A stretch of DNA of 64,000 bases from the NCBI RefSeq assembly GCF_001693255.1, contig NZ_CP016474.1, positions 2,870,661-2,934,660 of the forward strand. The letters are read 5' to 3'. Below, one piece after another: positions 1-64,000 of the stretch (position 1 is the first letter of the stretch; every line of letters begins with the position of its first letter). Made by a program: the position numbers and the translations under genes. This stretch comes from Picosynechococcus sp. PCC 7003 (lineage in GTDB: Bacteria; Cyanobacteriota; Cyanobacteriia; Cyanobacteriales; MRBY01). The notes under the pieces were generated by a model that saw nothing but the letters and a program-made list of their open reading frames with translations, was not told the DNA's origin and searched no databases.

Positions 1-463
1 GTTTTTTGTCCGCCTCGCGCAGAATAATATTTTCTGGCTTAATGTCCCGGTGGATGATTTGTTTGGTTTCGATAAATTCCAAAATATCGAGGGTGTCCAC
101 CAAGATTTGCCGGACTGTGGTGGCGGATTGGGGCCCTTCGTTTTTTAAGAGAGCTTCTAGGGTTTGGCCTTCGATGTATTCCTGAACTAGGTAAAATTTG
201 CCTTCTTCTTCAAAATAGGCATAGAGGCTGGGAATTTGGGGATTGCTACCAAGTTCTTCTAGTAATACGGCCTCCCGTTGAAACCGTTCCTGCACCAGAC
301 GATAGATTTCAGATTGATCTTCAAGGGGTCGAAGCTGCTTCGCGACACGGATAGGTTGGGAGGGCATGTAGCTGTCTTTTACAAGGTATGTGACGCCAAA
401 TCCTCCACTACCCAACTCACGGAGAACTTGATATCGACCAGAACCGATTGTCTGTTTCGTCAT
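1..463 (-). CDS. Serine/threonine protein kinase, N-terminal part (runs off the window)
   Basis: The first 154 residues of a Hanks-type kinase are visible. The glycine loop LGSGGFGVTYL is at residues 17-27, the likely ATP-anchoring lysine is K42 (VAKQL), and the catalytic loop HRDIKPEN starts at residue 138 with D140 as catalytic base. The ATG at 461-463 gives a normal kinase N-terminus. The activation loop and anything C-terminal lie outside the window. The gene follows two FHA-domain genes and a small membrane-protein gene on the same strand. FHA domains bind phosphothreonine, so a shared phospho-signalling role is a reasonable inference. The domain call is firm; substrate and full architecture are unknown. 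Confidence 0.93.
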   Translation of the reverse strand, partial: MTKQTIGSGRYQVLRELGSGGFGVTYLVKDSYMPSQPIRVAKQLRPLEDQSEIYRLVQERFQREAVLLEELGSNPQIPSLYAYFEEEGKFYLVQEYIEGQTLEALLKNEGPQSATTVRQILVDTLDILEFIETKQIIHRDIKPENIILREADKK

Positions 464-636
464 GGCTTCAGGTTATATTTCGCGACGTCAAAGGGGCGCT
501 GAGGGCCTTTGATGCTATTCATCATAAACGGAGAATCTCAAAAGTCTGGCTACAGGTGAGAAATTCTCAAGCAAAAAGGCGATCGCCTCTTACCTTACCG
601 TCAAATACCAAGGCTACCCTCGCAAAAATTGTGTCC

Positions 637-1077
637 CTAGAACCAGCGTCCACCATGGAAACGCCATCGCGGAAATAAAATACGCATCACACTCTGGGAG
701 GCCACAAAGATCCCTAGCCAAACTGAGCCGTAGTGAATCACAAACCAGGTTAAGGACAGATCCTCCGTCAGGGGCAAAGCGACGCCCACAACATTCCGTA
801 AGCCAGCCCACAAGAGTAAAAAGAAGACCCCCTCCCATAGGGCCGCCAGCCATTGCAGCGCCGCTGGCCAATCTTGATCCCAACGGTAATTTTGCAAATA
901 GATATAAAGACAATCCCAGCCAAGGCCAAAGACGGTGATGTAACCCCAAATCGCCCAATAGACAGCACCAACGGGATTGCCCCAGAGTCCCTCTGCAAAG
1001 CAGACTGTAAGGAGGGCACCCACCGTACCCATCAAGAGGAGTCGAGTTTGCCAGCGGCCAAGGAGTGTTGGGGTCAT
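637..1077 (-). CDS. Small conserved membrane protein, function unknown
   Basis: 146 residues, strongly hydrophobic and rich in tryptophan, with about four likely membrane segments (around residues 12-30, 38-58, 70-95 and 108-130). I recognise no catalytic motif. The start codon overlaps the stop of the upstream FHA-flavoprotein gene (ATGA-type overlap, 1074-1077), which indicates translational coupling and a functional link with that protein. A Ser/Thr kinase gene follows 173 nt downstream on the same strand. It could be a membrane anchor or partner for the FHA-oxidoreductase; that role is inference. Confidence 0.7.
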   Translation of the reverse strand: MTPTLLGRWQTRLLLMGTVGALLTVCFAEGLWGNPVGAVYWAIWGYITVFGLGWDCLYIYLQNYRWDQDWPAALQWLAALWEGVFFLLLWAGLRNVVGVALPLTEDLSLTWFVIHYGSVWLGIFVASQSVMRILFPRWRFHGGRWF

Positions 1078-3026
1078 GGGGCTTGATTGTTAATCCATTT
1101 AAACCATTGGGATAGGGAAGCCAAGGGATGCAGGGGGCGCACCTGGGGGGCATTTTCCTGAACCAAAGCTTCTACTGATTTTAGGGCACAGTATTGCAAG
1201 CCCAAAAAGCTATCGACGGCCGCATAGGGGCCACCAAAGGTAATGGCACCGGCTGCATACATTCGGCCGGAGCGGTTGCGCATTTCGGGCATTTCAAAAT
1301 CATTGTTGACCTGGAGGCGGCCAATGGCATTGAGGGGCAGTTGGTAATGGGTGACCAAATCATCCAACAAAGGTGTTGCTTTGACCTTTCCGTCTAGGCC
1401 CGTGGCGTCAATGATGTAGTTGGCGGTGAGGGTAAGTTCCCCTGTGATCCCTTTTTCGCGGATTCGCGTCACCGGACGTCCCTGGGCATCGGGTTCGACG
1501 GCCACGACATCCCCAAAAACGATCCGGTACCAACCTTTATCTAAGCCCGTTTGGATGATGTCACTCCAGTCGTGGCGATCGGCAGTGGTGGTGCCACCCC
1601 AATCAGCCAGGAGATTACTGCGTTCCCTGGGGGCGGCGCTTTCTAATTGTTCCCGGAGGGTGCCGCCCCAACAGGCCTTGGGCCAATTAAAGGGTTGGAG
1701 CTCAAAGTGGTTACTGACGGGTCGCTGGGCGAGGCCAAATTTGTTTCCTACGGGTTTCGGCGATCGCATCAGATGCAAAATCGAAATGTTGGGGTTCCGG
1801 CGGCGGGCCTCGTAGATGCGCTGGATCACCCTAGAGGCAACAATGCCCCGACCCCGAATCAAGACCGTCCCCCCCTGGCGTTCGAGGGTGCTGTACACGT
1901 GATCATGTTCTTCGTAGGCATTGACGACCGTTTTAAAGTCCCCTGTTTTTTCGCGGTAGTCCTGGAGATCTGGCAAAAATTGGATCACCGGATATCCCGT
2001 ACACAAATGGACATAACGGCCAATGACAAAGGCATGGCGGCCCCGGCCCGCAGAATAGGCGATCGCATAACGACCATCATCCGTTTTTCGGATTGCCCGC
2101 ACCCGCCCAAACCGATAAATGTGGGGCCAACCGATGCGCTGTGCCTCCCGGTCGATGGATTTAAAAACATTCCCGGACCGGGGCGTATAGGTTTCGATTA
2201 GGGTCGGTTCCCCAAATACTTGCCAAAGATGGCGACAGGCTGCTTGGAAATGACCCCGCAAAAAATCTTGGTAGGCTTCCCGGAGGGCGTAGCTGGGCCA
2301 ACCCCAGAGGTTATCGGGGCAAGAATCAGAGTTTGACCGGAGCCGTTCGTGGGCCGGAATTTGTGAGTTGATACACAAGCGTTGGTAACGCCCATAGGGT
2401 TTTGCTTCTAGTCCCAGGGCGCGGATTTGCTGCACTTGCACACCATATACCCGCAAAAAATCAGCCCAAATATAGCTCCCTAGCCCCGCCCCAACGGTGA
2501 CATAGTCCATTTCTTCCACGGGCAGTGTGGTGGCGTATAAATCTTGGGGGCGCAGATATTGCTCGTTAAAGATGGCGGGGGGAAAAGCTTCTACTGGGGA
2601 ACTGCCGCTGGGGGGATCCGGCTGTTGTTGTTCTGGTACCTGAATAAAAGAATCGCTGGAACGGCGTAGGGTCGCCGGTTGGTTAGGGGCTGTGGTGGTA
2701 ATCGAAATTTCATAGGGGCCAATCCGCACGACATCCCCAGATTGCAGGCTTCTTTGGGTTTGGCGCTGCCCATTTACAAACACGCCATTACTACTATTTT
2801 GATCCCCAATCCACAGTTGATCGGCCTGGAGAGAAATGAGGGCATGGTACCGAGAAACCTGGGAACTATTGAGGGTTAATTTGGCGACGGGTTGTCCATT
2901 GGCGATCGCCGCCGGCATGCTGTTGGCATCGCGGCCAATGGCAATGGGTAACCCCAGGGCTAAGGTTTGAACGTCACTCGTGAGGGGATCTTTCCAGCTT
3001 AACCAGACCTGCTGCAATGTCGTCAT
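1074..3026 (-). CDS. FHA domain fused to an FAD/NAD(P)-binding oxidoreductase-like protein
   Basis: 650 residues. An FHA domain occupies roughly residues 25-110, with the typical SxxH core seen as VSRYHALISL followed by NSSNGVFVNG. A linker of about 60 residues leads to a Rossmann-type flavoprotein region that starts near residue 175 with VGAGLGSYIW (GxGxxG-like). A second nucleotide-binding stretch (IRGRGIVASR) lies near residue 395, and an IDATGLDG segment lies near 565. The layout resembles FAD-dependent N-hydroxylating monooxygenases or NAD(P)-binding regulators, but the reaction cannot be read from sequence. FHA domains bind phosphothreonine peptides, so the oxidoreductase may be recruited by kinase activity. 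It lies between a second FHA gene upstream and a coupled membrane protein downstream. Confidence 0.82.
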   Translation of the reverse strand: MTTLQQVWLSWKDPLTSDVQTLALGLPIAIGRDANSMPAAIANGQPVAKLTLNSSQVSRYHALISLQADQLWIGDQNSSNGVFVNGQRQTQRSLQSGDVVRIGPYEISITTTAPNQPATLRRSSDSFIQVPEQQQPDPPSGSSPVEAFPPAIFNEQYLRPQDLYATTLPVEEMDYVTVGAGLGSYIWADFLRVYGVQVQQIRALGLEAKPYGRYQRLCINSQIPAHERLRSNSDSCPDNLWGWPSYALREAYQDFLRGHFQAACRHLWQVFGEPTLIETYTPRSGNVFKSIDREAQRIGWPHIYRFGRVRAIRKTDDGRYAIAYSAGRGRHAFVIGRYVHLCTGYPVIQFLPDLQDYREKTGDFKTVVNAYEEHDHVYSTLERQGGTVLIRGRGIVASRVIQRIYEARRRNPNISILHLMRSPKPVGNKFGLAQRPVSNHFELQPFNWPKACWGGTLREQLESAAPRERSNLLADWGGTTTADRHDWSDIIQTGLDKGWYRIVFGDVVAVEPDAQGRPVTRIREKGITGELTLTANYIIDATGLDGKVKATPLLDDLVTHYQLPLNAIGRLQVNNDFEMPEMRNRSGRMYAAGAITFGGPYAAVDSFLGLQYCALKSVEALVQENAPQVRPLHPLASLSQWFKWINNQAP

Positions 3027-3059
3027 GTTAATGAATTCTGAGGAGAAACAAGCAAAACC

Positions 3060-3578
3060 TTAAGATTGTGGCCGAGCCATCATCACCGTATTAGCTGCGG
3101 CTAAGGAAAACCCACACCAGGGACATCCCTGTTTGAGCACCTGCTCATCATACCGAGAAACCCTACCACAGGACGGGTTAGGGCATTTCAAACCGTAGGC
3201 TGAGGCCGTGTTGGGTTGGGGAGGGGAGGTCGTCTGAGTTTGGCCTGGCAACACTAACTGAGACACCTGCAATTGAATCCGACCGAGTTGGATTTGGCTG
3301 CCCTGGGATAGATTGGCCGTCCCTTGGGTAAGCTGGTAGCCATCAATGAGGGGGGGGTTGGAGGGGCGAAGATTTTGAATGAGCGCAGCATCTAAGGTCG
3401 CACTAAAAAATAATTCCACATGGAGAGAAGAAACACTGCGGTCAGCAAAGACAATGTCACACCGGGCCGGATCTCGGCCAAGCCGCAATTTCTGGGCAAC
3501 TTTTGTGGTTGCAGCTTGGTGAAATGTGTAGTGGTGGGGGTGATTTTGTAACGACCACTCTAGGGTTAATTTTTCCAT
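3060..3578 (-). CDS. FHA-domain protein with C-terminal zinc ribbon
   Basis: 172 residues from the ATG at 3576-3578. An upstream in-frame start at 3638 exists but would add 20 residues that do not look like domain sequence. The FHA fold covers about residues 20-110 (LGRDPARCDIVF then SVSSLHVELFF, where H replaces the usual SxxH context as SSLHVE). The C-terminus carries CPNPSCGRVSRYD then CPWCGF, a four-cysteine zinc ribbon. It stands 33 nt upstream of the FHA-flavoprotein gene, so the two are probably co-transcribed. It likely works as a phosphopeptide-binding adaptor; partners are unknown. Confidence 0.8.
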   Translation of the reverse strand: MEKLTLEWSLQNHPHHYTFHQAATTKVAQKLRLGRDPARCDIVFADRSVSSLHVELFFSATLDAALIQNLRPSNPPLIDGYQLTQGTANLSQGSQIQLGRIQLQVSQLVLPGQTQTTSPPQPNTASAYGLKCPNPSCGRVSRYDEQVLKQGCPWCGFSLAAANTVMMARPQS

Positions 3579-3987
3579 TATTCTCAACACTGACTGCGTG
3601 TAGATGCCTAAGTATAGATTGGCTTTGTCCTCTGTCAAATTATAGTAATGATCTGCTAGAGAGAAAAAAGAACTTCACGGTTTTTAATGGCCAAGCGTTA
3701 ACTCCATTGATGTCGATTGAGTAATGATCTTTGCTCAAGATTTAATTTTTTTGAATAAAGAGTTTTTGCTTAAATCAACTCTTTTTTACAGAGATTAATC
3801 AGTATTTAAACACGAATCTTTTTCCTTGATATTGTCCTCAAGGATTTCTGAAAAGCAGAGGATTTTTTGGGAGAAAGGACACTTTTTTAGGCCCAGACCG
3901 ATGCTAAAGACGCATTTTACCGGGGTCAATTCCCGATAAAATATGTTTGAGTGAATTTTAAGAAAAGAGCTTTGGGAGCTGACTGGC
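3579..3987. other. Gene-free divergent region with promoter-like and terminator-like elements
   Basis: No protein gene is apparent. On the plus strand, TTGGCT (3619-3624) and TATAGT (3641-3646) are spaced by 16 nt. A hairpin with an 8-bp stem (3757-3764 with 3777-3784) and a short T run ends at 3787. An 11-nt direct repeat, AGTAATGATCT, occurs at about 3644 and 3720. On the minus strand, a TATAAT (3639-3644) could be the -10 of the FHA operon. The promoter of the pentapeptide gene probably lies in the right half. Confidence 0.5.
3652..3787 (+). ncRNA. Candidate small RNA between promoter-like and terminator-like signals
   Basis: The stretch begins just after a possible -10 box (TATAGT, 3641-3646) and ends at a stem-loop with an 8-bp stem (AAAGAGTT / AACTCTTT) and T residues. 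No plus-strand gene lies upstream that would need this terminator. The same AT-rich sequence could instead be the promoter of the minus-strand FHA operon, and the T run is short. I do not recognise a known RNA family. Confidence 0.22.
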
Positions 3988-4488
3988 ATGCTAGCAATGT
4001 GTAAACGGTTAATGGCGATCGCCTTGGTTGCTTGGGTCATGATTTTCGCCTGGGGCAGTTTCGACTTACCAGAGGCCTGGGCCGTGGACTATAACAAACG
4101 AACCTTTATTCAAGAAGATTTTTCCCACCAGGACTTGCGGGACAATAGCTACGATCTTTCCAGTCTCCGGGGTTGCGATTTTAGTTACTCAGACCTACGG
4201 GGGGTGCGTTTTTTCTCGGCCAATCTCGAATTTGTCAATTTTGAAGGGGCGGATCTCCGGGGGGCAGTCCTAGATTCGGCCCGCATTGGCCACGCAAATT
4301 TTAAAAATGCCAACCTAGAGGGGGCTTTCCTCGCCAGCGTCAAAATCACGCCGTCCACAGTTATTGAAGGAGCCGATTTTACTGATGCCCTAATCTTGGC
4401 GCGGGAAAATGACAAGCTTTGTGAACTGGCCAGCGGCACTAACCCCACCACGGGCCGTGATACCGCTGAAACGCTGTATTGCCCGTAG
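3988..4488 (+). CDS. Exported pentapeptide-repeat protein, probably thylakoid lumen or periplasm
   Basis: 166 residues. A hydrophobic signal sequence (about residues 8-30) ends at an AWA signal-peptidase-like site, as in lumenal pentapeptide proteins. From about residue 45 to 135 there are A(D/N)LXX-type repeats such as ANLEFVNFEGADLRGAVLDS, which fold into a right-handed beta-helix. Two cysteines near the C-terminus (KLCEL and LYCP) could form a disulfide in an oxidising compartment. Pentapeptide proteins are common in cyanobacteria but rarely have a known function. The start at 3988 (or the second ATG at 3997) gives a complete signal peptide. Confidence 0.85.
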   Translation: MLAMCKRLMAIALVAWVMIFAWGSFDLPEAWAVDYNKRTFIQEDFSHQDLRDNSYDLSSLRGCDFSYSDLRGVRFFSANLEFVNFEGADLRGAVLDSARIGHANFKNANLEGAFLASVKITPSTVIEGADFTDALILARENDKLCELASGTNPTTGRDTAETLYCP

Positions 4489-4622
4489 ATTTTCTTCGCG
4501 ATCAAATTTTACTCAAAGGTTGAATTACAACCCATTGACCACCTTCGCCATCCGGTTGAGGTGGTTTTTGTTTGGGATTTTATTGACTTTCAACAATCAA
4601 TTCAGGGAAGCTGAAACAAACT

Positions 4623-5276
4623 ATGTTGGGGTTTACCATGGCTGATTCTGGGCGCAATCCATTGCAATATCTACCGCTGACCGTCGGGATGATCGGGGGA
4701 ACAATGTTGATGGTTAACCGTTTACTGACCCCCGCCCTCAGCGATTCCCAGGCCCGTTCCGACGTGGTGGGGGTGATTCTCAGTGCTGTTTTGATTTTGA
4801 CCACTTTGCTGTGGGAGCAGATCCAACCCAAGGCTCCGGAAGCAGTTGTCCTAGAAGGAGAAGAGCGGTTTGAGCTGGCCGAGGCTCTACCGGATGCGGT
4901 CAAAACTGAGCTTGCCTGGGCGTCCCACCTGCTGCTGACCAATACGGTGACAAAATCGGTGGTGGTTTACCGTGATGGCGAGACAATTCTGCGGCGGGGT
5001 ATTTTTGGGGCGAAAAAAGATTTTAATGTTGGGGCGATCGCCAAACGGGTACTAGAAACCCAAAAGGCCGTGTATCTGGTGACATTAAAAATGTATCCAG
5101 GGCGGGTCGAATTTGACTATTTACCAGAAAATACCCAGGGTATTATTTGCCAACCCCTCGGTGAAACGGGGCTATTAGTTTTAGGGACAAATATTCCCCG
5201 CAGCTACACAAAACAAGATGAAAATTGGGTGGCAGCGCTGGCGGAAAAATTGGCGATCGCCCTTGAAGAGATTTAG
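4623..5276 (+). CDS. CCB2/CCB4-like cofactor assembly factor of cytochrome b6f (complex C subunit B)
   Basis: 217 residues, or 212 from the ATG at 4638. Two membrane segments near the N-terminus (about residues 17-37 and 48-64) are followed by a soluble GAF-like domain of about 140 residues. The pattern matches proteins annotated as cofactor assembly of complex C subunit B, related to algal CCB2/CCB4, which help attach the extra haem (c-i) to cytochrome b6. The membrane topology and cyanobacterial context fit; the assignment rests on recall of the family rather than on a catalytic motif. The neighbours give no operon support. Confidence 0.65.
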   Translation: MLGFTMADSGRNPLQYLPLTVGMIGGTMLMVNRLLTPALSDSQARSDVVGVILSAVLILTTLLWEQIQPKAPEAVVLEGEERFELAEALPDAVKTELAWASHLLLTNTVTKSVVVYRDGETILRRGIFGAKKDFNVGAIAKRVLETQKAVYLVTLKMYPGRVEFDYLPENTQGIICQPLGETGLLVLGTNIPRSYTKQDENWVAALAEKLAIALEEI

Positions 5277-5820
5277 GGCTTTTCGGGTGAAGGGGATCTC
5301 TATAAAATCTAAAAAATTTACCCTTAACAGAACAAAACCACCCAGAACCTACTTTCCTTAGAACTTCCGGAACCCTTTTACTTAAGACTCTCTGGAGACA
5401 TTAACTGAATCATCTTGCTGCCCGACTTGACAGTTTATTCAGTTACGTTGCTCCCTGTTTCTACAGGTGGTTGGAAGTGCAGATTTCGCGCTTGGATGGT
5501 TTTGCTTCATTCGACGAGACAGATATGCAAAGAAACAGCTTGGTTTATCTCCTTAACTAACTTTACTTTACTCAGACAGTGGCTGTTTTATCTGCCAGGG
5601 AAGTTAAGTTCTACCTAACTTCACTTATTAATTTAACAGGGTTTCTTGACCAACACAATTACTTTCAATGAAAGTTCATTCTTCGCTGAGTAAAAGCATT
5701 TTTTTCTATGAAGAAACGTAAATGCTCGGCCTCGAATCTACCAGATCAATCCCTAGGCCAAACACCCTTTACACAGACGGCTATGGTAGCTTGGGGAAAG
5801 ATTTTTCTTTGGGTCTGTTC
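5277..5820. other. Gene-free stretch before the ABC ATPase gene
   Basis: I find no convincing coding sequence in these 544 nt; a 67-codon frame at 5415-5618 has no gene-like composition. A hairpin with a 7-bp stem (5600-5606 with 5616-5622) and a short CCTGT/ACAGG hairpin near 5458 are visible. The region could hold a long leader or an unrecognised small RNA. It matches none of the structured RNAs I know (tmRNA, RNase P RNA, SRP RNA). Confidence 0.35.
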
Positions 5821-6474
5821 ATGCTCTACATCCAAGATTTGGTGTACCATCCTGCGGCGACTCCTGAGCCAATCTTGCAGCAGGTGAACCTCAAGTTAGC
5901 CCCCCAAGAAATGGGGATGATTGTGGGGCCGAGTGGTTCTGGGAAAACGACGTTGCTCGAAATTCTGGCGGGCTTGGCCCAGCAGACCCAGGGACAGATC
6001 CGCTGGCAAGAACAAACCCTGACCAATTTCCACTTGCAACAGTTGGCGGGTCTAGTGTTTCAGTTCCCGGAGCGTCATTTCTGCGCCTCGACGATTTTAG
6101 ATGAAGTCCGGTTTGGCCATCCAGAATTACGCCTCGAACAAATCCAAGCTGCTCTAGGGGAGGTGGGCCTCGAAAATTTGGATCTCAAGGCTTCACCCCA
6201 TGCCCTCAGTGGGGGACAACAACGGCGTTTATCCCTTGCGGTGCAACTGATTCGCCAGCCGAACCTGTTGATGCTGGATGAGCCAACGGCGGGTTTAGAT
6301 TGGTCGATGCGATCGCAGTTGGCAAAATTACTGGCAAAGCTAAAACAACATTGGACGCTATTAATCGTTACCCACGATCCCCACGAACTAGAGGCGATCG
6401 CCGACCGTTGTTGGCATATTGATCGGGGTCAAATTACCGTGACAAAGGAGCCTGGGGCCGCAAATGTTCCTTAG
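5821..6474 (+). CDS. ABC transporter ATP-binding protein (ECF/CbiO-like)
   Basis: 217 residues from the ATG at 5821, which yields the standard start MLYIQDLVYHP. An in-frame ATG at 5722 would add 33 atypical residues. The Walker A is GPSGSGKT, the Q-loop is LVFQFPE, the signature is LSGGQQRR, the Walker B is LLMLDEPTAG, and the switch histidine is in VTHDPHE. The FQFPE Q-loop is typical of energy-coupling-factor and cobalt-type ATPases and of chloroplast ABCI10/11 homologues. No membrane partner is adjacent, so the transported substrate is unknown. The last 41 nt overlap the 3' end of bioD on the other strand. Confidence 0.9.
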   Translation: MLYIQDLVYHPAATPEPILQQVNLKLAPQEMGMIVGPSGSGKTTLLEILAGLAQQTQGQIRWQEQTLTNFHLQQLAGLVFQFPERHFCASTILDEVRFGHPELRLEQIQAALGEVGLENLDLKASPHALSGGQQRRLSLAVQLIRQPNLLMLDEPTAGLDWSMRSQLAKLLAKLKQHWTLLIVTHDPHELEAIADRCWHIDRGQITVTKEPGAANVP

Positions 6475-7147
6475 AAACCAACTGTTCCAAGTGCCAATTG
6501 GCGGCGATTTTTGCCAGAGCCGACGCGTCTAAAAGGTTTTCCAAGTGGGGCATGATTCCAAGCACCGGGATTTGGGTGAATTGTTGCAGCATGGTCGGCG
6601 GCGTCAAAGCCTCGATTTGTCCCATGGCTTCGGGGGTACCGCAACTGAGGATGATCCCCTTGAGGTTAACCTTCCGTTCCCGCGCCAAACTCACCTGGGC
6701 GATCGCCTGGCCAATGGAACCCAATTTCACCGGCACCACCAACAGCGTCGGCAGCTTCCACTGGCCGGCCAAATCCGCCACCGTTAACTCATCGGTCACC
6801 GGCGATCCCAAGCTCCCCAGGGACTCAGCAATCACGAAATCTTGAGAATTGTTTAAGGCCTGGAGCTCTCGCCAAACGATCCCCAGATCAATGGCTTTTC
6901 CTTCCAGTTGGGCCGCGACGGGCGGTGCCACGGGGGTTTCATACTCCAAAGGCACCCTTAGAACTGTTCCCTCATCACAGAATTTTTCGTACCATTGGCG
7001 ATCGCCAATCCCCGTCTGGAGTAGTTTGATGACTCCTAGCTGAGAAAAAGGAAGAAAATGGCGCCAATAAGCAATCAGGGCCGAGCTGACTACTGTTTTC
7101 CCCACTTCTGTGTCTGTTCCCGCGATTAACAAGCAATTTTGCAGCAT
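6434..7147 (-). CDS. bioD: Dethiobiotin synthetase
   Basis: 237 residues. BioD closes the ureido ring of dethiobiotin from 7,8-diaminononanoate, CO2 and ATP in biotin synthesis. The P-loop GTDTEVGKT is at residues 10-18. A conserved lysine follows in VIKLLQTG, where the family usually has KPVQTG; this is a slightly unusual variant. The ESLGSLGSPV segment corresponds to the substrate-binding EGAGG loop of the family, also altered. The altered loops mean a diverged member or a related P-loop amidase-type protein cannot be fully excluded. The gene stands alone and overlaps the ABC ATPase gene tail-to-tail by 41 nt. Confidence 0.82.
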   Translation of the reverse strand: MLQNCLLIAGTDTEVGKTVVSSALIAYWRHFLPFSQLGVIKLLQTGIGDRQWYEKFCDEGTVLRVPLEYETPVAPPVAAQLEGKAIDLGIVWRELQALNNSQDFVIAESLGSLGSPVTDELTVADLAGQWKLPTLLVVPVKLGSIGQAIAQVSLARERKVNLKGIILSCGTPEAMGQIEALTPPTMLQQFTQIPVLGIMPHLENLLDASALAKIAANWHLEQLVSKEHLRPQAPLSR

Positions 7148-7364
7148 AGAAAAATTTCAAATTGAATTTCAAGGTTTATTGAGTACAATAGACCCTGAAG
7201 ATCAGCACCTTCCTTAACAATTTTTTTATTTTCTATTAACCCTAATCCTTTTCAGTGGCGATGATTGCCCCCAATGGTTCTACCGTATCTATCCAGTCTA
7301 ATAAATGGGGCTGAGTAATTGTACTTTGGTAACACATATCATCGAAACGACCAAAAGGAGGATT

Positions 7365-7430
7365 ATGGCGTTCGCACTGATCCCTTGGATGTCCTTTATC
7401 AAACCGAAAGAGAGGTTTATTCCGCTGTGA
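7365..7430 (+). CDS. Short upstream ORF coupled to prsA (21 codons)
   Basis: A strong Shine-Dalgarno (AAGGAG, 7355-7360) lies 4 nt before an ATG at 7365. The frame encodes 21 residues (starting MAFALIPWMSF) and stops at TGA 7428-7430. That stop overlaps the GTG at 7427-7429, which is in frame with the PrsA body (GTGA overlap). The strong ribosome-binding site therefore serves this short frame rather than prsA directly, as in a translationally coupled leader peptide. A frameshift at the prsA 5' end could give the same picture. No function is known for the peptide. Confidence 0.5.
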   Translation: MAFALIPWMSFIKPKERFIPL

Positions 7431-8419
7431 GCCACTCCGCCACCCTCGCCTTACAATCTGTTCTCCAAACCCCCACCGATAGCAACCGTCTCCGAATTTT
7501 TTCGGGATCGGCGAATTTACCCCTAGCCAACGAAGTGGCCCGTTATCTGGGCATGGATCTTGGCCCCATGATCCGAAAGCAGTTTGCCGACGGTGAAATG
7601 TATATCCAGGTGCAAGAGTCCATTCGCGGTTGTGATGTCTACCTAATTCAACCCTCCTGTCGTCCGGTCAACGATCACCTGATGGAACTGTTGATCATGA
7701 TCGATGCCTGTCGACGGGCTTCGGCTCGGCAAATCACAGCGGTGATCCCCTACTATGGCTATGCTCGCGCCGACCGCAAAACCGCTGGCCGGGAATCAAT
7801 TACAGCCAAATTAGTCGCTAACTTGATTACCCAAGCAGGGGCTGGTCGGGTACTGGCGATGGATCTCCATTCAGCGCAAATCCAAGGGTATTTTGACATT
7901 CCCTGTGACCATGTCTACGGTTCCCCGGTGATCATCGACTACCTCAAAAGCAAAAATTTAGAAGATATTGTGGTGGTCTCTCCCGATGTGGGCGGGGTGG
8001 CACGGGCGCGGGCCTTTGCGAAAAAATTAGACGATGCGCCTTTGGCCATTATCGATAAACGTCGCCAAGCCCACAATGTCGCCGAAGTGATGAACGTCAT
8101 CGGGGAAGTCAAAGGAAAAACGGCGATCCTTGTCGATGACATGATCGACACGGCGGGGACGCTCCAGGAAGGGGCCAGATTGCTGAAGAAGGAAGGGGCG
8201 AAAGAAGTATATGCCTGTGCGACCCATCCGGTATTTTCTGGGCCAGCGGTTGATCGTCTTTCTAGCGGGTTGTTTGAGGAGGTCATCGTCACCAATACGA
8301 TTCCGGTGCCTGCCGATAAGCAATTTAAGGAACTGACGGTTTTAACAGTGGCAAATCTCCTTGGAGAAACCATCTGGCGCATCCACGAGGAAAGTTCTGT
8401 GAGCAGTATGTTCCGGTAG
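7427..8419 (+). CDS. prsA: Ribose-phosphate pyrophosphokinase (PRPP synthase)
   Basis: Makes PRPP from ribose 5-phosphate and ATP for nucleotide, histidine and tryptophan synthesis. From the GTG at 7427 the protein has 330 residues, matching the usual cyanobacterial length. A TTG at 7319 would also be in frame but adds 36 odd residues. Visible motifs are the ATP loop (FADGEMYIQ), the PYYGYARADRK segment and the PRPP-binding motif VDDMIDTAGTL. The conserved DLHSAQIQGYF segment is also present. The start overlaps the stop of a 21-codon upstream ORF that carries the good Shine-Dalgarno, so translation may be coupled. It stands alone otherwise. Confidence 0.95.
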   Translation: MSHSATLALQSVLQTPTDSNRLRIFSGSANLPLANEVARYLGMDLGPMIRKQFADGEMYIQVQESIRGCDVYLIQPSCRPVNDHLMELLIMIDACRRASARQITAVIPYYGYARADRKTAGRESITAKLVANLITQAGAGRVLAMDLHSAQIQGYFDIPCDHVYGSPVIIDYLKSKNLEDIVVVSPDVGGVARARAFAKKLDDAPLAIIDKRRQAHNVAEVMNVIGEVKGKTAILVDDMIDTAGTLQEGARLLKKEGAKEVYACATHPVFSGPAVDRLSSGLFEEVIVTNTIPVPADKQFKELTVLTVANLLGETIWRIHEESSVSSMFR

Positions 8420-8581
8420 ATCCTGGTTTTGCTAGAACGCTAAATTGATTTTGTGGGGGAGGGAAAATTTATCTCTCCTTTTTTTTGGCAATTTTCGGCC
8501 AAAGGCGATCGCCCCTCGGTTGTTTGGGAGAATCTTCTACAATGGGGAGCGGCCTTTATTCTCAAAGTTTTCAAGAAATTT

Positions 8582-9880
8582 ATGGTAGTTGAGCAAATCC
8601 TAGATCTCGCCAAGCAAAAGGGTATCGAAGCGGAGGTGTACTACCGCAGTAGCCGTGATACTCCCATCGATTTTGAGAATAATCGCCTCAAGTCCCTAGA
8701 AACGAAAGCGAGCCAAGGGGTCGCCCTGCGGGTGGTCGTCGATGGGAAATTGGGCTTTGCCAGCGCCACGGATTTAACTCGTCTAGAAGAGGTAGTGGAT
8801 GCGGCGATCGCCACGGCAGAAATCGGCGACCCGGTGGATTTTGAATTTGCCAAGGATTTTCAAGGGGTCGTGCCAGAGAGTGATTATGTACTGCCAGAAA
8901 CCGCGAAACTGGTAAAAATTGGCGAAACCCTCATCGAAAAAGTGCGGGCCTACAACGACGACATTCTCGTTAGTGCCGGGTTCCATATCCGCTCTGGTCA
9001 AACGAAATTAGCCACCACCGGCGGCGTCTACGGCGAGCGCAATAGCAAGATTGTCAGCGCCAGCCTGGGGGGGAATCTCGTCCAGGGGGAAGATTTTCTC
9101 AATGCCTACGGTTATGACGTGGCCAAGGATGGCGAACCTGATTACGACAAAATCCTCGCCACCCTCATCGAAAAATATACCAACGCCGAAAAAGCAGCCC
9201 AAATTTCGAGCGGTCAATATCCCGTATTGTTTACCCCCAGGGCGGCCCTCAGTGCCATCGGCGGCCTGTTTGACACGATTCTCTCCGGTCAAGTGGTGGT
9301 GCAAAAAGCCTCACCCCTCGCGGGAAAAATTGGCGAACAACTCTTTGGCGATCACCTAACCATTTACGAAGATCCGACCATTGGCGTTTCTGCCTGTCCC
9401 TTCGACGATGAAGGTACCCCCACCCAGAAAAAAACCTTTATCCAAAACGGTATTGTCCAGCAATTCTATTGGGATCGCCAGTGGGCCGCCCGGGGCAACG
9501 CCGAGGCCCAGGGAAACGGTTTCCGGGGGGGCCTCTCCCGTCCCAGTCCTGATATGGTAAATTTCTGCATGGGTGCCGGGAAAACCCCTTTAACGGCGCT
9601 AATCAAAGACATGAAGGAAGGGGTGATTGTTGATCAAGTGCTGGGGGCGGGTCAGTCGAATCAGTTAGCCGGAGAATTTTCTGTGAATCTTGACCTCGGC
9701 TACAAAGTCGAAAACGGCGAAATTGTCGGTCGCCTGAAAAATACCATGGTGGCGGGCAGCATCTTCGAAGCCTTTGCGGATTTGGTCGATTTTAGCGACA
9801 CCTGCGAATGGGTTGGTGGCAGCGCTTATATGCCAGCGATTCTGTTTGGCAAGTTGGGGGTTGCGTCCAGGGCGGTTTAA
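8582..9880 (+). CDS. pmbA: TldD/PmbA family protein, PmbA (TldE) type
   Basis: 432 residues from the ATG at 8582 (MVVEQILDLA); an upstream frame opening at 8453 adds 43 non-conserved residues. TldD and TldE form a heterodimeric metalloprotease that processes modified peptides. TldD carries the HExxxH zinc site and TldE does not. No HExxxH is seen here, while the family features ENNRLKSLE and VGGSAYMPAILF are present, so this is the TldE/PmbA partner. The TldD partner is not in the window. It lies 162 nt after prsA on the same strand, with no sign of an operon. Confidence 0.85.
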   Translation: MVVEQILDLAKQKGIEAEVYYRSSRDTPIDFENNRLKSLETKASQGVALRVVVDGKLGFASATDLTRLEEVVDAAIATAEIGDPVDFEFAKDFQGVVPESDYVLPETAKLVKIGETLIEKVRAYNDDILVSAGFHIRSGQTKLATTGGVYGERNSKIVSASLGGNLVQGEDFLNAYGYDVAKDGEPDYDKILATLIEKYTNAEKAAQISSGQYPVLFTPRAALSAIGGLFDTILSGQVVVQKASPLAGKIGEQLFGDHLTIYEDPTIGVSACPFDDEGTPTQKKTFIQNGIVQQFYWDRQWAARGNAEAQGNGFRGGLSRPSPDMVNFCMGAGKTPLTALIKDMKEGVIVDQVLGAGQSNQLAGEFSVNLDLGYKVENGEIVGRLKNTMVAGSIFEAFADLVDFSDTCEWVGGSAYMPAILFGKLGVASRAV

Positions 9881-9910
9881 AATTTCCTTACTGCCCCTGC
9901 ATTGTGAGCG

Positions 9911-10648
9911 ATGATGCCTGTGAAATCTTTGATCCGATTGCTGAGTCTCTGTTGTGTGTGTGTCCTCTGCCTGGCGGGTTGTGTGGACTATGACGTGGAG
10001 ATCGTCTTCGACCACCAGCACCATGGCGAAATTCACCAGCATCTCCAGTTGGGGGATGAGTTTACGAACTTTAATCAGCAGGAAGCAAAACACTGGCTCA
10101 AAAGTGTGGAAAAACGCGCTAGGGGCCTCCATGGTTCGGCCCAGCGGCTCTCGACCCAGGAGTTGGATGTACGGATCCCCTTCCACAACGGGGCGGATCT
10201 CGTAGAAAAGTTCAATGACTTTTTTAACCCGGAAGGACAAAATCTCCAGGCGGCAGATTTAGATTTGGTACAACTCAAGTCGGCGATCGCCCTCGAGCAG
10301 AAAAACTGGCTTTTGTTTGAACGCAACCGGGCCACCCTGGATGTGGATTTGCGGGCCTTGGGCGTTTTGTCCCAGCGGGGAAGTTTGATCCTCAGTCCTG
10401 GTTCTCTCTTGGATTTAGATGTCAGCCTAAAAACGCCTTTGGGAGCGCGAGTAATTAACAACAACACGACGGACGCTCCTGTAACCCGCAAGGAAGGCGA
10501 TCGCCTGATTTGGACCTTACAACCGGGGCAGTTAAATCACCTGGAAGTGGCCTTTTGGGTACCTAGTTGGGTGGGCCTCGGCACGGGGGGATTAGTGGCG
10601 TTATTGTTCCTGGGCTATTACTTAAAATATCGCCGTTTGCCGGTGTAG
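9911..10648 (+). CDS. Lipoprotein of the DUF3153 type
   Basis: 245 residues. The N-terminal signal is followed by the lipobox LAGC (Cys about residue 24), which marks a lipoprotein. The central region is beta-rich with no catalytic motif. The C-terminus has one strongly hydrophobic segment (about residues 217-238) and ends with a basic tail (KYRRLPV), so the protein is held in the membrane at both ends. This layout fits the cyanobacterial DUF3153 family, whose role is unknown. It lies 30 nt after pmbA and 55 nt before the ABC ATPase, possibly in one transcript. Confidence 0.75.
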   Translation: MMPVKSLIRLLSLCCVCVLCLAGCVDYDVEIVFDHQHHGEIHQHLQLGDEFTNFNQQEAKHWLKSVEKRARGLHGSAQRLSTQELDVRIPFHNGADLVEKFNDFFNPEGQNLQAADLDLVQLKSAIALEQKNWLLFERNRATLDVDLRALGVLSQRGSLILSPGSLLDLDVSLKTPLGARVINNNTTDAPVTRKEGDRLIWTLQPGQLNHLEVAFWVPSWVGLGTGGLVALLFLGYYLKYRRLPV

Positions 10649-10703
10649 TTGCCGATCTATCGCTATTGTTAAGTCAATTGCCTTTATCTTTTGCGTGCAT
10701 CCT

Positions 10704-11498
10704 ATGGTAGCCACCCAAGCCGAACCCTTAATTGAACTGCGGGGAATTTCAAAGGCCTTCGGGTCAAATGTCATTCTCGACAATGTTGACCTGACCATTT
10801 ATCGGGGCGAAGCCCTCGTGATTATTGGCCCTTCCGGCACGGGGAAATCCACCATTTTGCGCATTATTGCGGGGCTACTGGCGGCGGATGCAGGAGAAAT
10901 TTATATCAATGGCATTAAGCGCCAGGGACTCATCGAGGATGGTAACGATCCCATTGGGATCAGCATGGTCTTTCAGCAGGCGGCCCTCTTTGACTCTCTG
11001 ACCGTGGCGGAAAATGTGGGTTTTTTGCTCTATCAACATTCGAAGCTGTCTGCAAAAAAAATCCGAGAATTAGTCGAAGAACGGTTAGATATGGTGGGGT
11101 TGTCGGGGGTTGGCGATCGCTACCCGTCCCAACTCTCTGGGGGGATGCGCAAACGGGTTAGCTTTGCCCGGGCGATTATGGCCAATCCCGATAATCCGAA
11201 GGACAATCCCGAAATTATTTTGTACGATGAACCCACTGCTGGTCTTGATCCCATTGCCTCGACGGTGATCGAAGATCTTGTGCGCCAGCTTCAACGGATG
11301 CAAGGGGTTTGTGGCACCTACGTGATGGTCAGCCACCAGGACAGTACCATTCGCCGTACCGCTGACCGAGTGATTTTCCTATATGACGGTAGGATCCAAT
11401 GGACGGGGACAGTAACGGAAATTAACCAGACAAGAAATCCCCTTGTGCGCCAGTTTTTTGATGCGGCGGTGGAAGGTCCCATTAAAGTAATCGGCTAA
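10704..11498 (+). CDS. MlaF-like ABC transporter ATPase (lipid transport, TGD3 type)
   Basis: 264 residues from the ATG at 10704; a GTG at 10695 is an alternative. The Walker A is GPSGTGKS, the Q-loop is MVFQQAAL, the signature is LSGGMRKR and the Walker B is IILYDEPTAG. The GMRKR signature and FQQ Q-loop are typical of MlaF and chloroplast TGD3, which energise phospholipid transfer between membranes. The next gene encodes an MCE/MlaD-like protein 57 nt downstream, the expected substrate-binding partner. The MlaE-type permease is not here and must be encoded elsewhere. Confidence 0.92.
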   Translation: MVATQAEPLIELRGISKAFGSNVILDNVDLTIYRGEALVIIGPSGTGKSTILRIIAGLLAADAGEIYINGIKRQGLIEDGNDPIGISMVFQQAALFDSLTVAENVGFLLYQHSKLSAKKIRELVEERLDMVGLSGVGDRYPSQLSGGMRKRVSFARAIMANPDNPKDNPEIILYDEPTAGLDPIASTVIEDLVRQLQRMQGVCGTYVMVSHQDSTIRRTADRVIFLYDGRIQWTGTVTEINQTRNPLVRQFFDAAVEGPIKVIG

Positions 11499-11555
11499 AA
11501 TTGACCCTCCCCCATACAATAAGACGTAAATTTATCCCCTCTACTGACGAATCCA

Positions 11556-12809
11556 ATGCGATCGCGTACCCTCAAAGAAGGCTCCCTCGGTTTATTCATT
11601 TTCGCTGGACTCTCCCTGCTCGGCGTCGTGCTCATCTGGCTGACGGGGGCAACCCTAGGTAAACGCACTTACTCTATCAATGTCCGCTTTGACAATGCCA
11701 ATGCGATGCAAGAAGGGGCGATCGTCCGGTACCGGGGCATTGAGGTGGGACGCATTGTTGCCGTACAACCTTCCAGCAATGGCATTGAAATCAAAATTCA
11801 AATCCAAACCCCTGATCTAGTCATTCCACGAGATGTAGTGGTAGAAGCAAACCAAGGGGGGCTCATTGGGGAAACCTCCCTCGAAATTATTCCCCAAACA
11901 GAATTAACCCAAGCAGAAATGGCCCAAAGCCCCTTCGCAGACGACTGTCCGGAAAAAAGCACGATTCTTTGTGATGGCACAACCCTAGATGGGGTGATTG
12001 GGGTTAGTTTTGATCAAGTGCTCCGCAATACCACCAAATTCAGTGAACTCTACGGTGATCCAGAATTTTTTGAAATTGTCCGTACCTTGGCAGATAACTC
12101 CAGCGACGCGGCAGCACAAGTAGCCATTCTCACTGAGGAGTTAGCTCTACTTTCTAAGGAAGTACGAGGGGAAGTGGATAATTTTGCCGAAAATGCCCAA
12201 GCCATCACCGATGCGGCAGTCACCAGTTCCAATCAACTCAATCGCACCCTCGAACAGGTGAACACCCTAACGGGGAATTTCAATAGCCTTGTGGTCGAAA
12301 ATCGCCAAGCTCTGGTGGGGACCCTCAATAGCATCGGGCGCACCAGTGATCAGATGCAACGTACTTTAGCTTCCTTTGATACGACCCTCGATACGGTGAA
12401 TCAAAATCTTAGTGCGGCGAATACCCAAGAAATTTTGGATAATCTCACAGTGCTAACGGCCAACGCGGCAACGACCTCGGAAAATCTCAAGGATGTCTCA
12501 ACGGCTCTGAATGATCCAACCAATGTCTTGATGTTGCAAAAAACCCTTGATGCGGCTCGAGTCACCTTTGAAAATACCCAGAAAATTACCGCTGATTTGG
12601 ATGAATTGACGGGGGATCCGCAGTTTCGGCGTAATCTGATTGATTTAGTGAATGGTTTGAGTCAGTTGGTTTCCTCGACGGATCAACTGCAGCAACAGAT
12701 CCAGGTAGCCAATCGCATTGAGCAACAACGCCCCATTTATAACCAACAGCGGCAGCTATCGTTGCGTCCCAAGTCCCAGAATCCAGACCAGAGTCAGCCC
12801 AAAAACTAA
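11556..12809 (+). CDS. MCE-domain protein (MlaD/TGD2-like), lipid transport
   Basis: 417 residues. One N-terminal membrane anchor (about residues 11-31) is followed by an MCE domain (about 37-115, with the typical GAIVRYRGIEVGRI and GLIGETSLEI stretches). A long, helical C-terminal region (about 180-380) is rich in Asn, Thr, Leu and Gln and probably forms a coiled coil. MCE proteins bind lipids and form hexameric rings or tubes between membranes. The ATPase gene directly upstream completes a typical two-gene unit. A short proline/glutamine-rich tail ends the protein. Confidence 0.92.
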   Translation: MRSRTLKEGSLGLFIFAGLSLLGVVLIWLTGATLGKRTYSINVRFDNANAMQEGAIVRYRGIEVGRIVAVQPSSNGIEIKIQIQTPDLVIPRDVVVEANQGGLIGETSLEIIPQTELTQAEMAQSPFADDCPEKSTILCDGTTLDGVIGVSFDQVLRNTTKFSELYGDPEFFEIVRTLADNSSDAAAQVAILTEELALLSKEVRGEVDNFAENAQAITDAAVTSSNQLNRTLEQVNTLTGNFNSLVVENRQALVGTLNSIGRTSDQMQRTLASFDTTLDTVNQNLSAANTQEILDNLTVLTANAATTSENLKDVSTALNDPTNVLMLQKTLDAARVTFENTQKITADLDELTGDPQFRRNLIDLVNGLSQLVSSTDQLQQQIQVANRIEQQRPIYNQQRQLSLRPKSQNPDQSQPKN

Positions 12810-12878
12810 TCTACCAGGGACTTTTGGCAAGCTTAAGAACTGTTTTCGAGGATCGGACAATTTTTTTCTCAAAAACGC

Positions 12879-12908
12879 TTGGCGATCGCCAAATGAGTAT
12901 GCTATATT
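12879..12908 (+). promoter_or_regulatory. Sigma70-type promoter of tRNA-Leu
   Basis: A -35-like TTGGCG (12879-12884) and a -10 TATATT (12903-12908) are separated by 18 nt and lie 17 nt before the mature tRNA 5' end. The -35 overlaps a HIP1 octamer. Confidence 0.6.
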
Positions 12909-12925
12909 CGTTCAAGTCAAAACGA

Positions 12926-13007
12926 GCGGATGTGGTGGAATTGGTAGACACGCACGCTTGAGGGGCGTGTGGAGCGATCCTTGCGAGTTCGAGTCTCGCC
13001 ATCCGCA
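12926..13007 (+). tRNA. tRNA-Leu (anticodon GAG)
   Basis: The acceptor stem GCGGATG (12926-12932) pairs with CATCCGC (13000-13006), with A13007 as discriminator. The D-arm carries GGTGGAATTGGTAGAC, typical of tRNA-Leu. The anticodon stem CACGC/GCGTG encloses TTGAGGG with anticodon GAG at 12960-12962. A long variable arm and the T-loop GTTCGAGTC are present. The 3' CCA is not encoded. GAG reads CUC/CUU codons. Confidence 0.97.
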
Positions 13008-13026
13008 TACCACAAAAAACGAAAAG

Positions 13027-13056
13027 CCTTCCCGAACCTCATGGGAAGGTTTTTTT
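13027..13056 (+). terminator. Rho-independent terminator of tRNA-Leu
   Basis: The 7-bp stem CCTTCCC/GGGAAGG (13027-13033, 13043-13049) is followed directly by seven T residues. Confidence 0.9.
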
Positions 13057-13066
13057 GTGTTTCAAG

Positions 13067-13963
13067 TTAGCCCGGAGAGTTCGAGTCGGCAAGATGTTGC
13101 TGGAGAAATTCACACAAGAGTTTCACCTTGGTTGAAAGATGGCGATTGATGGGATAAAGGACATAGGTACTGAGGGTGCGGTGATTGTATTCAGGCAAGA
13201 TCACCGTGAGTTGTTCTGTCCAGGGGTCTGCATCAAGGATAAATTGAGGTAATTGGGCAATCCCTAAACCCGCCGCTGCGGCGATCGCCAACGCTTCACC
13301 GTTGTTCGCACAAAAAGAGCCAGACACGTTAACAGAAACTTCCCCCTGGGGGCCGACCAGATGCCAGGTATTGCCTGTGGGGCCGTAACGCAAACAGTTA
13401 TGGTGAGCCAGATCCCCAGGACTTTGGGGGATACCATGGCGTTCCAGATAGCTGGGGGCCGCACAGAGTTGTAATTTCGTCTCACAGAGGGGATGACTAA
13501 GGAGACTGGCCGAAGCGACGGGTTCGGCGATCCGAATCACGAGGTCATAGCCTTCGGCGATCGCATCCACAAACCGATCCTCTAGGGTGAGTTGGATCTG
13601 CACCTGGGGATATTGAGCCATAAATGCCGCCACCAGGGGGGCAATCCTGAGGGTACCAAAGGTCATCGGGGCATTGACGCGCAGTAATCCCTGTGGCTCT
13701 CCCTGGAGTTCCAAAACCGACCGTTCCGCCTCCTCTAAATCCGCCAAAATCCGCACACACTTTTCATAGAAAGCCAAGCCCGTTGGTGTCGGAGTTACTT
13801 TACGGGTGCTGCGGTGAAAAAGCTGGGCATGAAGTTGATTTTCCAGAGCAACCACCATCTTATTAACCGCTGAGCGACCGACATTCATGCGTCGGGCAGC
13901 AGCGGCAAACCCCCCCGCCTCAACGACCTGGGTGAAGGCATAGAGACTTTCAAATTTATCCAC
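13067..13963 (-). CDS. LysR-family transcriptional regulator
   Basis: 298 residues with a GTG start at 13961-13963. The N-terminal winged helix-turn-helix (about residues 1-60: AGGFAAAARRMNVGRSAVNKMVVALENQL) is typical of LysR regulators, most like the AaeR/DsdC-type group with FHRSTRKVTPT. The effector-binding domain follows (about 90-290). It is divergent from a pirin and CDGSH gene pair across a 127-nt intergenic region, the standard LysR arrangement, so it probably controls those genes and itself. The effector is unknown; a redox or electrophile signal is inference from the targets. Confidence 0.93.
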   Translation of the reverse strand: MDKFESLYAFTQVVEAGGFAAAARRMNVGRSAVNKMVVALENQLHAQLFHRSTRKVTPTPTGLAFYEKCVRILADLEEAERSVLELQGEPQGLLRVNAPMTFGTLRIAPLVAAFMAQYPQVQIQLTLEDRFVDAIAEGYDLVIRIAEPVASASLLSHPLCETKLQLCAAPSYLERHGIPQSPGDLAHHNCLRYGPTGNTWHLVGPQGEVSVNVSGSFCANNGEALAIAAAAGLGIAQLPQFILDADPWTEQLTVILPEYNHRTLSTYVLYPINRHLSTKVKLLCEFLQQHLADSNSPG

Positions 13964-14090
13964 AATCTATTGTCTCCTATTTGGATGCAGTATGTATCAA
14001 AAATAGATTATTGTCTTATATATAGAACCAATCCACAATAGGGACAAGCTATTTTAAAAGGCTAAGTAAATCGATATTTCGGAGGATTTT
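13964..14090. promoter_or_regulatory. Divergent promoter/operator region of the LysR and pirin genes
   Basis: The sequence CTATTGTC (13967-13974), a second ATTGTC (14010-14015) and an inverted ACAATA (14035-14040) recur in this AT-rich spacer. Such repeated half-sites suit a LysR binding region. The pirin start at 14091 has a good Shine-Dalgarno (CGGAGGA). No exact site can be assigned without binding data. Confidence 0.4.
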
Positions 14091-14792
14091 ATGATTCAAC
14101 TCCGTCCTGCTGCCGAAAGGGGCCGTGGCCAGCTTGATTGGCTGGAGAGCTATTTCACCTTTTCCTTTTCCCAGTATTACGATCCGGCCCACATGAATTT
14201 TTCTAACCTGCGGGTGATTAATGAAGATTACATCGCCCCAGGGAAAGGATTTGCCACCCACGGGCACCGCGATATGGAAATCATCACCTATGTCCTCGAA
14301 GGGGAACTAGAACACAAAGACAGCATTGGCAATGGCTCAATTATTCGCCCAGGGGATGTGCAACGCATGAGCGCAGGTACAGGCATTTTGCACAGCGAAT
14401 TTAATCCCTCGTCAGAACAGCCTGTGCATTTATTGCAGATTTGGATTACCCCCGATCAACTGAATGTAGAACCCAGCTACGAGCAGACCTATTTCGCCCC
14501 GGAAGAAAAAGAAAATCAATTGCGAATTGTTGCCTCTCCAGATGGGCGCGATCGCTCTGTAAAAATTCATCAGAATGCTTCGATCTATGCGGCGTTGCTC
14601 TCTACCGGAGCCACAGTCACCCATCCGTTAGCGGCGGGCCGTCGGGCTTGGTTGCAGATCGTCAAAGGAAGCCTCACGGTTAATGGCGTTAGGATGGAAG
14701 CGGGCGATGGCGCTGGCATTAGTGGCGAAACACAACTGATTTGTGTGGGTCAAGCGGCCGAAACAGAATTTTTATTGTTTGATTTGCCCTAG
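14091..14792 (+). CDS. Pirin-family protein (YhhW-like, possible quercetin 2,3-dioxygenase)
   Basis: 233 residues, two cupin domains. The metal-binding motif of pirins is visible as [28 protein letters not shown], with His residues near 57-62 and the H of LEHKD, plus Glu later in LHSEF. Family members such as YhhW have quercetinase activity in vitro, but the biological role is mostly unknown. The start ATG has a close Shine-Dalgarno. It is followed 44 nt later by a CDGSH iron-sulfur gene and is divergent from a LysR regulator, which suggests a small redox or electrophile-response unit. Confidence 0.9.
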
Positions 14793-14836
14793 GTCAGCCG
14801 AGATTGTTGCTCAAAGTTTATAGAGGAAATACAAAA

Positions 14837-15073
14837 ATGGCTAAACCAACGATTGCGGCCAAAAAACCGATGACCTTAGAGCTTGAGGCCGGCGATTATT
14901 TCTGGTGTGCCTGCGGTCAATCTGCGGATCAACCCTTTTGTGATGGCAGCCACAAGGGTACGGAATTTAAGCCCCAAAAGTTCACCCTAGAAGAAAAGAA
15001 AAAGGTGACGTTGTGTCTTTGTAAGCACACTCAAGATCCGCCGTTTTGTGATGGCAATCACGCCAAACTATAG
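14837..15073 (+). CDS. Double CDGSH-type iron-sulfur protein
   Basis: 78 residues from the ATG at 14837; an upstream start at 14804 would add 11 residues. Two CDGSH motifs are present: CACGQSADQPFCDGSH (about 25-40) and CLCKHTQDPPFCDGNH (about 60-75, with N in place of S). Each has the three-Cys, one-His ligand set for a labile 2Fe-2S cluster. These soluble proteins are thought to act in redox or iron-sulfur handling. It follows the pirin gene in the same direction and ends 15 nt before a remnant of coaE, so coaE was probably once the next gene in this operon. Confidence 0.9.
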   Translation: MAKPTIAAKKPMTLELEAGDYFWCACGQSADQPFCDGSHKGTEFKPQKFTLEEKKKVTLCLCKHTQDPPFCDGNHAKL

Positions 15074-15088
15074 GATGATCTGCGAACA

Positions 15089-15220
15089 GTGACCAAGCCA
15101 AGAATCATCGGTCTGATGGGGGGCATTGCGACGGGAAAAAGTACGGTAACGACTTATTTGACCCAACGCGATCAGCTCCCCATTTTTGATGACGATATTT
15201 ATGCCCGTGAGGCGATCGCC
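15089..15220 (+). repeat. Left copy of 132-nt direct repeat (coaE 5' end) flanking the R-M island
   Basis: Gapless match to 17966-18097 with 17 differences in 132 nt. It marks the left border of the inserted restriction-modification block. Confidence 0.9.
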
Positions 15221-15235
15221 TGTTGTTTGAAATAA
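15089..15235 (+). pseudogene. Truncated 5' remnant of coaE (dephospho-CoA kinase)
   Basis: The GTG at 15089 begins 44 codons that align without gaps to the start of the full coaE at 17966. They share 115 of 132 nt (about 87%), and ten of the sixteen differing codons are synonymous. The P-loop GGIATGKST is intact. After the HIP1 octamer the frame runs into four unrelated codons and TAA at 15233-15235, so the rest of the gene is lost. The remnant sits 15 nt after the CDGSH gene, the likely original position of coaE. The differences show that the two copies diverged as coding alleles and are not a fresh duplication. Confidence 0.88.
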
Positions 15236-15243
15236 TCGCCAAA

Positions 15244-15375
15244 ATGCAAAACAATCAGCATCTCGTTTTTTTCTGGGATAACCTGTTGGAAAAGGCAGCG
15301 GCGCTCATTGGTAAGCAACTGCGACTTGAGTTAAATGCTCTTCAAGCATCTCTGATTATAGTATTTGCCTCCTGA
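15244..15375 (+). CDS. Short hypothetical ORF at the island junction
   Basis: 43 codons from ATG 15244 to TGA 15373-15375, encoding a protein with a helical look (FFWDNLLEKAAALIGKQLRLEL). No good Shine-Dalgarno is seen. It could be the remnant of a longer gene of the island or chance. No function can be given. Confidence 0.25.
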   Translation: MQNNQHLVFFWDNLLEKAAALIGKQLRLELNALQASLIIVFAS

Positions 15376-15540
15376 CCGCCATTTTGTAGTCAAAATCTGC
15401 GGTAATATTTTGGTGGACTTGGGTTGTTATGCTGCAAGTGCAGTATGACTTCTAGTTAGCTTCTCAACCACCAACATTCTGCCCAATAGTGTTTTTTGAT
15501 ATAATATTGAACCTTTGTTGAAGAAAACGAGCAAAAATCA

Positions 15541-16752
15541 ATGAAAGTTCTTGATACATTCGCTGGAGCTGGTGGGTTTAGCCTTGGCTTTGAGATGGCA
15601 GGTTGTAAAATTGTTGGTGCAATTGAAACAGACGCATGGGCATGTGAGACATTCCAATTCAATCATCCAGATGCAACTGTAATAAAGGGGAATATTGAAG
15701 ATCTGTCGGATGCAAAATTATTAGCATTGTTTGAAGGCAATGAGCCGGACATTATCCTTGGTGGCCCACCCTGTCAGGGTTTTTCAATATGTAACAAAAA
15801 CAATGGTGATCCAAAAGACCCAAGAAATAGTTTATTTGAAGAATTTGTAAGATTAGGTAAACTGTTTAAGCCTAAAGTGATGGTCATGGAAAATGTCCCT
15901 AATTTAGTAAAAGCAAAAACAAAATCAAATGAATTAGTAATAGATATTATTAGGAGTGAACTGCATAACCTTGGATATTTTGTGTATTCAACAATACTAG
16001 AATCCGTTGATTATGGAGTCCCCCAAATCAGAAAAAGGCTATTTGTTATAGCCTCTACGCAAGAGCTTTGTAATCCGTTTCCAAAGCCAACCCATTCACC
16101 AAATCAGAGTGACTTATTTTCAGTGTCGTTAAAGAAAACGCCAACTCTGTGGGATGCAATATCAGACTTACCTGAAATTGAAGCAAGAGAAGGCGCTGAA
16201 GAAATGGAATATGTATCTAAGCCACTAAATGACTTTCAAAAGACTTTGCGTAACGGTAGCATGAAATTACACAACCATCTAGCAATGAAACACTCAAAGC
16301 GTATGGTGGAAAGATTTAGCTCAATGAAATGGGGACAGTCAGGATCAGATGTTCCTGACCATCTAAAACCATATAAGCGTAATTCAAACGGAGTTGTTAG
16401 TGATAGGATTTATGATCAAAATAATCGACGAATGCACCCAAATAAGCCTTGCCATACAATTCCTGCATCTTTTTATGCTAACTTTGTTCATCCGTATAAA
16501 AATAGGAATTTTACTGCTAGAGAAGGCGCTCGCATTCAAACCTTCCCTGATACATATGTATTTAAAGGGAAGCCAACCGTAGTTAGCCATAAGCTATTAG
16601 CAAGAGAAGGGCGTTTTGATGAAAAGTATTTATGCCAATACAATCAGATAGGTAACGCAGTGCCTCCTCTTTTGGCAAAAGCTGTTGCAGAGAATGTGTT
16701 GAACCAGTTTATTGAGGAAGATGAAGAATGTTTGTACATGGCAACAATTTAG
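15541..16752 (+). CDS. DNA (cytosine-5) methyltransferase of a type II R-M system
   Basis: 403 residues. Motif I is DTFAGAGGFSLGF (residues 5-17) for AdoMet binding. Motif IV is GPPCQGFS (about 77-84) with the catalytic cysteine, and motif VI is MENVPNL. Motif VIII is near RKRLFVIAS, and IQTFPDTY plus QIGNAVPPLLA give motifs IX-X. All ten blocks appear to be present, so it should be active. It modifies cytosine in an unknown target sequence. A -10-like TATAAT lies at 15500-15505. The stop overlaps the endonuclease start by 25 nt, and the strongly AT-rich codon use differs from the flanking genes. Confidence 0.95.
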   Translation: MKVLDTFAGAGGFSLGFEMAGCKIVGAIETDAWACETFQFNHPDATVIKGNIEDLSDAKLLALFEGNEPDIILGGPPCQGFSICNKNNGDPKDPRNSLFEEFVRLGKLFKPKVMVMENVPNLVKAKTKSNELVIDIIRSELHNLGYFVYSTILESVDYGVPQIRKRLFVIASTQELCNPFPKPTHSPNQSDLFSVSLKKTPTLWDAISDLPEIEAREGAEEMEYVSKPLNDFQKTLRNGSMKLHNHLAMKHSKRMVERFSSMKWGQSGSDVPDHLKPYKRNSNGVVSDRIYDQNNRRMHPNKPCHTIPASFYANFVHPYKNRNFTAREGARIQTFPDTYVFKGKPTVVSHKLLAREGRFDEKYLCQYNQIGNAVPPLLAKAVAENVLNQFIEEDEECLYMATI

Positions 16753-17597
16753 AACAAAAAGAAAATCATAGGACAAAATACCGTGACAAAGAATCAAAGT
16801 GCTATCTTGCAGAAATAAGGAGCCGATATAATCAATGGAAAGATAATAATGAAAATCTAGTCGGCCCTATAAAATTGCATGCGGATAATGATGATGATAT
16901 TCTCAAGCAAAGAGTAGAGTTGCTAAATAATTATAAGGAGTTCTTGGATCAGCAACATTATGCAGAAAAGTTCGACTCCCGTTCAAACTTACATTCTTCT
17001 GTTCTTGAAGAATTTTTGTATTATTTGTTTAGAGATTTAGTAAGCAGCATTTCAGAACATGCACTTATAGGAAAATCACATTCATTCAAAGATATATTTT
17101 TCAGATCATCGAATTATGCAGATATGCTGACAAAGCCAAATGCTCTAATTGAGATCAAAGATCATGATTTTTCGATTGGGTGCAGCATAACATCAAAAAT
17201 GCTATGCAAAGGTTCTGAAGAATCTGAAATTCATAAATGGGACATTCCAGCAGTTGCGATTGAATGCAAGACATATCTTGATAAGACCATGCTTCAAGAT
17301 GTTTCTACCGCTGCAGAACAATTAAAACAAAAGAATCCAAATGCGATGTATATGGTAGTAGCCGAATGGTTAAAGCTAACTGACTCAGTCAATTTAAAAA
17401 AATATAAAATAGATCAAATTTACGTATTACGAAAGCAGAAAAACACCGACCGCGAATTTCGATATCGCGAAGGTTACGTCAAAAACCCAATCTATGATGA
17501 CGTTGTAATTCACTTGTTCAATTCTGTTCGTAACTATCTCACATCAGACTGGGAAGGTGGTATTACACACGGTCTTGAGAAAGGCTACTTAATATAA
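16728..17597 (+). CDS. Type II restriction endonuclease, PD-(D/E)XK-like (possibly Bpu10I family)
   Basis: 289 residues. It overlaps the methyltransferase gene by 25 nt, the usual tandem arrangement for R-M pairs. A probable nuclease core is IEIKDHDFSIG (about residues 140-150) and, more convincingly, PAVAIECKTYLDK (about 172-184), which gives the E-x-K half of a PD-(D/E)XK site. The IECKTYLDKTM stretch reminds me of the Bpu10I/DdeI group, which would suggest a CTNAG-like target, but this is only recall. Codon use and AT content match the methyltransferase and not the chromosome. Confidence 0.75.
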   Translation: MFVHGNNLEQKENHRTKYRDKESKCYLAEIRSRYNQWKDNNENLVGPIKLHADNDDDILKQRVELLNNYKEFLDQQHYAEKFDSRSNLHSSVLEEFLYYLFRDLVSSISEHALIGKSHSFKDIFFRSSNYADMLTKPNALIEIKDHDFSIGCSITSKMLCKGSEESEIHKWDIPAVAIECKTYLDKTMLQDVSTAAEQLKQKNPNAMYMVVAEWLKLTDSVNLKKYKIDQIYVLRKQKNTDREFRYREGYVKNPIYDDVVIHLFNSVRNYLTSDWEGGITHGLEKGYLI

Positions 17598-17664
17598 AGC
17601 TAACAATCACATGCACTCGGACAGTAAAAAGCGGGGGCCTGGAGCGTTATGGTACTGACAGAAA

Positions 17665-17964
17665 ATGAAAATATCTGAAATATTCGAAAACGAACCCAAA
17701 CAATGGGGATTCCGAGGTGATCCATATCTTTGGCGTGAGTTGAAGGAAAGACTAAATAACGTTGATATGCCAGACACACCCGAACAACTCAAAAGCATTA
17801 TCGAGAAGGAATACGAAGTAGCGACGGGTCACTCCATAAAGCATAGAGAACATTTCATCGTCAAAAGATTCATGCATGGCGGCATGTCTAGCGGCGGGAT
17901 AAGCCCTGAATTTTGGCATGACTGCGGAATTCCACTGTTGGTAAAACGTCATGTCGCGCCATAA
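17665..17964 (+). CDS. Small hypothetical protein carried with the R-M island
   Basis: 99 residues, no signal peptide or membrane segment. It contains a PKQWGFRGDPYLWREL stretch near the N-terminus and a FIVKRFMHGGMSSGGISPEFW stretch near the C-terminus. These look like a conserved bacterial small-protein family of unknown function. It lies between the endonuclease gene and coaE, and its stop (17962-17964) sits one base before the coaE GTG, so the right island border falls at this gene. It might be a toxin/antitoxin-like or accessory gene; nothing in the sequence proves it. Confidence 0.6.
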   Translation: MKISEIFENEPKQWGFRGDPYLWRELKERLNNVDMPDTPEQLKSIIEKEYEVATGHSIKHREHFIVKRFMHGGMSSGGISPEFWHDCGIPLLVKRHVAP

Positions 17965-17965
17965 A

Positions 17966-18097
17966 GTGACAAAACCAAGAATCATTGGTCTGACGGGAGG
18001 CATCGCGACAGGAAAAAGTACAGTAACGACATACTTGGCCCAACGCTACCAGCTCCCCATTCTTGATGCCGATGTTTATGCCCGCGAGGCGATCGCC
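17966..18097 (+). repeat. Right copy of the 132-nt direct repeat (coaE 5' end)
   Basis: The first 44 codons of the intact coaE match the left copy at 15089-15220 without gaps. This is the right border of the island. Confidence 0.9.
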
Positions 18098-18565
18098 CCT
18101 CCCTCGGCAATCTTGACGCAAATTTTCGCCCGCTATGGTGTGGGAATTCAAAACGCCGATGGTTCCCTCAATCGCCAAGCTTTAGGGGACATTGTTTTTA
18201 ATGATCCCGACGAAAAACTGTGGCTCGAAACGCAAATTCATCCCTATGTGCGCCAGCGTTTCCATGAAGCCTTAGCAACCATTCAGGAGACACAAGCCAC
18301 GGTAATTTGTGCGATCCCACTGTTGTTTGAGGCGCAGTTAACGGATTTTGTCACAGAAATTTGGGTGGTTGCCTGTACCCCTGAGCAGCAGTTGGCGAGG
18401 CTCCAGCGGCGTAACCAGCTAAGCGTTGCCCAGGCCCAAGCGCGGATCGCCAGCCAGATGCCCCTCACCGAAAAAGTTCAGCGGGCTGATGTGGTGCTTG
18501 ATAATTCTTTGGATCTTGCAACACTCTATCACCAAGTTGATCGAGCCCTCAAAGGAAGTTGCTAG
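17966..18565 (+). CDS. coaE: Dephospho-CoA kinase
   Basis: 199 residues. CoaE phosphorylates dephospho-CoA in the last step of coenzyme A synthesis. The P-loop GLTGGIATGKST is at residues 8-19, followed by DADVYAREA (substrate-binding region) and the PLLFEA motif. I chose the GTG at 17966 because the left remnant preserves exactly this start context. An ATG at 17951 is in frame but overlaps the small upstream gene. This is probably the only functional copy, since the other is truncated, and its 5' end may come from the island donor. Confidence 0.93.
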   Translation: MTKPRIIGLTGGIATGKSTVTTYLAQRYQLPILDADVYAREAIAPPSAILTQIFARYGVGIQNADGSLNRQALGDIVFNDPDEKLWLETQIHPYVRQRFHEALATIQETQATVICAIPLLFEAQLTDFVTEIWVVACTPEQQLARLQRRNQLSVAQAQARIASQMPLTEKVQRADVVLDNSLDLATLYHQVDRALKGSC

Positions 18566-18598
18566 AATGAGCGGTGCAATCATTTTAAGGTAGCTGCG

Positions 18599-18808
18599 AT
18601 GACCATTTGGGTAAATGAACAAATTGATCCGACTGGCATTCTTCAAGCTTGTATCGCTTGTCAAAATGAAGAAGCCGCGAAGGATTGCCATGAGCAATGG
18701 AAACAAAAACTCGCTACGGATAAAACAACCATCGGCTGGGAAGCCAAGATTCGCACCGTTGATTCTTGGGATGATGTGCCCGTCAATGCCCTAAAACTCA
18801 GTTTTTAA
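18599..18808 (+). CDS. Small conserved cyanobacterial protein
   Basis: 69 residues, soluble, with the pattern WVNEQIDPTG, ACIACQNEEAA and a C-terminal DSWDDVPVNALKLSF. Short proteins like this are conserved in cyanobacteria; I recall some being annotated as glycogen debranching proteins, apparently without experimental support, so I give no function. The two cysteines in CIAC and one further on could bind metal or form a disulfide. It follows coaE by 33 nt on the same strand. Confidence 0.65.
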   Translation: MTIWVNEQIDPTGILQACIACQNEEAAKDCHEQWKQKLATDKTTIGWEAKIRTVDSWDDVPVNALKLSF

Positions 18809-18879
18809 AATGTATTTCAAAGGCGATCGCCCTGGATTAATCGTTAAAAATTCTTTGCTGTGACCCGCCCCGAAAAGCC

Positions 18880-19755
18880 ATGAGCCCAAAACGACGGATG
18901 CGCTGGAGTTGGTGGAAGGATGCACCGCGTAATGTCAGTGAAAATGAATATGCCAAATTTGAACTCTTGGTGCTGGGGGCGATCGCCAGTGCTGGTTTAG
19001 CGGTGATTTCTTTGGTGATGGGACTAACGGGACAAGCCCTCAAAACATCCCAAGAACTCGCCCAAGTAGAACAGCTTTCGGTGCAGGCGGCCAGCGAAGC
19101 CACAACCAATCGCGATCTCATCAAGCTCGAAGGCTACCTTGTGGCAGATAATCCCCCGACGATGCCCGATGATCCCGCCCTACAGGTCATTCAGGGCAAA
19201 ATTGCGCTTACAGCCCGCAATGGCTCCAGTGCTGCCGAAGAAACAATCCAAAAGGTTTTGTTTACTTGGGAAGCCGCCGTTGAGCAGGTTTTTTTGAGCG
19301 ATGGGGAAACACGCATTCCCTTGGCGATCGCCCTGGAGAAATTTCCCTTGCCGGCGGCGCAACCGGAGCCTGACCAGCGCCCCAAGATTGAACGCACCGG
19401 AGAATCCGCCCGCCTAAGTAAACCCAAGGCCATTACCTACGCCGATCAAACCTTTCCCCTCACTGCCGCAGACTGGGGCAGGCTTGATTACATTACGACG
19501 GATTTAGATCGTCGCGTCCTGCCCCACGGCCAAACGGTAACGGTGGTGGCAGCCCTGCGGGATCAACAACTGGTAGACCCCCTGGGAGGCCGTTTAAAAA
19601 TTGCCCTCGGCACCGAAGCAGACATTCGCCGCACCGGGGAACGCTTTGGTCGGATTCTGACGGTGATTTGGCTTCCCTTGGCGATCGCCAGTTACCTCTG
19701 TGGCAAAAAAGCCGCCCAACTCAATCAAGAATTCCTCGAACGCTCCCAGCAATAA
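18880..19755 (+). CDS. Membrane protein with a large loop between two membrane segments
   Basis: 291 residues. A membrane segment lies at about residues 31-50 and another at about 255-272, with a roughly 200-residue loop between them. The loop contains LIKLEGYLVADNPPTMPDD and DQRPKIERTGESARLSKPKAITYADQ. The arrangement is faintly like GIDE/MULAN-type proteins (two membrane helices around a beta-rich domain), but there is no RING or other catalytic motif. It is preceded by a HIP1 octamer and has its own start context. Function unknown. Confidence 0.65.
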   Translation: MSPKRRMRWSWWKDAPRNVSENEYAKFELLVLGAIASAGLAVISLVMGLTGQALKTSQELAQVEQLSVQAASEATTNRDLIKLEGYLVADNPPTMPDDPALQVIQGKIALTARNGSSAAEETIQKVLFTWEAAVEQVFLSDGETRIPLAIALEKFPLPAAQPEPDQRPKIERTGESARLSKPKAITYADQTFPLTAADWGRLDYITTDLDRRVLPHGQTVTVVAALRDQQLVDPLGGRLKIALGTEADIRRTGERFGRILTVIWLPLAIASYLCGKKAAQLNQEFLERSQQ

Positions 19756-19826
19756 CCCAAGCCATCGGTCAATCCTGAGAAAGTACGCTAAGTTGAATAG
19801 GAGCTGTTGTTTATCTTTCCCGACAC

Positions 19827-20840
19827 ATGGCAAACCAGAGTCCCCCAAATTTGGCGATCGCCTATGTCCATTTCTACGTAGACGATCTGGAGCATTGGCA
19901 AACCTGGTTTCAAACCAAATTTCAGCTCAAAATCACCGATCCCCAAGCAGCTTTTCCGTTTTTACCTGGGAACACCATTCAACTCAGTGGCCCAGAGTTA
20001 ACCCTGATGCTCTCGGCGCCCCAAACTTCTTCAGATCCCGTCGCCCAATATTTAACCCATCATCCCTGTGGCGTTGCCGATGTTGCCTTTTATCTTGATC
20101 AAAAAGCCTTTTTTCAGGCAATAAATAACGACCAATTCGTTACTGTGTTACGCAATAATGTGGGATTTCAACACACGCTTATTTATCGAGACACAGTTCC
20201 CAAAACAAATACCCAAATTGATCATTTAGTGCTCAATGTCCCCGTGGGCAAACTCCAGGAAACAGTCCAGTGGTACGAAGCTAAATTTGGATTTAACCGG
20301 CAACAAACCTTTACGATCAAAACCAATTATTCCGGCCTCGCTTCCCAAGTCCTTTCCCACCCCAGCGGAATCCAGTTACCCATTAACCAACCGGGGGACT
20401 GCTACGAAAATCGCGAAACGGCACAGCGATCCCAAATCCAAGAATTTATTGAGTTTAACCGTGGTGCGGGGATTCAACATATCGCCCTAAAGTACAAAAA
20501 TTTACCGGATCAAATCCATTACTTTCGCCAAGCAAATGTGGCATTTCTCGATGTCCCTGACACCTATTACAAAAATCTTTGTCATCGTTATCCCCACCTA
20601 GAAACATTACCCCATTGGCCCCAAATTCAGCAGGAAAAAATTCTTGTGGATGTGGTGCGATCGCCCAAGGAAATGCTTTTGCAAATTTTTACCCAGCCCA
20701 TTTTTAAAGAGCCGACATTTTTTTGGGAATTTATCGAACGCAAACAACAGGCCCAAGGGTTTGGCGAAGGGAATTTTCAAGCGTTATTTGAAGCCATTGA
20801 ACAGGCCCAACGACAGCGGCTGGTTTCCCCTCGCCCATAA
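19827..20840 (+). CDS. hpd: 4-Hydroxyphenylpyruvate dioxygenase
   Basis: 337 residues, two vicinal-oxygen-chelate domains. HPPD converts 4-hydroxyphenylpyruvate to homogentisate; in cyanobacteria this feeds tocopherol synthesis. The three iron ligands are visible: His in QIDHLVLNV, His in GIQHIALKY, and Glu in FFWEFIER. The C-terminal gate helix KQQAQGFGEGNFQALFEAIE is conserved. It is shorter than plant enzymes, as expected for the cyanobacterial form. The stop is 12 nt from the 3' end of mnmA on the opposite strand. Confidence 0.92.
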   Translation: MANQSPPNLAIAYVHFYVDDLEHWQTWFQTKFQLKITDPQAAFPFLPGNTIQLSGPELTLMLSAPQTSSDPVAQYLTHHPCGVADVAFYLDQKAFFQAINNDQFVTVLRNNVGFQHTLIYRDTVPKTNTQIDHLVLNVPVGKLQETVQWYEAKFGFNRQQTFTIKTNYSGLASQVLSHPSGIQLPINQPGDCYENRETAQRSQIQEFIEFNRGAGIQHIALKYKNLPDQIHYFRQANVAFLDVPDTYYKNLCHRYPHLETLPHWPQIQQEKILVDVVRSPKEMLLQIFTQPIFKEPTFFWEFIERKQQAQGFGEGNFQALFEAIEQAQRQRLVSPRP

Positions 20841-20852
20841 ATGCCAATAAAA

Positions 20853-21914
20853 CTAAGCTGCTTCGGGATGTTCGATAATGCCGCCCCCCAGCACCCGATC
20901 GCCGTCATAGAGCACGGCCGCTTGGCCAGGGGTGATCCCAAATTGGGGTTCTTCGAACACAAGTCTAAGGCGATCGCCTTCTAGCGGAATCACCGTCACA
21001 GGCACCGCACCACTGCGATAACGCACCTGCACCTCGGCGTGAATAGGGGTCGTAATGCCTGGGAGCGCTAACCAATTCATACGCTGTACCGTACATTCAG
21101 AGCGACCAGCGCGATCGCGGGTACTCACCACCACCCGATTCATCACATTATCCAGCTTCACCACATAGAGGGGCTCCGGGGCCGCAATGCCTAGACCTTT
21201 ACGTTGGCCAATGGTGTAGTGATGGATTCCTGTATGGTGTCCCAGCACTTTCCCATCAAGATCGACGATCTCCCCTTCCCGCTGTTCGATGTATTTATCC
21301 AAAAAAGTTTTCATCGAGCCGTGGGCTTCAATGAGACAAAGGTCTTGGCTTTCTGGCTTTTTCGCCGTCGAGAGCTGCATTTCCGCCGCAATTTGACGGG
21401 TTTCGCCCTTGGTCATTTCCCCTAAAGGAAACAGCGTCCCCGCCAGCATTTCCTGGGTGAGGTCATAGAGAAAATAGGATTGATCCTTATGGCGATCCAC
21501 GGCCCGCAATAGTTCATAGCGTCCGGTTTGAGCGTTATAACGAATTCTGGCATAGTGGCCCGTCGCAATCTGATCAATGCCCAGCTCTGCCTTGGCCCAT
21601 TGCAACATTGGCCCAAATTTCACCATCCGATTACATTGGGAGCAGGGTAAAGGCGTCACCCCCGCTTCATACCCAGACACAACATAGTCAACAATGTATT
21701 TCTGAAATAAATCGCGACTATCCACGATGTGGTGGGGAATGCCCAATTGCTCACAAATATCTGCCGCATCGACCATCCCCTCAGAACAACATTGACCTTT
21801 GCCCTTCATGAGCCAGAGGGTCACCCCCTCGACGGTATAGCCCTGACGATGGAGAATCCCTGCGGTGACGGAACTGTCTACGCCCCCTGATAACCCAACT
21901 GCAACTTTACCCAT
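20853..21914 (-). CDS. mnmA: tRNA-specific 2-thiouridylase
   Basis: 353 residues from the ATG at 21912-21914 ([11 protein letters not shown]); a TTG at 21932 would add six residues. MnmA puts sulfur on U34 of tRNA-Lys, -Glu and -Gln using ATP and a sulfur relay. The PP-loop [10 protein letters not shown] is at residues 6-15. A catalytic cysteine is in [11 protein letters not shown], and the second is in the ESQDLCLI segment (usually CF, here CL). The C-terminal [19 protein letters not shown] is conserved. Convergent with hpd. Confidence 0.95.
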
Positions 21915-22064
21915 GGCCTTGTCTAATCTCAATATCCTTTCTGGTGAATTGCCTACAACTAGATAAATGCACTGCCTGATGTGCCTAGCGATTTACCATT
22001 GTACTGGTATCCCCTCGCTGCTGGGCTGTGTCGCCCCCAAGGATTGCCTGAACTTGTTGATCAC

Positions 22065-23219
22065 TTAGGGAATGACTTCCGTTGTGACCTGTTTTTGGGC
22101 TGACCCTGTTACCACGACTTGATTCCGTCCGAAATTACCCACCGCGCGATCGCCATTGAGTTTTACCCGGGGATTGGTCTGTTCATAGACCACATTGCCC
22201 ACGGCCACCACTTCTTCGGCGGTGAGATCCCAATCCACTTGGTTGGCCTTGAGGGAGGTGGGGGGATCTTCACCCGTCCCCCTGACCGCACCGCTCATTT
22301 GGACCTGTTGGGTCTTGAGATTGTAGCGTCCTTGGTTGGCCCGGAACTGAACTTGCTCGGCGATTTGGGTGAGTTGCACAGAATCTTCGCCCGTAATCAC
22401 CCCCGCTTGAAGATCCCAAGTGGCGGCCCCACTGGCAAACTGAATTTCTGGGTCAAGGCTATTTAACAAGACATTGCCACTGACAATAATTTTCTGGGCT
22501 TTGAGTTGGGCTTCACCCTGCTCTGCCCGGAGGCGATCGGTGATCGTTTCTGCGGTGTAGCGTTGGACAGTGAGGCCCTCGGCAGCAGTGATTTTATCTT
22601 CGGCCACGAGCCAATTGAGCTTGCTGCTCTGGAGTTGGAGGGGCGGTTCCACAATGACCACCTCGACGGTATCGGTCAGTTCTAAATCCTGGCGATCAAT
22701 GAAATATTTACCCTGTTTGGCGCTGAGTTTACCGTTAGGATATTTGGCTTGGAGATCCGTGGTGATCTGGAGGATGAAATTGGCGGGTTCCCACTCGGCT
22801 TTTTCTGTTTCAAAGACGGCTCTCTGGCGATTATCCGTGACCAAAACCCCTGATTCGAGAATAATGCGATCGCCATCGTTAATCACCTGACCCTTATTGG
22901 CCTGGAGACTGAGGATCACTTCCCCGTCTTGATAAAGATTTCCCACAAGCTTGGTGAGGGTGGCGGCTTTACGATCTTGGCTATAGATGGCTTCTTCGGC
23001 TTGGATTTTCCAGAGAATGTTTCCCTCGGCATCGGATTGCTCGAGGAGAGCGTCTTCGACAATGAGGCGATTTTCGGAATTTTGGCTTTGGGGTTCTGTC
23101 TCTGTGGCCGGGGGGGCATTGCGACAGGCTGTTATTCCCCCAAGATTCCCCAAAAGAAGTAGTGCTAGAGCGAATATTCTGGGCGATCGCCCCCGTTCCC
23201 ATCGACACAAACGCACCAT
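22065..23219 (-). CDS. lptC: LPS export protein LptC, cyanobacterial long form
   Basis: 384 residues from the ATG at 23217-23219 (a GTG is one codon upstream). A signal sequence ends at a lipobox-like ITAC (Cys about residue 32), so this is a lipoprotein or single-pass inner-membrane protein. The body contains repeated OstA/LptC-type beta strands such as NILWKIQAEEAIYSQDRKAATL. LptC passes lipopolysaccharide from the LptBFG transporter to LptA in the periplasm. It is about twice the length of the E. coli protein, as is usual in cyanobacteria. The next gene upstream (LabA-like) ends 9 nt before it, so the two are co-transcribed. Confidence 0.82.
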   Translation of the reverse strand: MVRLCRWERGRSPRIFALALLLLGNLGGITACRNAPPATETEPQSQNSENRLIVEDALLEQSDAEGNILWKIQAEEAIYSQDRKAATLTKLVGNLYQDGEVILSLQANKGQVINDGDRIILESGVLVTDNRQRAVFETEKAEWEPANFILQITTDLQAKYPNGKLSAKQGKYFIDRQDLELTDTVEVVIVEPPLQLQSSKLNWLVAEDKITAAEGLTVQRYTAETITDRLRAEQGEAQLKAQKIIVSGNVLLNSLDPEIQFASGAATWDLQAGVITGEDSVQLTQIAEQVQFRANQGRYNLKTQQVQMSGAVRGTGEDPPTSLKANQVDWDLTAEEVVAVGNVVYEQTNPRVKLNGDRAVGNFGRNQVVVTGSAQKQVTTEVIP

Positions 23220-23228
23220 CACCTTTAC

Positions 23229-23843
23229 TTACTCATGACTGGGTAACTCAATTGTGCCACCACCACGATCTTCCATGAGCCTCGGTTCCGAAAAATGACC
23301 CCGATGGAGCTTTTGGATATCCGTCTGGATTTGCTCTAGATCGATGTAACGATCTGCCACATTGATCAAACTGTCGCTAGTCATGGATCGTAGGCTCACC
23401 ACCTCGACCCGTGCCCCCCGATAGCTGACCGCATCCACAGCATAGGCTAAGTCTCCGTCGCCACTGACGAGTACCGCCGTATCATAGGAGCCCACAAGGG
23501 CCATCATATCTACCGCAATTTCCACGTCTAAATTGGCCTTTTTCGAGCCATCCGGCAGTTGCACCAGATCCTTAGCAATGACTCGATAACCATTGCGGCG
23601 CATCCACAACAAAAAGCCTTGCTGTTTTTCATTGGCCCGGTCGACACCTGTGTAAAAAAAAGACCGCAGTAGCCGTGACCCGCCCGTTAAACGATAAAGA
23701 AGTTTGCTGTAGTCAATTTCGATGCCTAATTGCAGCGCTGCATAAAATAAATTAGAACCATCGATAAAGATCGCAACACGACCTCGATTTTCAAGTACCT
23801 GTTCAGGCGAGAAAACCGGATCGCTACCAAAGTGATCCAGCAT
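23229..23843 (-). CDS. LabA-like NYN-domain protein (DUF88)
   Basis: 204 residues. The NYN (PIN-like) nuclease fold is seen from FIDGSNLFYA (about residue 26) through VEIAVDMMALVG and VLVSGDGDLAYAVD. These segments carry the conserved acidic residues of the family. LabA acts in circadian output of Synechococcus elongatus, and other NYN proteins are RNases. The paralogue cannot be assigned to the clock by sequence alone. It lies 9 nt upstream of lptC on the same strand and likely shares its transcript. Confidence 0.87.
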   Translation of the reverse strand: MLDHFGSDPVFSPEQVLENRGRVAIFIDGSNLFYAALQLGIEIDYSKLLYRLTGGSRLLRSFFYTGVDRANEKQQGFLLWMRRNGYRVIAKDLVQLPDGSKKANLDVEIAVDMMALVGSYDTAVLVSGDGDLAYAVDAVSYRGARVEVVSLRSMTSDSLINVADRYIDLEQIQTDIQKLHRGHFSEPRLMEDRGGGTIELPSHE

Positions 23844-24010
23844 TGTGATTATGCCTCTTGAGATTTTATTAAAACGAAAATATTTATGAAACAGTTTTTA
23901 TAAAAAAATAGATGCCCCATTGTAAAAAAGGGAAACCCAATAACTAAGCTTACTGAGAAAGCTGGAACTTCGTCAAAACTTTTATCATTCCCTCGGTTTT
24001 GGGGATTATT

Positions 24011-25603
24011 TTAAACAGCGACTTCGGGGGCTTCGAGGCGGGCAAAGATAGGCTGGGCTTTCGTTAGAGTCCGTTCAGACCAAGGCAGACCCCAGCGACT
24101 ATGGCTGGCAAAGGGAGCCAGATTGACAAGGTCATCAGAGTTATTAAAGTCGCCAGGGAAGCCTAATTGACGATAGATTTGGTTGCTGAGATTGGGGATC
24201 ACCGGAGACAGTAAATAGGCCGCCAGACGCACTGACTCTAGGATCGTCAACAGAATCTCTTCGACTTGGGCTTGTTCACCGGCTTTAAATAAGGCCCAGG
24301 GGGCGCGGTCATCGATGTATTTGTTGCTGGCTTGGATCAAGGCCAATACCTGCTGACAGGCGGCGGCAAAGTTGAGATTGTCATAGGCGGCACCGGTGCG
24401 ATCGCCAAGGGTTTCCCCCAGGGCCTTGAGGGGATGGTCGGCGGGAATGGCAGCGAGATCCAGAGCAGGAATTTCGCTTTTGCAGTATTTCTTCAACATC
24501 CCCAGGGTGCGGTTCAACAAATTCCCCAGGTCGTTGGCTAGGTCAGCGTTAACCACGTTTACAAAGCGAGTTTCGTTAAAATCTCCATCTTTCCCCAGTT
24601 CCACTTCCTTCAGGAAGTAATAACGCAGCGCATCGGAACCGTATTGGTTTACCAGGGCAATGGGGTCGATGGTATTGCCGAGGCTTTTGCCCATCTTGAG
24701 GCCATTTTTCGTGAGAAAGCCGTGGCCAAAGACTTTATCCGGTAAGGGCAAGTTGGCTGACATGAGCATCGCTGGCCAGTAAACCGCATGGAAGCGCAGA
24801 ATATCTTTACCAATCAGATGAAGGTTGATCGGCCACCATTGTTTCAGGGCATTTTCGAGGCTGACTTCCTCCCCTTCCTCTAGCAGGGCGGTGACATAAC
24901 CCAACAGCGCATCAAACCAGACATAGATCGTGTGATTATCGTCGGTGGGTACCGGAAAGCCCCAGTCGAGATTGACGCGGGAAATCGAAAAATCCTGCAG
25001 TCCCTGCTTTACAAAGTTGATCACTTCGTTGCGACGGCTGGCGGGCTGGATGAAATCGGGATTTTCGCTATAGAGGGCTTCGAGTTGGGCTTGGTATTTA
25101 GACAGACGGAAAAAGTAATTTTCTTCGTCCCGCCACTCGGCCTGTTTGTTGGTGTGGATCGCGCAGTGGTGGTCTTCGATGAGGTCTTTTTCTTCTTTAA
25201 ATTCTTCGCAGGCGACGCAATACCAACCCTGCTGCTGGGCGAGGTAAATATCGCCGTTGTCCCAGACCCGCTGGAAAAATTCGGCAACAATTTTCGCGTG
25301 ATTGGGAGCGGTGGTGCGGCTAAAGCGGTCGTATTGAATGTTGTAGTGTTGCCAAAGATCTTTGAAGCTACCGATGATTTCGTCGCAGTGCACCTGGGGA
25401 TCCACGCCTTTTTCTTGGGCAGTGCGCTGGATTTTTTGGCCATGTTCGTCGGTGCCTGTGATAAAAAGCACGTCATCCCCTTTAAGGCGATGGAACCGGG
25501 CGATCGCATCGGCCACCATCGTTGTGTAGGCACTGCCAATGTGGGGCACATCGTTCACGTAATAGAGGGGAGTTGTCAGGGCAAAACGAGCAGGGGAAGT
25601 CAT
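24011..25603 (-). CDS. metG: Methionyl-tRNA synthetase
   Basis: 530 residues. The class I signature is PHIGSAYT (residues 20-27) and the second motif is LKMGKSLGN, a KMSKS variant with G in the third position. The zinc-knuckle stretch CVACEEFKEEKDLIEDHHCAIH has only three cysteines and looks degenerate. No C-terminal tRNA-binding (EMAPII) extension is present, as in short MetRS forms. The gene is minus strand, with ilvH upstream on the same strand separated by 73 nt. It is essential for charging initiator and elongator tRNA-Met. Confidence 0.97.
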   Translation of the reverse strand: MTSPARFALTTPLYYVNDVPHIGSAYTTMVADAIARFHRLKGDDVLFITGTDEHGQKIQRTAQEKGVDPQVHCDEIIGSFKDLWQHYNIQYDRFSRTTAPNHAKIVAEFFQRVWDNGDIYLAQQQGWYCVACEEFKEEKDLIEDHHCAIHTNKQAEWRDEENYFFRLSKYQAQLEALYSENPDFIQPASRRNEVINFVKQGLQDFSISRVNLDWGFPVPTDDNHTIYVWFDALLGYVTALLEEGEEVSLENALKQWWPINLHLIGKDILRFHAVYWPAMLMSANLPLPDKVFGHGFLTKNGLKMGKSLGNTIDPIALVNQYGSDALRYYFLKEVELGKDGDFNETRFVNVVNADLANDLGNLLNRTLGMLKKYCKSEIPALDLAAIPADHPLKALGETLGDRTGAAYDNLNFAAACQQVLALIQASNKYIDDRAPWALFKAGEQAQVEEILLTILESVRLAAYLLSPVIPNLSNQIYRQLGFPGDFNNSDDLVNLAPFASHSRWGLPWSERTLTKAQPIFARLEAPEVAV

Positions 25604-25676
25604 GGTGATGGGGGTTTGGGGTTTTCGCGCGCGACAGGGGTAGAAAGCTTACATGCGACTCAAGCCAGGGGGTTTC

Positions 25677-26195
25677 CTAGGCTTTTCTACCGGCAGATTT
25701 GAGGTATTCGGTATTTACACCGGACTCCCGGACGAGGGCTAATTTTCCAGTGCGGGCCACTTCGATGATGCCGAATTTTTCAAGCATTTGGAGGATGGCC
25801 ACCATTTTGCCAGGATCACCCACCACTTGCACCGTGACAGTTCTGTCAGAAATATCAACGATCCGCGCCCGGAAAACCTGTACCAATTGCATCACTTCGG
25901 AGCGTTGACTGGCATCGGCATTGACTTTGACCAACATCAGTTCCCGTTCTACGCAGGGCTTGGCGGTGACATCATTTACCTCCCGCACATGGATGAGTTT
26001 GTCGAGTTGGGCAGAGACCTGTTCAATTTCTTTTTCGTCACAGGGAACGACCATGGTAATCCGCGAAATTCCCTCTTTTTCGGCGGGGCCAACGGCTAGG
26101 CTTTCGATGTTAAAACCGCGACGGGCAAAGAGTCCGGCAATACGGGTGAGGACTCCGGCTTCGTCTTCAACAAGGACTGAGAGGGTGTGTTTCAT
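25677..26195 (-). CDS. ilvH: Acetolactate synthase small (regulatory) subunit
   Basis: 172 residues from the ATG at 26193-26195 (an ATG one codon upstream is also possible). The N-terminal ACT domain (about 1-75) begins [26 protein letters not shown], followed by the C-terminal domain of the family. IlvH binds valine and regulates the catalytic subunit IlvB in branched-chain amino acid synthesis. An upstream frame opening at 26276 adds 27 non-conserved residues. It sits between metG and an alpha/beta hydrolase gene on the same strand. Confidence 0.95.
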
Positions 26196-26248
26196 CATGG
26201 TTTGGGGATGGGGGCGGCGCTGCGTACTAAAACCAAGGGGATATATTA

Positions 26249-27157
26249 CTATAGCTCGCTGGCACCTTCTAGCCATTGGGAAAATAATTCATAGATCAGG
26301 GCCGGGGCTTCGTCGTGGGGGCAGTGGCCAAGGCCGGGCAAAATCTTCAGGGTGATCTGGGGATTGACGGCGGCCAGTTGGGGGGCGATCGCCACGGGGA
26401 CAAAGCGGTCCTGTTCGCCCCAGAGCAGCAACATCGGACAAGGAATTTTCGCGAAAACCTCGGCCATGGGAGGCGCAAAACCGGGCTGACCGACGCGGCG
26501 ACTCAGGGCAATAAATGCGGCATCGGCCTTTTCATCGCCGGTGGGGGCTTGCACAATCGCTAGTAACTCAGCATCAATTTCTGACCAGGAAGGATAGGCC
26601 AATTTCAACCAATTTTTCAGGACAAAAGGGCGGCGCGCCACCCGAAAGATGAGTTTCAGGAGCCAGGGTTGCATCGCACTGCGCTCTAACCCATTGACAA
26701 TCGGGCGCAGGGGTTTGGGCAACATCGCTTGGCGTTGGGCCACATCGGGAACACTCATCAGGGCGATCGCCTCGACCCGATTTTGGGGATCTTGACCCAA
26801 GTTGGCACAAACCAAAGATCCAAGGGAATTGCCCAACAAAATAACCGGACGCCGCACCACGAGGTTTAAAAAGTCCCTCAGTTGCGCTGTCCAGAGGGGG
26901 ACACCAAAATCCGCACGGCCTTTCCGTGAACCCCCAAACCCTAATAAATCCAGGGCATAAACATCGCGATCCTGGGCGAGTAAGGGCATCAAATGACGCC
27001 AATGTTCCAGGGCCGCCCCAAATCCGTGGAGTAGGACAATGGGCGATCGCCCTCTGTTTTCCGGAACCGTGCGCCAAAAACTGTAACGAATCTGCCAGCC
27101 CCGCCAAATCCAGCATCGCTGTGCCCCGATCCGTTGTGACCAAGGTTGAAGCGCCAT
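26249..27157 (-). CDS. Alpha/beta-fold hydrolase
   Basis: 302 residues from the ATG at 27155-27157; a start at 27196 would add 13 residues. The oxyanion stretch [13 protein letters not shown] is at about residues 40-52. The nucleophile elbow is GNSLGS (Ser about 108), the acid is likely D in WGEQDRFVP, and the histidine is in [12 protein letters not shown] cap region of about 100 residues lies between. It is typical of the large cyanobacterial and plastid hydrolase group; the substrate cannot be deduced. Confidence 0.85.
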
Positions 27158-27363
27158 TGCAGCATTTATTTCCTTAGGGTGTTGGGCGATCGCCATAACC
27201 TAAATAGATCATCCTCTCTCGAAAAATCATCACAAATTGTCCCTAAAATCTGCCCCAGGACGTAACGAAAAGTCCGCCAATGAGTAAAATGGGCATAGTT
27301 CTCAATTTTTTACTGATCGTATAAACCTACCTACAAATCGTAACAACATTCAACGCATAGCCT

Positions 27364-27900
27364 GTGAAAGATAAAAGACGCGTAAAACGTGACCTCCCAA
27401 AAATTAACGAAAGAATTCGTTTTCCAAACATCAGAGTAATCAGTGGCGACGGGGAGCAGCTCGGTATTATGACCCCCGCAGAGGCCCTGGCGATCGCCGA
27501 AGAAGAAGACCTCGACCTTGTCCTTGTCAGCGAAACCGCCAAGCCGCCAGTATGCCGGATTATGGACTATGGGAAGTACAAATTCGAGCAGGAAAAACGC
27601 GCCCGAGAAGCCAAGAAAAAGCAGCATAATGCGGATCTCAAAGAGGTCAAAATGCGTTACAAAATTGAGGAACATGACTACCAAGTCCGGGTAAATAGTG
27701 CCCAACGCTTCCTCAAATCAGGAGATAAAGTCAAAGCAACGATCACCTTCCGGGGCCGGGAAATTCAACACTCCAACCTCGCCCAAAAACTCCTAGATCG
27801 CATGGCCAAAGACCTCGAAGAAGTCGGTGAAATTCAACAGCGACCCAAACGAGAAGGGCGTAACATGATGATGATCCTCGCCCCGAAAAAATCCAGCTAG
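27364..27900 (+). CDS. infC: Translation initiation factor IF-3
   Basis: 178 residues with a GTG start at 27364, directly after an in-frame stop at 27358-27360, so no longer form is possible. The N-terminal domain contains [13 protein letters not shown], the linker is [17 protein letters not shown], and the C-terminal domain has [17 protein letters not shown]-3 binds the 30S subunit and checks initiator tRNA pairing. Non-ATG starts are frequent for infC and in E. coli support autoregulation; whether this holds here is unknown. Confidence 0.96.
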
Positions 27901-27935
27901 GCGCGATTGAGGCGGCCAACATGACCGAAAAAATG

Positions 27936-28105
27936 GGATACAAGCCCCGTCTTTCTAAGACGGCTTTATAGTAAAATTTAAAGATAGTCGCCATAAGGCA
28001 TTGGGAGACTCTAAACGGACATGGAGGGAAGGTAAGACCACTTGTGGCGCATCCCAGCGAAGTGTCAAGGAATCCTCGCTCTTTTAAGACGAGGAGGTAT
28101 GTCAA
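27936..28105 (+). mobile_element. IS200/IS605-type relic or mini-element without transposase
   Basis: Two subterminal hairpins are spaced about 130 nt apart. The left one is AAGCCCCGTCTT / AAGACGGCTT (27942-27966, two-base bulge). The right one is CCTCGCTCTT / AAGACGAGG (28074-28094, one bulged base) and is followed by AGGTATGTCAA. The right-end sequence with CAGCGAAGTGTCAAGGAATCC before the hairpin resembles the 3' part of cyanobacterial tnpB elements, where the omega-RNA scaffold is encoded. No tnpA or tnpB frame remains. It may be a palindrome-associated mini-element mobilised in trans, or a decayed copy. Confidence 0.55.
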
Positions 28106-28325
28106 AATTTAGCTATTCATCGCTGGGGAGTAAGTTGTGCTTGCGGGCAAAGGCTACTCCCCAATGCTGTTTCTGTAACGTTTAACATGAAGTCAAATCA
28201 TGGCCTGTTGCCACTCAAGATATCCTAAAACACCTAGACTGTCTTTAAATTAAGATTTCTCCCCCACAAGCTTAGGTTAAGCTTCGCGGGTCACCCCCCA
28301 TTCTTTCCAGAAGGCCCCTGTGACC

Positions 28326-30314
28326 ATGGTTGTTTGTCCCCAATGTACCCAAGAAAACCCGCCAGAAAATCGTTTCTGCCAATATTGTGGGAACTCCTTG
28401 ACAAGGCCCTGTCCCCACTGCGAAACGCCTGTGCGGTTACAGCAGGAACAATGTGAATCATGCCAGGGGTGGCTCAATCGACCCCTCACAGCCTTGATTC
28501 TGGACGGGGAAGCTGAAGCTTGCCAAACACGAGAAACCCTCGATGAAGCTGGTCGGTATCGCCTGGGCGATCGCCCAACAGTACGGGCCGAGACATTTCC
28601 TTGGCTGGCGGTGATCGATACGGCCCCAGAAACCCCAACCATTCTGGAAACCTTCCTCCAGGAATTAGAAATAACGGATCCTGAAAAACTAGCCGATCCC
28701 AACCTTTGGCAAGATAAAGGAATTCCGGCGATCGCCCGCCACTACCTCAGTCTGCAAGATAGTTTTGCCGCTGTGCCGACACTCCAAGAAGCGTGGATTC
28801 AGCCAGACTATCAAGTGCTGCTGTTTGTCCCAAAGCAACAGCCTCTCATCTCTTTAGAAAATTACTGCCAAGCACAAACGCCCCGCTACGAACAACTGCT
28901 GCAATGGTGTTTTCAGATGGTGCAGCTATGGCGAGAATTGGTGCCTCTCCAATGTTGCCAAACTCTCCTGGAGCCAACAAATTTATACCTCGACGAAGAT
29001 CAACACCTCGTGGTGCGACAACTCCTCAAGGATGATCCGGAGCATCCCCCCGCACTACAATTACTTCCCCAACTGTGGCAAGACTTTTTTCACCTGTCTG
29101 CACAACCAGAGTGGCAACCCCTCTCTGAACTGACCGAAACCGCCCAAATTGGTGGCTTGGATACCGTATCCCGCTTGAAAAAAGCCCTCCGGGCCTTGGC
29201 CCCAGAAGATACGGATGATTTTTATGGTGAAGCAGAAGGAGAATTAGAGGCCATTGAATTACAACCAGAGGATTTAACGACTCTGGATGATGTATTGTCA
29301 TCGGCTGATTTAGGCCCAGAGGATCTCCCAGAAACCCTTGATGGGGAAGCAGCAACGGCCAACTCCGGAGCAGCAGCAGAGGACTCGCTCCAGGTGGAAA
29401 GTTCTGGAGGGAGCATTGCGTCAGGGGATTTTGAACCGTTGGATTTCCCAGAGGAAGAGGATGCTTCAACGGTGGTCTTACCGATGAATTTGGTGAGTTT
29501 AGAGGATGCGGGCTGCACGGATATTGGCCAGGAGCGGGATCACAATGAAGACTATTTTGGCCTGCGTACGCGCATCGAAAAGCAGGAAAATCTGCTGGGT
29601 CGGCAAATTCAAGGGCGTGGCTTTTATGTGGTTTGTGATGGTATGGGCGGCCATGCGGCAGGGGAAGTGGCGAGTGCCCTTTCTGTGGAAACGATCCAGG
29701 CGTTTTTCCAGGAACATTGGCAAGACACATTACCAGATGAGGCGATGATCCGTCAGGCCATTTGGGACACCAATGAAGCGGTTTACAATATCAACTTAAA
29801 AAATGCCCGCTCCGGTAGCGGGCGTATGGGCACGACCTTGGTTTTGATGTTGGTGCAGGATAATCAGGTGGCGATCGCCCATGTGGGAGACAGCCGAATC
29901 TATCGCGTGAGCCCCAAAGGAAACCTCGAACAACTCACCGTTGACCATGAGGTGGGCCAGCGGGAATTGCATCGAGGCGTCACGCCAGAAATTGCCTATG
30001 GTAGACCCGATGCCTATCAACTGACCCAGGCCATTGGCCCCCGGGAAAATAGCTTCGTGGAGCCGGATATTAATTTTCTTCACATCAACGAGGATAGTTT
30101 ATTTTTGCTTTGTTCTGATGGCTTATCGGACAATGACCTCATTGAAGCGACCTGGGAAGAAATGCTCCTCCCCCTTCTGAGTGCCCGGGCCAACCTAGAT
30201 GAAGGGGTGCATCGCTTAATTGCCTTAGCCAACGAACGTAATGGCCATGACAATATTACAGCGGTGCTCGTGCGGTTACGGGTGCGTCCTAATATTGGGG
30301 CCGCAGATTTTTAG
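28326..30314 (+). CDS. PP2C-type protein phosphatase with N-terminal zinc ribbons
   Basis: 662 residues from the ATG at 28326 (a GTG is two codons upstream). The first 50 residues carry eight cysteines in CPQCTQENPPENRFCQYCG and CPHCETPVRLQQEQCESC, a double zinc ribbon. The C-terminal PP2C domain (about 395-655) has the motifs DIGQERDHNEDYFG, VVCDGMGGHAAGEVAS, GTTLVLML, HVGDSRIYR and CSDGLSDND, with all metal-binding Asp residues. It should remove phosphate from Ser/Thr. The middle (about 85-290) looks like a degraded kinase C-lobe: LLEPTNLYLDEDQHLVV stands where HRDxKPxNI would be. The glycosyltransferase gene follows 5 nt downstream. Confidence 0.9.
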   Translation: MVVCPQCTQENPPENRFCQYCGNSLTRPCPHCETPVRLQQEQCESCQGWLNRPLTALILDGEAEACQTRETLDEAGRYRLGDRPTVRAETFPWLAVIDTAPETPTILETFLQELEITDPEKLADPNLWQDKGIPAIARHYLSLQDSFAAVPTLQEAWIQPDYQVLLFVPKQQPLISLENYCQAQTPRYEQLLQWCFQMVQLWRELVPLQCCQTLLEPTNLYLDEDQHLVVRQLLKDDPEHPPALQLLPQLWQDFFHLSAQPEWQPLSELTETAQIGGLDTVSRLKKALRALAPEDTDDFYGEAEGELEAIELQPEDLTTLDDVLSSADLGPEDLPETLDGEAATANSGAAAEDSLQVESSGGSIASGDFEPLDFPEEEDASTVVLPMNLVSLEDAGCTDIGQERDHNEDYFGLRTRIEKQENLLGRQIQGRGFYVVCDGMGGHAAGEVASALSVETIQAFFQEHWQDTLPDEAMIRQAIWDTNEAVYNINLKNARSGSGRMGTTLVLMLVQDNQVAIAHVGDSRIYRVSPKGNLEQLTVDHEVGQRELHRGVTPEIAYGRPDAYQLTQAIGPRENSFVEPDINFLHINEDSLFLLCSDGLSDNDLIEATWEEMLLPLLSARANLDEGVHRLIALANERNGHDNITAVLVRLRVRPNIGAADF

Positions 30315-30319
30315 GCACC

Positions 30320-31003
30320 ATGATTTCAGTGATTATTCCTGTTTTAAATGAGGCAACTGGCATTGTCCCTTGTTTAGAACATTTGCTCCGGGTGCCAGAC
30401 CCTCTAGAAATTATCGTTGTGGATGGGGGTAGCCAGGATCAAACCTGCGATCGCGTGCGTCAGTTGCCGGTGATCCTCTGTCAAACCACTGGAGGGCGCG
30501 GCAAACAGATGAATCGAGGCGCGGCGATCGCCCAAGGAGATATTTTGCTGTTTCTCCATAGCGATACCCAATTACCCCAAGACTTTCCCGCCCTTGTGAC
30601 AGAGACCTTGGCCGATCCCCAGGTGGTCGCCGGGGCCTTTCCCCTAGGGATTGCGGATCCCCGCTGGCGATTCCGTAGCTTAGAAAAGTTGGTGCAGTGG
30701 CGATCGCAATTTTTGGCTTTACCCTACGGTGACCAGGCCATTTTTCTGCGACGTCAGGATTTTGAAGCGTTGGGGGGGTATGCCGAAATTCCCATCATGG
30801 AAGATTATGAACTGATGCAACGGCTCAGAAAACGGGGCAAGATTCGCCTGACCCGTCAACCCGTACAAACTTCGGCCCGCAGATGGCAGCAATTGGGTTT
30901 GTGGCGCACCACCTGGATTAATCAAAAAATGCTCCTCGGTTACCATCTCGGCATTGATCCAGAGATTCTCCGCCAATGGTACCGCCAACAAGTCCGTCGT
31001 TAA
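30320..31003 (+). CDS. Family 2 glycosyltransferase (TIGR04283-like)
   Basis: 227 residues. A GT-A fold starts at residue 1 with MISVIIPVLNEATGI. The nucleotide-binding segment is IIVVDGGSQDQT (about 35-46), and the metal-binding region is LLFLHSDTQLP, an HSDT variant of DxD. The segment GGYAEIPIMEDYEL holds the ED acceptor motif. It is 5 nt after the PP2C gene on the same strand, probably co-transcribed, with no obvious shared function. The sugar and acceptor are unknown. The small size and lack of membrane segments fit the TIGR04283 group. Confidence 0.88.
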   Translation: MISVIIPVLNEATGIVPCLEHLLRVPDPLEIIVVDGGSQDQTCDRVRQLPVILCQTTGGRGKQMNRGAAIAQGDILLFLHSDTQLPQDFPALVTETLADPQVVAGAFPLGIADPRWRFRSLEKLVQWRSQFLALPYGDQAIFLRRQDFEALGGYAEIPIMEDYELMQRLRKRGKIRLTRQPVQTSARRWQQLGLWRTTWINQKMLLGYHLGIDPEILRQWYRQQVRR

Positions 31004-31006
31004 ATC

Positions 31007-32203
31007 CTATGCCTGGGGCTTGTTTAGATTGTCGAGCTGTTCTCGGAGGCGATCGCAAAAACCATACAGTTCATCCAACGCATTGAGGGGGGCCGGATTA
31101 ATTTGACTCCGCAGATAGATATGACGCAATTTCCGTTCGAGACGTTGGGCCGTTTCAATGGCCTCTTGCCCAAGTTCATCCATCTGCTGCTGTTGATAAA
31201 ATATCAGCGCTTGACCCCGTAAGACTTGTAAAGTTCCTTCTTCACCATATTGTCCCGGCATTACCCGCAGGCGTAGCAAAATCCGCTCACCCTGATAGTA
31301 CTGCTCCATTTCCACCTTTTTCGGTCGGTCAATGGGCCCTGGGGGCAGGTGAGCCAGACGCTTAAATTCGTCGAGGATGCCGTGGAACGTCTCCTGGGGA
31401 ATCCCAGATAGCGACCCCTTCATCAAACCACTCTCACTAAGAAAAATGCGGCCTGCCCGGGCATGGTTTTCAAAATATAAGCGGCCAATGCCCTCCGTTA
31501 AAATGCGACCCAGCAGTTCTTGGTACAGTTGCAACGCAGGTAGATGGTTGAGCTCTTCGAGGGGAGTATTGAGATATTGCGGCGAAATTTGTAATTCCCC
31601 GGCATCGGTCGCCGCCGCAGATGACGGCGCTTGCAATTGCACCGGCCCCTTGGGAATCACCACCGCCGGCACATGTCGAAAAAATTCGGACAGTTCACTA
31701 TTAACCGGCATCTGCAGGGCCGTTTGCTCCCCAGAGAACACGGCAGTATCTTGGTCTGCATCAGTCGACGTACCGGAAACGGACGGAGGCATTGTTGGTG
31801 GCCCATTCTCCATGACTAAGGTTGCCCGTTCTGAGATGGGGGGGGTGGTCGTTTTGGAACGAGGGACTGGGGAGGTCTTGGGTTGGGGCGGAGATGTCTG
31901 TTTGCTTTGATGGTAGTTAAGATAAGAAGACAGAATCAGTTGGTAAGTTTTGAGATCAAGCTTTTGGGCTTTGAGCTGTAGTCCGCCTCGACTGAGAAGT
32001 TTGTTGACAATGGCCGTGGTACTTGAGCGTTGGGGATCGACAATTCCCAGGGTGAGACAGCGATCTTGGAGGGTGAGGGGCAGAATTTCGTGATTACGAC
32101 AAATATTCAGGGGTAAATAGCGATCAATCAGCTGAAAGGTTTGCTGTAAGTCAAGATTAGACCAAGTAAAGGGCTCAATGGTAATGGGCAAGGGGGCTGG
32201 CAT
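31007..32203 (-). CDS. Conserved protein with a GspE/PilB N-terminal-like domain
   Basis: 398 residues from the ATG at 32201-32203; a TTG at 32224 is a weaker alternative. The first 110 residues (DRYLPLNICRNHEILPLTLQDRCLTLGIVDPQRSS) resemble the N-terminal domain of type II secretion/type IV pilus ATPases (GspE/PilB). A proline/threonine-rich linker (about 105-200) and a C-terminal helical region rich in Leu, Gln and Arg follow. There is no Walker motif, so it is not an ATPase. A role in pilus assembly or regulation is inference. Convergent with the glycosyltransferase gene (3-nt gap). Confidence 0.65.
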   Translation of the reverse strand: MPAPLPITIEPFTWSNLDLQQTFQLIDRYLPLNICRNHEILPLTLQDRCLTLGIVDPQRSSTTAIVNKLLSRGGLQLKAQKLDLKTYQLILSSYLNYHQSKQTSPPQPKTSPVPRSKTTTPPISERATLVMENGPPTMPPSVSGTSTDADQDTAVFSGEQTALQMPVNSELSEFFRHVPAVVIPKGPVQLQAPSSAAATDAGELQISPQYLNTPLEELNHLPALQLYQELLGRILTEGIGRLYFENHARAGRIFLSESGLMKGSLSGIPQETFHGILDEFKRLAHLPPGPIDRPKKVEMEQYYQGERILLRLRVMPGQYGEEGTLQVLRGQALIFYQQQQMDELGQEAIETAQRLERKLRHIYLRSQINPAPLNALDELYGFCDRLREQLDNLNKPQA

Positions 32204-32725
32204 ATTAAGCGTCGGGGGAGACAAAAACAGTTTTTAATGGCGGAGATGAAATATTAAATGGCAGAAATTTTAAAACCGAGGACGAGCACCACAACAGCTC
32301 AGTAAATAGTCCGGCAAGCAAGATTGCCCTCTAGTGTAACCCCTTGACTCAAGGGCCAGGGAGGATCCCGGAGAGAAGCTTTACAGAATTTTAAGCGATC
32401 GCCCCCTCGTTGAGACTTTTGGGCAGTCTTTACATTTCGCAACCTCCGGATGTCATGAACTGGCGATGACAACACCGGATCTAAGGGCGGCATTGCTTCT
32501 CCCCTGGGCGATCCCCGAAACATATCGCAGCAAAAAAGGCGATCGCCACGGCAATCCCCCCACTCCCGTTACTAAAGTTCATCTGCCCATACCCTTCGTA
32601 AAAGAAGAAAATTTTTCGTAACTTTATACTTCTTTGAGCTGCCTGAGCCGACCCAGATTCACTGCCTAGAATGGGGCCGTAACCAACCTACCCAGTTCTA
32701 TCAAGTTGGACTGACGCACAAATAT
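32204..32725. other. Gene-free region between the GspE-N-like gene and gap
   Basis: No supported gene in 522 nt. Two HIP1 octamers or near-copies (32395, 32541) and a palindrome CCCTTGACTCAAGGG near 32340 are visible. The right part should hold the gap promoter; the left part the promoter of the minus-strand gene. A frame at 32299-32523 is non-gene-like. Confidence 0.5.
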
Positions 32726-33769
32726 ATGGCTTCTCTCAATCTCGCAATCAACGGCTTTGGTCGCATCGGTCGCCTCGTTTTCCGTGCTGCCCTCCACAAC
32801 CCCAACCTCAATTTTGTTTGCATTAATGATCTAATTTCCCCGGAAAAGATTGCCTATCTCCTCAAATATGACTCCACCCATGGTCGTTTTCCTGGCACCA
32901 TCGAAGCCACCGCCGATGGTATTTATGTCAATGGCCGCTTTATCCGCTGCACGATGGTCAAAGACCCCAGTATGCTGCCTTGGGAAGAACTCAACGTTGA
33001 TTATGTAATTGAATCTACCGGGTGTTTCCGGGATTTTGTCGGCGTCTCCAAGCACCTAGAAGCCGGAGCAAAACGGGTGATTATTTCTGCGCCCACCAGC
33101 GAACCCCAGCGCATTCCCACCTTTGTAGTTGGGGTGAACCACCACGATTATTCCCCAGCCTACGACCGCATTGTGTCCAACGCTAGCTGTACGACCAATT
33201 GCCTGGCTCCCATTGCCAAGGTGATCCACGACAATTTCGGCCTTGCAGAGGGGTTGATGACAACGATCCATGCGATGACAGCCACCCAACCCACCGTTGA
33301 TGGCGCCAACGCAAAAGATAACCGGAGTGGTCGTGGTGCTGGCCAAAATATTATTCCTGCTTCCACTGGTGCCGCGAAGGCGGTGACCTTGGTTTTACCG
33401 GAGTTAGCCGGACGTTTAACCGGGATGGCGATGCGGGTGCCGACCCCCGATGTTTCCGTGGTTGATCTAACCTTCCGCACCGAAAAACCCACTTCCTACG
33501 GAGAAATTTGTGCGGCGATGCGTGAGGCAGCCAATGGTGCACTCAAAGGCGTCTTGGCCTACACCGAGGACGATGTGGTTTCTACAGACTTCACCAGTGA
33601 TCCCCATTCGAGCATTTTCGATGCCGGGGCCGGGATGGCGCTGAATGAGCACTTTTTTAAAGTGGTGGCCTGGTATGACAATGAATGGGGCTATGCTAAT
33701 CGCGTTGTAGATTTGCTCCTGAGTATGGCGGCCAAAGAAACAGAAACAGAAATGGCGATCGCCGTCTAA
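32726..33769 (+). CDS. gap1: Glyceraldehyde-3-phosphate dehydrogenase, gap1-like (glycolytic type)
   Basis: 347 residues. The nucleotide fold is [15 protein letters not shown] (about 9-23) and the active-site loop [12 protein letters not shown] carries the catalytic cysteine. The segment INDLISPEK after the second beta strand has the Asp that favours NAD, and the start [23 protein letters not shown] resembles cyanobacterial Gap1, not the NADP-dependent Calvin-cycle Gap2 (whose sequence differs here). Gap1 is thought to serve sugar breakdown. The single gene is followed by a clear terminator. Assignment to gap1 rather than another paralogue is moderately certain. Confidence 0.9.
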
Positions 33770-33800
33770 AGGAACCTCGGTCAAGATCTTCAGAAACACA

Positions 33801-33830
33801 AAATCCCCCTGCGCTGACAAGGGGATTTTT
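33801..33830 (+). terminator. Rho-independent terminator of gap
   Basis: The 8-bp stem AAATCCCC/GGGGATTT (33801-33808, 33821-33828) is followed by T residues. Confidence 0.85.
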
Positions 33831-33860
33831 CGCGTGGTTTTATCTCAAACCTCAATGTAT

Positions 33861-34859
33861 CTAACCAGCCTGATGACGATCCAGTTGGTCTAGATCCAAG
33901 TCTAAAGCAGTGATGTCTGCATTATTGCCAATCACTGATTTCATGCCCTCGAGGGTAGACATCATATTGCGGGGGTCGAGGAACATCACCTTACTACTGC
34001 CGCTACTACCAATGGTTTGACCCATTGCCAGATATTGCTGGGCCAAGATAAATTGCAATGCCTCACTGGCAGCAGGATTGGTTTTGAGCTGCTGGGCAAC
34101 GATTTGCATCGCTTGGGCCGACGCTTGGGCACGCATGACTTCTTCTTGGCGTTTCGCCTCAGCCCGCATAATAATCGCTTCTTTTTCCGCCTCTGCTTGC
34201 AAAATTGCCGCTTTTTTCTGGGATTCGGCCTCTAACACCTGGGACTCAGCACGACCCTGGGCGGAGTTGACCGCAGATTCCCGTTCCCCTTCAGAGGTGA
34301 GGATCGCCGCGCGTTTTTTCCGTTCAGCAGCCATTTGCAGTTCCATAGAATCTTGCACTGCCTTAGAGGGTACAATGTCGCGCAGTTCGACCCGCGTAAC
34401 TTTGACACCCCAGGGGTCAGTGGAAATATCCAATTCCCGCAGCAAGAGCTCGTTGATTTCCGTGCGCGCCGTAAAGGTTTCATCAAGTTCTAGCTTGCCC
34501 ATTTCCGAGCGGATTTGGGTGAGAACTAAATTCACCATGGCCGATTGGAGATTTTCTACCTTGTAATAGGCTTTGTACATATCGACAATGCGCCAATAGA
34601 CCACCGCATCGACGCTAATGGAAACGTTGTCACGGGTGATGCAAGATTGGGGGGGGACATCTAAAACTTTTTCCCGGACGGTCTCGCGATAAACAATTTT
34701 GTCGATAAAAGGGGTGACGAAATTCAAACCCGGTTCCAGGGTTTTTTTGTAGCTACCGAGGCTTTCGACTAAATATTGATTTTTTTCATTGACGATCTTG
34801 ACGGAACCAAAAACAGCGGAACCACCCAGGGCCAAAATAATAAATACTAAAGGGTTCAT
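33861..34859 (-). CDS. SPFH/band-7 protein (stomatin/paraslipin-like)
   Basis: 332 residues from the ATG at 34857-34859; a TTG at 34874 would add five. One N-terminal membrane helix (about 3-20), then the band-7 domain (about 20-190) with [30 protein letters not shown] long helix rich in Ala, Glu, Lys and Arg (about 185-260) follows and would form a coiled coil. Such proteins build membrane oligomers that organise proteases or membrane repair. A related FtsH or NfeD partner is not seen next to it. Convergent with gap. Confidence 0.9.
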
Positions 34860-34986
34860 TGGAATCTGCCTCAATGGTTGTTGGGTAAATGTAAGCAGGA
34901 TTTGTTTCAGACTAGCGCAGGTCGTTTGTCTTGATGGGCTTCTGTTGTGGAAAAGTTACCTGGGCTGGGGAGCTGAAAACGGGGCA

Positions 34987-35020
34987 TAAAAAAAGAGAAT
35001 CAGCGCTTGGCTCATTCTCT
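34987..35020 (-). terminator. Rho-independent terminator for the minus-strand gene ending at 35050
   Basis: Read on the minus strand, AGAGAAT/ATTCTCT (35014-35020, 34994-35000) is followed by a run of seven T residues (34988-34994). Confidence 0.75.
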
Positions 35021-35049
35021 GGGAACTGAATTATTGGGAAAAGCGGTGC

Positions 35050-35619
35050 TTATTGGGCGAAACCGGAATTGTATTCGTTAAAGGATTGGATCGGTTTTTT
35101 GAGGTTCTCGCCTTCCCGCAACGGCAGGTCAAAGAGTTTACGGAAGGTATTGTCAATGTCGTTAAAGTCGCTTTGGCCGACTTCATCAAAAATTATTTTG
35201 CCTTTGGCATCAAGGATGACCGTTTGGGGGATTTTGCCGCCGTAGTAGTAACCGACTTCGTCTTTGCTGTAGCGTTTTTTCTGGGGAATGGAGTCGATCG
35301 CCACGGGGATAATGCTGATGACTTTTTCGTAGTAGGACTGGATTTCGGAGACAATGGGGGCAAAACGTTTACTGTCGCTGCTGTCGTCGGCGTAGAACAC
35401 CAACATGGCAGGGAGTTCCCGTTCTCTGGTTTCTTTGAGGGAGAGGCGGGGTGGCACGAGAGAACCATTCCCGGCATAAAGGACAAAAACATTGCCATCG
35501 TAGCGATCATCGTTGAGGCTCGCCCAGGCGGGGGTGACACATAGGGATAGCGTTGTTACTAAGATAACGAGGAGGCTAAGGAGAATGTGTTTGGGAGAAA
35601 GGTGCCGGGCTTGCATCAT
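35050..35619 (-). CDS. Thioredoxin-like thylakoid protein, probable photosystem I accumulation factor
   Basis: 189 residues. A basic N-terminus and hydrophobic segment (about 12-32) end in an AWA-like signal site. The rest is thioredoxin-like without the CxxC site (LLVFYADD-type strand MLVFYADDSSDSKRFAP). It resembles Synechocystis slr1796-type proteins, annotated as thylakoid membrane photosystem I accumulation factor, which share the NDDRYDGNVFVLYAGNGSLVPPR stretch. The missing Cys pair argues against classical redox activity. The ATG at 35617-35619 is followed at once by a second ATG. It has its own terminator. Confidence 0.75.
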   Translation of the reverse strand: MMQARHLSPKHILLSLLVILVTTLSLCVTPAWASLNDDRYDGNVFVLYAGNGSLVPPRLSLKETRERELPAMLVFYADDSSDSKRFAPIVSEIQSYYEKVISIIPVAIDSIPQKKRYSKDEVGYYYGGKIPQTVILDAKGKIIFDEVGQSDFNDIDNTFRKLFDLPLREGENLKKPIQSFNEYNSGFAQ

Positions 35620-35778
35620 GGAATTTTTGTTTTACTTAAAGGGTTATGAACTTGGCTGGCGTCACTATGGTGAATTATCGCATTAGCCTAGGGGCATGGG
35701 TAGGGCGATCGCCAGAAAACCTAAGAAAAAATACTTATCGGTGCTTGGGGGTTAGGTTGCGACGGTGCAGCAAATGGA

Positions 35779-36714
35779 ATGTTTGAGATGAAAGAACAGC
35801 AACAGGCGTTATTTTTTCGGCAGTTGGGGGCGACCCTCAAGGCTGGCATGGGCTTAGGTCAGGCGGTGGCCTTGGCCATGGGGGAAATTCCCTGGCGGCA
35901 ACGGGAACCTTGGCAGGGGGTGATTTTGCAATTGGAGCGGGGCCATAGTCTCCGGGAAAGTTGGCGGCCGGTGCGATCGCAGTTTTCGGCCTGGGCGATC
36001 ACCCTCCTGGAGATTGCAGAAACCAGTGGGGCTTTGGTGAGCGTTTGCCGGGATGTGTCAGATACCCTGGTGGAAATGGCCGAGCGACGGCGCTTAATCC
36101 GAGGGATGCTCCTGCGGGGGCTGGTCATGGTCTGGTCTTGGGTGATGGTTATCTATCTGCTGCTGGGGGGCTCACTGCTGGCGGGAAGTTTCGGGACGAC
36201 GGCATTAGTTACGGCGATCGCCTTGATGATTTTTTTGTACGGGGCCATCACCTGGGAACCGCTGCGCCTCGGTTTACGGCGGGTGCCACCCCTGCGGAAT
36301 ATTACTCGGCTGCAAATGCTTATTCATCTCGGTTATCTCCAGTTGCCCCTCGATTGTGGGTTACCCCTAACGGCGGCGATCGCCTGGTTAGCCGAGGGAT
36401 TTCCAGATCCAGATCTCCAAGCCATTTGCCAGCGCATTGAACCCCAGGTGCGCCGGGGCACAGATTTAACAACGGCGATCGCCCCCTATTTTTCGCCGAT
36501 GGTGCGCCAAATTATCCGCTCCGGGGAAACGGCTGGCACCTTGCCCCTCAGCTTTAGTCAAATTCGCCAATATTACCAACGGGAACTGTCCCGCCGTTTT
36601 ACGTTGTTGCGGGTGCAAATTTTGCTGTTAAGCCTGTTGAGTTTTGGGATGTTTGTGGCACTGTTGGGGGCCGATGTGATTCAGTCGATGATGCAGCAGT
36701 TCGAGGCGTTTTAA
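35779..36714 (+). CDS. Type II secretion/type IV pilus F-type inner membrane protein (GspF/PilC paralogue)
   Basis: 311 residues, shorter than PilC (about 400). Two T2SSF repeats are visible: FFRQLGATLKAGMGLGQAVALAM (about 12-35) and MLIHLGYLQLPLDCGLPLTAAI (about 180-205). Each is followed by the ETSG or SGETAGTLP segment. Hydrophobic stretches at about 110-155 and 285-305 fit the three membrane helices of the family. No other pilus gene is next to it. It could belong to a minor secretion or pilus system; its ATPase partner is not in the window. Confidence 0.85.
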   Translation: MFEMKEQQQALFFRQLGATLKAGMGLGQAVALAMGEIPWRQREPWQGVILQLERGHSLRESWRPVRSQFSAWAITLLEIAETSGALVSVCRDVSDTLVEMAERRRLIRGMLLRGLVMVWSWVMVIYLLLGGSLLAGSFGTTALVTAIALMIFLYGAITWEPLRLGLRRVPPLRNITRLQMLIHLGYLQLPLDCGLPLTAAIAWLAEGFPDPDLQAICQRIEPQVRRGTDLTTAIAPYFSPMVRQIIRSGETAGTLPLSFSQIRQYYQRELSRRFTLLRVQILLLSLLSFGMFVALLGADVIQSMMQQFEAF

Positions 36715-36765
36715 CCCTCTCGCAAGCATTAAGCAGAGGTCTGCAAAAGTTTCATGGCCAGGTAA

Positions 36766-38118
36766 TTAGGAACCAGCAGACTGTTGTAAGGCTTCCACCA
36801 CGCGACTAAGGCCAACGGAATTGGAGGCTTTAAACAAAAGGTGATCGCCGGGTTGCATATTTTCCTGTAAATGCGCAATTAAACTCCCGTGGTCGGAGAA
36901 ACAAAAACTCGGTACCTCTGGAGCACCCTGGGTGATCGCCTGGGCTTCGGGGTCATCCACCAACACATAGAGCTGATCGAGACCGAGGGCCTGGGCTTTT
37001 TCGCCCACCTGGATATGGAGCGCCTCGGAAAATTCTCCCAGTTCCTTCATCGTCCCTAGCACGGCAATGTGGCGATCGCCGGGGGTTTGTTTGAGCAGAT
37101 CAAGGGCCGCCAACATCGACTCTAGCCCCGCATTGTAGGTTTCATCTAACAGCACAATGTCATTGGGAAGCACAATGCGCTGCGATCGCCCTTTGGGCAT
37201 GGCCAGGGAAATTTCCGTCGTCAGACCCTGCCAACCAAAACCCAGCACTTGCATCACGCCCAGGGCTGCTAGGTAATTGAGGGCATTATGTTGGCCGGCG
37301 AGGGGCACCGGGAACACTTGATCGGTCACCTTCACTTGATCCGGCGCGACGTATTCCCCGTTTAAATCTCCCTGGCTAAAGCCGTAGCTGAGGGTTTCTC
37401 CTGACCAAACCGTCGCCGCCGTGGCCATCAGCAACTCATTATCCGCATTGAGAATCGCCACGCTATCCTTGGGCATAAATTCAAGCAGTTCACATTTGGC
37501 CTTGGCGATCGCCTCCCGGGATCCGAGGCGACCAATATGGGCTGTCCCAACATTGGTAATAATCCCAATAGTCGGCTGGGCAATTTCTGCGAGTCGAGCA
37601 ATTTCCCCTGGCCCCCGCATTGCCATTTCAATTACGGCAAAGTCATGGTCTGGGGTCAGGTTTAACAAGGTCTTGGGCACGCCGATTTCATTATTAAAGT
37701 TGGCCTCGGTTTTGAGAACGTTTCCCTGGGTGCCCAACACTCCCGCAATGAGTTCCTTCGTGCTGGTTTTGCCCACGGAACCCGTAATCCCAATCACCGG
37801 AATGTTGACCTGTTGCCGCCACCACGCGCCCAAATCCTGGTAAGCCCGCAGGGTATCGTTGACAATCCATTGGGGCAAATCCGTTTCCAGGGGCCGACTG
37901 GTAATGAGGGCGATCGCCCCGGCTTGGTGCGCTTGCTCAACATAATCATGGCCATCAAATTTTTCACCCACAAGGGCCACAAACACATTGCCCGGTTGTA
38001 AATCCCTCGTGTCCGTCGAAACGCCTGTGGCAGATTCAGGAGGGAGCTGCTGGGGCGATCGCCGTAGATTTTCCCCCAAGATTGCCGTCAACTGAGACAA
38101 CATCAACACAATCCCCAT
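36766..38118 (-). CDS. murF: UDP-N-acetylmuramoyl-tripeptide--D-alanyl-D-alanine ligase
   Basis: 450 residues from the ATG at 38116-38118; earlier or later ATG codons (38154, 38103) are possible. MurF adds D-Ala-D-Ala to the muropeptide precursor. The ATP loop is GITGSVGKTSTKE (GxxGKTxxK), and the N-terminal substrate-binding domain has STDTRDLQPGNVFVAL. The segment EMAMRGPGEIARL is the Mur central motif, and DETYNAGLESM is the NP-like segment, changed from the usual DxYNANP to a NAG form. Cytoplasmic. The upstream 378 nt are free of genes. Confidence 0.95.
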   Translation of the reverse strand: MGIVLMLSQLTAILGENLRRSPQQLPPESATGVSTDTRDLQPGNVFVALVGEKFDGHDYVEQAHQAGAIALITSRPLETDLPQWIVNDTLRAYQDLGAWWRQQVNIPVIGITGSVGKTSTKELIAGVLGTQGNVLKTEANFNNEIGVPKTLLNLTPDHDFAVIEMAMRGPGEIARLAEIAQPTIGIITNVGTAHIGRLGSREAIAKAKCELLEFMPKDSVAILNADNELLMATAATVWSGETLSYGFSQGDLNGEYVAPDQVKVTDQVFPVPLAGQHNALNYLAALGVMQVLGFGWQGLTTEISLAMPKGRSQRIVLPNDIVLLDETYNAGLESMLAALDLLKQTPGDRHIAVLGTMKELGEFSEALHIQVGEKAQALGLDQLYVLVDDPEAQAITQGAPEVPSFCFSDHGSLIAHLQENMQPGDHLLFKASNSVGLSRVVEALQQSAGS

Positions 38119-38496
38119 GACTTGAGTAACCCCACAAGAAACTTTCCTAGGCAATCTTACGGGATTTTGGGTCGCCCCTAGTGATATTTATCACCATCAT
38201 GGCGGCGGCGATCGCCTACATTATAAAGAGGTGTCCCGTGACAAAATTAGCAACAAATCCCCAGAAGCCCCGTAAACTCATAGACAATAATGTAAGCAAA
38301 TCCCAACGGTAGTAAAACCCTTTTGGAAAACCGTTGCCTTGAGCTTTACCAAGAAAACACAAAAGTCCGCACCTGTTCCTTGCCGTTGCCCCTTAAGATA
38401 GAAAAAAATCAATCAGTCCCTCTTAAATCTAATAGCCGCTCTCTGTCGTCCCTCGCCTTGTAATCAGCCTATCCCTTACCCAGTTCCCCGATTAGC
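38119..38496. other. Gene-free divergent region between murF and a hypothetical gene
   Basis: No gene apparent. A hairpin with a CAACGGT/ACCGTTG stem lies near 38306-38336, and a HIP1 octamer is at about 38209. Promoters of both flanking genes must lie here; I cannot place them with confidence. Confidence 0.4.
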
Positions 38497-39798
38497 GTGA
38501 CGAAAGTAACTCCCATCGCCTCTTATCTCCGGCAAACCAACTCCGCCGAACAAGAGCTGTATGACTATTTGATGCACGCCGTCCAGAGCCACACCCCCGA
38601 TGAGCTGCTCCAGGAATTTAGGCAATTTCTCCTTGAAGGACGCCAGGCACCGACCCCCGAACTCCACCAGGCCCTCATCACCATCCTCAAAACCCCCGGC
38701 GTCGAAGAAGATTTTAAATTTATCCTGAACCGCTGCTGCCACATCATTATCAACCGCTGGCAAATCCACCCCCAGCTCCAAAAATCTATTCCTCGGTTGG
38801 TTGAGCTGTTTGAATCTATCCCGCCACCGAGCATTTCTACCCCCCGCCTCACAAAATTACATCGCCAATTAGTCGCGGACTTTAACACCTCCGAACAATA
38901 TCTCACCCTGCAACGGTTAGCGCGGGTGGTGGAAGACAACGATAGTAAAAAGAAATTTACCTGGAATGATCAAAGCGTTTCAGTCGGCCAACTCATCCAA
39001 CGCTATCCCTATCTATACGAACATTGCCTGCTCAGTGAAGATAGCAGCTTCGAACACCAGCAGACCGTCCGCCAGGTGCAAGCAAGGATTCAACGGGCCT
39101 TTGAGTTAGACCTTTCGAAATATGTCATGTATCAGGTGCGTTTGGCTCAGTTAGCCCGCCGCAAACATTCGATTCAAGATGCGAAACAAATGCTCCAGGG
39201 GGTGCAAAATCCCACTCTATTAACGGAACGAGAGTTGGGAACCGCCCTGAAGTATTTTGTGGGGAAACCAGAGCGGGGCCATAGCTACCGGGACTTGTCC
39301 CAATATTTTTTACGCCGGACAACGGAAATTCTCTCCTATGAAGACTTTAAGCATGAGCTATTTAGCTACTTGATTTCTAGCGTCGATCAAAAGTATGGCA
39401 AGTTGCAGTTTAACCAAAAGCTCTACCAAAAGCTGCAAACCATGTTGCCGAACTATGATCACCAGAAACCGAATGAGTTATTGATGATGCGCACGGCCAG
39501 TCAATTGCTGAATTTTCTCATTGTGGAGAGTCCCCAGCGTCCAGAGCATTACGTCTTTGTGGATATGATTACCAACCTTGGCCCGACGGTGACGGTGGCG
39601 TTGCTCTTAAAACTGGTATTGATGTGCAGTAAGGCGAAACCCCACCTTGAAAGGCGTTTTTCAATTCTCTTTAGTCACTACGAATCCCAATCCCAAGAGG
39701 GGGTACCTTGGTTGATCAAATCCCTAGAAAACCTCCACATTGCCCTCAGTGTGCATTTTGGTGATGCGGATGTGTCGTTCCTCAAGCAAATTATGTAA
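38497..39798 (+). CDS. Conserved cyanobacterial protein of unknown function
   Basis: 433 residues with a GTG start at 38497. It is soluble, mostly helical, and rich in Gln, Leu, Arg and His, with no signal sequence or membrane segment. Segments such as YLMHAVQSHTPDELLQEFRQFLLEG (about 23-47) and LSQYFLRRTTEILSYEDFKHELFSYL (about 268-293) look like helical-repeat structure. I recognise no catalytic motif. It seems to be a conserved cyanobacterial hypothetical. Convergent with a universal stress protein gene. Confidence 0.7.
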   Translation: MTKVTPIASYLRQTNSAEQELYDYLMHAVQSHTPDELLQEFRQFLLEGRQAPTPELHQALITILKTPGVEEDFKFILNRCCHIIINRWQIHPQLQKSIPRLVELFESIPPPSISTPRLTKLHRQLVADFNTSEQYLTLQRLARVVEDNDSKKKFTWNDQSVSVGQLIQRYPYLYEHCLLSEDSSFEHQQTVRQVQARIQRAFELDLSKYVMYQVRLAQLARRKHSIQDAKQMLQGVQNPTLLTERELGTALKYFVGKPERGHSYRDLSQYFLRRTTEILSYEDFKHELFSYLISSVDQKYGKLQFNQKLYQKLQTMLPNYDHQKPNELLMMRTASQLLNFLIVESPQRPEHYVFVDMITNLGPTVTVALLLKLVLMCSKAKPHLERRFSILFSHYESQSQEGVPWLIKSLENLHIALSVHFGDADVSFLKQIM

Positions 39799-39813
39799 AG
39801 GGGATAAGGCTCG

Positions 39814-40374
39814 TTATTTGCGGTGTTTGGGGGATTTTTCTGGGGTTTGTTGGGGATGCTGCACGACGAGAACAGAGCAGGGGGCATGGTGGAGTACGTA
39901 GCTGCTGACACTACCCAAAAAGACTTCTCCTAGACCGGTTAAACCCCGACGTCCGAGGATGATGAGGTCGGCTTGTTGGTCTTTGGCGATCGCACAAATG
40001 GCTTCGCTCGGATCACCGATTTGTTGGTGGATGGTGCTCGCAATCCCCTGGGTGCGAGCTTGGTAAGCAAGATTTTGGAGCCAATGATCGACGTTGTTGA
40101 GGTGCTGCTGGAATTGTTCTTCTTGGAGGGCGATCGCCGTTGAATCGATCATGCCCCCATAGGCCGCGAGGGAGCCAATTTCGGGCATGGCCACAGGTTG
40201 GGGCTGGACGCAGTGAAAAATGGTGAGAGCCGCTTGGAACTTTTCGGCAAAATTGAGAGCCTGGGCAAAAATGCTGGGATCTTCGGTGCGATAGTCAAGG
40301 GCGACAAGAATTTTTTGGATAGCTGTCGTCTGGGGCTCCGGAATAGCGGTTTGGGCAGATGGGGTCGGTAACAT
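39814..40374 (-). CDS. Universal stress protein (UspA family)
   Basis: 186 residues with an N-terminal extension of about 18 residues before ILVALDYRTEDPSIFAQAL. The C-terminal ATP-binding pattern G-2x-G-9x-G(S/T) is present as GRRGLTGLGEVFLGSVSSYVLHHAPCSVLVV. This makes it an ATP-binding Usp. A short tail rich in Pro and Lys ends the protein. The trigger is unknown; Usp proteins respond to many stresses. It is divergent from the ndhCKJ region. Confidence 0.92.
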   Translation of the reverse strand: MLPTPSAQTAIPEPQTTAIQKILVALDYRTEDPSIFAQALNFAEKFQAALTIFHCVQPQPVAMPEIGSLAAYGGMIDSTAIALQEEQFQQHLNNVDHWLQNLAYQARTQGIASTIHQQIGDPSEAICAIAKDQQADLIILGRRGLTGLGEVFLGSVSSYVLHHAPCSVLVVQHPQQTPEKSPKHRK

Positions 40375-40884
40375 AGCAGTGTCCTCCGACAGTGACGATA
40401 AAAGCAGTGCCTTTCTACTTCCAGTGTGTCATTCCATCGAGAAAATCCCGGCGCTTTGAGAGAAAAATTTATGTTGTGGCGGTCGTCCTAGATTATGGCT
40501 GGAGTACTGGTTAGTTCTCGATAGACGAATTCACAATGGGAAACAAAATAATCAATGCAGCGACTGCACTCGGCGACAGAGGATGTCTTGCTAAGAAAAA
40601 AGACGCTAGCCTTTTCCAAAAAGTAGAAAATCATCTGGGAGCGCTTGGGCTATTGGTTCACCATTACAATGCATCCTTACAGCTTTCGCTGGATACAAAG
40701 AAGGCGATCGCCTCTGATGCAAAAGGGTTCCAACCCTCAATTTTTTACAATCGCTTTCTCCGACTAAAACCCTCACTTATGTCATTGATTAGGAGCATCT
40801 ACTTATGATCCCGCCGGGATAGGTTTTATACTGGATAGGACATAAAAATTCCAAGTCAAAAAACTGCGAGGTATTACAACACCA
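40375..40884. other. Region upstream of ndhCKJ with no convincing gene
   Basis: One 90-codon frame (40536-40808) lacks a clear ribosome-binding site and shows no familiar protein features, so I leave it as uncertain. The ndh promoter and the long leader of ndhC are expected here. A GATCCCGCCGGGAT palindrome at about 40808-40821 is visible. Confidence 0.4.
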
Positions 40885-41247
40885 GTGTTTGTCCTCTCCG
40901 GCTATGAATATTTCCTAGGCTTTCTCATCGTCAGTAGCCTAGTCCCGATCCTTGCTCTCACCGCATCGAAACTACTGCGCCCTAAAGGGGGCGGGCCTGA
41001 ACGTAAAACTACCTATGAATCAGGGATGGAACCCATCGGCGGCGCGTGGATTCAATTTAATATCCGCTACTACATGTTCGCCCTGGTCTTCGTTGTCTTC
41101 GACGTGGAAACCGTTTTCCTTTACCCATGGGCGGTGGCCTTTAACCAACTCGGCCTCCTTGCCTTTGTTGAAGCCCTCATTTTTATCGCAATCCTCGTGA
41201 TTGCCCTTGTGTACGCCTGGAGAAAAGGAGCCCTTGAATGGTCATGA
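40885..41247 (+). CDS. ndhC: NDH-1 subunit 3
   Basis: 120 residues with a GTG start at 40885. Three membrane helices (about 8-28, 63-83 and 90-112). The conserved loop [39 protein letters not shown] is typical of NuoA/NdhC, including the D and E in FDVETVF. It belongs to the membrane arm of the thylakoid NAD(P)H-like (ferredoxin-using) dehydrogenase for respiration and cyclic electron flow. It overlaps ndhK by 10 nt in the conserved ndhC-ndhK-ndhJ order. Confidence 0.96.
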
Positions 41248-41969
41248 ATCCGACATCCTTTGAACAACAGCAAACCGAAAAACTGCTCAACCCCATGGGG
41301 CGATCGCAGGTCACCCAAGATCTCTCTGAGAATGTCATCCTCACCACCGTTGATGACCTCTACAACTGGGCGCGTCTCTCTAGTTTGTGGCCGCTCCTGT
41401 ATGGGACAGCCTGCTGTTTTATCGAATTTGCCGCCCTCCTTGGCTCCCGCTTTGACTTCGACCGCTTTGGCCTTGTGCCCCGTTCTAGCCCTCGCCAGGC
41501 AGATCTAATCCTGGTCGCCGGTACCGTCACCATGAAAATGGCTCCGGCCTTGGTCCGTCTCTACGAAGAAATGCCCGAACCGAAATATGTGATCGCCATG
41601 GGCGCTTGCACCATTACCGGCGGTATGTTCAGTAGCGACTCCACCACCGCTGTCCGGGGCGTGGATAAGCTGATTCCGGTGGATCTCTATATTCCCGGTT
41701 GTCCCCCCAGACCAGAGGCAATTATTGATGCCATTATCAAATTGCGCAAAAAAGTCTCTAACGAAACCATCCAAGAGCGCTCTTTAAAAACGGAACAGAC
41801 CCACCGCTACTACAGCACCGCCCACAGCATGAAAGTAGTAGAGCCGATTCTCACAGGGAAATATCTGGGCATGGATACCTGGAATAACCCCCCGAAAGAA
41901 CTCACCGAAGCGATGGGAATGCCTGTTCCCCCTGCACTGCTAACCGCGAAAAATAGAGAGGAGGCCTAA
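41238..41969 (+). CDS. ndhK: NDH-1 subunit K (PSST/NuoB-like, iron-sulfur N2 site)
   Basis: 243 residues. The cysteine ligands of cluster N2 are seen in [10 protein letters not shown], in MGACTITGG and in IPGCPPRPE. It belongs to the hydrophilic connecting module that passes electrons to plastoquinone. It has a longer C-terminus than NuoB, as usual in cyanobacteria. The ATG at 41238 has an AAAGGAG seven bases upstream and overlaps the end of ndhC. ndhJ follows 3 nt downstream. Confidence 0.97.
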
Positions 41970-41972
41970 GCG

Positions 41973-42497
41973 ATGGCAGAAGAAAATCAAAACCCCACCC
42001 CCGAAGAAGCCGCCATTGTTGAGGCGGGTGCTGTCTCTCAATTATTGGCAGAAAATGGCTTTAGCCATGAATCTCTAGAGCGGGATCACTCCGGTATCGA
42101 AATGATTAAAGTAGATGCTGAGCTTCTGATTCCCCTCTGTACGGCTCTCTATGCTTTTGGCTTTAATTATCTCCAATGTCAAGGGGCCTATGATCTAGGG
42201 CCAGGCAAAGAATTGGTGAGCTTCTACCATTTGCTGAAAGTCGGGGACAACGTGACCGACCCAGAAGAAGTCCGCGTCAAAGTATTTCTACCGCGAGAAA
42301 ATCCGGTGGTGCCTTCGGTGTATTGGATTTGGAAAGGAGCCGACTGGCAAGAGCGCGAAAGCTATGATATGTACGGCATTGTCTATGAAGGGCACCCCAA
42401 CCTAAAGCGGATTTTGATGCCAGAAGATTGGATCGGCTGGCCGCTGCGGAAAGACTATGTCTCCCCTGACTTTTACGAACTCCAGGACGCTTACTAA
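41973..42497 (+). CDS. ndhJ: NDH-1 subunit J (30-kDa/NuoC-like)
   Basis: 174 residues. The family signature is [38 protein letters not shown]. Part of the hydrophilic arm of NDH-1 with NdhK. The start lies 3 nt after ndhK, with a GAGGAGG upstream. A terminator follows 39 nt after the stop, which closes the ndhCKJ operon. Confidence 0.96.
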
Positions 42498-42535
42498 GGT
42501 CTACTGAACAGTATTGACGGCTTGGAATTCGCTGC

Positions 42536-42563
42536 AACACCTCCTAGATGGGGGTGTTTTTTT
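42536..42563 (+). terminator. Rho-independent terminator of ndhCKJ
   Basis: The stem AACACCTCC/GGGGGTGTT (42536-42544, 42550-42558) with one G-T pair is followed by a T run. Confidence 0.82.
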
Positions 42564-42664
42564 GTGCTGTACCTTGAGAGAAACTACAACATTTTCTGAA
42601 CTTTTAGGTAAATGGCTCAACGGCGTTGCATACCATTTGAAGTAAGACTCCTGAGGATTTAGGT

Positions 42665-43588
42665 ATGGCCATGGGTATCAAAAAGGCGATCGCCACTTTT
42701 TTTATGAGTACAGCACTTCTTCCCCTAGGCTTCAGCACCGCTGCCCAGGCTGAAGTCGTAACCCTAGAATTTGATTACGAAACCCCCGATCACTCTGGAA
42801 CCATTACCAGTCAGGGAGTAACAGTAAATCTCAGTTACGCCGAGCAAACCAATCCAGAAGGTTGGAGCAACTATATCCCGACTTTGACCATTCAGGCAGA
42901 CGAGCAAGAGGTTTTACGGCTGACAGAGGACAGTTCCTTTATGATGTACAGCCTGGTGCAAATTGCGGAGATGGATTCTAACAATAACTTCCCGGAGGTG
43001 ATTTTTTCCCAATATTCCGGCGGTGCCCATTGCTGTGCCATGGTCAAAATCTTCACCCAAGATCCCGACAGCAATACCTGGGAAGTGGTCGATGTAGGGG
43101 CCTTTGATGGTGGGCCAATTCCCGTCGAAGATCCCGATGACAATGGTATTTATGAATACGTGACCAGTGATAATCGGTTTCTCTATCGCTATAGCAGCTA
43201 TGCTGGCAGTTTTCCGCCCGTGCAAGTTTGGCAGCTAGACGGTTTAACCTTACAGGATGTGTCCCAAGAACAACGGTTTCATCCCCTCCACCAGGAACGA
43301 CTCCAAGCCATGTGGGCCTCAATTCAAAATGCAGAAACAGAAGGCTATGAAGTGAATGGGATGCTGGCGGGCTATGTGGCGACGAAGGCAGTCCTCGGTG
43401 AAACCCAAGCGGGCTGGAATTTAATGCTCAATCGTTACGACAGAACCAGTGATTGGGGCCTCGAAGAATGTCGGGGCAATTTTGATGATCAGGGCAATTG
43501 TGAAGGGGGCTTGTTGACCTACGATTCTTTCCCCGCCGCCCTCGAAGCATTTTTAGAAGAAGCGAATTATTTAACTGCACCACTCTAA
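42665..43588 (+). CDS. Secreted protein of unknown function
   Basis: 307 residues. A signal peptide (about 1-30) ends at AAQA. The middle is beta-rich, acidic and aromatic, with a HCCAMVKIF segment (paired cysteines) and an ALFDGG/VGAFDGG-like loop. The C-terminal part (about 215-305) has two further cysteines (LEECRGNFDDQGNCEGG) and could be a small helical domain related to lysozyme-inhibitor or similar modules; this is a guess. Located between ndhJ and the porin gene with its own spacing. No function assigned. Confidence 0.6.
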   Translation: MAMGIKKAIATFFMSTALLPLGFSTAAQAEVVTLEFDYETPDHSGTITSQGVTVNLSYAEQTNPEGWSNYIPTLTIQADEQEVLRLTEDSSFMMYSLVQIAEMDSNNNFPEVIFSQYSGGAHCCAMVKIFTQDPDSNTWEVVDVGAFDGGPIPVEDPDDNGIYEYVTSDNRFLYRYSSYAGSFPPVQVWQLDGLTLQDVSQEQRFHPLHQERLQAMWASIQNAETEGYEVNGMLAGYVATKAVLGETQAGWNLMLNRYDRTSDWGLEECRGNFDDQGNCEGGLLTYDSFPAALEAFLEEANYLTAPL

Positions 43589-43783
43589 CGATAGAAAAAT
43601 AATCAAAATCTAACATTTCATAATTTTGGTGATCGCCATTGTGGATTTCCGCTGATTAAGACCTGACGACAAGACAATCACTTTATTGAAAAAATTAAAT
43701 CTTCCTATGGAGTGATGAAGTGCTTAGTCGCCGCCCGTAACATACACGTAGCACATAATCATTCAAAATTAGTGTGCCAATTT

Positions 43784-43794
43784 GTGTGAGGAGT
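43784..43794 (+). promoter_or_regulatory. Putative Yfr1 sRNA target site over the porin Shine-Dalgarno
   Basis: The sequence GTGTGAGGAGT is the exact reverse complement of the conserved, unpaired ACTCCTCACAC motif of the cyanobacterial sRNA Yfr1. It overlaps the GAGGAG ribosome-binding site and ends 5 nt before the porin ATG. In Prochlorococcus, Yfr1 is known to pair with porin (som) mRNAs at this place and block translation. Confidence 0.75.
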
Positions 43795-43799
43795 CCTCT

Positions 43800-45845
43800 A
43801 TGAAAACATCGATAGCCCTTTGGCGTGCTTTACCCATTGCTGCAGCTGCAGCGGGGATGTCCATGGCTGGCACCAGTACAGCCCAAGCAAATACAGCACT
43901 TCTTGATCAAATCAATCACTACACTCAAGATGACCTTGCCCAGGTTAATAGCGTTTTCCAACTCAGCGATGTCTCTCCCTCTGACTGGGCTTTTGATGCA
44001 CTGCGTAATCTCGTTGAAAACTACAACTGTATTGTTGGTTATCCCGATGGCACATTTCGTGGCGATCACTCTCTCAGTCGTTATGAATTTGCCGCTGGTC
44101 TGAACGCTTGTTTACAACAAATCGAGCGCATGATCCAAAGTGGCGGCTCCGAAGTAACCCCAGAAGATCTCGCTGCCCTCCGTCGCTTGATCAACGAATT
44201 TGAAGCAGAATTAGCCACCTTAGGTGCTCGCGTTGATGAGCTTGAAGGTCGCGTTGAATTTCTCGAAGATCACCAGTTCTCCACCACCACGAAACTGAAA
44301 GGAGAAGTCATTTTTGCAGTGACCGATGCTTTCGGTGATACAAACCCCCTTGATGACTCCCTGACTTTCTACACTGAACGAGTCAGAGAAGATGGTGGTG
44401 AGGGAGGTGAAGGAGGTGAAGGCGGAGAACAGGGAGGTGGTAACCCTAACTCAATTCCCCTACGCCTCGGTGAACTTGTGCTTCCTGTCGATGCAAATCC
44501 CCCCACTAATCCCCGTTGGGGTGCCATCATTGGCGAGGGTCAGTCGGCGAGGGCAGTCCGTTCTCGGATTAATCTGCTTCTGATCGAAGAGAGCGAACTC
44601 ATTCGAGATTTTGGCGAAACAGGTAATCCATTTTTCAAGGGAATCGATGCTTACCAAGGTACAGGGGGCGTAATTGCTTTCCTGAATGATGTAGAAAATC
44701 TCTTAACGGATCCCCGCGTCAACGATGTCGCTCAAAATGTTGGTGGCCCTGACCCGCTCACCGAGGAAGAACTTGATACCATCAAGACACAATTCAAAGA
44801 TTACTTCAGTGAGCAGACTGTTGATGATGATGACACGCAAACGGTTTTCCAAGATCGAGTTCGTCTCACCTTAGAAACCAGTTTTACCGGGAAGGATAAA
44901 TTGATTACGCGTCTTGCGGCAGGCAATGCAGAGGCATTGCTGGATTCTTCTGCGGGAGGCATGGGTCTACAAACATTTAACCTCGGCAATACTGGCAGCA
45001 ATGATGTTATTGTCGATTGGCTCGCCTACTACAGACCGTTGGGTGAAAAGGGCAACCTTTACATTGCGGCAACGGGTGGGATCCATAGTGATTATGTAAA
45101 CAACACCTACAACCCCTATTTTGAAGACTTTGATGGTGGTAATGGTGCCCTGTCTACCTTTGCCTCAGAAAGCCCCATTTATCGTATCGGCGGTGGTGCG
45201 GGGGCCGCGTTGAGCTTCAATTTCTCTGACAGTATTGGCGCAAGTCTTGGCTATCTGGCCGATAATGCGGCAGATCCGACGGAAGGCAATGGCCTCTTCA
45301 ATGGTGAATATGCGGCTCTGGCTCAACTAGATTTTAATCTTGGCGATCGCCTTGGTTTAGGTTTGACCTATGTCAACAGCTACCACACGGGGGGGAATGC
45401 CATTTTTGATGCAGGCGGCGGTACCCCAGTCGTTGGGACTTTATTCGGGAACTATGTCGATACCACCGTTGAGGCCAACAGCTACGGTGCACAACTCGCC
45501 TTCAATCTTTCCGACAGAATTTCCTTGAGTGGTTTCGGGATGTATACCGATGCTAATGATGTGGAAATCTACAGCTATGGTGGCGGAATCGCGTTTGCTG
45601 ACCTAGGCAAAGAAGGTAATGTTCTTGGTATTTTTGCTGGTGCACCTCCCTACAGTGATGGTGAATCTGGCGGCCTTCTACGTGATAATAAAACACCACT
45701 CCACATTGAGGGCTTTTATAAGTACCAAATCAATGACAATATCTCAATTACACCGGGTGTGATTTGGCTGAATAATTCTGCTGAAGGTGCTTTTGGTGAA
45801 GATAGTGCCTGGATCGGCACCCTTAGAACAACGTTTACCTTCTAA
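43800..45845 (+). CDS. SOM-type iron-uptake porin with SLH domain
   Basis: 681 residues from the ATG at 43800. The signal peptide (about 1-32) ends in AQAN. An SLH domain (about 48-105: DVSPSDWAFDALRNLVENYNCIVGYPDGTFRGDHSLSRYEFAAGLNACL) binds the cell-wall layer. A short coiled coil (about 115-155) leads to an OprB-like beta-barrel of about 500 residues that ends in TLRTTFTF, with C-terminal Phe as outer-membrane sorting signal. A glycine/glutamate repeat (EGGEGGEGGEQ) at about residues 200-213 probably forms a loop. The mRNA leader carries a perfect Yfr1 site. Confidence 0.92.
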   Translation: MKTSIALWRALPIAAAAAGMSMAGTSTAQANTALLDQINHYTQDDLAQVNSVFQLSDVSPSDWAFDALRNLVENYNCIVGYPDGTFRGDHSLSRYEFAAGLNACLQQIERMIQSGGSEVTPEDLAALRRLINEFEAELATLGARVDELEGRVEFLEDHQFSTTTKLKGEVIFAVTDAFGDTNPLDDSLTFYTERVREDGGEGGEGGEGGEQGGGNPNSIPLRLGELVLPVDANPPTNPRWGAIIGEGQSARAVRSRINLLLIEESELIRDFGETGNPFFKGIDAYQGTGGVIAFLNDVENLLTDPRVNDVAQNVGGPDPLTEEELDTIKTQFKDYFSEQTVDDDDTQTVFQDRVRLTLETSFTGKDKLITRLAAGNAEALLDSSAGGMGLQTFNLGNTGSNDVIVDWLAYYRPLGEKGNLYIAATGGIHSDYVNNTYNPYFEDFDGGNGALSTFASESPIYRIGGGAGAALSFNFSDSIGASLGYLADNAADPTEGNGLFNGEYAALAQLDFNLGDRLGLGLTYVNSYHTGGNAIFDAGGGTPVVGTLFGNYVDTTVEANSYGAQLAFNLSDRISLSGFGMYTDANDVEIYSYGGGIAFADLGKEGNVLGIFAGAPPYSDGESGGLLRDNKTPLHIEGFYKYQINDNISITPGVIWLNNSAEGAFGEDSAWIGTLRTTFTF

Positions 45846-45974
45846 GGTTTTGATCGGAGCAGTACGACTCTAGTTTCTCTAGTTTTTCCGAACACATTCA
45901 ACTTAAATCATTGGTCTCATCTTTGGGTGGGGCTTTTTTTTGCTCTGGGGGCGCACAGGTATTTATTTTTGAGC

Positions 45975-46457
45975 TCAAAGTTTTTTGATATAGGCAAGGT
46001 CACAGCGGGTGGTTTCGACATCGGTGATCGGTTGATAGCCTTGGCTTTCGTAGAGTTGAACGGCTTCCTTGAGGACAGTGACGGTTTCGATCCAGATTTC
46101 TTCAAAGCCCCGGTTGGCGATCGCCTTTTCGAGTTCTGCTAGGAGATACTTCCCTAAGCCCTGGCCCCGCACTTCAGGCAGAAGATACATTTTGCGGATT
46201 TCCACGGCCTGATTGCCTTTCGGTATGGGGTAGTAGGCGGCGGTACCAACGATTTTTCCGGCCTGCTCGATAACCCAAAATTCACCGCCCTGTTGCCAAT
46301 AATATTTTTCGATCTCAAATAATTCCTGGTCGGCCCCTTCCGGTTCCCAAGGTAAACCGTATTCGATTAAAACCTGTTCGATGACTTTGGCGGCGGTGTG
46401 GCGATCGCCTGTTTGCCAATCCCGTACCCAAAATTTATCTCGCCAAACTTGATCCAT
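45975..46457 (-). CDS. GNAT-family N-acetyltransferase
   Basis: 160 residues. The acetyl-CoA motif A is EIRKMYLLPEVRGQGLGKYLLAELEKA (about 85-111), with the R/Q-x-x-G-x-G/A pattern RGQGLG. Motif B follows as QLYESQGYQPI. The substrate cannot be told from sequence. It lies on the minus strand after the porin gene and 58 nt from a pseudo-receiver gene in the same direction. Confidence 0.88.
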   Translation of the reverse strand: MDQVWRDKFWVRDWQTGDRHTAAKVIEQVLIEYGLPWEPEGADQELFEIEKYYWQQGGEFWVIEQAGKIVGTAAYYPIPKGNQAVEIRKMYLLPEVRGQGLGKYLLAELEKAIANRGFEEIWIETVTVLKEAVQLYESQGYQPITDVETTRCDLAYIKKL

Positions 46458-46514
46458 GGTGCTGAGCCGTAACCTGAAGCGAAGTCATTATGCCATGGTT
46501 TTTTGCTCTGGGAC

Positions 46515-47144
46515 TTAATAGTCGCGGCCCCGATATTTACGGGTTTTGGGGGTGGGGGCTTCTGGTGGTGGTGGCGCAACGGCTGGTGTGGGCGGTTTTA
46601 GCTCAGTCGTACTTGGGGGCGTGACGGTAGGGACAACAGGGGGAGCAACGGGAAAGTCTTGACCCGCTTCTAGCTCCCGTTTAAGCTCCATAATGCAGGT
46701 GACGAGGGTGTTGTTGACGATGTTGATATTTCCCAGCACCTTGGCGACGGTTTTAAGGCCACTGACCGCTTCAATGGCAATGCTATTGAGATCAAATTGG
46801 GGCAACAGATCCGCTGCGCCATTGGTGATCGCCACTTCTCGATCGGCTGGGGTCACCTTACGGGTCTGGGCAGAAATTAAAATCACCGGAATCGGTTGCT
46901 CAAACCCTTGCATCCACTGGCAAAATTTTGCCGTATCAAAGCTCGGTAGTTGTTGCTCTAATAAAATCAAATTGGGTAGGGATTGTTGGGCCGCCGCTAA
47001 ATCCATGAGCTCTCCCCGCAGATCAACGCTAAAGGGCAAGATCGCAGACTGCAGTCCTTGGGAATGGAGGATTTTTTCCCAAATGTGCCCCTGCAACTCC
47101 GCTTGATGGAGAATCACAATTTTATCGGCAATGTTCATCAGCAT
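46515..47144 (-). CDS. Pseudo-receiver protein with Pro-rich tail
   Basis: 209 residues; M3 at 47138 is an alternative start. The first 120 residues fold like a CheY receiver (KIVILHQAELQGHIWEKIL, LPNLILLEQQLPSF, VILISAQTRKVTPADREVAITNGAADLLPQ). The phosphorylated Asp is replaced by Glu in LILLE, and the acidic pair at the N-terminus is missing, so normal phosphorylation is unlikely. A linker rich in Pro and Thr (about 160-200) ends with KTRKYRGRDY, a KYRG motif seen in short cyanobacterial modules. It may be a constitutive or binding-only regulator. Confidence 0.75.
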   Translation of the reverse strand: MLMNIADKIVILHQAELQGHIWEKILHSQGLQSAILPFSVDLRGELMDLAAAQQSLPNLILLEQQLPSFDTAKFCQWMQGFEQPIPVILISAQTRKVTPADREVAITNGAADLLPQFDLNSIAIEAVSGLKTVAKVLGNINIVNNTLVTCIMELKRELEAGQDFPVAPPVVPTVTPPSTTELKPPTPAVAPPPPEAPTPKTRKYRGRDY

Positions 47145-47443
47145 TGGTTTTTTATGAATAATCCATAGGGGTGTTCGGAGGGGCGATCACCACAGGGTAG
47201 AAACCCAAGTGATGCAACGGGCATGACTCAAAGGCCGCTTATGGCTTAGTCGGTGAAAATATCCCTGGCAAGGTACGGCTAATTAAAAAATATATTTTTG
47301 AGTCCAAAGTTCATCTTAAGGAGTATAAATTTTTTTCTTAGTGACGAAAGCTACATTTTGCGCGGCTTTAATGACGTAATACAAGATTATTACGGCAATA
47401 CACCTATGGACCCTGATGATGGGTTCTTCATTTTTATTTTGCT
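47145..47443. other. Divergent region between the pseudo-receiver and amt genes
   Basis: 299 nt without a gene. It holds the NtcA-like promoter of amt (see separate entry) and a perfect inverted repeat GTAATA-N6-TATTAC at 47376-47393. Confidence 0.5.
47341..47382 (+). promoter_or_regulatory. NtcA-like promoter of the ammonium transporter gene
   Basis: GTG-N8-TAC (47341-47354) differs from the NtcA consensus GTA-N8-TAC by one base and lies 22 nt before a -10-like TAATAC (47377-47382). That spacing is the usual one for NtcA-activated promoters. Predicted transcription start is about 47389. Confidence 0.55.
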
Positions 47444-48898
47444 ATGACATTTTTATTTGATTCGTGGTTACGGGGGCCTTTCCCTGAGCTTGGATACCCA
47501 TTTCGCCGCAAGGGCCGCTTATTGCTTTTGGCCTGTGTGTTACCACTCCTTTGGCAGGGGGTGGCGATCGCCCAGGGTAGCGTTGGAGAAATTCCGCCGG
47601 CGGTTCAGGTCACCCTAGATACCCTCTGGGTTATTTTCGCAGCGATGCTCGTGTTCTTTATGAACGCGGGGTTTGCAATGTTAGAAAGTGGCTTTTGTCG
47701 GGCGAAAAATACCGTCAACATTTTGGCGAAAAACCTGATTGTGTTTGCCCTCTCGAGCCTCGCCTTTTGGGCCGTGGGCTTTGCCCTAATGTTTGGCGAT
47801 GGCAATGCGGTCGTAGGTTGGAATGGCTTTTTCCTCACTGGGGCAGATAATAGTCCCCTTACAGGTTCGGCCTACAGTGGTATTTTTTCGTCCCTAAGCT
47901 GGGCTGGGATTCCCCTTTTTACCAAATTTTTCTTCCAATTGGCCTTTGCGGGAACGGCAGCGACCATCGTTTCCGGGGCGGTGGCTGAACGAATTAAGTT
48001 TGCTTCTTTTGTGATTTTCAGCTTGTTCTTGGTGGGATTTTCCTATGCCATCACCGGTCACTGGGTTTGGGGGGGCGGCTGGTTAGCAACCCTCGGTTTT
48101 TATGATTTTGCCGGATCAACGGTGGTGCATTCGGTAGGGGGCTGGGCTGCTTTGATGGGGGTGATCCTTTTGGGGCCGCGCCTCGAAAAATTCGCAGGCG
48201 ATCGCATCAATGCCATTCCTGGCCACAACATGAGTACCGCCACTTTAGGGGGATTAATCCTCTGGTTGGGTTGGTTTGGGTTTAATCCGGGTTCGACGAT
48301 GGCGGCGGATCCCGATGCCATTAGCCACATCATCGTCACCACAAATATGGCTGCTGCTGCCGGGGCGATCGCCGCGACCATTACCTCCTGGATTCAATTT
48401 GGTAAACCGGATCTCTCGATGATCATTAACGGTGTCCTGGCTGGGCTAGTGGGCATTACCGCCGCCTGTGCCTATGTGAATGTCCCTTCTGCCATTGTGA
48501 TCGGGGCGATCGCCGGGGTGCTAGTGGTTTTTGCGGTGCTGACCTTCGAGGGTTTACGCTTCGATGACCCCGTTGGTGCTCTCTCGGTGCATCTCGTCTG
48601 CGGGATTTGGGGCACCCTGGCCGTGGGCTTATTCAGTGTGGGTGGCGACGTTTATCCTTGGTATGCCGCCGATGCTGGCCCCAGTGCCGGATTATTGTTC
48701 GGGGGGGGCGTTGCCCAACTGCTCAGTCAATTTATCGGCATTGTCGTGGTGGGGATGTTTACCGCTGGCTTTAGCTTCGCCATCTGGTTAGTTCTCGAAC
48801 TTGGTATGGGTCTCCGGGTGAGCAAAGAAGAAGAACTAGAGGGCCTCGACATTGGTGAACATGGTATGGAAGCATACCACCGCTTCTTCCGGGAGTAA
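47444..48898 (+). CDS. amt: Ammonium transporter
   Basis: 484 residues. An N-terminal signal segment (about 25-43) precedes eleven membrane helices. Typical Amt features are [22 protein letters not shown] (about 67-88), GHWVWGGGW with the first pore His, [22 protein letters not shown] and [22 protein letters not shown] with the second His. The C-terminal [14 protein letters not shown] loop is where GlnB-type regulators bind. It brings ammonium into the cell. An NtcA-like site and -10 precede the gene, consistent with nitrogen control, and a terminator follows. Confidence 0.97.
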
Positions 48899-48989
48899 TC
48901 TCCGCATCTCCTTTCCTTTGGGACTCACCCTCCGCCTGCGGCACCTCTCTCCAGGGAGTATGTCACGAAGCTTTTAGCATAACCAACAA

Positions 48990-49016
48990 AATCTCCTTTA
49001 GAGGGGATTTTTTTTG
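48990..49016 (+). terminator. Rho-independent terminator of amt
   Basis: AATCTCC/GGGGATT stem (one G-T pair) followed by eight T residues. Confidence 0.8.
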
Positions 49017-49018
49017 CA

Positions 49019-49044
49019 TAAAAAACACCCTAGGTTTTAGGGTG
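49019..49044 (-). terminator. Rho-independent terminator of desA
   Basis: On the minus strand, CACCCTA/TAGGGTG (49038-49044, 49026-49032) is followed by a run of T residues. Confidence 0.78.
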
Positions 49045-49102
49045 CAGAAACAAAGGCTCAGTGGGCAATGTTTTCGTGTTTTAAAAAATTGTTTTACTGA
49101 AA

Positions 49103-50146
49103 TTAGCGTTTTTGATGTTGGGCAAAGGAAATGTAATTGTGCTCAGCGTCATAGAGGTGGCATTGCTCGGTGATCGCTTTCATCAACTCCCAAGAAAATT
49201 TGGTTTCGTAGAGATATTCACCCCAATTTTCTTTGATGCTGGCGTAGGCTTTGCGGAGATTGTAGGAGGGAATGCCCGTGGAGAGGTGGTGAGGCACATG
49301 GACATTAATGTCGTGGCAAAGGACTTCGACCCACTTGGGATAGTCGCAGTGGACAGTGCCAGAAAGTTGGGCGATCGCCTCATTCCATTTGTCCCGGTAG
49401 CTAAAGGGAATTTCCGGTACGGTGTGGTGCACAAGGGTGAAGGTGCTCATCCAGAAATGGTAGCCAAGCCAGGGCATCAGCCAGAATTTCACAACGCCCC
49501 AAACGCCGAGGGTGTAGAACATCACCGGAAAGGCGATCGCCCCAGCGATAATCACGAATAAGGCGGAAAAGCGCACCTGTTCCCGTTGTTTTCCTTCAAA
49601 GGCGAACCAATTGAAGTGGAGTTTCAGTTGGTGGATGATCGAAGCAGTCCACCACAGTTTGCCGCGAATTGCTCGGTAAACGGCTTTGATAAAGGCCGGA
49701 GAGTCATCGTACAACTCAGGGGTAAAGGGTGCCCAGGCATTGTCCTCATCCATGTTGTTGGTGTAGCGGTGGTGATGGTTGTGGAGAATACGCCAGCTAT
49801 GGAACGGATAGATGAGGGGTAAAAAGGCAAGGTGACCGACTAAATTATTGACCCAATTTTTGCGGGAAAAGGAGCGGTGCCCACAATCATGGCCAATCAC
49901 AAAAAAACCCGTTAGGGCAGTTCCAGTTAAAAACCAAACGGGTAATAGTAAATACCAAGGGGCGATCGCTAAGAGGGCATAACAACCCACCACCGCCGCC
50001 ACACTTAACAGCACCCTAGACCAAGCTTTTAGCGGATTTATTTCGTAGACGGAACGGGGCAATGTATCGAGAATATCCCGTAGCCGTAGATTTGGATGCT
50101 TTTCTAAAAGAGTTGTGGCACTAGGGCGCACAGTAACTGATGTCAT
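49103..50146 (-). CDS. desA: Acyl-lipid desaturase, Delta12 (DesA) type
   Basis: 347 residues. Three histidine boxes of membrane desaturases are visible: HDCGH (86-90), HNHHH (122-126) and HVPHH (about 292-296, in CHDINVHVPHHL). Four membrane helices surround them. The sequence agrees with cyanobacterial DesA (for example TGTALTGFFVIGHDCGHRSF and the TVHCDYPKWVEVLCHDINVH stretch) rather than with DesB (omega-3) or DesC. DesA introduces the Delta12 double bond into membrane-lipid acyl chains using ferredoxin, and is important in cold. A terminator follows. Confidence 0.93.
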   Translation of the reverse strand: MTSVTVRPSATTLLEKHPNLRLRDILDTLPRSVYEINPLKAWSRVLLSVAAVVGCYALLAIAPWYLLLPVWFLTGTALTGFFVIGHDCGHRSFSRKNWVNNLVGHLAFLPLIYPFHSWRILHNHHHRYTNNMDEDNAWAPFTPELYDDSPAFIKAVYRAIRGKLWWTASIIHQLKLHFNWFAFEGKQREQVRFSALFVIIAGAIAFPVMFYTLGVWGVVKFWLMPWLGYHFWMSTFTLVHHTVPEIPFSYRDKWNEAIAQLSGTVHCDYPKWVEVLCHDINVHVPHHLSTGIPSYNLRKAYASIKENWGEYLYETKFSWELMKAITEQCHLYDAEHNYISFAQHQKR

Positions 50147-50199
50147 TGATATTGTTTGCGAAATGTAACATGGTTTCTAAAGGTTATACCACGATCACT

Positions 50200-50424
50200 A
50201 TGCAAGCGTTTTTTTTCGATTACCGGGTCTGGCTCTTGGCAAGTCTCCATTGTTTCATGGGTGTGATGGCGGCATTGGTCTCTTGGCGTAAGGGTTACAG
50301 CTTCCGGCGTTGGCTGGGTTGGGGCCTCTTGGGAGGGACACCGACCCTTCTTTTTGCCCTGGGGCGATCGCCTCATAATTCCCCCACCGATCCTGAGAAA
50401 AGTCCACCAGACCGTTCCCTTTAG
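50200..50424 (+). CDS. Small membrane protein of unknown function
   Basis: 74 residues from the ATG at 50200; a frame open from 50140 would overlap the start of desA. One hydrophobic segment (about 8-26) and a second weaker one (about 38-55, LGWGLLGGTPTLLFALG). The rest of the C-terminus is rich in Pro and Ser. It is divergent from desA. No motif is recognised, and the ribosome-binding site is poor, so the call is moderate. Confidence 0.45.
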   Translation: MQAFFFDYRVWLLASLHCFMGVMAALVSWRKGYSFRRWLGWGLLGGTPTLLFALGRSPHNSPTDPEKSPPDRSL

Positions 50425-50523
50425 CAGCTTAAAATTTTCACTTTTATTTCATATTTACAAAACATCCCCGATAAATCCTGATAAACTAAGCCATGGTTTT
50501 AAGCGAGATTTTTCCCAAGTAAT

Positions 50524-50841
50524 ATGACGGCCAGTCACCCCCCCAAACAGGAAAGACCCTGGAGTATTTGGACTGTTTTCGGCTCCACTTTTTTGACGAT
50601 TTTCATTGCAGAAATGGGGGACAAAACCCAGTTGGCCACCCTTTTAATTTCGGCCCAAGCGGCTTCTCCCTGGGTGGTCTTTTTGGGGGCCGCCCTTGCC
50701 CTCGTGAGTACGAGCTTGTTGGGCGTGATCATTGGCTACTGGCTCGCCCGGAAGTTGGCCCCCGATATTTTGGATATGTTTGTTGGCGTGCTGCTGCTCG
50801 TGATTTCTGGTCTGCTGATCGTGGATATGCTGGCAGTCTAA
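50524..50841 (+). CDS. UPF0016/GDT1-family half transporter, first half (Hmx1-like)
   Basis: 105 residues with three membrane helices and one family motif, IAEMGDKTQLATLL (E-x-G-D-K-T). UPF0016 proteins (TMEM165, GDT1, cyanobacterial Mnx) usually carry two such halves and export manganese or calcium. Here the halves are separate genes, as described for hemi-exchangers Hmx1 and Hmx2 in other cyanobacteria. The next gene is the second half, 69 nt downstream, so a heterodimer is likely. In cyanobacteria the job is manganese removal from the cytoplasm. Confidence 0.88.
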   Translation: MTASHPPKQERPWSIWTVFGSTFLTIFIAEMGDKTQLATLLISAQAASPWVVFLGAALALVSTSLLGVIIGYWLARKLAPDILDMFVGVLLLVISGLLIVDMLAV

Positions 50842-50910
50842 TGCATTTCCCTAGGCAATAATTTCTGTTTTTTTTGATTAACGTGATTCACCCATAAAAT
50901 TTCCTAGCCC

Positions 50911-51216
50911 ATGGTAGATATCGATTGGCAATTACTAAGTCTCACTTTTATTACCGTCTTTCTGGCAGAAATTGGTGACAAGAGTCAACTGGCGGCGATC
51001 GCCCTGGGGGGCAGTTCCAAATCACCCATTGCTGTATTTTTCGGCTCCGTGACGGCTTTGATTATCACCAGCCTCTTAGGTGTCATTGCCGGGGGAGCCT
51101 TTGCTGCTTTTATTCCCGCCCAGATTCTTAAGGGTTTAGCGGCCATCGGTTTTGCGACCCTCGCCGTGCGGTTACTGTGGCACCCGACCCCAGTGAATGA
51201 GAAACACGAGGATTAA
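50911..51216 (+). CDS. UPF0016/GDT1-family half transporter, second half (Hmx2-like)
   Basis: 101 residues, three membrane helices and the motif LAEIGDKSQLAAIAL (E-x-G-D-K-S). It complements the half encoded directly upstream. Neither half alone would make the two-motif exchange site, so they probably act as a heterodimer. It lies 60 nt before the Argonaute gene on the same strand, but nothing links the two functionally. Confidence 0.88.
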   Translation: MVDIDWQLLSLTFITVFLAEIGDKSQLAAIALGGSSKSPIAVFFGSVTALIITSLLGVIAGGAFAAFIPAQILKGLAAIGFATLAVRLLWHPTPVNEKHED

Positions 51217-51276
51217 ATTTCTACATAATCCATTAGAATATTTTATTAAATACAAATATGTAATTTTTGCATAATT

Positions 51277-53454
51277 ATGAATTTGACCTTATTTAATGAA
51301 ATCCTGCCTATTAATATTTCACAATTACCAAATCAATATTTTTATAAACTCTGTACAGCAGGAGATGTTGATTTAGATTCTTTAGGTCGTTCTATAAAAT
51401 ATCGCATTCAGAAATACTTTAGAGGTATTTGGGTTTGGAGCACCAATGATCAATTATTAATTTCAGATAAATTAATTGAATATCCTGAACTACAAAAATT
51501 CACTCAATATCTATGGACAGATCAAAGTAATCTTACATTTAATCAGCTAGAAGGTATTGAGATAGAGAATATACGATGTTGCACTCCTCAAGGAATTGCT
51601 GACTTTTGCTCGCAGGGATTAATTAAGAAATATGATCAACAAATCAAAAAAATTTTAGAGCAAAGTAAAACAGCACGTAGAGACTACCATATTAAACTTA
51701 TACACAAATTTGGTTCATGGGTAGTAAACAATCAGCCCTGTATATCTTTATCACTTAAACAAGAGATTGATTTTAATGGAACCCTACAAGACTATCTCAC
51801 AAAATTCCCCAACAGTAACATTATTGGACTCCATGTTTTAGATATAACAAAGCCATTTAATACGGCTCAAGAGGTCATTAAAATACTTGGAATATTAGGG
51901 GAGGGTAATCGACGACAACGATTGTTGACTTGGGTTAAAGAACCAACAATGAAAAAACTCGTTGAAGAAGCCCCTGATAGTGAATTAGTAGTCGAAATAG
52001 GGAACAAAAAAAAGAGTTATCATTACATTATAAGTGCTTTAAGAATAAGAGTTTTAAACCAAGATTATTTAAGGCTCGGAATATCCGAAAAACTACAAAT
52101 TGTTTCCGAAGAAAGACTAAAATATATTGAACCACTTTTCCGGATTCTTCAATCCGAAGGTTTTTTGGATAAAGTTTACACATCTCAGAGAAATCCAGAG
52201 CTTTTTCGTTCTTGTAGTGAAGAATGGGGTTATAATCCGCTCCTTAAATTTAAAAATAATGCTACTGTTGCTGCCGAATCAGTTCAAAGCACAGTTCAAG
52301 TTGTTCAAAAACATGGTGAATTCAGAAAAGCAGATAAATCTGAAATTAGAATTGCTATTCTAAATACACTTAAAAGTGAAAACTCTACAAAGCTTATCGA
52401 GATATTTAGAAATAATTTCAAAAGATCCTTTAATCAAAATCTAGAAGGCATTGGCAATCAACTAAAGTATAAATTAAAATTAGTAGGCCAGCCTATTGCC
52501 CTTGATTTGTCAAAAAACTCTCTCTCTTTATTAGACTCTAAAATAGGAGAGTTGTCGAAGAAGAAACCGGATATTGTTATCTGTGTTATTCCGAATTTCT
52601 TGTCTAAAGGTGAAGATGGAAGGACTCTTTATGATGATCTAAAACAAACTTTTCTAAAGTACAATCTACAATCCCAAATGTTACAAGAGAAAACATTGAC
52701 AACTTCTTTTGCGACTAAGAACATTGTTTTAGGAGTCTTGGCAAAAATAGGAAGTGTTCCTTACATATTACAAGAACCACTTACTTACACAGATTTTGTG
52801 GTAGGCCTTGATGTTTCACGCCGTCGGAAGAAAAATCTTCAAGGAACTAATAGTGTTGCTGCCATGACTCGTATTTATTCCAATCAAGGTGAATTAGTTC
52901 ACTACAGTATTAGAGATGCTACTATCGACGGTGAAATCATACCAAAAAGAATGTTGTATGATTTGTTTCCTCTTCACGAGTATCAAGGAAAGCGTGTAGT
53001 AATTCATCGAGATGGAAATTTCCCAGAAGAAGAAAGACAAGCACTAGAAGAAATCGCAGAAAAAATAGATGCCAAGTTTTATTTTGTTTCAATAATCAAA
53101 AGTGGCAATCCTAGAATATACGGTAGAACTAAAAATGAAGAAGGAATAGGAAGCTATCGCAAAGCCCCAAAAGGTTCAATTTTTTTGTTGTCTGAGACAG
53201 AAGCATTATTAATTAGCTCTGATTTTCCAGACCGTTTTCGAGCAACTCCACAACCTCTGCGAATCAAAACCTTTGGGAATTTTCCATTGCAGTCAGCAGT
53301 TCACTCCGTCTTATCTCTAACATACCTACACTATGGATCAGAAAGACCTCCACGGTTACCTGTTTCTACTTACTATGCTGATTCAATTTCAACAATGGTA
53401 TCCAAAGGCATTAAACCAAAGGATGTAGATGGAAATATACCTTTCTGGTTATAG
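51277..53454 (+). CDS. Prokaryotic Argonaute, long type, with complete catalytic tetrad
   Basis: 725 residues. The PIWI domain (about 505-725) has D512 (GLDVS), E553 (DGEIIP, the glutamate finger), D579 (IHRDG) and D702 (YYADS), a DEDD tetrad. D512-D579 and D579-D702 distances are close to those of Thermus Argonaute. The MID domain has Y452, K456, Q467 and K490, matching the guide 5'-phosphate residues by spacing, and the C-terminus ends in a hydrophobic PFWL. N, L1, PAZ-like and L2 regions fill residues 1-420. An active guide-directed nuclease is expected. The gene is AT-rich, HIP1-free and without an obvious partner gene. Confidence 0.93.
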   Translation: MNLTLFNEILPINISQLPNQYFYKLCTAGDVDLDSLGRSIKYRIQKYFRGIWVWSTNDQLLISDKLIEYPELQKFTQYLWTDQSNLTFNQLEGIEIENIRCCTPQGIADFCSQGLIKKYDQQIKKILEQSKTARRDYHIKLIHKFGSWVVNNQPCISLSLKQEIDFNGTLQDYLTKFPNSNIIGLHVLDITKPFNTAQEVIKILGILGEGNRRQRLLTWVKEPTMKKLVEEAPDSELVVEIGNKKKSYHYIISALRIRVLNQDYLRLGISEKLQIVSEERLKYIEPLFRILQSEGFLDKVYTSQRNPELFRSCSEEWGYNPLLKFKNNATVAAESVQSTVQVVQKHGEFRKADKSEIRIAILNTLKSENSTKLIEIFRNNFKRSFNQNLEGIGNQLKYKLKLVGQPIALDLSKNSLSLLDSKIGELSKKKPDIVICVIPNFLSKGEDGRTLYDDLKQTFLKYNLQSQMLQEKTLTTSFATKNIVLGVLAKIGSVPYILQEPLTYTDFVVGLDVSRRRKKNLQGTNSVAAMTRIYSNQGELVHYSIRDATIDGEIIPKRMLYDLFPLHEYQGKRVVIHRDGNFPEEERQALEEIAEKIDAKFYFVSIIKSGNPRIYGRTKNEEGIGSYRKAPKGSIFLLSETEALLISSDFPDRFRATPQPLRIKTFGNFPLQSAVHSVLSLTYLHYGSERPPRLPVSTYYADSISTMVSKGIKPKDVDGNIPFWL

Positions 53455-53540
53455 AACAAGAATATTATTTTTTGTTATTTTGCTCTTGAGATCTTTTACA
53501 CTAAAAATAGCTTCTTAGTTTTTTCATTAAATTTTTGTTT

Positions 53541-54752
53541 ATGGTCGCTACCGTTAGCCTGGACGCAATTCTCCACAAACACCGGATTCGTCCCACGATC
53601 CAAGCGCTCCAATCAGAAATTGTCCAGTGGCGTCGCCAGATCCACCAGAAACCGGAATTAGCGTTTCGGGAAAATCTGACCGCAGAATTTATTGCTCACA
53701 AGCTCACGGCATGGGGCATCCCCCACCAAACTGGCATTGCTGAAACTGGCATTGTCGCCCTCATCGAAGGTCATCAAAAGGGTAAAGTCCTGGGCATTCG
53801 CGCCGATATGGATGCCCTACCAATCCAAGAGGAAAATGAGGTGGATTACCGCTCCCAACATCCGGGAGTGATGCACGCCTGCGGTCACGATGGCCATGTG
53901 GCGATCGCCTTGGGGACAGCGAAATATCTCCAGGAAAACCGCGACAGTTTCCGGGGAGCCGTGAAAATTATTTTTCAACCTGCTGAGGAAAGTCCCGGCG
54001 GCGCAAAACCGATGATCCAGGCGGGTGTCCTCCATAACCCTGACGTAGATGCGATCATTGGCCTGCACCTGTGGAATAATCTCCCCCTCGGCACCGTGGG
54101 GGTACGGCCTGGGGCGTTAATGGCGGCGGTCGAAAGCTTTGATTTGCGTGTACAAGGCAAAGGAGGCCACGGCGCTCTACCCCACCAAACCGTCGATGCA
54201 ATCGTGGTCGCGGCGCAAATTGTCGGCGCACTGCAAACCCTTGTATCCCGGATCGTGAATCCCCTCGATGCGGCGGTGGTTACGGTGGGCGAATTTAAAG
54301 CAGGTCACGCGATGAACGTGATCGCCGACTATGCGGACCTCAAAGGCACTATCCGCTACTTCAACCCCCAACTGGAAAAAACCATTGGCGATCGCCTTGA
54401 AACCATCGTTAACGGCATTTGCCAGAGCTATGGGGCCAGCTACAAATTGGATCATGTGCATCTTTATCCACCGACGATCAACGATCCCACCATGGCCGAG
54501 TTGGTGCGTTCCGTTGCCGAAGCTACCATTGAAACGCCCCTAGGGGTCATGCCCGAATGCCAAACCATGGGTAGCGAAGATATGTCCTTTTTCCTGCGGG
54601 AAGTGCCCGGTTGTTACTTTTTTCTCGGTTCGGCGAATCCGTATTTTGATCTGGCTTATCCCCACCACCATCCCCGCTTTAACTTTGATGAAACAGCCTT
54701 AGGGATGGGGGTCGAAATGTTTGTCCGTTGTGTCGAAAAATTTTTAGCTTAA
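53541..54752 (+). CDS. M20-family amidohydrolase (IAA-amino acid hydrolase/hippurate hydrolase-like)
   Basis: 403 residues from the ATG at 53541. Metal ligands are visible in HACGHDGHVAIALG (Cys and His), in FQPAEESPGGAKPMI (Glu-Glu) and in GLHLWNNLP, with a late His in AYPHHHPRF. The enzyme hydrolyses N-acyl amino acids; the exact substrate is not given by sequence. The family includes plant auxin-conjugate hydrolases. It is followed 4 nt later by a cupin gene, so they form a unit. The spacer before it (86 nt) is AT-rich and belongs to the Argonaute side. Confidence 0.9.
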   Translation: MVATVSLDAILHKHRIRPTIQALQSEIVQWRRQIHQKPELAFRENLTAEFIAHKLTAWGIPHQTGIAETGIVALIEGHQKGKVLGIRADMDALPIQEENEVDYRSQHPGVMHACGHDGHVAIALGTAKYLQENRDSFRGAVKIIFQPAEESPGGAKPMIQAGVLHNPDVDAIIGLHLWNNLPLGTVGVRPGALMAAVESFDLRVQGKGGHGALPHQTVDAIVVAAQIVGALQTLVSRIVNPLDAAVVTVGEFKAGHAMNVIADYADLKGTIRYFNPQLEKTIGDRLETIVNGICQSYGASYKLDHVHLYPPTINDPTMAELVRSVAEATIETPLGVMPECQTMGSEDMSFFLREVPGCYFFLGSANPYFDLAYPHHHPRFNFDETALGMGVEMFVRCVEKFLA

Positions 54753-54756
54753 GCCC

Positions 54757-55407
54757 ATGCAACTCCACGCCAACCTACAAGAGCGAGTCGTCCTCGATAC
54801 CAATGCCTTACCCTGGCAAGCTTCACCCATGGCTGGGGTCGAACGGCGCATGTTAGACCGGGATGGGGCCGAAGTTGCCCGCGCCACTTCCCTCGTGCGC
54901 TATGCCCCCGATAGTTATTTTTCGGAACATACCCACGGCGGCGGCGAAGAATTTTTTGTCCTCGAAGGTACTTTTGCCGATGAACATGGGGAATATCCCC
55001 CCGGTACCTATGTGCGTAATCCCGTCGGTTCTAGCCACCGTCCCCACAGCAAAACGGGCTGCACCATTTTTGTGAAACTCTGGCAAATGGATCCGGCGGA
55101 TCAAACTTTTGTGCGGCTTAATACCAAGGAACAACCCTGGTTGCCAGGTTTGGTGAAAGGGTTATCGGTGCTGCCATTGCATAATTTCCAGGGAGAAAAT
55201 GTTGCCTTGGTGCGGTGGGAACCGGGGACTTATTTCCAAACCCATCGCCACTGGGGCGGTGAAGAAATTTTTGTCCTCGAAGGTACTTTTGAAGATGACC
55301 AGGGCAGCTACCCGGCAGGCACTTGGTTGCGGAATCCCCCCGACAGTATTCATACTCCCTTTAGTCGAGAAGGTTGCCTGATCTATGTAAAAACGGGCCA
55401 TTTGTAA
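54757..55407 (+). CDS. Double cupin protein (ChrR-like)
   Basis: 216 residues built of two similar cupin repeats. The first has EHTHGGGEEFFVLEGTF and PPGTYVRNPVGSSHRPHS (about 57-105); the second has THRHWGGEEIFVLEGTF and PAGTWLRNPPDSIHTPFS (about 160-205). Each has the His-x-His...Glu...His metal ligands. ChrR-type cupins act as anti-sigma factors or dioxygenases; there is no anti-sigma helix here, so an enzymatic or binding role is more likely. Four nt after the amidohydrolase gene. Confidence 0.87.
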   Translation: MQLHANLQERVVLDTNALPWQASPMAGVERRMLDRDGAEVARATSLVRYAPDSYFSEHTHGGGEEFFVLEGTFADEHGEYPPGTYVRNPVGSSHRPHSKTGCTIFVKLWQMDPADQTFVRLNTKEQPWLPGLVKGLSVLPLHNFQGENVALVRWEPGTYFQTHRHWGGEEIFVLEGTFEDDQGSYPAGTWLRNPPDSIHTPFSREGCLIYVKTGHL

Positions 55408-55549
55408 GACGTTCATCAAATATCAGGGGCTTTTTGCATTCCTGTGGGATCTGGCTTTGAAAATCTGTGCTAAAACCCAACATAGGTGCAGACACAATCA
55501 TTGAGTGGTACTAACCCGTAAAATCATAGGTAAATTTCCCCGGAGACGT

Positions 55550-57208
55550 ATGACTTTTTTCTGGCAGAATGGTGACCTGGCTGCGAGTCAAGGGATCAGC
55601 TTTGAGCCGCCGATTTTTCTGGATGGTCAGACGCCCCTCACCCAGGCGATCGCCCTCATGATGGGTCAGGAAAAAGATTCTCCCCAAAGTTGTTTGATCA
55701 TTACAGAGGGGGAACAGATGGTGGGGATTTTGACGGAGCGAGACTTAGTGCGATTGTCCCTCTCTCCGAAAGCACTCCACCAAACCTTGGTACGGGACAT
55801 TATGACTAGCCCAGTGGTGACCGTCGAGGACAAAAATTCAATCGACGTTTTTTCGGCCTATAACTTGATGCGACGGCACCAGATCCGCCATTTGCCAGTC
55901 GTTGATGAACAGCAGCGGGTGATCGGGGTTACAACCCTGAGTCTATTGCGACAGGCGTTGCATTTGGGATATTTTCTCCGGTTTCGGGAAGTGCGAGAGG
56001 TGATGTCCGGTCAGGTGATTTCCGTTCCGCCAGAAACCTCCGTCCTTGAAGTGGCGCAACTAATGGCGAGGCGACGGATTAGCTGTGTGGTAGTGGCCAT
56101 CGAAGCGGGATATTTTTTCAAGCCCATCGGCATCATTACAGAACGGGATATCGTCAAATTGCAAGGCTCTGGGGTTGATTTAGAAGCTTTGGGTGCTGGG
56201 GAAGTGATGAGTGCGCCCCTCATTCAGTTGCATCCGGGAGATTCCCTGGCGATCGCCCACGAAAAACTCCAACGGCACCAGGTACGGCGGATTGTTGTCA
56301 CTGGGAAGGAAGGGGAATTACAGGGCATTTTGACGGAAAGTAATCTCTCCCAAATCCTCGATCCCCTAGAACTGTTCGGGATGTTAGAAATTTTGCAGCA
56401 TCGCGTGAACCAACTGAGTGAGGACCGCGATCGCCTTTTGCCCCACAAAAAGCTCCACCTCCAGCAAGCCCTCAAAAACGACGAATTTTTACTCTATTAC
56501 CAACCCCAACTCGACACCGCAAGCCAACGGATCATTGGGGCGGAAGTGTTGGTGCGTTGGCAGTCCCCAGAACGGGGTTTGGTGTCACCGGGAGAATTTA
56601 TCCCCCTCGCAGAAATGACAGGCTTTATTGTGCCCCTGGGGGAATGGATCCTCAAGGCCGCCTGTACCCAAGCCGTTCAATGGCAACAACGGGGTTTGCC
56701 TCCCTTGCAAATTTCCGTCAATCTTTCGAGTAAGCAACTACAAAGTCCCCAACTGGTGCCCTGCCTCAAGGCAATTTTGGCGGAAACAGGTCTTGGGGCC
56801 CGCTGGCTCAAACTGGAACTGACCGAGAGCGCCCTGGTAGAAAATGTCGATTTTACAATGGCCCAATTTCGGCTGATTAAGGAACTAGGGGTGGCGATCG
56901 CCATTGACGACTTTGGGACGGGTTATGCCTCCCTGGGATATCTACAACATTTCCCCTTCGATACCCTTAAAATTGACCGCTGCTTTGTGGAAAATATCCA
57001 CCAAAATCCTAAAAATGCCGCCATCACCAAAGCCTTGATCAACATGGCCCAACAGCTTAACTTCTCGGTCATCGCCGAAGGAGTAGAAACGGCTGAAGAA
57101 ATGGAATTTTTACGGCAACACCACTGCCACACATTCCAGGGCTTTTTCATCAGTCGCCCCCTACCAGCGGCGGCCTTCGAAACATTTTTAGCAAATTATC
57201 CAGCCTAG
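55550..57208 (+). CDS. Four-CBS-domain protein with C-terminal EAL phosphodiesterase
   Basis: 552 residues from the ATG at 55550 (SD CGGAGA); the frame opens at 55505. Four CBS motifs fill about residues 15-275 (for example ILTERDLVRLSLSP, RDIMTSPVVTVEDKN, VREVMSGQVISVPP, GIITERDIVKLQGSG). The EAL domain follows (about 305-550) with EVLVRWQSP in place of EALLRW. LELTES, DDFGTGYASLGYL and KIDRCFV plus AEGVET give the metal and catalytic residues. A c-di-GMP phosphodiesterase is expected. No GGDEF domain is present. CBS pairs bind adenine nucleotides, so energy-state control of c-di-GMP breakdown is plausible. Confidence 0.92.
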   Translation: MTFFWQNGDLAASQGISFEPPIFLDGQTPLTQAIALMMGQEKDSPQSCLIITEGEQMVGILTERDLVRLSLSPKALHQTLVRDIMTSPVVTVEDKNSIDVFSAYNLMRRHQIRHLPVVDEQQRVIGVTTLSLLRQALHLGYFLRFREVREVMSGQVISVPPETSVLEVAQLMARRRISCVVVAIEAGYFFKPIGIITERDIVKLQGSGVDLEALGAGEVMSAPLIQLHPGDSLAIAHEKLQRHQVRRIVVTGKEGELQGILTESNLSQILDPLELFGMLEILQHRVNQLSEDRDRLLPHKKLHLQQALKNDEFLLYYQPQLDTASQRIIGAEVLVRWQSPERGLVSPGEFIPLAEMTGFIVPLGEWILKAACTQAVQWQQRGLPPLQISVNLSSKQLQSPQLVPCLKAILAETGLGARWLKLELTESALVENVDFTMAQFRLIKELGVAIAIDDFGTGYASLGYLQHFPFDTLKIDRCFVENIHQNPKNAAITKALINMAQQLNFSVIAEGVETAEEMEFLRQHHCHTFQGFFISRPLPAAAFETFLANYPA

Positions 57209-57341
57209 AACTCCGAAACATTACGAAACCCAGTCGTCGTTGCCCGTTCCCCCAGGGAAACGGTTATGCTGAAATTGCGAAATATCCGCCCCGGTCTGCG
57301 GGGTTCGCCCCCAGTGATTCACGTCCTATCGAGAAATAGCC

Positions 57342-58589
57342 ATGATGCAAGTCGGACTGCAAGCGCGCCTCAGTGATGCCCATTTGGATGCTACCCAAAC
57401 CCAAAGCCAACGGCAGCTTTCCCTCTCCATTGGGGCGATCGCCAGTGATTTTCAAGACGCCACTCTGCCCCTCAATCTCTGTTTAGTGCTGGATCACAGT
57501 GGTTCGATGGCTGGGCAACCCCTTCGCACGGTCAAGGAAGCCGCCATAGAATTGGTCGATCAACTGCGGGAAGGCGATCGCCTCTCGGTCATTGCCTTTG
57601 ATCACAAAGCAAAGGTGATTGTCCCCAACCAAGATGTCACCGATAAAGCCCACATTAAAGCCCAGATCAACCGCCTTGAGGCCGCCGGGGGCACCTGTAT
57701 CGACGATGGCATTAAGCTTGGGTTACAGGAACTAGCCAACAGCCCCGGCAAACGCGCCGCCCAGGTGTTTATGCTCACCGACGGGGAAAATGAACATGGT
57801 GACAATGGCCGCTGTTTAGAAATTGCCGCCGTTGCCGCCGAACATGGTGTGACCCTCAGTAGCCTTGGGTTTGGTGAGAACTGGAACCAGGACGTCCTCG
57901 AAAAAATTGCTGATGCCGCCAATGGCAGTTTGGCCTTTATCGAAACGCCGGATCAAGCCCTCGTAGAATTTGAACGACTCCTCCAACGGGCGCAATCGGT
58001 CGGTTTAACCAATGCCCAACTCCTTTTGCAACTGTCCCCTGGCAGTCGTTTAGCAGACCTCAAGCCCCTCGCCCAGGTGGCTCCAGAAACCATTGAATTG
58101 CCAGTGGTCAAGGAAGGCGATTTCTACGGTGTCCGCCTTGGGGATCTATTAACCGAAGCCCCCCGGATCATTTTGGCGAATCTATATATTGACCAACTCC
58201 CCCCCGGCAACCAAACCATTGCCCAGGCCCAAGTCCGTTACGACGACCCAGCCACGGGCCAAACCCGGCTTATTTCAGAGGCCGTTCCGATCACCGTCGC
58301 TGTCCAAGAAAACTATCAACCGGCTCCGAATCCTGTGGTGCAGCAATCGATTCTCGCCCTCGCCAAGTACCGACAAACCCAACTAGCCGAAGACAAACTC
58401 AAAGCCGGCGATCGCCAAGGGGCTGCAACCCTCCTCCAAACCGCAGCGAAAACGGCGATTCAATTGGGCGATACCAATGCGGCCACTGTCCTCCAGCAAA
58501 ATGCGACCCAACTCCAAGGGGGCCAAGACCTCTCCGAAGGCGATCGCAAACGTACCCGCATCGCCGCAAAGACAATGATCCAGCCTTAA
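57342..58589 (+). CDS. von Willebrand factor A-domain protein
   Basis: 415 residues. The vWA domain (about 40-220) has the MIDAS pattern DHSGSM (about 50-55), with T in GGTCID and D in MLTDGENEHGD. The C-terminus (about 330-415) is helical and rich in Ala, Gln and Thr with EAVPITVAVQENYQPAPNPVVQQSIL before it. It resembles cytosolic vWA proteins with the YfbK/Ca-activated-channel-type layout. The partner is unknown. It is followed convergently by the S4 gene. Confidence 0.85.
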   Translation: MMQVGLQARLSDAHLDATQTQSQRQLSLSIGAIASDFQDATLPLNLCLVLDHSGSMAGQPLRTVKEAAIELVDQLREGDRLSVIAFDHKAKVIVPNQDVTDKAHIKAQINRLEAAGGTCIDDGIKLGLQELANSPGKRAAQVFMLTDGENEHGDNGRCLEIAAVAAEHGVTLSSLGFGENWNQDVLEKIADAANGSLAFIETPDQALVEFERLLQRAQSVGLTNAQLLLQLSPGSRLADLKPLAQVAPETIELPVVKEGDFYGVRLGDLLTEAPRIILANLYIDQLPPGNQTIAQAQVRYDDPATGQTRLISEAVPITVAVQENYQPAPNPVVQQSILALAKYRQTQLAEDKLKAGDRQGAATLLQTAAKTAIQLGDTNAATVLQQNATQLQGGQDLSEGDRKRTRIAAKTMIQP

Positions 58590-58605
58590 TTTTTAGGAAA
58601 CAATC

Positions 58606-58821
58606 CTACTCGTCAAATTCCACCTGAAGCGTTGTCTCCTCAAAGGTGACGAGATCTCCGTGGCGTAATTTCCGTTTGCGGCGGGTTTCCGTTTCTCCAT
58701 TGACCTCCACGAAGCCCCCCTGGATGACCATTTTGGCCTGGCCCCCCGTCGCCACAAGGTTCATAATCTTCAGAAATTGATCAAGCTGAATTGTGGGTTC
58801 AGCGGTGGGTGTTTGGGTCAT
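58606..58821 (-). CDS. S4-domain RNA-binding protein (YlmH/YaaA-like small)
   Basis: 71 residues from the ATG at 58819-58821. The S4 fold is seen from LDQFLKIMNLVATGGQAKMVIQGGFVEVNGETETRRKRKLRHGDLV. It has the conserved GxxxVNG and RKxKL features of YbcJ/YaaA-type stand-alone S4 proteins, which bind structured RNA. The gene starts 23 nt after the dienelactone hydrolase stop, on the same strand, and may be co-transcribed with it. Confidence 0.87.
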   Translation of the reverse strand: MTQTPTAEPTIQLDQFLKIMNLVATGGQAKMVIQGGFVEVNGETETRRKRKLRHGDLVTFEETTLQVEFDE

Positions 58822-58844
58822 GGGGATTAGACGAAAACAAAAAA

Positions 58845-59582
58845 CTAGAGGGTTTCGGCAAAGAGGATTTGCACCTCCTGCCATGCCGCTTGGGCGGCCT
58901 GTTCATTGTAACTGGCGCGGCGATCGCAAAAGAAGCCATGATCCGCCCCTTCATAGCGAAAAATTTGGTAATCGACTTGGTGCGTTTTTAGAGCCGTCTC
59001 GATCTGATCCACCTGGGCCGTCGGAATAGAAGCATCGGCCATCCCAAAAAAGCCATAGAGTTTGCCTTGGATCTTAGGGGTGTAGTCGAGGGTTGTCTGG
59101 GTCGGTTCCCCAGGACACCAGGTGGTAATGCCCGCACCATAAAAAGACGCCGTCGCCTTAATCTCCGGCAGACTCGCCCCCAAATAGGTCACGTGACCGC
59201 CAAAGCAAAAGCCAATGCTACCAACCCCCGTGGGCTTCACCTGGGGCAGACCGTAAAGATAATCAATGGTCGCCTGGAGATCACTGAGGAGTTCTGTGGC
59301 CTTGGTTTGTTCTTTGTATTGCCGTCCGACTTGCACATCCTCTGGCGTATATCCCGCTTCAAACCCTGGGGCCAACCGTTGATAAATTGCCGGGGCGATC
59401 GCCACATAGCCTAAGCGAGCAATGCGGTCGGTGACATCGCGAATGTGGGCATTGACCCCAAAAATTTCCTGCACCACAATTACAGCGGGCAGAGGTTCCG
59501 TACTGACTGGATAGCTCAAGTAAGCGGCAATCTGGAGATCGCCATTGGGAATTTGCACCGTTTCTGTTTGGAGTGGGGGCAT
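58845..59582 (-). CDS. Dienelactone hydrolase family protein
   Basis: 245 residues from the ATG at 59580-59582 (a GTG is one codon upstream). The catalytic triad is Cys in GFCFGG (about 127), Asp in GMADASIP and His in GADHGFFCDRR. The CFGG nucleophile is typical of dienelactone hydrolases. The N-terminal signal-less protein acts in the cytoplasm; the substrate is unknown. An ISAs1 element sits only 3 nt upstream of the start codon, and the ATG lies inside the 10-bp target duplication, so the native ribosome-binding site and promoter are now 1.2 kb away. Expression may be changed or lost. Confidence 0.88.
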   Translation of the reverse strand: MPPLQTETVQIPNGDLQIAAYLSYPVSTEPLPAVIVVQEIFGVNAHIRDVTDRIARLGYVAIAPAIYQRLAPGFEAGYTPEDVQVGRQYKEQTKATELLSDLQATIDYLYGLPQVKPTGVGSIGFCFGGHVTYLGASLPEIKATASFYGAGITTWCPGEPTQTTLDYTPKIQGKLYGFFGMADASIPTAQVDQIETALKTHQVDYQIFRYEGADHGFFCDRRASYNEQAAQAAWQEVQILFAETL

Positions 59583-59585
59583 CAC
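59576..59585 (+). repeat. Left target-site duplication of the ISAs1 element
   Basis: GGGGCATCAC, identical to 60816-60825. Contains the start codon of the dienelactone hydrolase gene on the minus strand. Confidence 0.93.
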
Positions 59586-60815
59586 CAGGGGCTACGCATC
59601 TAAAAAAAGGTGTAGAAAGGAGGAAAGAGGAAAAATGTGAAAAGAATGGCATCCCTATTTAACAACGAAGTTCTCAAAGCCAGTATTGACAAGCACTTTG
59701 GAGAAATAGAAGACCCAAGAGTAGAACGTACACGGGCACACTACTTAGTCGATATCATCGTTATCGCTCTTTTTGCCACTATATCAGGAGCCGATAGTTG
59801 GGTAGGAATCGAAACCTATGGAAATTCCAAAGAAGAATGGCTCAGGCAATTTCTCGAGTTGCCCAACGGCATCCCCTCCCATAATACTTGTGCCAGGGTA
59901 TTTGCCAGATTAGACTCAGAACAATTAGAAGCAGAATTTCGCAACTGGGTAGGGACAATAGCAGGAAAGCTCTCAGCTCAGGTCATTGCCATAGATGGAA
60001 AAGCTTCACGAGGCTCCTACGATAGGGAAAAAGGCATTAAAGACCTACAACTGGTCAGTGCTTGGGCAACGTCATCTCGTCTAGTGTTAGGACAAGAGGC
60101 TGTGGAAACAAAATCCAATGAAATTACAGCCATTCCTCAACTACTCGCACAACTAGAGCTCAAAGGATGTATTGTGACCATCGATGCCATGGGCACTCAA
60201 AAGAAAATCGCCCAACAGATTTGTCAAGCTAAAGCAGACTATATTCTGGCTCTCAAGGGCAACCAGGGTAGATTGTTTAAAGCAGTAAAAACCTGGTTTG
60301 AAAAGCAAAGAGAATCTGCCAAAGAATGGCGAGAAACGGGATGGCATCAGACGGAGAAGGGACATCAGCGTCTAGAAACCAGAACAATCTGGCAAATTCC
60401 AGCATCTCATGTTTTGCCTCAAGAGTTACGGGAGCCTTGGCAGCAACTCCGTACCATCGTCATTGTGGAAGGAACTCGTCAACTTTGGCATAAGACTACT
60501 CACGAAATCCGCTTCTTTATCAGTTCTATAGAAGCGACAAATCAGGAGTTTGCCAGTCATATTCGCAATCACTGGGGAATTGAAAATCAGCTTCATTGGT
60601 GTCTTGACGTGGTCTTTGGAGAAGATAATTCTCGAATTCGCCAAGGTCATTCGGCTCGTAATATGAGCCTAATGAGGCGGTTCACGTTGAATCTGCTTCG
60701 TCAGGAGACTTCTCAAACCAGCCTCACCATGAAGCGTTACAAGGCTGCCATGGACAATGGTTTTTTACTTAAAATCCTTGCTGACTCTGGTTTTATTTTA
60801 GATGCGTAGCCCCTG
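59586..60815 (+). mobile_element. ISAs1-family insertion sequence, intact
   Basis: The 1230-bp element has 20-bp perfect terminal inverted repeats (59586-59605 and 60796-60815, beginning CAGGGGCTACGC). It is flanked by a 10-bp direct repeat GGGGCATCAC at 59576-59585 and 60816-60825. One transposase gene fills it, and its stop lies inside the right repeat. There is no HIP1. Identical ends and a perfect target duplication indicate recent insertion. Confidence 0.95.
59637..60809 (+). CDS. ISAs1-family transposase (DDE)
   Basis: 390 residues with a GTG start at 59637 after AGGAAAGAGG; an ATG at 59646 is possible. An N-terminal DDE_Tnp_1-associated region (FGEIEDPRVERTRAHYLVDIIVIALFATISGADSW) is followed by the catalytic part. 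DDE residues are likely D in AIDGKASRGS, D in VTIDAMGTQ, and E in HWGIENQLHWCLDVVFGED. The C-terminal NHWGIENQLHWCLDV and RHS-type LNLLR are typical of ISAs1/H-repeat transposases. The frame is intact. The stop lies in the right inverted repeat. Confidence 0.95.
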   Translation: MKRMASLFNNEVLKASIDKHFGEIEDPRVERTRAHYLVDIIVIALFATISGADSWVGIETYGNSKEEWLRQFLELPNGIPSHNTCARVFARLDSEQLEAEFRNWVGTIAGKLSAQVIAIDGKASRGSYDREKGIKDLQLVSAWATSSRLVLGQEAVETKSNEITAIPQLLAQLELKGCIVTIDAMGTQKKIAQQICQAKADYILALKGNQGRLFKAVKTWFEKQRESAKEWRETGWHQTEKGHQRLETRTIWQIPASHVLPQELREPWQQLRTIVIVEGTRQLWHKTTHEIRFFISSIEATNQEFASHIRNHWGIENQLHWCLDVVFGEDNSRIRQGHSARNMSLMRRFTLNLLRQETSQTSLTMKRYKAAMDNGFLLKILADSGFILDA

Positions 60816-60825
60816 GGGGCATCAC
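60816..60825 (+). repeat. Right target-site duplication of the ISAs1 element
   Basis: GGGGCATCAC, identical to 59576-59585. Confidence 0.93.
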
Positions 60826-60899
60826 AAAAGCACTGAATAAATAACTTCGCCGTTTCCATTTTAGAAGGTATGCCCTTGGCGATCGCCTTAACCAGAGCC

Positions 60900-60928
60900 A
60901 AAAAAAGAGAGAGAAATACTCCCTCTCA
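60900..60928 (-). terminator. Rho-independent terminator of the M23 peptidase gene
   Basis: On the minus strand, GAGAG/CTCTC (about 60923-60927, 60907-60911) is followed by seven T residues. Confidence 0.65.
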
Positions 60929-60965
60929 GATAAATGTATGAAACTTAAAGACTAGATATTCCGCC

Positions 60966-63047
60966 CTAGCGCTTCGGTAGGAAGGCCATCGGGTTCACTG
61001 CTCCCTGACCCTTGGGATGAATCTCAAAGTGGAGGTGCGGGCCAGTACTGAAACCAGTGCTACCCATGGCTGAAATTTGTTGGCCTTGTTTGACCTGTTG
61101 GCCTTTGCGCACCATGATCCGGCTATTGTGGGCATATAGCGTCACACTACCATCACCGTGACGAATCTTGACGAGGTTGCCGTAGCCGCCGGAGTTCCAG
61201 CCAGCCGTAATCACTTCACCACTGGCCGCCGCAAAAATTGGCGTACCTGTGGGAGCAGCGATATCAATTCCTCGGTGCATCCGACCCCAACGGGGGCCAT
61301 AACCAGAGGTAAAGGTTCCCTTCGCCGGCCAAATATAACCATTGAAGATTTCAGCGCCTGGTAAATATTCATCGGGAGAGGCTAGGGGCGGTAGATCCGG
61401 GCTCACGGTTTCACCGATGGATAGGCGCAGAAGCGCGTTATAGTTGGCGACGTTGCCAGGAGAAGCTGCGGCAATTTCCTGGGGAGCTTCGGGGACTGCT
61501 ACTGTGCGGGCAGCAGAAGTTTCAGGTTGGCCCTGCCATTCTGGGTTAACCACTACGGGAGCCGGGGCCGCAGCGCGCTCATTGCTAGCGCGCTCATTGC
61601 TGGTGAATTCGACATTAGGAGCCGGAACCTTGAGGGCAATGGGCGTTGATTGTTGTTGATATTCTCGACGCAGCCGTGCGATGTCAGTTTTAAGCTTTTC
61701 TACGGCGGCTTCCGTTGTGATTTGGTCACTCTCTGCTGCTACTGCAGAACCAGTCTCTACCTGCAATTTGGGTTGCGGCAGGGAAACTGCATTCGCTAGG
61801 GTTGCACTGTTGCGATTCACGCCTTGGGTTACCTCCGTTTGGGGAACAAGGGCCACAAATTCTTTTTGGGGCTGGGGTCGTTGGGCGCGGGCCGGAATCG
61901 TCAGTCTTTGGTTGACGTAGATTACGTTGGGATTGAGCAGCTTATTGGCGGCAATCAATTCACGTCCTGAGATGCCATAACGACGGGCGATCGCATACAA
62001 AGTTTCCCCAGGACGAACCACATGGCTTTTGGGTACGGCATTGGTATTTGCTGCAACTAACACTTCCGCTGGAGCTGTCGGCGCGACGGCCTTCTCTTGG
62101 GGACGCACCAGGGGGGTTGAAGCATTGCTTTGGGCCGGAGGAATAGTCAGGGTGACGGAACGGGCCTGTTCTGTTTTTTCTTCTTTTTTCGCTTCCAATA
62201 CCAATTCCGGGGTCGGAGATTGGAGCTTGGGGGGTTCCGGTAAACGCTGTGGGCTAGAGACGGCGTTGTTGGCAATCAAGGTTTCTGGTGTGGGCTCTGC
62301 CTTCGCTGTGGGCGCACTGAAGTCCTGGGGTTTCGGCACAGGAATCGTAACGACGCCCTTAGGAGCCGCAGTGGGAGCCTGGGGGGTCAAAGCAGTGGAG
62401 CTAACTAAGGTTTCGGGTTGAGATGCCTCTGTTTCTGCCTCAAAAATCACCTTTTCCACAGGCTGGCTTTTTAGGGCTTGAATACTTTCGACGAGTTTAT
62501 CTTGTTCGGCGCGTAACGTAGCGGTAGGTGCGTCGGCCTCAAGGCGGACGGAGTCGGCATCCATGAGGGCTTGGGAAGGAAGCTCAAGGGCGGCAACTTC
62601 AACGCTGGGCTTGGGGAGCGTGGGTTGCTCGCTGGGGGCGATCGCCGGAGAGTCAATCTCATAACGGGCGATCTGCTGTTGGGAAGGGGCTGGAATTTTT
62701 AGTGCTTGCCCAACCACTAAAGTACTTTCGACAGTGAGATCGTTTAAGGTGGCGATCGCTTCGGGGGCAACGCCATATCGTTGAGCAATGGACCAAAACG
62801 TATCAGCTTCAGCAACGATGTGCTTGATGGCGGGTAGTTCAGGCTCAACCCTACTGACAGAATTTGAACTTACAGCAGCGACGAGTTGGGGGGATTCGAC
62901 CTCCGGAGCCGTTGCTAAAGTAACTGGAGCAGGAATCATAAAAGTTTCTCCTTGGGAAAAAAGACGGTCTGTTTGTGAATTGGGCAAAGCCGTTGCTTCT
63001 GTGGTCAACACCGGGATATCGGTGGTGATAGTTCCTGGGGCTCTCAA
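60966..63047 (-). CDS. LysM-M23 peptidoglycan endopeptidase (NlpD-like), N-terminus uncertain
   Basis: 693 residues from a TTG at 63045-63047. Two LysM domains (about 73-120, DTFWSIAQRYGV; about 342-390, ETLYAIARRYGI) bind peptidoglycan. A linker rich in Ala, Pro and Glu follows each. The C-terminal M23 domain (about 560-690) has HRGID, YAHNS and HLHFEIHP, the zinc-ligand set HxxxD and HxH, so it should be active. The reading frame stays open upstream to a stop near 63225 but has no usable start codon other than the TTG, and the natural N-terminus seems to lie in another frame (see 63044-63253). A frameshift or sequence error is likely. Confidence 0.85.
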   Translation of the reverse strand: MRAPGTITTDIPVLTTEATALPNSQTDRLFSQGETFMIPAPVTLATAPEVESPQLVAAVSSNSVSRVEPELPAIKHIVAEADTFWSIAQRYGVAPEAIATLNDLTVESTLVVGQALKIPAPSQQQIARYEIDSPAIAPSEQPTLPKPSVEVAALELPSQALMDADSVRLEADAPTATLRAEQDKLVESIQALKSQPVEKVIFEAETEASQPETLVSSTALTPQAPTAAPKGVVTIPVPKPQDFSAPTAKAEPTPETLIANNAVSSPQRLPEPPKLQSPTPELVLEAKKEEKTEQARSVTLTIPPAQSNASTPLVRPQEKAVAPTAPAEVLVAANTNAVPKSHVVRPGETLYAIARRYGISGRELIAANKLLNPNVIYVNQRLTIPARAQRPQPQKEFVALVPQTEVTQGVNRNSATLANAVSLPQPKLQVETGSAVAAESDQITTEAAVEKLKTDIARLRREYQQQSTPIALKVPAPNVEFTSNERASNERAAAPAPVVVNPEWQGQPETSAARTVAVPEAPQEIAAASPGNVANYNALLRLSIGETVSPDLPPLASPDEYLPGAEIFNGYIWPAKGTFTSGYGPRWGRMHRGIDIAAPTGTPIFAAASGEVITAGWNSGGYGNLVKIRHGDGSVTLYAHNSRIMVRKGQQVKQGQQISAMGSTGFSTGPHLHFEIHPKGQGAVNPMAFLPKR

Positions 63048-63253
63048 TGTGAGGCCGAAGAATCTGAGAAGTGAGGCACGTTTTCCGGAGGGCCAACAAT
63101 ACTCCAGGGGGAGCAGGCTTGTTGGAAAACAGATGCTTGGTTTGACTTTACCGACGTTGCCAAAGCGGCAGTACCTCTCGGGGATACAATGCGGTGCTTT
63201 TGGGATACGTCCTTCAAAAACAACCTCCTACTTGTGTCGAGCAGTGGTTTCAT
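63044..63253 (-). other. Likely original N-terminus of the M23 peptidase in a shifted frame
   Basis: ATG at 63251-63253 opens 69 codons with a basic N-terminus (MKPLLDTSRRLFLKDV then SPRGTAALATSVK), ending at TGA overlapping the TTG at 63047. In the peptidase frame the same DNA reads GKRASLLRFFGLTLRAPG, which looks like the membrane/signal segment. A single indel between about 63100 and 63200 would join the two into a protein with a normal cytoplasmic N-terminus and signal. Chance overlap is the alternative. Confidence 0.45.
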
Positions 63254-63693
63254 TCTGCTTCAACTGAAACAATTGAAGTAACAATTCTACCAACTTCTCG
63301 TGATTGAGATCACTTGAATTGGACATTTGGTGAATGTCTAGGAAAGGTTACCCTGGTTTCTTCTTTTTAACAAGTCTGCGTTGATATATTTTGATTTTTC
63401 TGGGGGAAAAACACCGTCATTAATGGGTAGTCCAGGATACAAAACAAGGGCTATTTCAGTTAATATTTGGTTGCACTTTTCCCCAATGGCGATCGCCTAG
63501 CATATTTTTGGGATTTTGACAGCTTCTATGGGCCAGATGCTTATTTAGTAAGCTTTTTGGAATTTTTAAGATTGCATTTAGCGATAGTATTTTTGTTTTA
63601 AAAGAGTGAGAGTCCCACCCATTCAGGGGAGATTCGTTAATGTTTTCGAAGCACGACGAAAGAGCGGTGATAGAAATATCTTATCGAGGAAAA
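63254..63693. other. Gene-free stretch between the M23 gene and trmL
   Basis: 440 nt, AT-rich, no supported gene. A HIP1 octamer is at about 63488. The promoter of the M23 peptidase gene should be in the left part. Confidence 0.5.
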
Positions 63694-64000
63694 CTAAAGC
63701 CCTAATTGACGCCGCACTTCAAAGAGACCCACCGCCGCACTCACAGAAAGATTAAGGCTCCGAACATGGGTCTTATTGATAGGAATAGTCAGGGTTGCAT
63801 CGCAGCGTTGGAGCAGTTCTGGCGGGAGGCCTTGGGTTTCACTGCCAAAGAGTAACCAGTCATCATCTTGGTAGGTGAATTCTGTGTATTGGCTGGTGCC
63901 CCGGACGCTGTAACCCAGGAGACGCCCCCCTCTGGTGGCCTGGGCCTGGAGGAAATGCTCAAGGTCAGGATAGAAGGAGAGTTTGACATGGGGCCAGTAA
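63694..64000 (-). CDS. trmL: tRNA (cytidine/uridine-2'-O-)-methyltransferase TrmL, C-terminal part (runs off the window)
   Basis: The last 102 codons are visible, ending at TAG 63694-63696. The SPOUT motifs are LLFGSETQGLPPELL (motif 2) and IPINKTHVRSLNLSVSAAVGLFEVRRQL (motif 3), which form the knot that binds AdoMet. Their form (FGSETQGLP, RSLNLSVSAAV) is that of TrmL/YibK, which methylates the wobble base of tRNA-Leu isoacceptors. The N-terminus is beyond position 64000. Confidence 0.9.
   Translation of the reverse strand, partial: YWPHVKLSFYPDLEHFLQAQATRGGRLLGYSVRGTSQYTEFTYQDDDWLLFGSETQGLPPELLQRCDATLTIPINKTHVRSLNLSVSAAVGLFEVRRQLGL

Follow-up and report, generated by a model that had tools for sequence, protein, structure and literature searches.

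The 64,000-nucleotide stretch analysed here (hereafter the window) belongs to the genome G000, which we compared with five congeners (G001-G005). In it an intact open reading frame encodes a protein of the Argonaute family, flanked by an antiporter gene and a peptidase/amidohydrolase gene (Table 1). Pfam called Piwi alone on this protein (residues 447-712), and NCBIfam and PHROGs gave no match for it. The PADLOC prokaryotic Argonaute (pAgo) model PDLC02396 matched with 1103 bits over residues 4-725, covering positions 2-683 of the 683 in the profile. PDLC02396 was also the best PADLOC match in all eight relatives of the window's type that were scanned, and PDLC02380 was the best one for the single scanned protein of the type linked to a Cas4-like nuclease gene (see below). 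No match to a sigma-70-like promoter was detected in the 60 bases upstream of the gene.

Table 1. Features of the Argonaute locus, in window positions
Feature	Position	Strand	Basis or remark
Left neighbour, GDT1 divalent-cation antiporter, second copy	50911..51216	+	PF01169
DNA with no homology to the G002 site that lacks the Argonaute gene	51194..53490	.	edges approximate; stricter search: right edge 53540
Predicted long-A prokaryotic Argonaute gene, 725 aa, N-PAZ-MID-PIWI	51277..53454	+	profiles and structure model
MID guide-5'-end pocket stretch Y452...K490 (YKQK), predicted	52630..52746	+	alignments
Predicted catalytic D512 codon	52810..52812	+	alignments A1, A2
Predicted catalytic E553 codon (glutamate finger)	52933..52935	+	alignments A1, A2
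Predicted catalytic D579 codon	53011..53013	+	alignments A1, A2
Predicted catalytic D702 codon	53380..53382	+	alignments A1, A2
Right neighbour, M20-family peptidase/amidohydrolase	53535..54752	+	PF01546

Fold and active site

An AlphaFold model of the protein, built from a 31-row alignment (mean pLDDT 83.9, pTM 0.85), aligned with full-length solved pAgos from residues 1-3 to about residue 702, as judged from the Foldseek list and the Z scores, implying that the N, PAZ, MID and PIWI domains are all present. The best-matching solved structures were CtAgo (Z 26.0), Pseudooceanicola Ago (23.8), CbAgo (23.3), silkworm Siwi (22.8) and TtAgo (22.5), with 632 residues aligned for CtAgo, 641 for CbAgo and 566 for the best TtAgo row. 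Blocks of low confidence are located at about residues 371-400, 441-450, 511-530 and from 691 onward, and D512 and D702 are inside such blocks. The modelled fold is that of a full-length Argonaute, but because the eukaryotic Siwi fits about equally well, the fold match leaves the subtype unfixed, and the subtype call is made from the sequence.

The tetrad D512/E553/D579/D702 and the MID residues Y452/K456/Q467/K490 all fall on the expected columns of the 31-row alignment. The first aspartate and the glutamate are present in every row, the third aspartate in 30 of the 31 and the fourth in 28, the exceptions at the fourth having G, E and H. Among the four MID residues, conservation is lowest at K456, which is replaced in 15 of 31 rows. 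The same columns in the Thermus brockianus Argonaute hold R422/K426/Q437/K461 and D482/E516/D550/D664, so that the first MID residue is Y in the window and R in Thermus. The MID spacings are 4/11/23 in the window versus 4/11/24 in T. brockianus, and the first and third catalytic residues are 67 versus 68 positions apart. The first-pass annotation, made from the sequence alone, had claimed spacings close to those of Thermus, which these numbers bear out, and the ORF check and the alignments found its reading frame, coordinates and eight named residues correct. Both DEDD and YKQK are common to the window protein and the next 11 rows of alignment A2 (L034-L044), and were found in all 11 further rows of the window's type (L002-L004, L151-L158). 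The protein thus appears to have both the DEDX tetrad and the MID pocket motif of long-A pAgos. According to the excerpt of PMC6299218 available, long-B and short pAgos are devoid of the DEDX tetrad and 79% of long-A pAgos have it; the complete tetrad together with the full length rules out a long-B or short pAgo. The original description as a catalytically complete long-A pAgo is therefore supported by the tetrad columns and the full-length model match, and we regard the active site as probably intact.

Phylogenetic position

The MID-PIWI tree contains 51 rows; three of 54 were left out, namely the frame-broken L101 and L046 and L048 with changed tetrads. The window protein lies in a starred six-row branch (100/99) together with those of G005 (L002), G045 (L003), Thiospirillum, Poribacteria and Anaerolineae, a branch that spans Pseudomonadota (Thiospirillum), Poribacteria, Chloroflexota (Anaerolineae) and cyanobacteria. 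Its nearest row is that of G005, and the relationship is mutual (100/100). More widely, the 22 rows labelled as window-type are on one side of a moderately supported (78/80) branch separating them from two other groups, with a few unlabelled rows among them. One of these groups, the SeAgo/TtAgo type, makes up a separate starred branch (100/100) of nine rows, T. brockianus and eight cyanobacterial ones, SeAgo itself not being among the named rows. The other, the Cas4-linked type, forms a separate starred branch (100/100) of 14 rows including CtAgo. Judging from this tree, the window Argonaute belongs to a third, YK-type branch, which is neither the SeAgo/TtAgo nor the Cas4-linked type. The Argonautes of Synechococcus elongatus and Thermus had been proposed as its near kin; we dropped the kinship to the SeAgo/TtAgo type, as that type is a separate clade and three such proteins have a MID-PIWI identity of 20-29% to the window's. 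Membership in the CtAgo clade was likewise rejected. Separately, the MID-PIWI rows of L043 (Roseilinea, Chloroflexota) and L157 (a cyanobacterium) have very short branches (0.02 and 0.05), for which either a recent cross-phylum transfer or a misassigned contig may be responsible.

An evenly drawn sample of 388 cyanobacterial genomes contained 33 that matched the window protein with an E value of at most 1e-40, and by score and identity 11 of these read as window-type and 22 as Cas4-linked type. When the Thermus protein was used as the query, 29 of the 388 genomes matched at 1e-20, with G000 not among them. A Pfam Piwi search of G000 found one gene; such a search alone could miss the SeAgo type, because of its 14 controls Methanocaldococcus alone was positive, and Synechococcus elongatus gave no match.

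Insertion site and base composition

Among the six genomes of the genus, an intact Argonaute gene is carried by G000 and G005 only. G001, G002 and G003 gave no Argonaute match at E 0.001, and G004 gave a single match to the 27 C-terminal residues (L117:7579-7659), which was matched at the DNA level too. This G004 scrap sits among ORFs resembling transposases by eye and is a decayed copy. In G002 and G003 the GDT1 and M20 genes are directly joined with no Argonaute gene between them. DNA homology between G002 and the window is lost near 51193 and picks up again near 53490, or near 53541 under a stricter search, and the M20 products of the two share 99% identity. The Argonaute gene was thus acquired as a single-gene insert between two ordinary genes, as had been proposed at the outset, and looking for it at this locus in relatives, a check suggested then, revealed its absence from the intact junction of G002 and G003. 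G001, G004 and G005 do not test the site because no GDT1 gene is found around their M20 gene.

Repeats around the insert are short and imperfect, and none links its left and right edges in the manner of a target duplication. The sole tRNA gene of the window is at 12926. Searches with the window Argonaute gave no match among viral contigs, one distant partial match among phages and 16 matching plasmid records, all of less than 60% identity. The nearest transposase gene identified (59637-60809, +), 6 kb downstream of the Argonaute gene, encodes a DDE transposase with a DDE_Tnp_1-associated domain.

At 33.7%, the G+C content of the Argonaute gene is the lowest of the 56 window ORFs of at least 100 aa (mean 51.1%, sd 4.5), so that its composition is indeed far below that of the neighbours, as first noted. 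The HIP1 sequence GCGATCGC is absent between 51002 and 53901, and no other HIP1 gap in the window exceeds the resulting 2906 bases. The next gaps, however, measure 2877 and 2657 bases, and 1.24 gaps as long as 2906 bases are expected from a Poisson estimate; the HIP1 gap therefore carries no weight alone. The HIP1-free stretch from about 51000 to 53900 in the first-pass annotation is real, but it is no evidence of acquisition, and we dropped it as a sign of foreign origin. A second AT-rich island (15541-17597, +; 37.9% and 34.4% G+C) lies inside the second-longest HIP1 gap and encodes another defence system, a C5 DNA methyltransferase and a Bpu10I-like restriction endonuclease.

Absence of an adjacent partner nuclease

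The Cas4-like nuclease gene adjoining the Argonaute gene at L050, which is PADLOC Aga_Cas4-like_Nuc, was used as a query on the Argonaute loci. Of the 62 cyanobacterial loci in the range L050-L113, 60 carried a Cas4-like gene (L109 as a 126-residue piece only), the misses being L074, which is cut just upstream, and L103. It was also present in all four longer stretches of the linked type (L123-L126) and in all 12 loci of L005-L015 plus L019; these sets overlap because some genomes are from the same organisms, and L020 and L021 are not included in the count. All 18 other loci (L034-L049, L101, L107; several of them short) were devoid of it, as were the three closest relatives with long flanks (L114, L121, L122), the window itself, and L016-L018, whose partial or distant Argonaute matches belong to neither group. 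In a second set of loci with flanks of about 1.5 kb or less, all 17 linked-type loci (L160-L176) had the gene; none did among the nine window-type loci (L151-L159) or the eight SeAgo/TtAgo-type loci (L177-L184). Scans of the neighbours of the window Argonaute gene agree with the early remark that no partner nuclease is adjacent. A cyanobacterial pAgo partner has been reported under the name ACE1.

The idea of some other conserved partner near window-type and neighbouring loci was dropped after an all-against-all comparison of neighbour ORFs from 19 loci, which yielded one loose protein group, one weak pair and one small protein in two related hosts. Ten neighbour proteins closest to the Argonautes were scanned. 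They included a DUF499 protein (L034), a D12 methyltransferase (L043) and the Cas4-like nuclease of the linked type (L050), and the other seven were metabolic, membrane or without family; PADLOC hits to two of these seven were weak (19-22 bits). The small protein (139/138 aa, 79% identical; L038:10382-10801 and L040:10412-10828) is encoded just downstream of the Argonaute gene in two filamentous cyanobacteria, and looks PIN-like by eye. In the second set of loci it recurs in L152 and L155 alone, and the Argonaute rows of these two loci do not differ from those of the L038 and L040 hosts.

A partner might instead be encoded elsewhere in the genome, for example a chromosomal PD-(D/E)XK protein, RecJ or UvrD. 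G000 has four PDDEXK_1 matches, one of them in a 268-aa chromosomal frame (G000:C1:1625859-1626521) with counterparts in congeners, and the available part of PMC10653904 reports that in S. elongatus the loss of cas4, uvrD or recJcy helped the RSF1010 plasmid like the loss of ago did. However, the 268-aa protein matches no PADLOC model and its G001 counterpart matches the Argonaute-associated Cas4-like model only weakly (30 bits), while all six genomes, whether they carry an Argonaute or not, have PDDEXK_1 matches. Moreover, G000 contains no homologue of the linked-type partner at E 0.1 and no Pfam Cas4 match at E 0.01, although five of the six genomes have the latter. We consider a remote partner rather unlikely.

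Proposed function and alternatives

Most probably, the gene encodes a stand-alone DNA-guided DNA nuclease, a long-A pAgo of the YK type that was acquired as a single gene and limits incoming DNA. Guide type, DNA cleavage and biological role are what we infer here: the protein would load short 5'-phosphorylated DNA guides, its DEDD centre would then cut complementary DNA, and this cutting would hold back plasmids, phage or transforming DNA with no need for a dedicated partner nuclease. In the text of PMC10269773 available, most studied pAgos use DNA guides and small DNAs bound to pAgos in E. coli are enriched for plasmid sequence. According to the part of PMC10653904 at hand, SeAgo restricts both transformation and RSF1010 plasmids.

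The main role could also be chromosome maintenance, with terminus-derived small DNAs bound and help given to finish replication, as for TtAgo and for SeAgo and LrAgo in E. coli. For other long-A pAgos a part in replication termination is known, either alongside defence or in its place, and we counted this against the defence reading. The accessible portion of PMC10269773 describes SeAgo and LrAgo in E. coli as loaded with small DNAs, including ones from the terminus region, and as aiding division under a gyrase inhibitor, with most of their guides being chromosomal in origin. Against such a role, the Argonaute appears dispensable in the genus, since three of the five congeners have no match and a fourth only a scrap, and the patchy spread across phyla looks like that of a defence gene. 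A chromosomal main role is therefore unlikely, and a nuclease directed at incoming DNA remains our preferred reading.

It is considerably less probable that the gene was already present in the ancestor of the genus and disappeared from the other genomes, its low G+C being characteristic of the family and not a mark of transfer. One congener does carry a copy of 54% identity and another a C-terminal scrap, and we raised our estimate for this explanation because the window and G005 proteins pair as mutual nearest rows. In addition, the Argonaute gene is more AT-rich than its flanks by at least 5 points in eight of 12 loci (L034-L045) and not in the other four. In G045 (L003) the AT content of the gene and of its surroundings is about equal. 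As such AT-richness is common in other hosts, the low G+C is ambiguous; it fits repeated transfer, yet could be a family trait. On the other hand, the G005 Argonaute gene is on a different contig from the G005 M20 gene and adjoins an ORF with counterparts in all six genomes, and the G004 scrap is about 177 kb from the counterpart of that ORF, so that the two intact copies and the scrap occupy three different places. The GDT1-M20 junction of G002 and G003 likewise shows no detected trace of an Argonaute. Finally, RNA guides or RNA targets in place of DNA are very improbable, since CpAgo, which is also YKQK, was solved with guide DNA and an ssDNA target, and most studied pAgos, in the excerpt of PMC10269773, have DNA guides.

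Returning to the stand-alone nuclease, a broader idea can be formulated, although it is unlikely as it stands: the gene would be a self-sufficient one-gene immune module that moves alone between phyla, turns over fast at scattered sites within the genus and acts against transforming DNA and small multicopy plasmids, leaving its carriers with fewer small plasmids. The host probably belongs with Picosynechococcus, strains of which are naturally competent. As to extra contigs, the carrier G000 has only those of 34.7 kb and 253 kb, and the Argonaute-free G002 also has ones of 4.7 and 7.4 kb, but the Argonaute-free G001 has none under 17 kb. This contrast is an idea and not evidence, as three genomes are compared, one of which contradicts it, and small plasmids may be absent from assemblies; G001 as a counter-example led us to lower our estimate of the one-gene module.

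As a kind of protein, the window Argonaute is an already known type of bacterial immune nuclease. What makes it useful is that G000 and G002 are a natural pair of close relatives with and without it, and that its branch has no partner nuclease gene of the sort found beside most linked-type cyanobacterial relatives. Therefore the sufficiency of a lone long-A pAgo for interference is directly testable.

Comparison with known Argonautes

A literature search for Argonaute with Picosynechococcus found no paper; further background on pAgos is given in PMC10992608, PMC11817465 and PMC10936165, each available in part. The excerpt of PMC10653904 counts 160 cyanobacterial pAgo homologues, 20 of them with PAZ and DEDX, and names PCC 7002 among the strains with a predicted active pAgo. 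In that excerpt all predicted active cyanobacterial pAgos form one cluster branching with Thermus, whereas our tree divides DEDD proteins into three separate groups, and the two pictures differ.

The G005 protein is 54% identical to the window's overall and 68% in MID-PIWI, and it may be, as we assume, LrAgo of Limnothrix rosea. Its first catalytic residue is D516, which we take to be the LrAgo number, although a second LrAgo residue number does not match. Its MID-PIWI identity to the T. brockianus protein is 25.5%, and the identity of LrAgo to TtAgo is printed as 25.8% in the part of PMC10269773 available. LrAgo is thus a possible closest characterised relative of the window Argonaute, while the chromosomal place of this LrAgo candidate differs from that of the window gene. 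Proteins of the SeAgo/TtAgo type have the DEDD tetrad and MID spacing seen in the window, but their MID motif starts with K or R and that of the window protein with Y.

CtAgo of Chroococcidiopsis thermalis (PDB 9iad), the best structural match, is 26% identical to the window protein and has DEDD in common with it. However, 13 of the 14 rows of the CtAgo clade have Y, S or T as the second MID residue and one has K, K also being the residue of the window protein, and the window locus is without the Cas4-like gene that typifies the cyanobacterial loci of the CtAgo type. AaAgo of Aquifex aeolicus (PDB 1yvu) has the same YKQK and DEDD as the window protein, with 32% MID-PIWI identity, although it groups with an Aquificales protein outside both the window-type and the Cas4-linked rows. 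According to the available part of PMC2743648, active pAgos with a PAZ domain such as AaAgo are typically not beside other nuclease genes.
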